The notes under the pieces are model-generated. The model was not told the origin of the DNA and ran no database searches. It worked only from the letters and a program-made list of their open reading frames with translations. Source: Campylobacterales bacterium (lineage in GTDB: Bacteria > Campylobacterota > Campylobacteria > Campylobacterales > JAOZPA01). Taken from it: 34,118 bases of DNA. The translations under genes were made by a program, and so were the position numbers. The stretch spans positions 1-34,118 of the forward strand of contig JAOZPA010000007.1 of the NCBI GenBank assembly GCA_029932985.1, written 5' to 3'. This document shows, in pieces, positions 1 to 34,118 of this stretch. The stretch's first letter is position 1, and each line of letters begins with the position of its first letter.

Positions 1-1
1 T

Positions 2-613
2 CAAAATTTTATTAATCAATCATTAGTAGCAGTAACAAATATATATGATTTAAAGGATATTAAAAGTTTTGATACTAACTCTTCTAAATTTAAAAAATTT
101 AATACTTGGGTTATTAGTTCATTGGTAGATATTAAAATATTAGATAGAGATAATAATAAAAATATTTCTATAAATAAAGATATTAGAGATTATATTAAAA
201 ATCTATATAAAAATTTAACTTATGAAGATTGTTTTTTTGAAAATACAATTTGTGAAGTAAATCAAAAAGTAGCAAAAGAGAGATATAAACGAAATCCAAA
301 ATTTATCTCAGAAGCTAAAATTAGAGATAATTTTCAATGTAAAATAAATAATCAACATTTAACATTTATTTCAAAAGGTGTAAATTATGTCGAGGGTCAT
401 CATATAGTTCCTATGTTTCAACAAAAAAATTATAATTTTCAACTAGACGATGTAGATAATATTATCTCTTTATGCCCAACTTGCCACAGAGAGATACATT
501 CAGCAGATAATAAAACTGATATTTTAAGAGATTTATATTCTTTAAATCAAAATTATATGCAACATCATAATATTAATTTAATTGATTTTCATAAAATGTA
601 TCTGTGTATATAA
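2..613 (+). CDS. HNH endonuclease domain protein, 5' truncated by window edge
   Basis: The reading frame is open from base 2 to the stop at 611-613, so the gene begins before the window; the TTG at 122 is only an internal codon. The C-terminal part carries an HNH nuclease fold: VEGHHIVPM (nt about 388-414) supplies the catalytic His-His, followed by DVDNIISLCPTCHREIH with the Asn, the CxxC and the final His. Only one Cys is visible before the HH motif, so the usual two-CxxC zinc site looks incomplete. HNH domains of this shape cut DNA and occur in McrA-like or other restriction enzymes and in stand-alone nucleases. The missing N-terminal region would decide which, so no specific restriction type is claimed. 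The gene is more AT-rich than the glycosyltransferase after it, which would fit a transferred defence gene at an island edge (inference). Confidence 0.75.
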   Translation, partial: QNFINQSLVAVTNIYDLKDIKSFDTNSSKFKKFNTWVISSLVDIKILDRDNNKNISINKDIRDYIKNLYKNLTYEDCFFENTICEVNQKVAKERYKRNPKFISEAKIRDNFQCKINNQHLTFISKGVNYVEGHHIVPMFQQKNYNFQLDDVDNIISLCPTCHREIHSADNKTDILRDLYSLNQNYMQHHNINLIDFHKMYLCI

Positions 614-623
614 AAGAGATAAT

Positions 624-1703
624 ATGAAAGTAGCGATAATTCATGATTGGCTTGATACAAATAGTGGGGCGGAGCGGGTTTTGAAATCGATTGTGGGTTT
701 ATTTCCCCGAGCCGATGTTTTTGTTTTGGTTGATTTTTTTTCAGATGAGGATAAAAAGAAGGTTTTCAAAAAAAATAAGATAACTTCATCTTTTATCCAA
801 AAATTACCTTATGCAAAAAAACATTTTAGAAATTATCTACCACTTTTTCCCTTAGCGATTGAGAGTTTTGATTTATCAAAATATGATTTGATAATCTCTA
901 GTTCGTGGGCATTTGCAAAAAGTGTAAAAAAGCACAAAAATCAGATTCACATCTGTTATTGCCACACACCAATCCGTTATGCTTGGGATTTGTACGATGA
1001 ATACACCAAAGATTTGCCATTTTTCAAAAAAATTATTGTAAAATTAACTCTAAAATATATACGAAAATTTGATTTAAAAACTCAGTCGAGAGTGGATTAT
1101 TTCATTGCAAATTCCCATTTTGTAGCAAATCGGATAAAAAAAACTTACGGCAGAGATTCCACTGTTATCTATCCTCCAATTGATACCGAACTATTTCAAC
1201 CTCATTTTAAAAAAGAGAATTTTTATTTGACAGCTTGTCGATTGGTTAAATATAAAAAAACAAAACTGATAGTAGAGGCATTTAATAAAAATGGCAAAAA
1301 TTTGGTCGTAATTGGCGATGGTGAAGAGTTTGAGACCATAAAAAAAATCGCGCTGCCAAACATTAAACCTTTGGGTTATCAATCAAATGAAGTTTTGCTA
1401 GATTATATGCAACGGGCAAAAGCTTTTATCTATATGGCGGTTGAGGATTTTGGAATTGTGCCGATTGAGGCGATGTCGTGTGGAACTCCTGTGATTGCTC
1501 TAAATGATGGGGGGACGAAAGAGAGTGTGGTCGATGGGGTGACGGGGGTGAAGTTTGAAACTCAATCGATGGAAAGTTTAAATAAATCGCTTGAGGAGTT
1601 TGAAAAAATGCACTTTGAACCTCAAAAAATTAGAGACCATAGCTTAAATTTCTCTCAGCAAGTTTTTGAACAAAAATTCTCAAACTTTATTAAATCACTT
1701 TAA
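624..1703 (+). CDS. GT4-family glycosyltransferase
   Basis: This is a 359-residue glycosyltransferase with a GT-B fold, expected to move a sugar from a nucleotide donor onto a lipid-linked or surface glycan on the cytoplasmic side of the membrane. The start at ATG 624 gives MKVAIIHDWLDTNSGAERVL, the typical N-terminus with the Gly-Ala-Glu loop. The frame stays open 42 nt further upstream, but that stretch overlaps the HNH gene and lacks a ribosome site, whereas AAGAG lies 5 nt before 624. The C-terminal donor half has the retaining GT4 E-x7-E motif (E274-E282 in EDFGIVPIEAMSCGTPVIA). The N-terminus recalls WbaZ/mannosyltransferase-like members, but donor and acceptor cannot be read from the sequence. 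No other polysaccharide gene is present in the window, so it may be the end of a cluster lying upstream. Confidence 0.85.
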   Translation: MKVAIIHDWLDTNSGAERVLKSIVGLFPRADVFVLVDFFSDEDKKKVFKKNKITSSFIQKLPYAKKHFRNYLPLFPLAIESFDLSKYDLIISSSWAFAKSVKKHKNQIHICYCHTPIRYAWDLYDEYTKDLPFFKKIIVKLTLKYIRKFDLKTQSRVDYFIANSHFVANRIKKTYGRDSTVIYPPIDTELFQPHFKKENFYLTACRLVKYKKTKLIVEAFNKNGKNLVVIGDGEEFETIKKIALPNIKPLGYQSNEVLLDYMQRAKAFIYMAVEDFGIVPIEAMSCGTPVIALNDGGTKESVVDGVTGVKFETQSMESLNKSLEEFEKMHFEPQKIRDHSLNFSQQVFEQKFSNFIKSL

Positions 1704-1780
1704 AACCCCTTTTTTTATTCTAAGCTTTAATTTACTACAATTCTTTTGCTATTTGTAAGATAATTTAAAGTTATTTTTGA

Positions 1781-1786
1781 TATGCT
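1781..1786 (+). promoter_or_regulatory. Putative promoter -10 before truD
   Basis: TATGCT is directly preceded by TTTTTGA, the T-rich -16 type sequence typical of Campylobacterota vegetative promoters, which often lack a -35 box. It lies about 47 nt before the truD start in a 129-nt gap. Inferred from sequence only. Confidence 0.35.
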
Positions 1787-1832
1787 ACTTTTTAGTAAAT
1801 AAAAAATCGGGGCTTAAGAAGGAATAAATTTA

Positions 1833-2918
1833 ATGGATAGATTATATTTTTTGAATCACACAAAAATTGATGTGATATTTAATAAAAATTCGAGAGATTT
1901 TGTGGTAGATGAAGTGCCACTTTATGAAAATAGTGGAGAGGGTGAGCATCTGGTTTTGAAGGTGCGGAAAAAAGATATGACCACTTGGGATATGTTGCAG
2001 GTGATGAGTGAGCATCTGGGTGTGAGGGTGCGAGATATTGGATATGCGGGGTTGAAAGATAAAGATGGTATGACGATTCAGTCGATTTCGATGATAAAAA
2101 GAGGGGTGGAGGAGAAGGTGGCAAATTTTTCTCACGATAAAATCAAGATTTTGGAAACTGCTTATCACAAAAATAAACTTCGGATTGGTCATCTAAAGGG
2201 AAACAGATTTTTTATTCGGCTCAAAAAAGTTTCAAAAACTGATGCTGTAATCTTGAGTAATATTTTGGAAAAAATCAAAGATACGGGGATTCCTAACTAT
2301 TTTGGTTATCAACGGTTTGGTCGAGACAAAGCAAATCACCAGACGGGTCGAGATATTTTGAAGGGTAAGAGAACTGAACGGCGAAAAAAGATGAAAAATT
2401 TTTTTATAAGTGCTTATCAAAGTCATCTTTTTAATCTTTGGCTCTCAAAACGGGTAGAGATTAGCAAACTTTTTAACTCATTTACAGTTGAGGAGCTGGG
2501 AGGGATTTTTAATTGGTCAAAGGAGACTATCACTCAAATCAAAAGTCAAGAGAGTTTTTGCAAAATTCTTCCTGGAGATATTATGCATCATTACCCTCAC
2601 GGAAAAGCATTTATGATAAATGAAGTGACTGAAGAGGTGAAAAGATTTGAAAAAAAAGAGATAACTCTAGCTGGACTTTTGGTAGGCAAAAAACCAATAA
2701 AAGCGGATGGAATTGCTGGAAATATTGAACGAGATTTTTTCGCTGAGTGTGAACCATTTATCGATAAAATGCAGGGAAGTAGAAGATTGGCTTGGATTTT
2801 TCCCACCCATATAGAGTATAATTACAAAGAGGAACAAGCTTGGATGGAGCTTAATTTTTTTCTGCCAAAAGGAAGTTACGCCACAGTATTTTTAGAGGAA
2901 CTATTGCATACAAATTAA
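1833..2918 (+). CDS. truD: tRNA pseudouridine(13) synthase TruD
   Basis: This 361-residue protein is expected to isomerise U13 of tRNA-Glu to pseudouridine in the cytoplasm. The family motif GYAGLKDKDG (residues 70-79) contains the catalytic Asp, D76. The second family signature NYFGYQRFGRD lies at about residues 155-165, and the C-terminal half has the length expected for the inserted TRUD domain. The overall length matches the bacterial family (about 340-370 residues). ATG 1833 is preceded by AAGGAA at a good distance. A small membrane protein gene follows after 15 nt and then siaB-like after 8 nt, so truD may head a short transcription unit with unrelated downstream genes. No abnormality was noticed. 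Confidence 0.93.
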   Translation: MDRLYFLNHTKIDVIFNKNSRDFVVDEVPLYENSGEGEHLVLKVRKKDMTTWDMLQVMSEHLGVRVRDIGYAGLKDKDGMTIQSISMIKRGVEEKVANFSHDKIKILETAYHKNKLRIGHLKGNRFFIRLKKVSKTDAVILSNILEKIKDTGIPNYFGYQRFGRDKANHQTGRDILKGKRTERRKKMKNFFISAYQSHLFNLWLSKRVEISKLFNSFTVEELGGIFNWSKETITQIKSQESFCKILPGDIMHHYPHGKAFMINEVTEEVKRFEKKEITLAGLLVGKKPIKADGIAGNIERDFFAECEPFIDKMQGSRRLAWIFPTHIEYNYKEEQAWMELNFFLPKGSYATVFLEELLHTN

Positions 2919-2933
2919 AAAACAGGGAAAAAT

Positions 2934-3284
2934 ATGAAAGTTAATGATAATGAAATTAGAAAAACTTTAATCAAAGAGTATATCAAGCGAAATTGGCAAA
3001 ATTTTATTATGGTGATTTTTATCATCACTTTTTTAACCACCGTCATACTTTATATGTCAACCGCTTCGATGCAAACTTTTTATTATGGAAAAGTGACAAG
3101 CCTCACAACTAATGGTGAAAATGAACTATTTTTAGAGGTGATACTCGATAGTGGCAAAAATGCAAAAGTACCAATCCAAAGCAAGGTTGACTACAAAAAA
3201 GGTAAAAGGGTAAAACTAAAATTTATTCAAAATGAGATGTTACAAGTCAAAGATTATCGGCTTGAAGAATATATAGAAAAATAG
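2934..3284 (+). CDS. Small single-pass membrane protein of unknown function
   Basis: This 116-residue protein is not recognised. It has a basic cytoplasmic N-terminus (about residues 1-20), one strong hydrophobic segment at about residues 22-42 (FIMVIFIITFLTTVILYM), and a C-terminal part of about 70 residues rich in beta-type alternation and Lys, ending in YRLEEYIEK. Predicted topology is N-in with the C-terminal domain in the periplasm. It starts 15 nt after truD and ends 8 nt before the SiaB-like kinase, so it is probably cotranscribed with both. Membership of the Sia-type switch cannot be shown. No family-defining motif, Cys pair or lipobox is visible. Confidence 0.7.
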   Translation: MKVNDNEIRKTLIKEYIKRNWQNFIMVIFIITFLTTVILYMSTASMQTFYYGKVTSLTTNGENELFLEVILDSGKNAKVPIQSKVDYKKGKRVKLKFIQNEMLQVKDYRLEEYIEK

Positions 3285-3292
3285 GAGATAAG

Positions 3293-3844
3293 ATGGGATT
3301 GATATATTTAATAAATAGTTCTAAGGATGATGAGGTTCTTTTTTCACACGATGGTGCAATTTCACAGGAGTTTATCACAGAAATTTCCTCCATTATCGAG
3401 GTGACACTAAATAAACACGATATTGAGATGAAAGATAAGGTGAAAATTATGAGAAATCTTTTTGGGGTGGCAGTGGAGCAACTTCAAAATATTATGAGTT
3501 ATTCAAAAGATAGTAGGCAAAAAAATAAATCTGCTAGGGAAAGTGATGGAATTTGTATGCTTGGATATTTTACAAATAAGGAAAAATATTTCATCAAAAC
3601 TTTAAATCATATTGAAACAGAGGATAAAGATAGATTGATAGAAAAAATAGATAAAATAAACTCTATGGATAAAATAGCTCAACGAAAATACTTAAGACAA
3701 CTTTTGCGAAGTGGAGAAAATACTCATTCAAGAGGTGCTGGACTTGGATTTTTGGAGATTGCCAAACGGTCAAGTGAAAAGATAAATTACGAGTTTAAAG
3801 ATACCCCAGATGGTCTCTATTTTGAGCTTACAATATCTGTATAA
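3293..3844 (+). CDS. siaB: SiaB-like GHKL protein kinase (partner-switch kinase)
   Basis: This 183-residue protein has a minimal histidine-kinase-like ATPase fold without a phospho-His domain. The N-box is EQLQN (E62-N66) and the glycine-rich lid is RGAGLGFLEIAKRSS (about residues 147-161); both are typical of SiaB-family (DUF6272) kinases. In Pseudomonas, SiaB phosphorylates the small protein SiaC on a Thr/Ser and so blocks its partner interaction, while phosphatase SiaA reverses this. Here the presumed phosphatase follows 102 nt downstream and the SiaC-like substrate is at 6642, so all three switch parts lie in 3.8 kb. AGGAG precedes ATG 3293. Family assignment rests on motifs, size and context; the substrate is inferred from those neighbours. 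Confidence 0.85.
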   Translation: MGLIYLINSSKDDEVLFSHDGAISQEFITEISSIIEVTLNKHDIEMKDKVKIMRNLFGVAVEQLQNIMSYSKDSRQKNKSARESDGICMLGYFTNKEKYFIKTLNHIETEDKDRLIEKIDKINSMDKIAQRKYLRQLLRSGENTHSRGAGLGFLEIAKRSSEKINYEFKDTPDGLYFELTISV

Positions 3845-3853
3845 AATAGATTT

Positions 3854-3882
3854 GTAGGTCTATTATTTGGCAAAGCTACCCT
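3854..3882 (+). repeat. Recurrent intergenic element, copy 1 (upstream of siaA-like gene)
   Basis: This copy begins GTAGGTCTATTATTTGGCAA and ends GCTACCCT. It begins 10 nt after the siaB-like stop and 93 nt before the phosphatase start. It matches the 8881 copy at 19 of the first 21 positions and the 14938 copy at 22 of 29. The centre holds TTTGGCAAA, a small inverted repeat that could be a protein-binding half-site pair. Confidence 0.6.
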
Positions 3883-3908
3883 GAATTATTTGATTTTAAT
3901 TAGGTAGC
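3875..3908 (+). promoter_or_regulatory. Inverted repeat GCTACC...GGTAGC in the siaB-siaA gap
   Basis: GCTACC (3875-3880) and GGTAGC (3903-3908) are perfect complements separated by 22 nt. They overlap the 3' end of repeat copy 1 and the decamer CGGTGAGGGG. No T-tract follows, so a classic intrinsic terminator is unlikely; an RNA hairpin or operator in the phosphatase leader is possible. Confidence 0.35.
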
Positions 3909-3946
3909 GGTGAGGGGACTTTTAGAAAAATAGCAAAAGGATAATT

Positions 3947-6223
3947 GTGTTTAAAATTAAAGCGAAATATAAGAAATTTTCATATTTTATGACTTTGGTG
4001 ATTTTTGTCATCACATTAAGTATTATTGTGAGTTTTATTTTTTATAATAATAATGTACGGATTAAAAAAGAGATTTTTTTCATTCAACAACAGGGGCTTT
4101 TGGTGATTAAATCTCAGATGAATCTAATAAATGACAGACTTTCTATTATCAAAAATTATTCAAATAGTTTAGCTGATATGTCTAGTGATTTGGTGGAGTA
4201 CAATGAGAAGAGTATGGAGAAGATTTTGGAATCGCATTTTTTGAGAGAGATTGGGATTTTTCAGTTGAGGTTGCTTGATAGTAGTGGGATTGAGGTTATT
4301 CGGTATGATTTAAATAAAGATTCGCAGATAATTAAACGTGAGCATAATAAATTGCAAGATAAATCTGATAGATATTATTATATGGAGGCGGAAAATATCG
4401 CTTTTGATGAAATCTATTTTTCTAAGTTTGATTTAAATATGGAAAATGGGAAGATTGAGCTACCATATAAAAATACTACACGGGTGATTAAAAAGATTAA
4501 GATAGGGGTAGATATTTTTTATATTGTGATAAATTATAATATTACCGATATATTTAAAAATGTGCTTGATACAACACTTTATGACCTATTTTTAATTGAG
4601 GAGGATAAGCAGATAAATATACATTTAAATGATAAATTCTCTTTTTCAAAGCAGAAACATTTGGATATTTATTTGAATGATTTGCTAGATTATGACAATC
4701 AGTATATTACAGAAAAACCGTTAGAGGGGTTTGGATATAGGGTTGTGATAAATATTAAAAAGTCGATAATTGATTCTGCCCAACAATATAAAGAGGATGA
4801 GATTAAGAATTCGGTTATAATTGTAGCATTTATCTCATTGATTTTGTCTTTGATTATCTCATCAATTTTGGCTAGAGTTCTAACACAATTTAATAAAAAA
4901 GCAGTGAAGATAATAGAAACTGGCAAATATATTCATGGAGGTGAGTTTTATGAGTTTATGAATATTCTGAATAATTTGGAGATTCAATATAGCAAGATAG
5001 AGATTGCAAATAGAGAGTTGAAAAATTTGCTTCATTCATTTAGCCTACATGTCATCGCTAGTAAGATGGATTTAAAGGGAAAAATTACTTATGTAAGTGA
5101 TGCTTTTTGTGAAGTTTCTGGTTATCCTAGAGAGGAACTTATTGGTAAAATTCATAAAACAATGGTACATCCTGATATGCCTAAAGATTCTTTCAAAGAT
5201 TTGTGGGAAACCATAAAGACTGGTAAAAATTGGCAAGGTGATATTAAGAATATTACAAAAGATGGAAATTTTTATTGGGTAAATGCGATTATCTCTCCCT
5301 ATTATGATGAATATAATACTATTATAGGATTTAATACAATAAGACACAATATCACTGCTAGAAAAGAGGTTGAATATTTGAGTGAAAACCTTGAAAAAGA
5401 GGTGGCTCAAAGGACACAAGAGCTTCAAGAGGCAAACACACAAATTTCAAAATCACTTAATTTCGCATCCTTAATTCAAGAAACTTTTAATTATGATAAA
5501 GATATAATACAAAATGTTTTTGAGGATAGTTTTGTGGTTTTAAAGCAAAGAGATGCGGTAGGGGGCGATATAGTCTTGTTTGAGAGATTAACACCAGAAG
5601 ATGAGTATCTGGTTTTTATTATAGATTGTACCAGCCACGGAGTTCCAGGGGCTTTTGTGACGATGATTGTGAAGACTTTGCAAAGACAAATTGTCTATGA
5701 TATTATTAAGTATAATCAAACGATAAGTCCTGCTAAAATTTTGTCAATTTTCAATAAAGAGATAAAAGATTTACTGAATCAAAATAGAGAGGATTCGCTG
5801 TCAAATGTGGGTTTTGATGGGCAAATATTGTACTATAATAAAAATGATAATTTGATAAAATTTGCAAGTGCGAGAAATGATATTTTGATATATCAAGATG
5901 ATACTCTAAAGAGATTTAGAGGAGACCGACATTCTGTGGGCTACAAAGATAGTGATGAGAATTTTAAGTTTAAGGAACACACCATAGAGATAAAAGATGA
6001 GATGAGTATATATCTGTATAGTGATGGATATACCGACCAACTAAGTGATTCTCAAAGACCTATGCCTTATGGGACAAAAAAACTTATTAGAAAAATCCAG
6101 CAGATAAAAGATGAATCTATGGAAAGGCAAAGAGAGATTTTATTTGATGAGCTAGATATTCATCAAGGAGATTATGAGCAAAATGATGATATATCATTTG
6201 TTGGTTTAAAGATTAAAAAATGA
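3947..6223 (+). CDS. siaA: SiaA-like membrane sensor with PAS and PP2C/SpoIIE phosphatase domains
   Basis: This 758-residue protein starts at GTG 3947. It has a transmembrane helix at about residues 12-33, a periplasmic sensor region of about 250 residues, and a second helix at about 287-309. A PAS domain follows at about 365-475 (SDAFCEVSGYPREELIGK, then HPDMP and DLWETIKTG, resembling Aer-type PAS), then a coiled coil and a SpoIIE/PP2C phosphatase at about 506-757. Metal-binding acids are all present: VGGD (D541), DCTSHGVPGAF (D560), YSDGYTD (D693) and NDD (D747/D748). It should therefore be an active Ser/Thr phosphatase removing phosphate from the SiaC-like protein encoded at 6642. The PAS domain is an addition relative to my recollection of the Pseudomonas protein (sensor-HAMP-PP2C). 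The stop overlaps the next ATG (ATGA), implying translational coupling to the MNT gene. Confidence 0.85.
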   Translation: MFKIKAKYKKFSYFMTLVIFVITLSIIVSFIFYNNNVRIKKEIFFIQQQGLLVIKSQMNLINDRLSIIKNYSNSLADMSSDLVEYNEKSMEKILESHFLREIGIFQLRLLDSSGIEVIRYDLNKDSQIIKREHNKLQDKSDRYYYMEAENIAFDEIYFSKFDLNMENGKIELPYKNTTRVIKKIKIGVDIFYIVINYNITDIFKNVLDTTLYDLFLIEEDKQINIHLNDKFSFSKQKHLDIYLNDLLDYDNQYITEKPLEGFGYRVVINIKKSIIDSAQQYKEDEIKNSVIIVAFISLILSLIISSILARVLTQFNKKAVKIIETGKYIHGGEFYEFMNILNNLEIQYSKIEIANRELKNLLHSFSLHVIASKMDLKGKITYVSDAFCEVSGYPREELIGKIHKTMVHPDMPKDSFKDLWETIKTGKNWQGDIKNITKDGNFYWVNAIISPYYDEYNTIIGFNTIRHNITARKEVEYLSENLEKEVAQRTQELQEANTQISKSLNFASLIQETFNYDKDIIQNVFEDSFVVLKQRDAVGGDIVLFERLTPEDEYLVFIIDCTSHGVPGAFVTMIVKTLQRQIVYDIIKYNQTISPAKILSIFNKEIKDLLNQNREDSLSNVGFDGQILYYNKNDNLIKFASARNDILIYQDDTLKRFRGDRHSVGYKDSDENFKFKEHTIEIKDEMSIYLYSDGYTDQLSDSQRPMPYGTKKLIRKIQQIKDESMERQREILFDELDIHQGDYEQNDDISFVGLKIKK

Positions 6224-6573
6224 GGTATTTAAAAGATATAGATAAAGATAAAAAATCTCTTATCTCTATAAAATATGAAATATCTTCAAGATTAAAAGTT
6301 ATAAATCCATTAAAAATAATTTTATTTGGTAGTTATGTGTATGGCACACCATCAGATGAAAGCGACCTTGATATATGTATTATAAAAAATAATATAAAAT
6401 CAAGAATTAATGAAAAGAGAGAGATTAGAAAACTATTAAGTGGTATTAAAATTGCAAAAGATATACTACTTGTAGATAATAATTATTTCTTATCCCATAG
6501 TGATAAAAATTGGCTAAATACCGCACTTTATGATGCTAGGCACAAGGGGGAGATTTTATATGAAAAGAGATAA
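6220..6573 (+). CDS. MNT-type nucleotidyltransferase domain protein (orphan antitoxin-like)
   Basis: This 117-residue protein is a minimal nucleotidyltransferase. LFGSYVYGTPSDESDLDICI (residues 35-54) contains the GS (G37-S38) and the two catalytic acids D49 and D51 in the pattern GS-x10-DxD. In MntA-HepT toxin-antitoxin pairs such a protein adds AMP to a HEPN ribonuclease and neutralises it. Here the expected HEPN partner is missing: only a 26-codon frame follows, overlapping this gene. The gene overlaps the siaA-like stop by 4 nt and lies between the phosphatase and its presumed substrate, an unusual place for a toxin-antitoxin gene. It may be a relic of a lost module or an adopted regulatory enzyme. 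The family assignment is firm; the function is not. Confidence 0.82.
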   Translation: MRYLKDIDKDKKSLISIKYEISSRLKVINPLKIILFGSYVYGTPSDESDLDICIIKNNIKSRINEKREIRKLLSGIKIAKDILLVDNNYFLSHSDKNWLNTALYDARHKGEILYEKR

Positions 6574-6640
6574 AATAAGTGATGAATACTTAGATAAACT
6601 TATTATTTTTGTTACAAAACAATTAAAACAGGAGAGATAA
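6560..6640 (+). pseudogene. Tiny frame after MNT; possible remnant of a HEPN partner
   Basis: A 26-codon frame starts at ATG 6560, inside the end of the MNT gene, and stops at 6638-6640, 1 nt before the SiaC-like start. It reads MKRDKISDEYLDKLI and continues for 11 more residues. MNT and HEPN genes typically overlap in just this way, so it may be the beginning of a truncated HEPN gene. It is too short to show any HEPN motif (R-x4-6-H absent). Its last bases (GGAGAGATAA) also serve as the ribosome site of the next gene, so it may simply be a coupling peptide. Confidence 0.35.
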
Positions 6641-6641
6641 A

Positions 6642-7028
6642 ATGGAAAATTTACTGTATGCACAGACTCAACACACACCACAGATAGAGTTTAACGAAAA
6701 AGAGAAAACTATATCTATAACGGGAAATAGTTACCCTGAAGATTCGTTTAGTTTCTATCAGCCAATTATTCAATGGCTAAAGGAGTTTATGGGCAACTGC
6801 TCACAAAACGATACAGTCAAAGTCATTATTTTTATTGATTATATGAATTCAAGTAGCCTAAAGGTTTATTTTGAATTTTTTGATATACTCGAAGAGGGAA
6901 ATGATAAAGGTGTCAAGATAGATATTGATTGGTATTATCAAATAGATAATGATATAGCAGAGGAGACGGGAGAGGATTTTGCTTTGGATTTTGAGACACT
7001 AAATATTAAACTTATTAGTAGAAACTAG
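6642..7028 (+). CDS. siaC: SiaC-like DUF1987 protein, phospho-switch substrate
   Basis: This 128-residue protein matches the DUF1987/SiaC family in size and in its central signature FIDYMNSSSLKVYFEFFDIL (residues 64-83), with a helix packed behind a beta-strand as in STAS-like anti-sigma antagonists. In Pseudomonas SiaC the phospho-acceptor Thr lies at the matching place; here the run is N69-S70-S71-S72, so a Ser is the likely acceptor (inference). In that system unphosphorylated SiaC binds and activates the diguanylate cyclase SiaD. No SiaD is present here; instead an HD-GYP phosphodiesterase follows 93 nt downstream. The likely kinase (3293) and phosphatase (3947) are upstream. ATG 6642 is preceded by GGAGAG. 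Confidence 0.85.
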   Translation: MENLLYAQTQHTPQIEFNEKEKTISITGNSYPEDSFSFYQPIIQWLKEFMGNCSQNDTVKVIIFIDYMNSSSLKVYFEFFDILEEGNDKGVKIDIDWYYQIDNDIAEETGEDFALDFETLNIKLISRN

Positions 7029-7048
7029 TGGGGTTAGTATTTGCCAAA
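7028..7048 (+). repeat. Recurrent intergenic element, copy 2 (upstream of HD-GYP gene)
   Basis: GTGGGGTTAGTATTTGCCAA plus one A, beginning at the last base of the siaC-like stop. It matches the 8881 copy at 17 of 21 positions and contains TTTGCCAAA. It lies 94 nt upstream of the HD-GYP start. Confidence 0.5.
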
Positions 7049-7078
7049 AGTAAGATATCAAAAAAACTAAATAATAGG

Positions 7079-7084
7079 TATAAA
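7079..7084 (+). promoter_or_regulatory. Putative promoter -10 before the HD-GYP gene
   Basis: TATAAA, within GGTATAAAATT, lies about 38 nt upstream of ATG 7122 in an AT-rich gap, 31 nt after repeat copy 2. No clear -35 is seen. A palindrome CTTAATATTAAG lies between it and the ribosome site AGGGGAA. Confidence 0.3.
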
Positions 7085-7121
7085 ATTAGGGATTTGTGCT
7101 TAATATTAAGAGGGGAATTAA

Positions 7122-7928
7122 ATGAGAAATATAGATAAGGACAATATTACACTTGAAGAACTTTATAGATTATATACAAAACAAAATAATAGATTGAATA
7201 TAATTATAAAAAGAAGTGATAAGCAAGAGTTAAAATTTAGAGAATTAAATCAAGAGTTAAATGAATATAAAAATAATCTTGAAGAAAAGGTTAAAATTGC
7301 CACAAAAGAGATAGTGGAGTTGAATCTGGAGATTGAGGAAACTCAACGGGAAGTTATTTTTACTATGGGGGCGATTGGTGAAAATCGAAGTAAAGAGACT
7401 GGAAATCATGTCAAAAGAGTAGCGGAGTATTCTAAGCTTTTAGCTTTGTTTTATGGATTAGATGAGGAGGAGGCGGAGCTTTTAAGAAAAGCAAGTCCAA
7501 TGCATGATATTGGCAAAATTGCTATTCCTGATGCTATTTTAAATAAAAAAGGGCAATTTACCGATGAAGAGTTTGAGCTGATGAAGGCACATTCTCAAAT
7601 TGGCTATGATATGATAAATCAGTCAAATAGACCATTGCTAAAAACGGCGGCGATTTTGGCTTTTCAGCACCATGAGAGATTTGATGGAGATGGTTATCCA
7701 CAGGGATTAAAGGGGGAAGAGATACATATTTATGGCAGGATTACTGCCCTTGCTGATGTTTTTGATGCTTTAGGTAGTGATAGATGTTATAAAAAAGCTT
7801 GGAATGATAATCGAATATTTGATTTTTTTAAGCAGGAAAAGGGTGGCTATTTTGACCCCAGATTAGTTGATATATTTTTTGAAAATTTAGATAAATTTTT
7901 GGAAATCAGAGATAATATGAGGGATTAA
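7122..7928 (+). CDS. HD-GYP domain c-di-GMP phosphodiesterase with N-terminal coiled coil
   Basis: This 268-residue soluble protein is predicted to hydrolyse cyclic di-GMP. Residues about 25-80 form a coiled coil and about 80-262 the HD-GYP domain. Metal ligands and signatures are intact: H96, HD at 128-129 in MHDIGKIAIPD, H157, HH at 183-184, the GYP motif FDGDGYPQGL (187-196) and D212 in LADVFDAL. It has no receiver domain, so it must be controlled through its coil or by a partner. The coil segment LNEYKNNLEEKVK closely resembles LDEYKNNLEQRVK in the kinase encoded next (7958), which suggests a shared assembly module or common origin. It follows the SiaC-like gene in the place where a cyclase might be expected. 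AGGGGAA precedes ATG 7122. Confidence 0.92.
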   Translation: MRNIDKDNITLEELYRLYTKQNNRLNIIIKRSDKQELKFRELNQELNEYKNNLEEKVKIATKEIVELNLEIEETQREVIFTMGAIGENRSKETGNHVKRVAEYSKLLALFYGLDEEEAELLRKASPMHDIGKIAIPDAILNKKGQFTDEEFELMKAHSQIGYDMINQSNRPLLKTAAILAFQHHERFDGDGYPQGLKGEEIHIYGRITALADVFDALGSDRCYKKAWNDNRIFDFFKQEKGGYFDPRLVDIFFENLDKFLEIRDNMRD

Positions 7929-7957
7929 AGATTCAAATATCAATTTTAGGAGATGAA

Positions 7958-8884
7958 ATGATAAAAAGAATAGAGGAAATTTTAAATGATGAAAGATTGG
8001 ATGAAGATTTAAAAATCAAAATGAAATTTCTGCGAAATTCTGCAATTAGACAAAAACAAAGAGTTAATATAATAGTAGAGTTAAGTGATAAGTATCAAAA
8101 TAGGTTAAAAAAAGCAAATGAAGAGCTTGATGAGTATAAAAATAATCTTGAACAGCGAGTCAAAGAGGAGATTCAAAAAAATAAAGAACAGCAACTTATG
8201 ATGTTTCAACAATCTAAACTAGCTCAAATGGGTGAAATGATAACTATGATAGCCCATCAATGGCGACAACCACTAAACAGTATTAGTGCCACAAGTATAT
8301 CTGTAATTATCAAGGCAAATTTCAATCAACTAGATAGTCAAAAAATCATAAACCAGATGGAGTATATATCTAACTGTACTTCTCATTTAAGTTCTACAAT
8401 TGATGATTTTAGAAATTTTTTCAAACAAAATAAAAATAAAGAGAAAATTAATTTTTGCAATCTCATAGAGGATGTTTTAAAAATTTCACAAACCTCTATA
8501 ACTCATCACAAAATAGAAATAATCAAAGATTTACACTGCAAAGAGAGCTTTCAAACTTATGAAAATGAGCTGAAACAGGTAATCTTAAATATTATCAAAA
8601 ATGCAGAAGATGCTCTTGTAGAGAATAAAATTAAAAATCCATTTATAAAACTCAGCACCTACAACGAAAAAAATAGTTATATTTTAGAGATAAGTGATAA
8701 TGGCGGTGGCATTCCCGTAGATATAATCGATAAAGTTTTTGACTCTCATTTTAGCACAAAACTAGAAAAAGATGGTACAGGTTTGGGACTTTATATGAGC
8801 AAAACTATCATAGAGGAGCATTGTAACGGTGAACTCACCGTAACTAATAATCCAGAGGGAGCAGTGTTTAAAATTACTTTGTAG
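7958..8884 (+). CDS. Soluble histidine kinase (no sensor domain)
   Basis: This 308-residue cytoplasmic kinase has an N-terminal coiled coil (about residues 35-85) followed directly by HisKA and HATPase domains. The phospho-accepting H100 lies in MIAHQWRQPLN. The N-box is NELKQVILNIIKNAEDAL (203-220), the G1 box SDNGGGIP (246-253) and the G2 box KDGTGLGLYMS (271-281). It lacks transmembrane segments and any PAS or receiver domain, so it probably depends on a partner for signal input; the HD-GYP protein 29 nt upstream has a near-matching coil. H-box DNA is nearly identical to that of the kinase at 17051, both reading MIAHQWRQPLN and ISATSISV. No cognate receiver is adjacent. AGGAG precedes ATG 7958. 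Confidence 0.9.
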   Translation: MIKRIEEILNDERLDEDLKIKMKFLRNSAIRQKQRVNIIVELSDKYQNRLKKANEELDEYKNNLEQRVKEEIQKNKEQQLMMFQQSKLAQMGEMITMIAHQWRQPLNSISATSISVIIKANFNQLDSQKIINQMEYISNCTSHLSSTIDDFRNFFKQNKNKEKINFCNLIEDVLKISQTSITHHKIEIIKDLHCKESFQTYENELKQVILNIIKNAEDALVENKIKNPFIKLSTYNEKNSYILEISDNGGGIPVDIIDKVFDSHFSTKLEKDGTGLGLYMSKTIIEEHCNGELTVTNNPEGAVFKITL

Positions 8885-8901
8885 GTTTATTATTTGACAA
8901 A
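8881..8901 (+). repeat. Recurrent intergenic element, copy 3 (upstream of hupD)
   Basis: GTAGGTTTATTATTTGACAA plus one A starts within the last codon of the kinase gene (TTG TAG) and lies 70 nt upstream of hupD. It is the copy closest to the consensus and contains TTTGACAAA. Confidence 0.55.
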
Positions 8902-8928
8902 ATGACTATCAAAGATAATTTCAAGTGA

Positions 8929-8934
8929 TATAAA
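8929..8934 (+). promoter_or_regulatory. Putative promoter -10 before hupD
   Basis: TATAAA, within GTGATATAAATTTATAAGGGG, lies 16 nt upstream of the TTG start, so the leader would be very short but still carry the AAGGGG ribosome site. Modest support. Confidence 0.25.
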
Positions 8935-8950
8935 TTTATAAGGGGAATTT

Positions 8951-9502
8951 TTGAAAATCTTAATACTAGGAATTGGTAATATTTTATTTGGCGATGAGGG
9001 GATTGGAGTGCATTTGGCAAATTTTTTAAAGGCAAAATATCAATTTTCGTCTGATAAACACACAGTTGATATTATCGATGGGGGAACTTTGGCTCATCAG
9101 CTCATCTCCATCATTATCGATTATAATTATGTTTTTATTTTGGATTGTGTAGATACAGATGATGGAAAAATTGGGGATGTTTATTTCTTTGATTTTGAAG
9201 ATATTCCAGATTCTATAACTTGGCAAGGTTCAGCTCACGAAGTCGAAATGCTTCAAACTTTGCAGATGATTGAGCTTATGGAAAAGTTACCAACCATTAA
9301 AATAGTTGGAGCAATTCCCCACAATATCTCCCAAAACAGCACTTTTAATCTCACAGATAAAGTCGTAAATGCCAGTTTGGCTATGGAAAATATTATCATA
9401 AAAGAGTTAAAAAATCTTTCCATTAGTGTTTTGAAATTAAAAGATGTAAAAATCAACGAAATTGCCCAAAAATCATATCTCGGTGAGGGGATTAATAGAT
9501 GA
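8951..9502 (+). CDS. hupD: [NiFe]-hydrogenase maturation endopeptidase (HupD/HyaD family)
   Basis: This 183-residue protease is expected to cut the C-terminal tail of the [NiFe]-hydrogenase large subunit after nickel insertion, in the cytoplasm. The N-terminal LGIGNILFGDEGIG (residues 6-19) and the later LDCVD and SAHEVE match the family. Nickel-binding residues correspond to E16, D65 (or D68) and H96. It starts at TTG 8951, preceded by AAGGGG at about 8 nt; no ATG is better placed. Its end overlaps hypF by 4 nt (ATGA), so the two are translationally coupled. The C-terminal codons include the decamer CGGTGAGGGG, which also forms the ribosome site of hypF. No hydrogenase structural gene is in the window. 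Confidence 0.92.
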   Translation: MKILILGIGNILFGDEGIGVHLANFLKAKYQFSSDKHTVDIIDGGTLAHQLISIIIDYNYVFILDCVDTDDGKIGDVYFFDFEDIPDSITWQGSAHEVEMLQTLQMIELMEKLPTIKIVGAIPHNISQNSTFNLTDKVVNASLAMENIIIKELKNLSISVLKLKDVKINEIAQKSYLGEGINR

Positions 9503-11703
9503 GAATCAATCTCAAAATTACGGGGCAGGTTCAAGGGGTGGGATTTCGACCCTTTATCTACAAAATTGCAAATGATTTAAAGCTTGGTGGATTTGTGAAA
9601 AACAGCTCTTTTGGGGTGGAGATTGAGATTGAGGGAGATAAAAAAAAAATTGATAAATTTGAAAAGATTCTAAATAGTTCACTGCCCCCTTTGGCAAAAA
9701 TTGATAAATACAGAAAAAAAAAAATTACCCCAGATTTAGGTACAAAATTTGAAATTCTTAAAACAACTGGGGCTTTAAGTCCCCTCACCGTTTTGGTTTC
9801 TCCCGATGTGGCGGTGTGTAAATCTTGTTTAAAAGATATAAAAAATCAAAAAAAATATTTAAACTATTTTGCTACAAATTGTACAAATTGTGGAGCTAGA
9901 TATAGCATAATTAAAACTCTGCCTTATGATAGAAAAAATACATCGATGGCAAAATTTAAGATGTGTGAAAGTTGCAAAGATGAATATGAAAATCCAACAG
10001 ATAGGAGATTTCATACTCAGCCGATTGGTTGTAATAGTTGTGGAGCAAAATTAAAATTAATAGTGAAAAATGAAGAGTTAAAAATAGAGGAGAAAGAAAT
10101 TTATAAAAAAATCTCTTTTTTGATAAAACAAGGAAAAATTGGAGCGATTAAAGGGATTGGTGGATTTCACTTAGTTTGTGATGGGAAAAATGATGAAGTG
10201 GTAAAAAAATTAAGAGAGTTTAAAAACCGACCAACTAAACCATTTGCAATTATGTGTAAAAATTTAAAACAGATAAAAAAAATCACCAAAGTTAATAAAA
10301 AAGAGAGAGAGATTTTGATTTCAAAAGAATCTCCAATAGTTATTTTAAAAAAACGAAATAGAAAAAAAATTAGTAATTTTGTAGCTCCAAATATTGGTAA
10401 GATTGGTTGCTTTTTGCCCTATACTCCTCTCCATCATCTGCTTTTTAAATATCTGAAAAATCCTATAATTGCCACAAGTGCAAATCTCTCAAGTGAGCCG
10501 ATAATAACAAATAAAGATGAGATTTTAGAAAAGTTGCCGTTTGTAGATTTTGTAATTGATTTTAATCGGGATATTGTAAATGCAGTCGATGATAGTTTAG
10601 TTCAAGTGATAGATAATAAAATTCAAACTTTAAGACTTTCTAGGGGATTTGCCCCTAAAGTTATCAAATTACCATTTAAAATTGATAAAAAGATTTTAGC
10701 GGTTGGGGGACAAAAGAAAAATTCTTTATCTCTAGCTTATGATGATACTATTATTATTTCACCACATATTGGAGATTTGGGTAGCTTAAAATCTTTTAAT
10801 TTTTTTTTGAGAACATTAGAAACTTTTAAAAATTTTTATGATTTTCAGCCAAAGATTATTGTTTGTGATAAACATCCCTTTTATGAAACTTCAAAGTGGG
10901 CAAAAGAGTTAAAAAAGCAAAATCCAAAATTAAAAATTGTAGAGGTTCAACATCATCTAGCTCATATTTATAGTTGCAAGGCGGAGTTTAATTTGAGTGG
11001 AAAATATACAGGTTTTAGTTTTGATGGGACAGGTTTTGGGGATGATGAGACTTTGTGGGGTGGTGAAGTTTTTGTGGGGGATGAGCGGAGATATTTTTTT
11101 AAACCAATTAAACTGCTTGGGGGTGAAAAGGCGATAAAAGAGCCACGGCGAATCGCTTTGAGTTTGCTTTTTGAAAAATATACACTAACACAAGTTTTGA
11201 ATTTTAATTTGAAATCTTTTACAAAGCAAGAGATAAAAACTCTTCATCAAAGTTATCAAAAAAATTTAAACTCTCCACTTTCTAGCTCTGTTGGTCGCCT
11301 TTTTGATGGGGTTGCTAGTTTGGCAAATCTGATTCAAATTCAAAGCTATGAGGGTGAAGCTGGTCTGTTATGTGAAGAAAATTTTAATTCTAAAATCAGT
11401 AAAACTTTTGAGTATTCTATAAAAGCTGGGGAGATAGAGATAAAATTTGATTTTTTTGAAAAAAATATTGTGACTATTTTCATAAATACACTAGCGAAAA
11501 TTATTGTAGATATTGCAAAAATAGAAAAAAAAGAGGTAATTTTGAGTGGTGGTGTATTTCAAAATAAAACTTTGCTAGAATTAGTTATGAGAAAACTTAA
11601 AAGAGAGAATATCATATTTTACTATAATCAAAAAACTCCAATTAATGATGGTGGAATTTCATTGGGACAAATCTATTATTTTATCTCTAAAGGAAAGAAA
11701 TAA
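9499..11703 (+). CDS. hypF: Carbamoyltransferase HypF, hydrogenase maturation
   Basis: This 734-residue enzyme uses carbamoyl phosphate to carbamoylate HypE, the first step in making the cyanide ligands of the [NiFe] centre. Domain order is standard. An acylphosphatase-like domain (1-90) has R17 in VQGVGFRPF and N35. Two zinc fingers have CxxC pairs at 107/110, 128/131, 156/159 and 178/181. A YrdC-like domain lies at about 205-385 (KGIGGFHLVCDG, RPTKPFAIM). A Kae1-like domain lies at about 395-734 with HHLAH (485-489), FDGTGFGDD and LSGGVFQN. The length is usual for the family. It is coupled to hupD by a 4-nt overlap; the remaining hyp genes are not in the window. It is followed by a 97-nt gap with its own promoter, so it probably ends this unit. 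Confidence 0.96.
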   Translation: MRINLKITGQVQGVGFRPFIYKIANDLKLGGFVKNSSFGVEIEIEGDKKKIDKFEKILNSSLPPLAKIDKYRKKKITPDLGTKFEILKTTGALSPLTVLVSPDVAVCKSCLKDIKNQKKYLNYFATNCTNCGARYSIIKTLPYDRKNTSMAKFKMCESCKDEYENPTDRRFHTQPIGCNSCGAKLKLIVKNEELKIEEKEIYKKISFLIKQGKIGAIKGIGGFHLVCDGKNDEVVKKLREFKNRPTKPFAIMCKNLKQIKKITKVNKKEREILISKESPIVILKKRNRKKISNFVAPNIGKIGCFLPYTPLHHLLFKYLKNPIIATSANLSSEPIITNKDEILEKLPFVDFVIDFNRDIVNAVDDSLVQVIDNKIQTLRLSRGFAPKVIKLPFKIDKKILAVGGQKKNSLSLAYDDTIIISPHIGDLGSLKSFNFFLRTLETFKNFYDFQPKIIVCDKHPFYETSKWAKELKKQNPKLKIVEVQHHLAHIYSCKAEFNLSGKYTGFSFDGTGFGDDETLWGGEVFVGDERRYFFKPIKLLGGEKAIKEPRRIALSLLFEKYTLTQVLNFNLKSFTKQEIKTLHQSYQKNLNSPLSSSVGRLFDGVASLANLIQIQSYEGEAGLLCEENFNSKISKTFEYSIKAGEIEIKFDFFEKNIVTIFINTLAKIIVDIAKIEKKEVILSGGVFQNKTLLELVMRKLKRENIIFYYNQKTPINDGGISLGQIYYFISKGKK

Positions 11704-11738
11704 AATATTTTTTTTTGCATAAATAAAGTAAAAAAGAG

Positions 11739-11744
11739 TATAAT
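11739..11744 (+). promoter_or_regulatory. Putative promoter for the large kinase cluster
   Basis: A perfect TATAAT in AGAGTATAATATG, preceded by a T-run (TTTTTTTTGCAT) about 20 nt upstream, lies 57 nt before ATG 11801. This is the best promoter candidate for the eight co-oriented signalling genes that follow. The leader carries GGTAACC and a GAGGT ribosome site. Confidence 0.5.
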
Positions 11745-11800
11745 ATGAAATTGTAAAATAAAAATTCAATGGGTAACCTTGTGTGTACTGAGGTCTTAAA

Positions 11801-13651
11801 ATGCAAACAAAAAGAGAGTTTATGAGATTAAAGATTATTTTACCTATTAGTTTTATACTGATTTATGGTATGTTTGTTTTCACAAAAGCAAATATTAAAA
11901 ACAATAGAATAGAGTTAGAATTATCTGAGCAGGTTAAAAATTTAGAAACTCATTATCTTATGATAAAAGATTATTTTTTAACTGATGCTAGAAGTATTAG
12001 AGATAGAGTTAGGTTGAAATCTAATGTTATCGAACTATTTTCACAAGCACAAGATGCCACAGATGAGGAAAAAATAGTTTTGCGAAATAGATTATATAAT
12101 ATTGTAAAACCACTTTATGATAGAATTCATAGCAGGGGAATTTTGCAATTTCAATTTGTTTTACCAAATAATGAAAGTTTTCTAAGAGTTCATAAGCCAA
12201 CTAAATATGGTGATGATTTAACTGATATTAGGTATAGTTTCAAATATGCAAATGAGCAAAAAAAAGAGATAGAGGGGTTTGAGCAGGGGCGGACAGCTCA
12301 TGGGTTTAGATATGTATTTCCGTTTTATGATAAAAAAAACAGCCATTTAGGTTCAACTGAAATTTCTCTCTCCTCTAACTCTATTGAAAATAAATTATTA
12401 AATGTAAATAAGATTCATTCCCATTTTTTGGTTAACAAATCTATATTTTCAGTCAAAGCGTGGGAAACTAAAGATTTAATTACTAAGTATATCCCAAGTA
12501 TTGAACACAAAGATTATATGTTCACTTTGACAAATCATTCAGATATAAAAAAATTACAAGATAGTGAAAAATCTATTATTGCCCCTCTCAAAGATGAAAT
12601 TTATCGTAAAATGCCTTTGGGGAAATCATTTGCTTTATATATAGAATATAAAAATAGTGTAAAAGTGGTGACATTTTTGCCTATTAAAAATGCACAAAAA
12701 GATAAAGTTGTGGCTTATATAGTGGCTTATACGGATAATCATAATATCTATAATATCTGCAAAAATTATCGATATTCAAATATTTTTGTTTTTTTAGGAA
12801 TGTTGGTTTTGTTTTATTTTGTCTATAAAGATTTAAATTATAAGCAATTTCTAAAGAGCGAAATAGATAAAAAAACAAAAGTTTTAAATGAGTTAAATAG
12901 TAATTTGGAGTTAAAAATTAAAGATGAAGTGGATAAAAACAGACAGCAACAACTTCTAATGATGAGGCAAAATAGATTAGCCCAGATGGGTGAAATGATA
13001 AGTATGATTGCCCATCAATGGCGACAGCCCCTGAATAATTTAACTTTTTTAAATCAACTGATAGCCTTTACATATAGGAGAGGAAACTTAAATGATGAGA
13101 ATATGGAGGATTTTAATCAAAATGCGAAAAAACAGATAGAAGATATGTCTCAAACTATTAAAGATTTTAGTAATTTTTTTAAACCTCAAAAAGAGATGAG
13201 AAATTTTTGTATAAATAAAGTAATTAATAGTATAATAGAGATTTTAAATCCACTTTTCAGTAAGTACAACCTGTCGATAGAATTTATCAATATTAAAGAT
13301 ACTTTTGAGACTAATGGATTTGAAAATGAATTAAGACAAGCTTTAATAAATATTATAAATAATTCAAAAGATGCTTTGATAGAAAATGGTGTGGAAGATA
13401 AGAAAATTAAAATACAATTAAAAGAGATTGAAGGCAAGGTTATTATAAGTATTAGTGATAATGGTGGTGGGATTGATGAAGAGATAATGAATAAAATTTT
13501 TGACCCCTATTTTACAACTAAAGGGGAAAAGAATGGTACGGGGCTAGGTTTGTATATGGCAAAATTAATCATAGAGGACCACATGGATGGCAAGATTGTA
13601 GTGATAAATAGAAAAAATGGTGTGGTTTTTGATATAAGTTTAAAAATTTAA
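11801..13651 (+). CDS. Membrane histidine kinase with dCache-like periplasmic sensor
   Basis: This 616-residue sensor kinase is anchored by helices at about 11-28 and 326-343. Between them is a periplasmic region of about 300 residues with VLPNNESFLRVHKPTKYGDD (120-139), a signature of the double-Cache (dCache_3-like) ligand-binding family. A coiled coil (about 350-390) leads to HisKA with H405 in MIAHQWRQPLN and a HATPase domain with NELRQALINIINNSKDAL, SDNGGGID and KNGTGLGLYMA. No receiver domain is attached; the REC-kinase 48 nt downstream is the natural partner. The ligand cannot be told from the sequence. It is the first of three dCache kinases in this cluster (others at 17051 and 19205). 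Start ATG 11801 has GAGGT upstream; an in-frame ATG 21 nt later would shorten the cytoplasmic N-terminus only. Confidence 0.9.
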   Translation: MQTKREFMRLKIILPISFILIYGMFVFTKANIKNNRIELELSEQVKNLETHYLMIKDYFLTDARSIRDRVRLKSNVIELFSQAQDATDEEKIVLRNRLYNIVKPLYDRIHSRGILQFQFVLPNNESFLRVHKPTKYGDDLTDIRYSFKYANEQKKEIEGFEQGRTAHGFRYVFPFYDKKNSHLGSTEISLSSNSIENKLLNVNKIHSHFLVNKSIFSVKAWETKDLITKYIPSIEHKDYMFTLTNHSDIKKLQDSEKSIIAPLKDEIYRKMPLGKSFALYIEYKNSVKVVTFLPIKNAQKDKVVAYIVAYTDNHNIYNICKNYRYSNIFVFLGMLVLFYFVYKDLNYKQFLKSEIDKKTKVLNELNSNLELKIKDEVDKNRQQQLLMMRQNRLAQMGEMISMIAHQWRQPLNNLTFLNQLIAFTYRRGNLNDENMEDFNQNAKKQIEDMSQTIKDFSNFFKPQKEMRNFCINKVINSIIEILNPLFSKYNLSIEFINIKDTFETNGFENELRQALINIINNSKDALIENGVEDKKIKIQLKEIEGKVIISISDNGGGIDEEIMNKIFDPYFTTKGEKNGTGLGLYMAKLIIEDHMDGKIVVINRKNGVVFDISLKI

Positions 13652-13673
13652 TATTAGGCAAGGCGACCTAATA
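13652..13673 (+). promoter_or_regulatory. Intercistronic hairpin
   Basis: TATTAGG (13652-13658) and CCTAATA (13667-13673) form a perfect 7-bp stem with the 8-nt loop CAAGGCGA directly after a kinase stop codon. No T-tract follows, so it is more likely an mRNA-stabilising or attenuating hairpin than a strong terminator. Confidence 0.45.
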
Positions 13674-13699
13674 AAAATAGTTTAGAAATGGAGTAGGAG

Positions 13700-14941
13700 A
13701 TGTTGTTAAAAAATTTTACATTACTGTATGTAGAAGATAATAATGATATGCAAAATTATATGAAATCTTTTTTGCAAAGTGAGGTGAAAGAGTTTTATCA
13801 AGCTTTTAATGGTCAACAAGGGCTTGAGATTTATAGAGACAAAAAACCTAATATTATATTAAGTGATATTAGTATGCCATTGTTGGATGGTCTGGAGATG
13901 GCTGAGGAGATTAAAAAAGATAATCGAAGGCAACCTATCTTATTAATATCAGCATTTCAAGATATGGAGACATTGAAAAAAGCGATAAATATAGGGATTG
14001 ATGGCTTTATCTCTAAGCCAATTAAGGAGCTTGAACATCTATTGGATATGATTGAGGATATTGCTCGTCATCTGCAAAATGAGATAGATGTTAAGAATCT
14101 CAAAAAAGAGGAGCAGAAAACTTGTGAGTTGAAATTTTTAAATTTAACTCTTAATAAAAAAGTAAAAGAGAAAACTCAAGAGTTAGAGGATATAAATAAA
14201 AATCTAAAAGATATTATAAAAACAGAGGTTGATAAAAATAGGGATAAAGATAAATGGTTATTGCATCAAGCAAGGCTGGTTCAGATGGGGGAGATGATAA
14301 GTATGATTGCCCATCAATGGCGACAACCGTTAAATGCAATTAGTGCAAGAAGTGCAAATATGCTCATAAAAGCACAGCTTGGTAAGCTCGATAGAGAATT
14401 AGTCATTGAGGAATCTATTAAAATAGATGAATATTCTCAAGATTTAAGCAAAACAATCAATGATTTTCGAGATTTTTTTAAACCAAATTCGATGAGAGAG
14501 CATATTGATTTTTGCTCTTTGATAAAATCGGTTTTGGGGATTTTAGAGACCTCCATCACTAGTAAAAATATTGAATTGATTTTGGATCTAAATTGTGATG
14601 ATAAATTTAATGTTTATCCAAACGAGATTCGACAAGTTATTCTAAATTTAGTTAAAAATGCAGAGGATGCACTTATTGTAAATAAAATCAAAACCCCCTT
14701 TATCAAAATTATAACTTATGTAGAAAAGGGTAAATATATTTTAGAGGTGAGTGATAATGGTGGTGGAATTTCACAAAAGATAGTTAATAAAATTTTTGAC
14801 CCCTATTTTAGTACCAAAAGTCAAAAAAATGGTACAGGCTTGGGGCTATATATGAGTAAAATTATTATTGAAGAGCATTGTAATGGTGAGATTGCTTTTT
14901 TTAATAATAAAGATGGAGCGGTATTTAAAATAATTTTGTAG
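13700..14941 (+). CDS. REC-first histidine kinase (receiver-HisKA-HATPase)
   Basis: This 413-residue soluble protein has an N-terminal receiver domain (about 5-125: acidic pair ED in YVEDNND, phospho-acceptor D56 in LSDISMP, switch Lys in SKP) and a coiled coil (about 130-185). Kinase domains follow: H205 in MIAHQWRQPLN, NEIRQVILNLVKNAEDAL, SDNGGGIS, KNGTGLGLYMS. Such proteins receive phosphate from an upstream kinase and then adjust their own kinase activity. The dCache kinase at 11801 lies 48 nt upstream and the REC-PAS-EAL protein 105 nt downstream, so the order sensor - relay - effector can be read from the gene order (inference). GGAG lies 6 nt before ATG 13700. Confidence 0.9.
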   Translation: MLLKNFTLLYVEDNNDMQNYMKSFLQSEVKEFYQAFNGQQGLEIYRDKKPNIILSDISMPLLDGLEMAEEIKKDNRRQPILLISAFQDMETLKKAINIGIDGFISKPIKELEHLLDMIEDIARHLQNEIDVKNLKKEEQKTCELKFLNLTLNKKVKEKTQELEDINKNLKDIIKTEVDKNRDKDKWLLHQARLVQMGEMISMIAHQWRQPLNAISARSANMLIKAQLGKLDRELVIEESIKIDEYSQDLSKTINDFRDFFKPNSMREHIDFCSLIKSVLGILETSITSKNIELILDLNCDDKFNVYPNEIRQVILNLVKNAEDALIVNKIKTPFIKIITYVEKGKYILEVSDNGGGISQKIVNKIFDPYFSTKSQKNGTGLGLYMSKIIIEEHCNGEIAFFNNKDGAVFKIIL

Positions 14942-14966
14942 GTTTAGTGTTTCGCAATTGTACCCT
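14938..14966 (+). repeat. Recurrent intergenic element, copy 4 (upstream of EAL gene)
   Basis: GTAGGTTTAGTGTTTCGCAA continued by TTGTACCCT starts within the last codons of the REC-kinase gene and matches copy 1 at 22 of 29 positions, including the terminal TACCCT. It lies 109 nt upstream of the EAL gene. Confidence 0.5.
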
Positions 14967-14987
14967 ATCAATTGAGAAATAATATGG

Positions 14988-15002
14988 TATTTGTGCCAAA
15001 TA
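14988..15002 (+). promoter_or_regulatory. Inverted repeat TATTTG-TGC-CAAATA upstream of EAL gene
   Basis: Perfect 6-bp arms around 3 nt, 45 nt before the TTG start. It resembles the TTTGNCAAA core of the recurrent elements with a longer spacer. A possible -10, TATGAT, lies at 15012-15017. This could be an operator controlling the phosphodiesterase gene (inference). Confidence 0.35.
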
Positions 15003-15046
15003 GCAGGAATATATGATATTCTATTTGTAAAAGAGGGGATTAAATT

Positions 15047-17029
15047 TTGGATGAGTTACAGGAAATTATTAATTATAGTTTTGGATTAAGCTTATTATAT
15101 GTAGAGGATAATGAGTTTTCAAGAGAGGCGACTATTCCAATTTTGGAAGAGTTTTTTGGTCATATTACAGTGGCGGTTGATGGTCAAGATGGATTTGAAA
15201 AGTTTCAAAAAAAAGCTTATGATATTGTAATTTCAGATATAAATATGCCAAAACTAGATGGTCTGCAGATGACAAAAAAGATAAAAGAGGGTGGATGTGA
15301 TATTCCTGTTTTGATTCTTTCATCTTATAATGAGTCTAAATATTTTAAAGATAGTATTAAATTGGGTGTGGATGGCTATCTTCATAAACCTATTGAGATA
15401 AAACAATTTATGGATGTTTTGGGTGAAATCATAGGAAAATTGAAAAAAAGAGATAAAACTAGAAGAGATTTAGATTTTTTGTCTCAATATCAAGAAGCTA
15501 TTGACAAAAGTTCAATCGTTTCAAAAACAGATTTACAGGGGTTGATTACCTATGTTAATAGCGAGTTTTGCAAAATCTCTGAATATACTGAAGAGGAGCT
15601 TATAGGCAAAAATCATAATATTATAAGACATCCTAGCAACTCATATAGAATGTATAAAGAGCTTTGGGATACGATTAAAAATAAAAAAAAGACTTGGCAA
15701 GGGATTATGAAAAGTAGGTCAAAGAGTGGGAAAAGCTATTATGTAAAAACAGTAGTTAAACCAATTTTTGATGAAAAGGGCGAGGTGGTTGAGTATATAG
15801 CTTTGCGAAATGATATAACAAATATTATGAACCCCAGACGCCAACTTAATGATTTCATACATCCTAATGAGGAATATATGGTGATATTTATCAAAATTGC
15901 TGGTTTTGATGATATTGAAAGATTTTATGGAAACAGATTGACAGCTTTGATTGAAGATAAATTTTCTGAGAGACTTTTTGAGATTATGCCTAATAAATAT
16001 AAATTTGAAAGAATATTTCCGTTGGGGGACGGTGAATTTGTATTTATTAAAAACAGAAAAGAGATTGATTTAAGTATTAGAAATTCCATTAGAAAATTAC
16101 GACTTTTTCAAGAAATTGTAAATGACACAACTATTGAGATAGATGATGTTGATTGTGATTTGTCTATTATTATCAGTTTTGCTTGTGGCAAGGGGGCTTT
16201 GGATAATGCCAAATATGGGTTAAAAGAGTTGATTCATTCTAAGCAAAGTTTTATTGTGGCAAATGATTTTGTGAGTGAAGAGTATGATAAAGCAAAGCAA
16301 AATTTGAAAACTTTAAAGATGATTAAAAAAGCGATTGATGATTTTAGAATTGTCTCCTATTTTCAGCCAATTATCAATAATAAGACAAAAAAAGTGGCAA
16401 AATATGAGTCATTGGTGAGGTTGATTGATGAAGATGGTAAAGTTTTGACTCCATATCATTTTTTAGATGTTGCAAAAAAGGGGCAATATTACACTAAAAT
16501 AACCTCGATTGTGCTTGAAAATTCTTTTAATGCCCTTAAATATACAGATATGGACATATCTATAAATTTATCTGCATTGGATATAGAGAAAAAATCGACG
16601 AGGGATAAGCTTTATAAATTATTGGAGATTTATCGAAAAGATAACTCTCGTGTGGTGTTTGAGCTTTTGGAGGATGAGGATATAAAAGATTTTAATTTAA
16701 TAAAAAAGTTTATCAAATCTGTTAAAAATATGGGAGTGAAGATAGCGATTGATGATTTTGGCACGGGGTATTCTAATTTTGAAAGATTGCTAGATTATCA
16801 ACCAGATATTTTAAAAATAGATGGGTCTTTGATAAAAAATATAGAAAATGATAAATTTTCACTCTCGGTGGTCAAGACGATTGTAGCTTTTGCAAAGGAG
16901 CAAAATATTAAGATAGTAGCAGAGTTTGTAGAAAATGAGAAAATTTTTAATATTTTAAATGTTTTTGGAATTGATTATTCACAAGGTTATTATTTTGGTA
17001 AACCTGAAGCTTTGAAAATGATTAAGTAG
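15047..17029 (+). CDS. Response regulator REC-PAS-degenerate GGDEF-EAL, c-di-GMP phosphodiesterase
   Basis: This 660-residue protein has a receiver domain (about 12-128, phospho-acceptor D64 in VISDINMP), a PAS domain (about 150-262, Aer-like with HP and ELWDTIK), a degenerate GGDEF domain (about 270-410, LGDGEF at 326-331 in place of GGDEF) and an EAL domain (about 425-655). The EAL metal and catalytic residues are all kept: E454 (ESL), N507, E539, D569-D570 in IDDFGTGYS, K590 in LKIDG, E626 in AEFVE and Q646 in QGYYF. It should therefore hydrolyse c-di-GMP, while the GGDEF part cannot act as a cyclase and may bind GTP as a regulator. It is the only receiver in the cluster with an enzymatic effector that is not a kinase. 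TTG 15047 is the start, with AGAGGGGAT just upstream. Confidence 0.92.
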   Translation: MDELQEIINYSFGLSLLYVEDNEFSREATIPILEEFFGHITVAVDGQDGFEKFQKKAYDIVISDINMPKLDGLQMTKKIKEGGCDIPVLILSSYNESKYFKDSIKLGVDGYLHKPIEIKQFMDVLGEIIGKLKKRDKTRRDLDFLSQYQEAIDKSSIVSKTDLQGLITYVNSEFCKISEYTEEELIGKNHNIIRHPSNSYRMYKELWDTIKNKKKTWQGIMKSRSKSGKSYYVKTVVKPIFDEKGEVVEYIALRNDITNIMNPRRQLNDFIHPNEEYMVIFIKIAGFDDIERFYGNRLTALIEDKFSERLFEIMPNKYKFERIFPLGDGEFVFIKNRKEIDLSIRNSIRKLRLFQEIVNDTTIEIDDVDCDLSIIISFACGKGALDNAKYGLKELIHSKQSFIVANDFVSEEYDKAKQNLKTLKMIKKAIDDFRIVSYFQPIINNKTKKVAKYESLVRLIDEDGKVLTPYHFLDVAKKGQYYTKITSIVLENSFNALKYTDMDISINLSALDIEKKSTRDKLYKLLEIYRKDNSRVVFELLEDEDIKDFNLIKKFIKSVKNMGVKIAIDDFGTGYSNFERLLDYQPDILKIDGSLIKNIENDKFSLSVVKTIVAFAKEQNIKIVAEFVENEKIFNILNVFGIDYSQGYYFGKPEALKMIK

Positions 17030-17050
17030 AAAAGAGGAAATAGGAAATTT

Positions 17051-19204
17051 ATGAAAATTGATGATTTAGAGAAACTAAAAAAACAAACTATCATAGGTGT
17101 TGTTTGCCTCTTTATGTTTATTATGATATATAAAATTTATTCAACTATCAATGAGTTTAATCAAAATAAAAATAGGCAAAAAACTCTGATTTTTAAGCAG
17201 ACAGATTATATTTATAATAGCAAAATTGAGTTTATTAGCAAAACATTTTTAAATAGACTTCAAAATATTATATCTGGGCAACATATCAAAGATTGTATCA
17301 AAAATAGAGATAGAGAGGCATTGTATAAATTTTCTATAGATAGATTTATGACCTTGAAAAAAGATTTTTCATCATTAAAGCAGATGCATTATCACTTGCC
17401 AAATCATACCTCTTTTTTGAGAATCCATAAACCTAAAATTTTTGGGGATAATTTGAAGGAGAAACGACCCCTCATCGCAGAAACAATTAAGAGTAAAAGT
17501 ATGCAAAAAGGGTTTGAATCTGGAATTTATGACAAAAAAAGTATCACTTATCGAATAGCTATCCCAATTATGGAGGATGAAAAATTACTTAGTGTAGTTG
17601 AGCTGGGTATCGACATAAAAGGGATTTTGGCACAGATAAATAGTTTTCTAAATGCTAGTTACAATAAAGAGATTTATATAGGTTCTCTACTTTTAAAAGA
17701 TACTAAATTTTTAAAAAACAAAAAAGATAGGATAGATTTTAGCAATTATAAATTAATCTCCTCTCATCTAATTATCAAAGAGATTTTGAGAAAAATTAAT
17801 CCTGCAAAAAATAAGCAAAATATAGAACTTAATGGTAGGGATTATTTTATTTTTTGGAATCAAGAAAAATTAGAAAATTTTAAAAATCAAGAGGTTGGTA
17901 CATTTATTTATGCTTTTGACATAACTGATATAAAAAATAATTTCAGATTAAAGATGTTATTTGCAATAATTCACCCACTTGGTATGATGTTTCTTTTTCT
18001 TTTTATCCTTTTAATTGTCTTTAGATATATAAAAAAGCAAATCAAATTAAATACTATAAAGATTAAAAAAATTGTAAATAACCAAAAATCAATAGTTATC
18101 ATAACTGATGGTAAAAAAATAATTCAAGCAAATAGTAGTTTTTGCAAATTTCTAAAATGTAAAAGTTTAGCTATGTTTTTAAGCAAATATGATTGTATCT
18201 CTGATAAATTTGAAAATATTGAAGGTTATTTGCAAAAAGATAATGATGGTCAGAATTGGTTGGAATTTATGAGAACTCATAAAAACATAAACCATATAGT
18301 TAAAATTATAGACAATGAAAATAATACTCATATTTTTTCTGTAAATTTAGATAATTTTAAACAAGAGAAAGGGATGGAGTTTGTAGTCTCTTTTGAAGAT
18401 ATTACACAAGCAAAAGTGCTATATAAAAAAAATAAAGAGTTAAATGAGCTAAATGAGTTAAATGAAAATCTTGAAAAAAATCTTATGGAAAAAGATAAAC
18501 AACTTCTTCAGCAATCAAGATTTGCTCAAATGGGTGAGATGCTGAGTATGATAGCCCATCAATGGCGACAACCTCTAAATGCGATTAGTGCGACAAGTAT
18601 ATCTGTAAATCTTAAGTCAAAACTTGGCAAATTAAAACCTGAAGACTTAGTGAACTATATGGAAAATATATCTAATTATTCTCAACACTTAAGCCAAACT
18701 ATTAATGATTTTCGAGATTTTTTTAAATCAAATAAAGATATTAAAGAGGTTAGTTTTTGTCAACTTATAGAATCGGTTTTGGGGATTATTGAAATATCAA
18801 TTGAAACTAAAGGTATAAAATTAATCAAAGAGCTTGAATCTAAAGAGAAATTTAATACTTATCCAAATGAGATAAAGCAAGTGATTTTGAATTTAGTAAA
18901 AAATGCGGAGGATATACTTTTAGAAAAAAATATCAAAAATCCATTTATTAAAATCAAAACTTATAAAATTGAAGATAACCATATTTTGGAAGTTGGAGAT
19001 AATGGTGGTGGTGTGCCTGAAAAGATAATAGACCATATTTTTGACCCCTATTTTAGCACAAAGGGAGATAAAGATGGTACTGGACTGGGGCTTTATATGA
19101 GTAAAACTATTATAGAAAAACATTGTGGTGGAAAGCTTAGTGTTTTTAATGATAATAATGGTGCTGTATTTAGAATAAAATTATTCAATATAAGGGAAAA
19201 TTAG
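17051..19204 (+). CDS. Membrane histidine kinase with dCache-like sensor and PAS-like domain
   Basis: This 717-residue kinase has helices at about 12-30 and 302-326 around a periplasmic dCache-like domain with HLPNHTSFLRIHKPKIFGDN (115-134). A PAS-like segment at about 340-455 (SIVIITDGKKIIQANSSF, ending SFEDITQAK) and a coil with repeated ELNELNEL lead to HisKA (H503 in MIAHQWRQPLN) and HATPase (NEIKQVILNLVKNAED, GDNGGGVP, KDGTGLGLYMS). Its H-box DNA is almost the same as that of the kinase at 7958. It starts 21 nt after the EAL gene and is followed with no gap by another dCache kinase, so it may also feed the EAL regulator upstream or the REC-kinase at 21393. Ligand unknown. Confidence 0.9.
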   Translation: MKIDDLEKLKKQTIIGVVCLFMFIMIYKIYSTINEFNQNKNRQKTLIFKQTDYIYNSKIEFISKTFLNRLQNIISGQHIKDCIKNRDREALYKFSIDRFMTLKKDFSSLKQMHYHLPNHTSFLRIHKPKIFGDNLKEKRPLIAETIKSKSMQKGFESGIYDKKSITYRIAIPIMEDEKLLSVVELGIDIKGILAQINSFLNASYNKEIYIGSLLLKDTKFLKNKKDRIDFSNYKLISSHLIIKEILRKINPAKNKQNIELNGRDYFIFWNQEKLENFKNQEVGTFIYAFDITDIKNNFRLKMLFAIIHPLGMMFLFLFILLIVFRYIKKQIKLNTIKIKKIVNNQKSIVIITDGKKIIQANSSFCKFLKCKSLAMFLSKYDCISDKFENIEGYLQKDNDGQNWLEFMRTHKNINHIVKIIDNENNTHIFSVNLDNFKQEKGMEFVVSFEDITQAKVLYKKNKELNELNELNENLEKNLMEKDKQLLQQSRFAQMGEMLSMIAHQWRQPLNAISATSISVNLKSKLGKLKPEDLVNYMENISNYSQHLSQTINDFRDFFKSNKDIKEVSFCQLIESVLGIIEISIETKGIKLIKELESKEKFNTYPNEIKQVILNLVKNAEDILLEKNIKNPFIKIKTYKIEDNHILEVGDNGGGVPEKIIDHIFDPYFSTKGDKDGTGLGLYMSKTIIEKHCGGKLSVFNDNNGAVFRIKLFNIREN

Positions 19205-21400
19205 ATGAGTAGAAACATATTTTATAGTACAAAAGAGTGGATTAGGGAAAAAATAAAGATAAATACCTCTTTTTTTATTAATTTATTTGTAATTATTTCA
19301 ATTCTTATATTTTCAGTTTTGTGGTATGAAAAAACTAATAAGTTATCAGACCACTTAGTAAGTAGAACCAATCAGAATATTGGAAAATATAATGCTTTAT
19401 ATAAAACTCATATTAAATTAGCCCGATTGATATTTCAAACGCAGATAAATACAAAAGAGGTTAAAGATATATTTAAGTTTGCAGAATTATCCTCTAATGA
19501 GGATAAGCAGATTATTCGAGATAGATTATATAATAAACTAGAAGAAAAATTTATTTTGTTAAAAAGAGATAATAAAATTAGGCAATTAAATTTTTATTTA
19601 CCAAATAAAGAGATGTTTTTGAGATTTAATAAACCAACCCAATATGGAGATGTTTTGAGAAGTCATCAAATATTTAGAGAGCCTCTTAATAAATGTGAAA
19701 AAAATGAGGCATGTATCTCTTCTCGTTTTATATTTTCACTTTTTGCAGAGAATAGAGAGATAGGTAGTGTGGAGGTTTCATTTATTTCATCCTCTATGAG
19801 TTTAGATTTTATGGATACTTATCAACTTCCTGCAGTTTTTCTGATTTTAAAAGATAATATAGATGAAAAAGAGTTTTTAAATTCAGGCAGAAAATTTTCT
19901 AAAACTGTTTTTAAAGATTTTTATTTAAATAATGTTGTGATAAAACAGGAGATTAAAGGTCTTAAAATTTTAAAACTTCTATCTGAAGATACTATAAAAA
20001 TTGTTAATAAAAAAGCTTTTGATAAAAAATCTTTCTCAATTTATGCTAATGAAAATGGGATTATGACTTTTATAAAAATTAAAGATTTTTCAACTGATAA
20101 AGTAACTGGTATGCTTGTAATTAGAGATAATGCAAATTACTATCGTGAAAAAATTAATCTTACCTATATTATTATCTTTATTTCTATATGCGTTTATGGA
20201 ATGTTTATTTATTTTTTACATTATCGAAATAATCTAGAGATAAAAATGAAACAAAATAATAAAAAACTAGAATCTATCTTCAAGGAAGCTCATAGTGGAA
20301 TTGCATTAGTTGATTTAAATGGTAAAATTTTAGAGATGAACAATTCTTATAGTAAATTATTGGGCTATTCAGAAAAGGAGTTATTAGAATTAAATTTTCA
20401 AGATATTAGAACCTCCCAAGAAGATGAAGCAAAAGAGATTTTGAGAAAAGCTAAAATTTATCACACTCTTTCAAAGGTGGAGAAAACTTGCAAAACCAAA
20501 GATAATAGAGAGATTCATTTGGAATTTTCACTAACTCTTCTCCCCTCTAAAGATGCTTTTATTACAGTTATAAACTCTTTGGAGGATAAGTTTAAATTAA
20601 AAAAATTAAATGATGAGTTGAAAAATTTCAATGATACTTTAAAAGAAAAAGTTAAAGATGAGGTGGAAAAAAATCGGGAAAAAGATAAGCAAATGTTTCA
20701 TCAATCTCGATTAGCTCAGATGGGAGAGATGATAAGTATGATTGCCCATCAGTGGAGGCAACCGCTAAATGCAATTAGTGCTACAAGTACAAATTTGAAC
20801 TTTAAAGCTCGACTTAATAAGATAAATAATGAGATAGTTTTAAATGAAACTGTAAATATCAATAAATATTCACAATATTTAAGTGCAACAATTGATGATT
20901 TTAGAAATTTTTTTAAACCCAATAAAAATAAAGAGGAGATAACTTTTTGCAAGTTAATAGATTCGGTTTTGGGAATTATTGAAATCTCGATAGAAAACAA
21001 AAAGATAAAACTGATACAAAATCTAAAATGTAAGGGTACATTTATAACCTATCCAAATGAGTTAAAACAGGTGATTTTAAATTTGATTAAAAATGCTGAA
21101 GATGTTCTTTTGGATAAAGATATAGAAAACCCATTTATCAAAATTTCGACCTATACATATCAGGATACCTATATTTTAGAGGTTGAAGATAATGGCGGTG
21201 GTGTGCCTTATGAAATTATGGATAAGATTTTTGACCCATATTTTAGTACAAAAATGCAAAAAGATGGAACAGGTTTGGGACTTTATATGTCTAAAACAAT
21301 TGTAGAGGAGCATTGTGGGGGAGAACTTACTCTTTCTAATAGTTCAAATGGAGCAATATTTAAAATTAAATTAAAAAAAGGAGTTTTAGAAAATGATTAA
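19205..21400 (+). CDS. Membrane histidine kinase with dCache-like sensor and PAS domain
   Basis: This 731-residue kinase has helices at about 22-40 and 319-338. The periplasmic sensor has FYLPNKEMFLRFNKPTQYGD (130-149), where His of the usual HKP is replaced by Asn. A clear PAS domain lies at about 352-462 (GIALVDLNGKILEMNNSYSK, LLGYSEKELL). HisKA has H515 in MIAHQWRQPLN; HATPase shows NELKQVILNLIKNAED, EDNGGGVP and KDGTGLGLYMS. The periplasmic loop has two Cys (C164 and C170 in CEKNEAC) that could form a disulfide. ATG 19205 directly follows the previous stop. The 3' end overlaps the REC-kinase gene by 8 nt, a coupling that supports their pairing. Confidence 0.9.
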   Translation: MSRNIFYSTKEWIREKIKINTSFFINLFVIISILIFSVLWYEKTNKLSDHLVSRTNQNIGKYNALYKTHIKLARLIFQTQINTKEVKDIFKFAELSSNEDKQIIRDRLYNKLEEKFILLKRDNKIRQLNFYLPNKEMFLRFNKPTQYGDVLRSHQIFREPLNKCEKNEACISSRFIFSLFAENREIGSVEVSFISSSMSLDFMDTYQLPAVFLILKDNIDEKEFLNSGRKFSKTVFKDFYLNNVVIKQEIKGLKILKLLSEDTIKIVNKKAFDKKSFSIYANENGIMTFIKIKDFSTDKVTGMLVIRDNANYYREKINLTYIIIFISICVYGMFIYFLHYRNNLEIKMKQNNKKLESIFKEAHSGIALVDLNGKILEMNNSYSKLLGYSEKELLELNFQDIRTSQEDEAKEILRKAKIYHTLSKVEKTCKTKDNREIHLEFSLTLLPSKDAFITVINSLEDKFKLKKLNDELKNFNDTLKEKVKDEVEKNREKDKQMFHQSRLAQMGEMISMIAHQWRQPLNAISATSTNLNFKARLNKINNEIVLNETVNINKYSQYLSATIDDFRNFFKPNKNKEEITFCKLIDSVLGIIEISIENKKIKLIQNLKCKGTFITYPNELKQVILNLIKNAEDVLLDKDIENPFIKISTYTYQDTYILEVEDNGGGVPYEIMDKIFDPYFSTKMQKDGTGLGLYMSKTIVEEHCGGELTLSNSSNGAIFKIKLKKGVLEND

Positions 21401-22568
21401 TTTAGAAAAATTGGTCTCAGAGAGTCAAAAATTAATATTACTATATGTAGAAGATAATGCGGATGCTAGAGAATCTTCTATGAATATGTTTGAGGATTTG
21501 TTCCCAAATATTATAATTGGAGTTGATGGTGAGGATGGTCTGGAAAAATTTAAAGAGAACAAGATAGATTTAATTATCACAGATATTCAGATGCCTAAAA
21601 TGAATGGTTTTGAGATGGTTAGAGAGATTAAAAAGCTAGATAATAAAGTTCCTATTTTGGTTTTATCAGCCTTTAATGAGAGTGATTATTTTTTAGATAG
21701 CATTCGGCTAGGGGTGGAGGGGTATCTTTTTAAACCTATTGACCTTGACCAATTTTTGGAAACAGTTTCTAAAACTATCGATAATATTAAGCTGAAAAAA
21801 GAGGTGGCTGAGTATCAACATTCTTTAGAAAAAAAAGTAGATAAGCAACTTCGCTATTTAAGAGAAAAAGATAAAATTCTTTTACAGCAATCAAAAATGG
21901 CAACAATGGGTGAAATGATAGATGTAATTGCCCACCAATGGAAACAGCCTCTAAATATTATATCAATGAATAATGAGATATTGATGATGAATGAGATGAT
22001 GGGAAAATCAGTTAAACCAGAAACTACTCTAAGTTACAATGAAAAAATTCAAAATCAGATAGAACATTTAGTTAGTACGATTGATGAATTTAGAACTTTT
22101 TTCCGCCCAAATCAAAATTTTGAAAAAATTAATATAAAAAATATTTTACAATCAACTATTCTTTTGATAGAGGATGAATTAACCCATCACTCTATCGAGA
22201 CTGAAATTTTATGTGAAGATACTATTTTTATAAAAACAAATGCAAATGATATAAAGCATTATATTTTAAATATGATTAATAATGCCATTGACAAAATGGA
22301 TGAAGACAATATAAAAAATAAAAAGATTTTATTGACTTGTAGCGAAAAAGATGATAAAATTAGCTTAAAAATTAAAGATAATGGCAACGGAATACCTGAA
22401 AACATAATAGGTGAAATTTTTAAATCTCATTTTACGACAAAAAGTAAAACTGGTGGTACGGGAATGGGGCTTTATATGTGTAATTTAATTGCCAATAAAT
22501 ATGATACTAAATTGGAAGTATATAATGATAATGGAGCTGTTTTTGAAATTAAATTGCCTAAGTTATAA
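21393..22568 (+). CDS. REC-first histidine kinase, variant H-box
   Basis: This 391-residue soluble protein has a receiver domain (about 13-130; E20-D21, phospho-acceptor D64 in IITDIQMPKM, switch K114 in FKP), a coil, then HisKA and HATPase. The H-box reads VIAHQWKQPLN with H181, where the usual Arg is Lys. The ATPase lid differs from most kinases of the cluster: DNGNGIP, then KSHFTTKSKTGGTGMGLYMC. It shares these traits with the REC-kinase at 24259 (MGEMID, FTTKS, LYMC, LIANKY), so the two form a subfamily apart from the one at 13700. It overlaps the previous sensor kinase by 8 nt and precedes the SBP-kinase by 3 nt, so it could serve either sensor. Confidence 0.9.
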   Translation: MINLEKLVSESQKLILLYVEDNADARESSMNMFEDLFPNIIIGVDGEDGLEKFKENKIDLIITDIQMPKMNGFEMVREIKKLDNKVPILVLSAFNESDYFLDSIRLGVEGYLFKPIDLDQFLETVSKTIDNIKLKKEVAEYQHSLEKKVDKQLRYLREKDKILLQQSKMATMGEMIDVIAHQWKQPLNIISMNNEILMMNEMMGKSVKPETTLSYNEKIQNQIEHLVSTIDEFRTFFRPNQNFEKINIKNILQSTILLIEDELTHHSIETEILCEDTIFIKTNANDIKHYILNMINNAIDKMDEDNIKNKKILLTCSEKDDKISLKIKDNGNGIPENIIGEIFKSHFTTKSKTGGTGMGLYMCNLIANKYDTKLEVYNDNGAVFEIKLPKL

Positions 22569-22571
22569 ATA

Positions 22572-24224
22572 TTGAAGTTTATATCTCTAGTTTTGCTATT
22601 TATCATAAATTTATCTTCTGCTGAATCTAATAATATGATTTTTACAATGCAGGAGAAAAATTATTTAAATAATATCAAAATAGTGAAAATGTGCAATAAT
22701 CCCAATTGGCCCCCCATCGAGTTTGCTCAAGATGATAATTTAAATAAGATGAATGGAATCGCTATTGATGTACTCAAGGAGATTGAGCAGAAATTAAATA
22801 TAAAATTTCAAAATGTAGCGACCAAAAACTGGAGTGAGTCTCAAAAATATCTTAAAGAGAAAAGATGTGATATATTGCCCTGTGCGATTGAGACTCAAAG
22901 CAGAAAAAAATATGCAAATTTTACACAACCATATCTAAGTTTGCCTCTTGCAATTTTTACCACAAAAGATAAACCATTAATCTCAAGTTTAGATGAAATT
23001 ATAGATAAGACTTGGACACGAAAAAAAGGCTCAGGGCTTATATCTCAAATTCAAGAATCATATCCAAAGATGAAAGTTTTTGAAACTATTGATAATACAG
23101 AAGCCCTAAAATTGGTAAATGATGGTGAATATTATTTCACAATTGCCACTATTCCTGTCGCCTCCCATATAATTTCAAAATATATGTTAAGCAATCTTCA
23201 AATTAGTGGCTATACAGATATGAAATTTGACCTTTCAATTGCAGTAAGAGATGATGATATTTTACTCTTGTCTATTTTAAATAAAACATTAAGTGATACC
23301 TCTAATCAAAAACTAAAAGATATTTTAAAAAAATGGGTTTCATCTCCTATAAAAGAGCCTATAACTGATTATATATTTATTGGTCAAATATTTCTGATAT
23401 TTACGCTAATTGTCTTAATTCTTCTATTTTTTCTTTTACGAGAATCAAAACTCAAAAAGGAAATTTTAGAACTAAATACTTTTTTAGAACAAAGAATTGA
23501 AGATGAAGTTATTAAAAATCAAGAACAGCAAGTTATGATGCTTCAACAATCCCGTCTAGCTCAAATTGGAGAGATGCTAAGTATGATAGCCCACCAATGG
23601 CGACAACCACTAAATATATTATCGGTAAATGCCTCTCTTTTAGAGCTTAGAATCCAACGAAATAAAATTGATAATGAGTTTTTTAAAGGAAAATTAAAGA
23701 TAATTATTGCCAATTCCGAGCATCTAAGTTCCACTATTGATGATTTTAGAGATTTCTTCAAACCCAATAAAATAGAAAAAGAGATAACTTATTGTGAAAT
23801 AATAAAGAATGTTTTAGATATAATAAAAGAATCTATAATTCAGAAAAATATTATACTTAAAGAAGATTTAAATTGCAATACCGTTTTTAAAGCCTATTCA
23901 AATGAAATTAAGCAAGTAATTTTAAATTTAATTAAAAATTCAGAAGATATTTTGCTAGATAAAGAGATTAAAAATAGATATATAAAAATTAAAACTTATA
24001 AAGAGTCAGATGAATTTATACTAGAGATAAGTGATAATGGTGGTGGAATTGATGAAAAGATTATAGACAAAATATTTGACCCATACTTTAGCACAAAAAG
24101 TCAAAAAGATGGTACGGGATTAGGGCTTTATATGTCCAAAATAATTATAGAAAATCACTGTGGTGGTAAATTAACTGTATCTAATCAAAAAGATGGTGCT
24201 GTGTTTCAAATAAGATTAAAATAA
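22572..24224 (+). CDS. Histidine kinase with periplasmic solute-binding (SBP_bac_3) sensor
   Basis: This 550-residue kinase begins with a signal-peptide-like segment (residues 1-17, ending SSA). A single SBP_bac_3-type periplasmic binding domain follows (about 35-258): CNNPNWPPIEF, GIAIDVLKEI, RCDILPCAIETQSRKKYANF. This fold, like amino-acid transport binding proteins, suggests sensing of a small polar solute. One helix (266-289) leads through a coil to HisKA (H341 in MIAHQWRQPLN) and HATPase (NEIKQVILNLIKNSED, SDNGGGID, KDGTGLGLYMS). The start is TTG 22572, only 3 nt after the upstream stop, with a weak ribosome site; expression is probably coupled to the gene before. The REC-kinase at 24259 follows by 34 nt. 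The ligand cannot be determined. Confidence 0.9.
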   Translation: MKFISLVLLFIINLSSAESNNMIFTMQEKNYLNNIKIVKMCNNPNWPPIEFAQDDNLNKMNGIAIDVLKEIEQKLNIKFQNVATKNWSESQKYLKEKRCDILPCAIETQSRKKYANFTQPYLSLPLAIFTTKDKPLISSLDEIIDKTWTRKKGSGLISQIQESYPKMKVFETIDNTEALKLVNDGEYYFTIATIPVASHIISKYMLSNLQISGYTDMKFDLSIAVRDDDILLLSILNKTLSDTSNQKLKDILKKWVSSPIKEPITDYIFIGQIFLIFTLIVLILLFFLLRESKLKKEILELNTFLEQRIEDEVIKNQEQQVMMLQQSRLAQIGEMLSMIAHQWRQPLNILSVNASLLELRIQRNKIDNEFFKGKLKIIIANSEHLSSTIDDFRDFFKPNKIEKEITYCEIIKNVLDIIKESIIQKNIILKEDLNCNTVFKAYSNEIKQVILNLIKNSEDILLDKEIKNRYIKIKTYKESDEFILEISDNGGGIDEKIIDKIFDPYFSTKSQKDGTGLGLYMSKIIIENHCGGKLTVSNQKDGAVFQIRLK

Positions 24225-24258
24225 TTACATTGAGAGAATTTTAAAAGGATAATGAATA

Positions 24259-25428
24259 ATGAAGAACTTGGAAAAAACAATAAAAGAGAGTTTTAACCTA
24301 AAGCTATTGTATGTGGAGGATAATGCTGAGGCAAGAGAGACTTCTTTGGATATTTTTGAAGAGTTTTTTGATAATATCGTAGTGGCAGTTGATGGTGAAG
24401 ATGGGTTGGAAAAATTTAAGAATAATGATATTGATTTGATTATTACAGATATTTATATGCCAAAAATGAGTGGACTAGAGATGACAGAAGAGATACGAAA
24501 ATTTGATGAAAATATTACAATTTTGGTTTTATCCGCATATACTCAAACCGATTATTTTCTTAAAAGTATCAAGCTAGGAGTTAGTGGCTATCTTTTTAAG
24601 CCCCTAAATCTCAAACAATTTACGACAAGTATCTATAAATCTGTACAAAATATCAATCTCAAAAAAGAGAATATTGCATATAAAAATTCGCTAGAGGAGA
24701 AGATTCAAGAACAAGTTGAGATTTTAAGAGAGAAAGATAATCTGCTTTTACAACAATCCAAAATGGCAGCAATGGGGGAGATGATTGATATAATAGCCCA
24801 CCAATGGCGACAACCGCTAGGGTTAATTTTGTTAAATGCAGACCTTTTGTATATGAATGCTGAAGATAATAAAAAAATAGCTCAGCAAGATATTTTTAAC
24901 CACTGCAATAAAACATCAGAACATATCAAGTTTTTATCTTCCACCCTTAACGAATTTAGAAATTTCTTTAGGTCTGATTTGAATATTAAAGAAATATCTA
25001 TAAAATCCCTTTTTGAGTCAATCACAGTTTTACTTCACGATGCTTTGGTTGAGGATCAGATAGAGATTGAAATTATGGCTGAAGATGATATTTTGATAGA
25101 TGCAAATGCAAATGATATAAAACATTTAATTATAAATTTAATTAGCAATGCTAAAGATAAATTAAAAAGTAATAATGTTAGAAATCGAAAAATTTGGTTA
25201 AAATCTTGGCAGAAAAATGGTAAAACTACCATAGAAGTTAGAGATAATGGTGGTGGAATTCCTGAAGAGATAATAGACAAAATCTTTAAATTAAATTTCA
25301 CTACAAAATCTGATAATGGCGGAACTGGAGTGGGGCTATATATGTGTAAATTAATAGCCAATAAATATCATGCTCTTTTAAGTGTTTCAAATGACAATGG
25401 AGCTGTATTTAAAATTACTTTTGGCTAA
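24259..25428 (+). CDS. REC-first histidine kinase, last gene of the cluster
   Basis: This 389-residue protein has a receiver (about 13-130; E20-D21, phospho-acceptor D64 in IITDIYMPKM, K114 in FKP), a coiled coil and kinase domains with H181 in IIAHQWRQPLG, DNGGGIP and GGTGVGLYMC. It is close to the REC-kinase at 21393 in its receiver (NA.AREtS, VDGEDGLEKFK) and its ATPase lid, but keeps Arg in the H-box. It follows the SBP-kinase by 34 nt (AAGGAT ribosome site), repeating the [sensor kinase - REC-kinase] order. No output domain follows: the next gene is on the opposite strand. Its phosphate must therefore end within its own kinase function or reach a partner elsewhere. Confidence 0.9.
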   Translation: MKNLEKTIKESFNLKLLYVEDNAEARETSLDIFEEFFDNIVVAVDGEDGLEKFKNNDIDLIITDIYMPKMSGLEMTEEIRKFDENITILVLSAYTQTDYFLKSIKLGVSGYLFKPLNLKQFTTSIYKSVQNINLKKENIAYKNSLEEKIQEQVEILREKDNLLLQQSKMAAMGEMIDIIAHQWRQPLGLILLNADLLYMNAEDNKKIAQQDIFNHCNKTSEHIKFLSSTLNEFRNFFRSDLNIKEISIKSLFESITVLLHDALVEDQIEIEIMAEDDILIDANANDIKHLIINLISNAKDKLKSNNVRNRKIWLKSWQKNGKTTIEVRDNGGGIPEEIIDKIFKLNFTTKSDNGGTGVGLYMCKLIANKYHALLSVSNDNGAVFKITFG

Positions 25429-25442
25429 AGCAAAATGAGAAA

Positions 25443-25477
25443 TAAGGCAATGAATAGTTTAAATTTTTAATGCCTTA
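25443..25477. terminator. Possible bidirectional terminator between convergent genes
   Basis: TAAGGCA (25443-25449) and TGCCTTA (25471-25477) form a 7-bp stem with a 21-nt AT-rich loop, in the 76-nt gap between two convergent genes. There is no strong T-tract directly after the stem on either strand, so efficiency is uncertain. Confidence 0.4.
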
Positions 25478-25504
25478 GACCTCATCACCTCAATCCTCTT
25501 TTAC

Positions 25505-27448
25505 CTATTTTTTACTGTATGGTAATTTCAACATTTTTCTATCAATCTTAAAAAGTGTATTATCCAACTCTTTCTCAAATGAGAAACAACTCTTATTATC
25601 ACACCCTATAAACTTCTCAATCTCCTCACTATTCATATAAACATAGGGATAATGCACCCGTTTAATTTCAGCGATATTATCTTTGAGCTTTTGAGCTTTA
25701 GACTTCAAAATAATATCCCCGTGCTTCACTCGAATAAGAGCTTTTAAAGCTTCAGGGGACTTAAAAAAATCTTTGACTATCGACTCTCTCTCATCCTTTA
25801 GCAACTCACGAGTATTATAAAGTGAAACTTTACTATAATTCAAAGAGGACATCGTCAACAAATTATGAAAATGTTTAGAAAGTGCCGTCGTATAATAACG
25901 ATTTTGATATTTAGAATTTTTTCGGGACTTTGGATTATCCTTGTACCAAATCATATTAATGTAAAACTTCTTTTTTGCCTTTGCACTAAGAACAGTCGCA
26001 AAATCCATATAACTTTCATCAAAAGTATATTGATAAATCTCCAAAAGTGCATCAATATAAAGGCTATAATCCTCAAACAAAGCACCCTCTGTCGGATTTG
26101 CTGTACCTACTGAATGGTTGTACAATTTATCTTTAATATAGAATTTTTTCTTAATCATAAAAAGAGATTTTTTAGCATCTTCAAGATATTTTTTATCCAA
26201 TACCGAAGCGATAATTTTTGCTTTCATCATCAAAGCATTCCACGAAAGTATCACCGTCTCATCAACTTTTGGAAACTTACGAGTGGACCTTATATCTTTG
26301 AATATTTGAATAACTTGCTTATACTTTTTTGGTTTTTTGATTTTTTTATTTACAAAAAGATTATTTTTTCCATCAACTATCCCAAAATAGTTAAAAATAT
26401 GTTTAATCTCACCACTTGTAAATTTTTCCTGCTTAAAAGAGTTTTTTAGCTCCCTTTGAGAATAGGTAAAATACCCCCCCTCAAATCCCCCACTATAAGC
26501 ATCACTCGCTGCAAAATACAACCCACCCTTCAAAAATCGCTTATCTGTCTCTTCAATTGTATCAAGCACAACCTTTTTATAAAGTGGATTTTTCGTAATC
26601 AAAAACATTTTGACATACAGCGGAATCATCAATGCAGAGGTATAAAGAGTCTTCTCAAAATTTGGAGTTGTCCAGTTTTTATTTGTAGAATACCTAAAAA
26701 ATCCCCCATCAATTTGGTCATAAATCCCTCCATTTGCCATCGCCTTTAGGGACTCATCAATCATCATAAAAGCATCTTTATCCCCCGTCAAAAGATAAAT
26801 ATCAAAAAGCAGATTCAGATGCGACGAAAGCGGATATTTCCTATCCTTCCCAAACCCTTTATATTTTTTATCATATTTTGTCAACATCAACTTCACAAAA
26901 TCTCTCTCCAAATTATCATCTTTAATTGGCTTTTTAACCTTTAAATTATCCTTTATCAACTTTTTGATTTTAGCTTTATCACTCCTATAAAGTTTGCTCA
27001 TTTTCAGCAATACAGACTCCATCCCCTCCGCTCCATAACCATCAGACCGAGGAACATAATTCTTCAAAAACAAAATCTCCTTCTTCGGAGTCAAAATCAT
27101 ATTAATAGGATAAGTCTGCTTCAACCCAGCAAGTGAATTCATCACCGCCCCAAAACCCTCAGCCATATTCTCAATATCTTCACGATTAACCGTAATAGCC
27201 ATATAATCCTGATTTAAAATCGTAGAAATCTTCTTATCCTCAAAAGACTCCTCTTGCATAGAATAACTCCAATGACAATCCACATCATCAATAGAAAGAA
27301 ATATCAATTTATCATCCAACCCCGCATTATCAAACACCTCTTCACTCCACGCAAACCAATTCACACTATTTTCATTTGTCGTACCCTCATCCCCACTAAA
27401 AAGTAATGAATTTACTATTACAATCAAAAACAGAAACCTTATCATCAT
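25505..27448 (-). CDS. Periplasmic DUF255/thioredoxin-fold protein (YyaL/Spata20-like)
   Basis: This protein of 647 residues has an N-terminal signal peptide (hydrophobic FLFLIVIVNSLLFS), a thioredoxin-like DUF255 domain (about 28-165) and an alpha/alpha-barrel-like C-terminal region resembling glycan-handling six-hairpin folds. The family normally shows CHWCHVM; here it is DCHWSYSM, so the first Cys is present and the second is Ser. That removes a standard dithiol site. The frame opens at a TTG (27454), but AAAGG would touch that codon; ATG 27448 has AAAGG 6 nt upstream and is preferred. A second ATG follows at 27445. It stands alone on the minus strand, convergent with the kinase cluster. 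Biochemical function of the family is not settled. Confidence 0.85.
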   Translation of the reverse strand: MMIRFLFLIVIVNSLLFSGDEGTTNENSVNWFAWSEEVFDNAGLDDKLIFLSIDDVDCHWSYSMQEESFEDKKISTILNQDYMAITVNREDIENMAEGFGAVMNSLAGLKQTYPINMILTPKKEILFLKNYVPRSDGYGAEGMESVLLKMSKLYRSDKAKIKKLIKDNLKVKKPIKDDNLERDFVKLMLTKYDKKYKGFGKDRKYPLSSHLNLLFDIYLLTGDKDAFMMIDESLKAMANGGIYDQIDGGFFRYSTNKNWTTPNFEKTLYTSALMIPLYVKMFLITKNPLYKKVVLDTIEETDKRFLKGGLYFAASDAYSGGFEGGYFTYSQRELKNSFKQEKFTSGEIKHIFNYFGIVDGKNNLFVNKKIKKPKKYKQVIQIFKDIRSTRKFPKVDETVILSWNALMMKAKIIASVLDKKYLEDAKKSLFMIKKKFYIKDKLYNHSVGTANPTEGALFEDYSLYIDALLEIYQYTFDESYMDFATVLSAKAKKKFYINMIWYKDNPKSRKNSKYQNRYYTTALSKHFHNLLTMSSLNYSKVSLYNTRELLKDERESIVKDFFKSPEALKALIRVKHGDIILKSKAQKLKDNIAEIKRVHYPYVYMNSEEIEKFIGCDNKSCFSFEKELDNTLFKIDRKMLKLPYSKK

Positions 27449-27465
27449 ATCCAACCTTTTTTTAA

Positions 27466-27471
27466 ATTATA
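27466..27471 (-). promoter_or_regulatory. Putative minus-strand promoter -10 for the DUF255 gene
   Basis: On the minus strand this reads TATAAT (GTTATAATTTAAA), 17 nt before ATG 27448. The transcript leader would be about 12 nt, just including the AAAGG ribosome site. Plausible but short. Confidence 0.3.
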
Positions 27472-27677
27472 ACTATTGTACTATAATAAAACTTTGAAGT
27501 TTTTTTAATTTTAAGTAGTTCTTTTATAACTATTTTAAATACGATAATAATTTACATATTTCTAAAAATAAAAGATATAGTGTATTATATTCCAGTCCCC
27601 AAACGAAAATGTTATTTTGAATTAAAAAATATGGGTGAAGCAAAAATCCTAAAAGCCAAAAAGAATAAAATTTAGTG

Positions 27678-27690
27678 TATAATTTATAAT
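27678..27690 (+). promoter_or_regulatory. Putative promoter (two adjacent TATAAT boxes) before the ABC-pbp1A unit
   Basis: TATAAT occurs at 27678-27683 and 27685-27690, about 90-100 nt upstream of the TTG start of the ABC gene. No clear -35 is present. The following GAGAATTAAAATC is AT-rich and only loosely Fur-box-like; that is not claimed. Confidence 0.4.
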
Positions 27691-27781
27691 GAGAATTAAA
27701 ATCCTACAAAAAGTAACTAAAACAAAACATCGGTGAGGGGTTCTTAATCCAAATAATTTAAATAGAGAAGAGGAAGATAGA

Positions 27782-28480
27782 TTGAGTTTTATTTGTAAGT
27801 CGTTGACTATAAAAGATGGTGAGAAGATTTTGGTAGATGATATCTCATTTGCCATTGAGGATTCGTTTGCTTTGGTGGGTGAGAGTGGGAGTGGAAAGAG
27901 TTTGACTTTGAAAGCGATTTTGGGGATGTTACCACAAAATTTGACCTCATCATTTGATTATGATTCGCCATTTGAGCTTAAAAGAGGTGCTAGTGTGTCG
28001 ATTGTGGTTCAAAACCCCTTCACCGCTCTTTCACCTTTGACAAAAATCAAAAATCAGTTTTTGATAGATGAGCAGAAAGCTAGAGAGTATATGGAGATGG
28101 TGGAGTTGGATGAGAATTTTTTGGAGAGGTATCCGCCTGAGCTTAGTGGAGGACAACTTCAACGAGTCACAATCGCCTTTGCTCTTAGTTGTAATCCGAA
28201 AATTCTCTTGCTTGATGAACCCACGACGGCACTTGATAGTGGTAGTAAAGATGGGATTTTGGATTTGATAAACTCTTTGCAGAAACAAAATGGCTTCAAA
28301 ACACTTTTTGTGACTCATGATATAGATTCTAGCTTGAAAATTTGTAAAAAAATTGCTATTATTCGGGATGGCAAAATTATTGAACAGGGTGATATTTTGG
28401 AGGTGGTCAAAAACCCCAAACAAAAATATACAAAAACCTTGGTCGAGTCGAGTTTTAAAAATCGAAAATTCAGAATCTAG
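27782..28480 (+). CDS. Opp/Dpp-type ABC transporter ATP-binding protein, unaccompanied
   Basis: This 232-residue ATPase has all motifs for ATP hydrolysis: Walker A GESGSGKS (33-40), Q-loop Q77 in VVQNPF, signature LSGGQLQRV (121-129), Walker B LLLDEP with D145-E146, and switch H179 in VTHD. Sequence style (LVGESGSGKSLTLKAILGML, IEQGDILEVV) places it with peptide/nickel importers of the OppD/DppD/NikD group, though it is short and lacks the usual C-terminal oligopeptide-binding extension. No permease or binding protein is nearby, so the transporter it serves is unknown. TTG 27782 is the start, preceded by AGAGGAAG. It ends 8 nt before PBP1A and the ribosome site of PBP1A overlaps its stop, implying cotranscription. 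Confidence 0.85.
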   Translation: MSFICKSLTIKDGEKILVDDISFAIEDSFALVGESGSGKSLTLKAILGMLPQNLTSSFDYDSPFELKRGASVSIVVQNPFTALSPLTKIKNQFLIDEQKAREYMEMVELDENFLERYPPELSGGQLQRVTIAFALSCNPKILLLDEPTTALDSGSKDGILDLINSLQKQNGFKTLFVTHDIDSSLKICKKIAIIRDGKIIEQGDILEVVKNPKQKYTKTLVESSFKNRKFRI

Positions 28481-28488
28481 GAGATTTG

Positions 28489-30417
28489 ATGAGATATGTG
28501 TTATATGTTTTACTTTTTTTATTGGTAGCTGGGGCTTTAGCTTTTGGGGTTGGATTTTACTATATCTACTCAAAAGTGAGGTTTGATGCCTATCAGTTAA
28601 TCGATTATAATCCCAATTTAACCACCCAAATTTATGACAGAAATGGTGTGTTGTTGGCGAATCTTTTTAAAAAAGAGCATCGAATCTATGTAAAATATGA
28701 GGATATTCCTGCCCGAGTCATCGAGGCATTGGTGGCGATTGAGGATACTGCTTTTTTTGAACATCCGGGGGTCAATGTAGAGGCTATTACACGGGCGATT
28801 ATCAAGGCGGTTAAAGCTGGAAAGTTGACAGAGGGTGCAAGTACACTTACGCAACAATTGGTTAAAAATGAGATTTTGACCTCTCAAAAAACTTTAATCC
28901 GAAAGATAAATGAGGCGGTTATCTCTTTAAAGTTAGAAACACTTTTGACCAAAGAGGAGATTTTGGAGAGGTATCTCAATGAGGTTTATTTTGGTCACGG
29001 ATATTATGGTATCAAAACCGCCGCTCAGGGGTATTTTCGTAAAAATTTGGATGAGTTGAATTTAAAAGAGATTTCAATGCTTGTAGGTGCTCCTCGTTCG
29101 CCAAACTTTTATAACCCCACACGAAATTATGAATTTTCACTTAGTCGGGCAAATATTGTGTTGAATCGTATGCACACTTTGGGGTGGATAAATGACAATG
29201 AATATCTCAAATCTCAAAATATTCGACCTACCGTTTATGATGATACTTTGACTAAAAATATCGCTCCATATATTGTGGATGAGGTTTTGAAGCGAGGGAG
29301 AAAGGAGTTTGAGGATATTCAATATGGGGGCTATCAGATTCATTTGACTTTGGATTATGAGCTACAAAAACTTGGAACAGAGGCTATAAATTTTGGTTAC
29401 AGAAGACTTGTAAATGAAAAAAAATTAAGAGGAAAAAGTTTAAATGGTGCGATGGTGGTCTTGAAACAGAACACAGGTGAGATTTTAGCCCTCATTGGTG
29501 GGAAAAATTATAAACAGAGTAATTTCAATCGAGCCACCCAAACGAGTAGGCAACCGGGGAGTAGTTTTAAACCATTTTTGTATCAGATTGCTTTAAATAA
29601 TGGATATAATCCCGATAGTGAAATTGCCGATATTTCGAGAGTTTATAAATATGGAAGTAAGATTTGGGCTCCAAAAAATTATGGTAGCAATTTTAAAGGG
29701 ATGGTGACACTAAAAAATGCTCTTGTACACTCACGGAACTTGGCGACTATCAATCTCGTAAATTCAGTGGGGATGGATAAGGTTTATGATGATGTGAAAA
29801 AATTTGGGTTTGAAGATATTCAGCGAAATCTCTCATTTTCCCTTGGAAGTTTTGGAATCTCACCGATGAAATTAAGTGAGCTTTATACGATTGTCTCAAA
29901 TTATGGAGTCAAAGTTAAGCCTCGTCTGATAAGCACAATCGAAAATCGTTTTGGCGAAACTAAGATTATCAGGTCAGAAAAAAATGCTTTTGTTTATCCC
30001 GAACAGAGTTATCTGCTCATTGATATTATGCGAGAAGTGGTTAATCGAGGTACGGGAAGAAGTGTGAAAACTGAGAATTGGGAATTAGCTGGAAAAACTG
30101 GAACAACTAACAATAATGTAGATGCTTGGTTTTGTGGCTTTTCACCCGAAATTCAAACTATCGTTTGGTTTGGACGAGACAATAATAAACCTCTAGGCTA
30201 CAAGGCTACGGGAGGGGCGGTTTCTGCTCCAGTATTTAAATATTTTATGGATAGATATTTGGAGAAAAATCCTCACACCACCAGAGAGTTCAAAGTCCCT
30301 CAAGGGGTTCATAGTATTGTGATAAATGGTAAGAAAAAGTTGTTCACAGATATTTCTAAACTCCCAATCAAGCGGGAATCAACAAGTGTAGATATAAATG
30401 AAGAGTTGCTTTTTTAA
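28489..30417 (+). CDS. pbpA: Penicillin-binding protein 1A (bifunctional transglycosylase-transpeptidase)
   Basis: This 642-residue class A PBP polymerises and cross-links peptidoglycan in the periplasm. A membrane anchor (about 3-26) is followed by a GT51 domain (about 50-225) with catalytic E85 in EDTAFFEHPGVN and the GASTLTQQLVKN motif. The transpeptidase domain (about 310-610) has nucleophile S358 in PGSSFKPF, SRN at 415-417 and KTGT at 536-539. AGGAG (28479-28483) sits 5 nt before ATG 28489; a TTG directly upstream is a less likely start. The protein lacks the larger inserted domains of enterobacterial PBP1A, which is normal for short family members. A terminator follows at 30440. Confidence 0.95.
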   Translation: MRYVLYVLLFLLVAGALAFGVGFYYIYSKVRFDAYQLIDYNPNLTTQIYDRNGVLLANLFKKEHRIYVKYEDIPARVIEALVAIEDTAFFEHPGVNVEAITRAIIKAVKAGKLTEGASTLTQQLVKNEILTSQKTLIRKINEAVISLKLETLLTKEEILERYLNEVYFGHGYYGIKTAAQGYFRKNLDELNLKEISMLVGAPRSPNFYNPTRNYEFSLSRANIVLNRMHTLGWINDNEYLKSQNIRPTVYDDTLTKNIAPYIVDEVLKRGRKEFEDIQYGGYQIHLTLDYELQKLGTEAINFGYRRLVNEKKLRGKSLNGAMVVLKQNTGEILALIGGKNYKQSNFNRATQTSRQPGSSFKPFLYQIALNNGYNPDSEIADISRVYKYGSKIWAPKNYGSNFKGMVTLKNALVHSRNLATINLVNSVGMDKVYDDVKKFGFEDIQRNLSFSLGSFGISPMKLSELYTIVSNYGVKVKPRLISTIENRFGETKIIRSEKNAFVYPEQSYLLIDIMREVVNRGTGRSVKTENWELAGKTGTTNNNVDAWFCGFSPEIQTIVWFGRDNNKPLGYKATGGAVSAPVFKYFMDRYLEKNPHTTREFKVPQGVHSIVINGKKKLFTDISKLPIKRESTSVDINEELLF

Positions 30418-30439
30418 AAAGTTGTAGCTTTAAAAATTT

Positions 30440-30470
30440 AGGATTGGGGCTTTAAGTTCCAATTCTTTTA
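30440..30470 (+). terminator. Rho-independent terminator after pbp1A
   Basis: AGGATTGG pairs with CCAATTCT (one G-U) and the stem can extend inward through GGCTT/AAGTT, followed by CTTTTA. It lies 23 nt after the PBP1A stop and ahead of the cbpA promoter, so it separates the two units. Confidence 0.6.
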
Positions 30471-30551
30471 CTATATCAAAAATCCCCTCACCGATGAAAT
30501 TTTATTATACTAAATTGATACTAATAGACTAAACTTTAATGATAGATTTGA

Positions 30552-30557
30552 TATAAT
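30552..30557 (+). promoter_or_regulatory. Putative promoter of the cbpA-hspR unit
   Basis: TATAAT within GATATAATGTT lies 29 nt before ATG 30587, with GGAG as ribosome site. A vegetative promoter is expected here. HspR usually represses its own operon, but a clear HAIR-type inverted repeat (CTTGAGT-N7-ACTCAAG) is not visible in the 169-nt gap. Confidence 0.5.
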
Positions 30558-30586
30558 GTTGCCTAATTTAATTGGAGTTATAGTAT

Positions 30587-31489
30587 ATGAGTAAAAGTTT
30601 ATATGAGACATTAGGGGTTAATAGCAGTGCTAGTGCTAGTGAAGTCAAAAAAAGTTATCGGCGACTTGCTAGAAAATATCATCCTGACATAAATAAAGAT
30701 GCTGGGGCAGAGGAAAAATTTAAAGAGATAAATGCAGCTTATGAGATTTTGAGTGATGAGGAGAAACGAAACCAATATGACCAATATGGTGACCAAATGT
30801 TTGGGGGACAGAATTTTCACGATTTTGCTCAACGGCAGGGTCAAGCAGATTTAGATGATATTCTTCGTTCAATTTTTGGTGGACAGATGGGCGGTGGTCA
30901 GAGTGGATTTGGCGGTTTTGGAGGTCAAAGCGGAATGGGTGGCTTTGGTGGAATGGGAGGTGGATTTGATGGATTTTCACAACCAAACTTAGATATGAGT
31001 GCCAAAATTACTATACCTTTTAATTTGGCGGTGATGGGTGGAAAGCACACTATCTCAATTACAGGTGATAGATTTGATATTAGAATTCCTACAGGAATTT
31101 CAAATGGTGATAAATTAAAAGTACGAAATAAGGGTAAAAGTTATCGAAATCAGCGAGGGGATTTGGTGCTGATTATTAGTGTTGGGGATTCGCCAGAGTA
31201 TGAGAGAGATGATGATGATTTAACCAAAAATTTAAATATCTCTTTGAAAACTGCACTTTTTGGTGGGAAGATTCAGGTAAAAACTCTATATAAAGATATT
31301 AATATTAGAATTCCTGCGGGGACTGGAAGTGGCAAAAAAATGCGAGTTCGAGACCTTGGGGTGGAAAATCGGAAAACAAAAATCAAAGGTAATCTGTATC
31401 TAAAACTTAATGTGATGTTGCCAAATGTAGAGGTGCTTGATGGGGAATTGGTAGAGATGATGAGAAAAAAATTGCCAGAGGAGGTTTAG
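30587..31489 (+). CDS. cbpA: DnaJ-like co-chaperone CbpA
   Basis: This 300-residue Hsp40 of the zinc-finger-less (class B) type stimulates DnaK ATPase and delivers substrates. The J domain covers residues 1-70 with HPD at 32-34. A Gly/Phe/Met-rich linker follows (about 92-140, repeated GGFGGQ/GGMGG blocks) and then two beta-sandwich substrate-binding domains (about 145-290). The absence of CxxCxGxG repeats separates it from true DnaJ. The hspR gene follows with no gap, the arrangement known for the cbpA-hspR pair of Helicobacter and Campylobacter. The start is ATG 30587 with GGAG 9 nt upstream. Confidence 0.93.
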
Positions 31490-31858
31490 ATGCACGGTTA
31501 TGAAGAGCCTGTTTATCTCATAAGTGTGGTGGCAAAAGTGCTAAATATTCATCCGCAAACTTTGAGGCAATATGAGCGAGAGGGGTTGGTTCATCCCTCA
31601 CGAACCGATGGCAAGATGAGACTTTATTCGCAAAAAGATATAGATAGGATTACAATGATTTTGAGATTGACTAGAGATTTAGGTGTGAATCTGGCTGGGG
31701 TGGATATTATTTTGCAATTTAAAGAGAAAGTTGAGGAGCTTGAAAGTAAAGTTGGATATTTGGAAGATGAGTTAGATAAAGTCAAAAATCCAAATAGCAA
31801 TTGTCGAAGTTTGGTAAAAACTAAAAGTGTTTATGAAATAATTTTATTTGGAGAGTAA
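31490..31858 (+). CDS. hspR: MerR-family heat-shock repressor HspR
   Basis: This 122-residue regulator has a MerR-type winged helix (about 7-75) with LNIHPQTLRQYEREGLVHPS and RLYSQKDIDRI, followed by a coiled-coil dimerisation helix (about 85-108, EKVEELESKVGYLEDELDKV) and a short basic tail. HspR represses chaperone operons and commonly uses DnaK or CbpA as cofactor; its position directly after cbpA (stop and start adjacent, strong AGGAGG inside the end of cbpA) fits feedback control. No operator could be identified by eye upstream of cbpA. Two bases separate it from purN. Confidence 0.92.
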   Translation: MHGYEEPVYLISVVAKVLNIHPQTLRQYEREGLVHPSRTDGKMRLYSQKDIDRITMILRLTRDLGVNLAGVDIILQFKEKVEELESKVGYLEDELDKVKNPNSNCRSLVKTKSVYEIILFGE

Positions 31859-31860
31859 AA

Positions 31861-32454
31861 ATGAAAAGAATAGTTATACTTTTTAGTGGAAATGGCACAA
31901 ATTTAGAAAATATAATCCAGCAGTTACACAAAAAAAATTTTGATGGTATGGAGATAGAGGTAGTGGGGGCGATTTGCAATAAAAGTGATGCTTTTGGACT
32001 CAAACGAGCAGAGAAATTTGGTGTACAAACTTTTGTGATTGAGCATAAAAAATTTACTAACAGAGAAAAATTTGATGAAAAACTGGTGGAGCAGATTCAC
32101 TCATTAAATACAGATTTGGTAGTGTTAGCTGGATTTATGAGAATCCTAAGCCCCATTTTTACCCAAAATATCTCATCTGTTATAAATATTCATCCCTCAA
32201 TTTTGCCACTTTTCAAGGGTGAAAAAGCGATGGAAAAAAGTTTTGAGTCACCGATGAAAATAGCAGGGGTCACCGTACATTTTGTAAATGAGCAGTTAGA
32301 TGGTGGTGAAATTATCTCTCAGATGGCGATTGAAAAATTTGATGATGAAGAATTTGAAAGTTTTCAAAAAAGAATGCAGGAGTTGGAATATGAAATATAT
32401 CCAAAAGCGATTATAAAGGTGCTAAAAGATGGTCAAGTTTTCCATAACAAATAA
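31861..32454 (+). CDS. purN: Phosphoribosylglycinamide formyltransferase PurN
   Basis: This 197-residue enzyme transfers a formyl group from 10-formyl-THF to GAR in purine synthesis. FSGNGTNLENI (8-18) binds the substrate phosphate. The catalytic trio is present as N109 and H111 in INIHPSILP and D147 in NEQLDGGE. The length is usual for PurN. It starts 2 nt after hspR, with its GGAGAG ribosome site inside the hspR end, so purine synthesis is placed in a heat-shock-repressor transcription unit. Its last 26 nt are overlapped by the Fic gene in another frame. Confidence 0.94.
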   Translation: MKRIVILFSGNGTNLENIIQQLHKKNFDGMEIEVVGAICNKSDAFGLKRAEKFGVQTFVIEHKKFTNREKFDEKLVEQIHSLNTDLVVLAGFMRILSPIFTQNISSVINIHPSILPLFKGEKAMEKSFESPMKIAGVTVHFVNEQLDGGEIISQMAIEKFDDEEFESFQKRMQELEYEIYPKAIIKVLKDGQVFHNK

Positions 32455-33433
32455 AATTATAGAGCATATTTCAAATATTTCAGCATCAAATGCGATAATC
32501 TCCGCTTTGCCTCTTCCTCGAAATATTGAGCAGTCACTTCACCAAAAAGCGATTGTCAAATCTACCCATTATTCCACCAAAATTGAGGGGAATTTGATAA
32601 CTTTAGAAAAAGTGGAAACGATGCTCAAGGGTGAAGAGATTGTGGCAAGGCAAAAAGATATTGATGAGATTAAAAATTATAAAAAAAGTTTGGATTATAT
32701 CTCCTGTTTAAATGAAAAAATTTCGACAGAGATTATTTTTGAGATATATAATATTTTGATGAATCATATTTTGAATGAAGAATCCCATAATTTCAGAGAA
32801 TCTCAAAATACCATTTGCAGACCTACGGGCGAAGTTATCTATATGCCTCCCCGTGCTAGAGATGTCCCTAAACTTATGGATAGATTGATTTCGTGGTATC
32901 ATAGCCAAACTGTTCACCCCCTCATCAAAATTGCCGTTTTTCACTATCAATATGTCACAATTCACCCATTTTTAGATGGAAATGGCAGAAGTGCTAGAGT
33001 TATTAGTGAATATCTATTGCGACAAAATGGTTATGATACTCGTAAATTAATTGCACTCGATAACTATTATGAGGAAAACTTAAGTGAATATTACCATTTT
33101 TTAGATTTTGGTAAAGATTTTTACGACCACCGTGAGGGTTGTGATATTAGTGATTGGATAGTTTTCTATCTGCGAAGTATGGATATTGTTTATGATATTA
33201 TTCGTTTAAAAGCGATTAAGCTATTTGAATTAAATGAGTCAAAACTTGAAGAGAGAGAAAAAATTGTCAAAGATTATATCTTAGAAAATGGCACAATCAC
33301 CAGTTTGGAGTTTGCTGATATTTTAAAAATTAGTAAACGAAGAGCTAGAACTATCCTCTCAACTTTTGCTCAAAATCGATTTATCACACCAAAAGCAAAC
33401 ACAAAACCAATTAAATATACATTAACGGAATAG
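32429..33433 (+). CDS. Fic-domain AMPylase, class II (N-terminal self-inhibited)
   Basis: This 334-residue protein has the full Fic motif HPFLDGNGR (H179-R187), which in this family transfers AMP from ATP to a target hydroxyl. An inhibitory helix motif S-x-x-x-E-G (S49 to G54 in YSTKIEGN) lies N-terminal, which marks class II Fic proteins that block their own ATP site. The flap region GEVIYMPPRARDVPKLM (134-150) is also typical. The C-terminus (about 275-334) forms a winged helix-turn-helix (ADILKISKRRARTIL), suggesting DNA binding or a self-regulatory role. ATG 32429 lies 26 nt inside purN with AAGGTG upstream, so it is coupled to purN. Target unknown; no antitoxin gene is adjacent, in keeping with self-inhibition. 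Confidence 0.92.
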   Translation: MVKFSITNKIIEHISNISASNAIISALPLPRNIEQSLHQKAIVKSTHYSTKIEGNLITLEKVETMLKGEEIVARQKDIDEIKNYKKSLDYISCLNEKISTEIIFEIYNILMNHILNEESHNFRESQNTICRPTGEVIYMPPRARDVPKLMDRLISWYHSQTVHPLIKIAVFHYQYVTIHPFLDGNGRSARVISEYLLRQNGYDTRKLIALDNYYEENLSEYYHFLDFGKDFYDHREGCDISDWIVFYLRSMDIVYDIIRLKAIKLFELNESKLEEREKIVKDYILENGTITSLEFADILKISKRRARTILSTFAQNRFITPKANTKPIKYTLTE

Positions 33434-33458
33434 AAAAGGAACTAGAAAGGAACTTTTA

Positions 33459-34031
33459 ATGAAGAAAATATTTCTAATTACAATTTTGAGCCTCAAACTA
33501 TTTTCATTAGGTAGCGTTGCCCAAAATAAAGACAACTTCTCAAACATCCCAGCAGACCATAAAAGCTTAGTCAATAAAGTTATTGCAGAATTAGACCTCT
33601 CACTCGACTCAGACTTCCCAAAAGTGAGAAAAAAAATCTATACTCATATCGGATATGCAATGAAAAGTGACTGGTATGCAATGTGGCGAAGCAACATAAC
33701 TCCAAGTAAAGCAAAATTTAAAAACTCCTCCACAAGATTTATCGATTTGACAATTATCAACAAAACATTTGCACTAAATGTTACTTTTATCTACTTCAAA
33801 AATGTTCACCAAATCTATGTCTCAAGTATCGAAAACCACAGCACAACCTATCAAAATGCATTAAATAGATACGATGAATTCAAGGCAAAACCTGACCAAA
33901 AGATAAAATACAATACCAATAATTCCGCTTTGTTGAAAAAAGATGGATATATGGAGAAAATCGTGTTTTTAGTCAAAGAGCCTAGCGGATTTGTTCAGTA
34001 TATAAATTCGGATATTTTTGATACCAAATAG
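33459..34031 (+). CDS. Secreted protein of unknown function
   Basis: This 190-residue protein is not recognised. It starts with a signal peptide (KKIFLITILSLKLFSLGSVA, residues 2-21, cleavage probably after SVA), so it should reach the periplasm. The mature part is a mix of helix and strand with YAMKSDWYAMWRSN (about 65-78) and a later strand-rich part (FIDLTIINKTFALNVTFIYF). It contains no Cys in the mature region and no known catalytic motif. It starts 25 nt after fic with AAAGGA as ribosome site. Codon use appears somewhat richer in C-ending codons than its neighbours (impression only). Confidence 0.75.
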   Translation: MKKIFLITILSLKLFSLGSVAQNKDNFSNIPADHKSLVNKVIAELDLSLDSDFPKVRKKIYTHIGYAMKSDWYAMWRSNITPSKAKFKNSSTRFIDLTIINKTFALNVTFIYFKNVHQIYVSSIENHSTTYQNALNRYDEFKAKPDQKIKYNTNNSALLKKDGYMEKIVFLVKEPSGFVQYINSDIFDTK

Positions 34032-34073
34032 CCCAAAGTTCCCGTATGAAAATTAAATAATGGGGCAAGAGAT

Positions 34074-34079
34074 TATAAT
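34074..34079 (+). promoter_or_regulatory. Possible promoter -10 for a gene beyond the window
   Basis: TATAAT in GATTATAATTAAAAGG near the right edge. Weak support because the downstream gene is outside the window. Confidence 0.2.
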
Positions 34080-34118
34080 TAAAAGGAATTCTTTCAAAAA
34101 AATTTAATTTTGTCTTTA

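Follow-up and report, generated by a model that had tools for sequence, protein, structure and literature searches.

An orphan MNT gene between siaA- and siaC-like genes in a Campylobacterales bacterium, probably left by decay of a Class II MNT-HEPN module

Background

In the relevant section of Yao et al. 2020 (PMC7641770), modules that pair a HEPN protein of family PF05168 with a minimal nucleotidyltransferase (MNT) of family PF01909 make up Class II, and the toxicity of Class II HEPN proteins is not assayed in that section. MntA-HepT (SO_3165/SO_3166), a type VII toxin-antitoxin system, represents Class I, in which the HEPN belongs to PF01934 or PF08780 and carries an RX4HXY motif. In Thermus thermophilus HB8 an MNT-HEPN module lies within the lysine operon (Makarova et al. 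2009, PMC2701414), and orphan antitoxins are common in Klebsiella (PMC7192599); both the insertion of such modules into operons and the frequent occurrence of orphan antitoxins are already published.

Here we analyse a stretch of 34,118 nucleotides ("the window"; contig JAOZPA010000007.1 of assembly GCA_029932985.1) from a Campylobacterales bacterium, in which an MNT gene stands between siaA- and siaC-like genes. As in Class II, the MNT is the upstream gene and has the GSX10DXD motif, and in relatives a PF05168 HEPN follows with a short overlap; in the window, however, the HEPN appears to be cut to its two ends. A 26-codon frame stands there instead of an adjacent PF05168 HEPN, and we therefore file the locus as a remnant rather than a working module. 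With MntA-HepT it shares the MNT fold and GSX10DXD, but the partners in relatives are PF05168 proteins that lack RX4HXY, no PF01934 or PF08780 HEPN was found in the host's own genome, and the window lacks a toxin. Like the Thermus module, it is embedded in an operon of unrelated function, although the Thermus paper does not present its module as decayed, whereas the toxin core in the window seems to have been deleted. The surrounding genes resemble the SiaABC(D) switch of Pseudomonas aeruginosa (PMC7647112) in encoding a SpoIIE/PP2C phosphatase, a SiaB kinase and a SiaC phosphoprotein, but differ in their order (siaB-siaA-MNT-siaC), in a Ser within NSSS (residues 69-72), the P. aeruginosa counterpart being Thr68 within NTSS, and in an HD-GYP-type protein after siaC that takes the place of the P. 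aeruginosa diguanylate cyclase SiaD.

In all likelihood, a Class II MNT-HEPN module entered the operon between siaA and siaC, and the central part of its HEPN gene was lost afterwards; decay of this type is known, and the locus illustrates it clearly without being out of the ordinary. What seemed an odd orphan enzyme among signalling genes can be read as toxin-first decay, and the case warns that gene order alone is poor ground for giving the MNT a function in the Sia switch.

Results and discussion

An MNT gene within a Sia-like operon

Table 1. Features of the window around the MNT gene
Feature	Position	Strand	Evidence and remarks
siaB-like kinase gene	3293..3844	+	PF19788; NF038262 above cut-off
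siaA-like gene (sensor PP2C/SpoIIE phosphatase, PAS domain)	3947..6223	+	PF07228, PAS; NF038263 partial, below cut-off; upstream border of the insert
MNT gene, 117 aa, MntA-like antitoxin	6220..6573	+	PF18765/PF01909; NCBIfam MntA_antitoxin below cut-off
26-codon frame, putative HEPN remnant	6560..6640	+	same start offset as HEPN of relatives; tail in register with HEPN C-terminus
Likely siaC ribosome-binding site	6629..6635	+	AGGAGA 5' of ATG 6642 (direct reading); within final codons of the putative remnant
siaC-like phosphoprotein gene	6642..7028	+	PF09345, E 8.6e-36; downstream border of the insert
HD-GYP-type protein gene	7122-7928		follows siaC-like gene
Histidine kinase gene	7958-8884		after HD-GYP-type gene

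The genes of the region are listed in Table 1. The original prediction, made from the bare sequence, was right in its coordinates and in how it described the genes: the MNT start and the siaA stop share an ATGA, and the GSX10DXD residues are kept. The alignment shows G37 and S38, then ten residues, then D49-L-D51, together with a third Asp, D81, that is invariant in relatives. The 26-codon frame begins inside the end of the MNT gene (14-nt overlap) and stops 1 nt before the siaC ATG. No terminator was found between 2800 and 9000 in a scan of the window, and a promoter scan gave 45 hits where 36 were expected, little above chance.

The predicted MNT structure has a mean pLDDT of 89, and its best PDB matches are MntA-type antitoxins (6m6u, 7bxo, 7ae9) and HI0073. 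Searching PDB sequences with the MNT and HEPN proteins gave nothing useful. The protein probably folds and binds nucleotide, and ATP may still be bound. A second, distant MNT-like gene lies elsewhere in the host genome (L002, G000:C41:10943-11251), likewise with no HEPN downstream.

HEPN partners in related loci

The nearest relatives of the MNT are about 53-71% identical to it, and they supported the earlier proposal that a toxin-antitoxin pair has decayed here, since some of them retain a full-length HEPN gene and others a broken one. The full-length genes, of 129-138 codons, overlap the MNT stop and start at the same offset from it as the 26-codon frame. Intact HEPN loci are L062 (a close relative, from a Campylobacterales metagenome-assembled genome), L125/L148 (G404), L126/L154 (G493), L006/L152 (G034), L007/L153 (G288), L011/L158 (G330, twice), L012/L159 (G070) and L013/L097 (G027). 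The two HEPN genes that were scanned fall in PF05168, and the HEPN proteins of relatives carry RX4[H/C/N]DD-type motifs. The His of the RX4-6H motif is kept in L062, L126, L011 and L013 and is replaced in L007, L125, L012 and L006 (three Cys, one Asn).

No HEPN of PF05168, PF01934 or PF08780 was detectable in the host's own genome (2.4 Mb, 210 contigs, 97.7% complete), and therefore a resident substrate of the MNT is not evident. One weak PF01934 match in that genome appears to be a TetR-type regulator. When the search was started from HEPN instead, every intact close-clade HEPN that it found came with its MNT; in G366 the HEPN is broken and an MNT match is lacking. The host is the single genome of its family, so that comparison within the family yielded nothing.

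Repeated loss of HEPN

In a tree of 91 MNTs, the window MNT falls in a clade of 17, and at eight of these 17 loci (the window and seven others) the HEPN is broken or missing. The seven others show a deletion with frameshift (G361), no HEPN at all (G004), a fusion at a contig end (G224), an internal deletion that keeps the frame (G093; 88 codons, counted from the start of HEPN), a deletion with an early stop (G080), a short stub (G372) and a HEPN of 43 codons (G009); G093 and G080 belong to the same genus and have different lesions. HEPN lesions beside an open MNT in this clade were recorded at L003, L004, L008, L009, L010 and L014. Outside the clade, 20 of 72 MNTs had no intact downstream partner by the same automatic rule as inside the clade, which accepts a next frame of at least 112 codons and will miscall some distant cases. 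The excess in the clade (8/17 vs 20/72) is not significant (p = 0.15), and an inner subset with 7/12 broken gives p = 0.048, having been picked after the tree was seen. Thus, loss of the partner is common among MNT loci in general.

The MNT is open at all eight HEPN-broken clade loci, as might be expected if it persisted alone, as an antitoxin that counters HEPN toxins brought in by incoming elements. Such an anti-addiction role has been proposed for orphan antitoxins (PMC7192599), and related MNT-HEPN modules occur widely across the order. The loci were, however, found by MNT search, which favours those with surviving MNTs, loss of the toxin first is expected anyway, no resident HEPN was found, and one clade member has a frameshifted MNT; we consider this role unlikely. 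That member (L161, G392:C37, 2874-3221) lies upstream of a trpB-like gene, has no HEPN, and is a later stage of decay. MNT dN/dS in the clade is 0.1-0.3, i.e. purifying, a value that can neither date the deletion in the window nor prove selection after the loss, and that leaves room for some retained function. The window MNT, having no adjacent intact toxin, is an orphan antitoxin by definition, and most likely a partnerless antitoxin at the toxin-first stage of decay.

Origin of the 26-codon frame

The original prediction described the frame as a possible HEPN stub whose end serves as the siaC ribosome site. Its length and the likely ribosome site held up, but rather than a HEPN N-terminus only, the frame seems to combine both HEPN ends, the C-terminal part fitting as well. 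Its peptide, MKRDKISDEYLDKLIIFVTKQLKQER, opens with MKRDKI, similar to the MKKNDI, MKRDDI and MKKDDI of relatives, and reads as the first ~6 HEPN codons joined in frame to the last ~13-19, with the junction somewhere in codons 6-14; compared with relatives, ~310-335 nt of the HEPN gene are missing, including the active-site region.

A frame so short and AT-rich could instead be a chance frame or a leader coupling siaC translation, the HEPN having been lost wholly or never present. The 26-residue peptide alone has no match in Pfam or NCBIfam, and its scores under some nulls are modest: the gapped score was reached by 336 of 5000 shuffles (7%), by 59 of 4887 peptides drawn at random from the window's other frames (~1%) and by 7 of 820 frame ends. 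Against this, the tail keeps the register of the HEPN C-terminus close to the stop, with an equally good fit in only 12 of 20000 shuffles; the eight N-terminal residues find a match in 1 of 150 frames; and L005 has a comparable fusion in which a C-terminal segment follows the same start (MKRDDI joined to ICDDINDASIYV, running to the contig end). The peptide on its own would be moderate evidence of HEPN likeness; since the frame also sits at the position that HEPN occupies in relatives, the case for a HEPN origin is strong, and a frame of other origin is improbable. Among close strains, none was found that carries a complete HEPN at the siaA-siaC site, and the ends of the proposed deletion are thus not directly visible.

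Insertion followed by toxin decay would then have proceeded as follows. A mobile Class II module (PF05168 HEPN plus MNT) would have entered between siaA and siaC, its short overlaps keeping the operon translated. A later internal in-frame deletion would have taken the ~310-335 nt, leaving the two ends of HEPN, while the end of the remnant would still supply the siaC ribosome site. Translation would pass from siaA to MNT, remnant and siaC by overlap and close spacing; an in-frame deletion preserves this chain, as a third of random deletions would by chance. The MNT frame remains open while its substrate, the HEPN protein, is gone, and the MNT may have no present function.

The module in unrelated operons

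Members of the clade occupy operons of quite different function. In L148 (G404:C127, 3020-3743) an intact MNT-HEPN pair fits exactly between the cmr2 and cmr3 genes in a type III-B CRISPR operon and overlaps each neighbour by 4 nt; in L151 the module follows cmr2 with a 1-nt overlap; in L153 it lies between genes for a B12-binding mutase subunit and a MutE-like protein, again with 4-nt overlaps; in L149 between UDP-GlcNAc 2-epimerase (wecB-like) and UDP-sugar dehydrogenase (wecC-like) genes; and in L150 between murJ-like and cysS-like genes, both named from reading the sequence. The type III-B CRISPR operon of L151 (G224:C82, 1120-3494) contains two MNT/HEPN-like pairs: the first stands between the cmr1-like gene and cmr2, and its second gene (152 aa) has no Pfam match; the other, with a broken HEPN, comes after cmr2. 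Because a single clade here combines intact pairs with several independent internal deletions, these relatives would suit a study of how MNT-HEPN modules get into operons and decay there.

The original prediction had offered, as its other option, that the nucleotidyltransferase was recruited to modify a switch protein; without its toxin, the MNT would adenylylate SiaC, SiaA or SiaB and so add an input to the switch. The MNT does lie inside the operon with an open frame, domestication of MNT-HEPN systems into regulatory enzymes has been proposed (PMC3710099), and because the catalytic residues are kept recruitment formally survives. A component of the Sia switch should be conserved beside siaC, yet the MNT was absent, within about 1.5 kb of siaC, from all 30 SiaC loci examined in other genomes. 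HEPN loss with an open MNT is also seen away from Sia genes, and members of the same clade are found in operons for CRISPR, sugar-nucleotide, mutase and other functions. The Sia setting therefore looks incidental, specific recruitment to it was rejected, and recruitment is very unlikely. That the MNT stayed after toxin loss because it adenylylates a Sia protein is more doubtful still; if true, the phospho-switch would gain a second, nucleotide-charged input, an antitoxin turning into a signalling enzyme. An empty siaA-siaC site was sought in relatives and not found, the order there being mostly siaA-siaB-siaC.

Finally, it is highly improbable that strains with and without the deletion were misjoined and the real gene is full length, as the 210 contigs of the genome and the fragmentary state of several relatives might suggest, given that the frame is open and in register, that other independent HEPN lesions exist, and that the sole comparable deletion ends (G009 vs the similar G330 copy) share the 7 bases GCAGGAA, short for a k-mer misjoin.

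Two further observations concern the Sia genes themselves. The host genome has a second SiaC/SiaB-like pair (L162, G000:C51), near htpG and with a histidine kinase alongside, which has no MNT. Genes 52-70% identical to the HD-GYP-type gene of the window come after siaC in L036, L039, L041, L045, L049, L052, L055 and L060.
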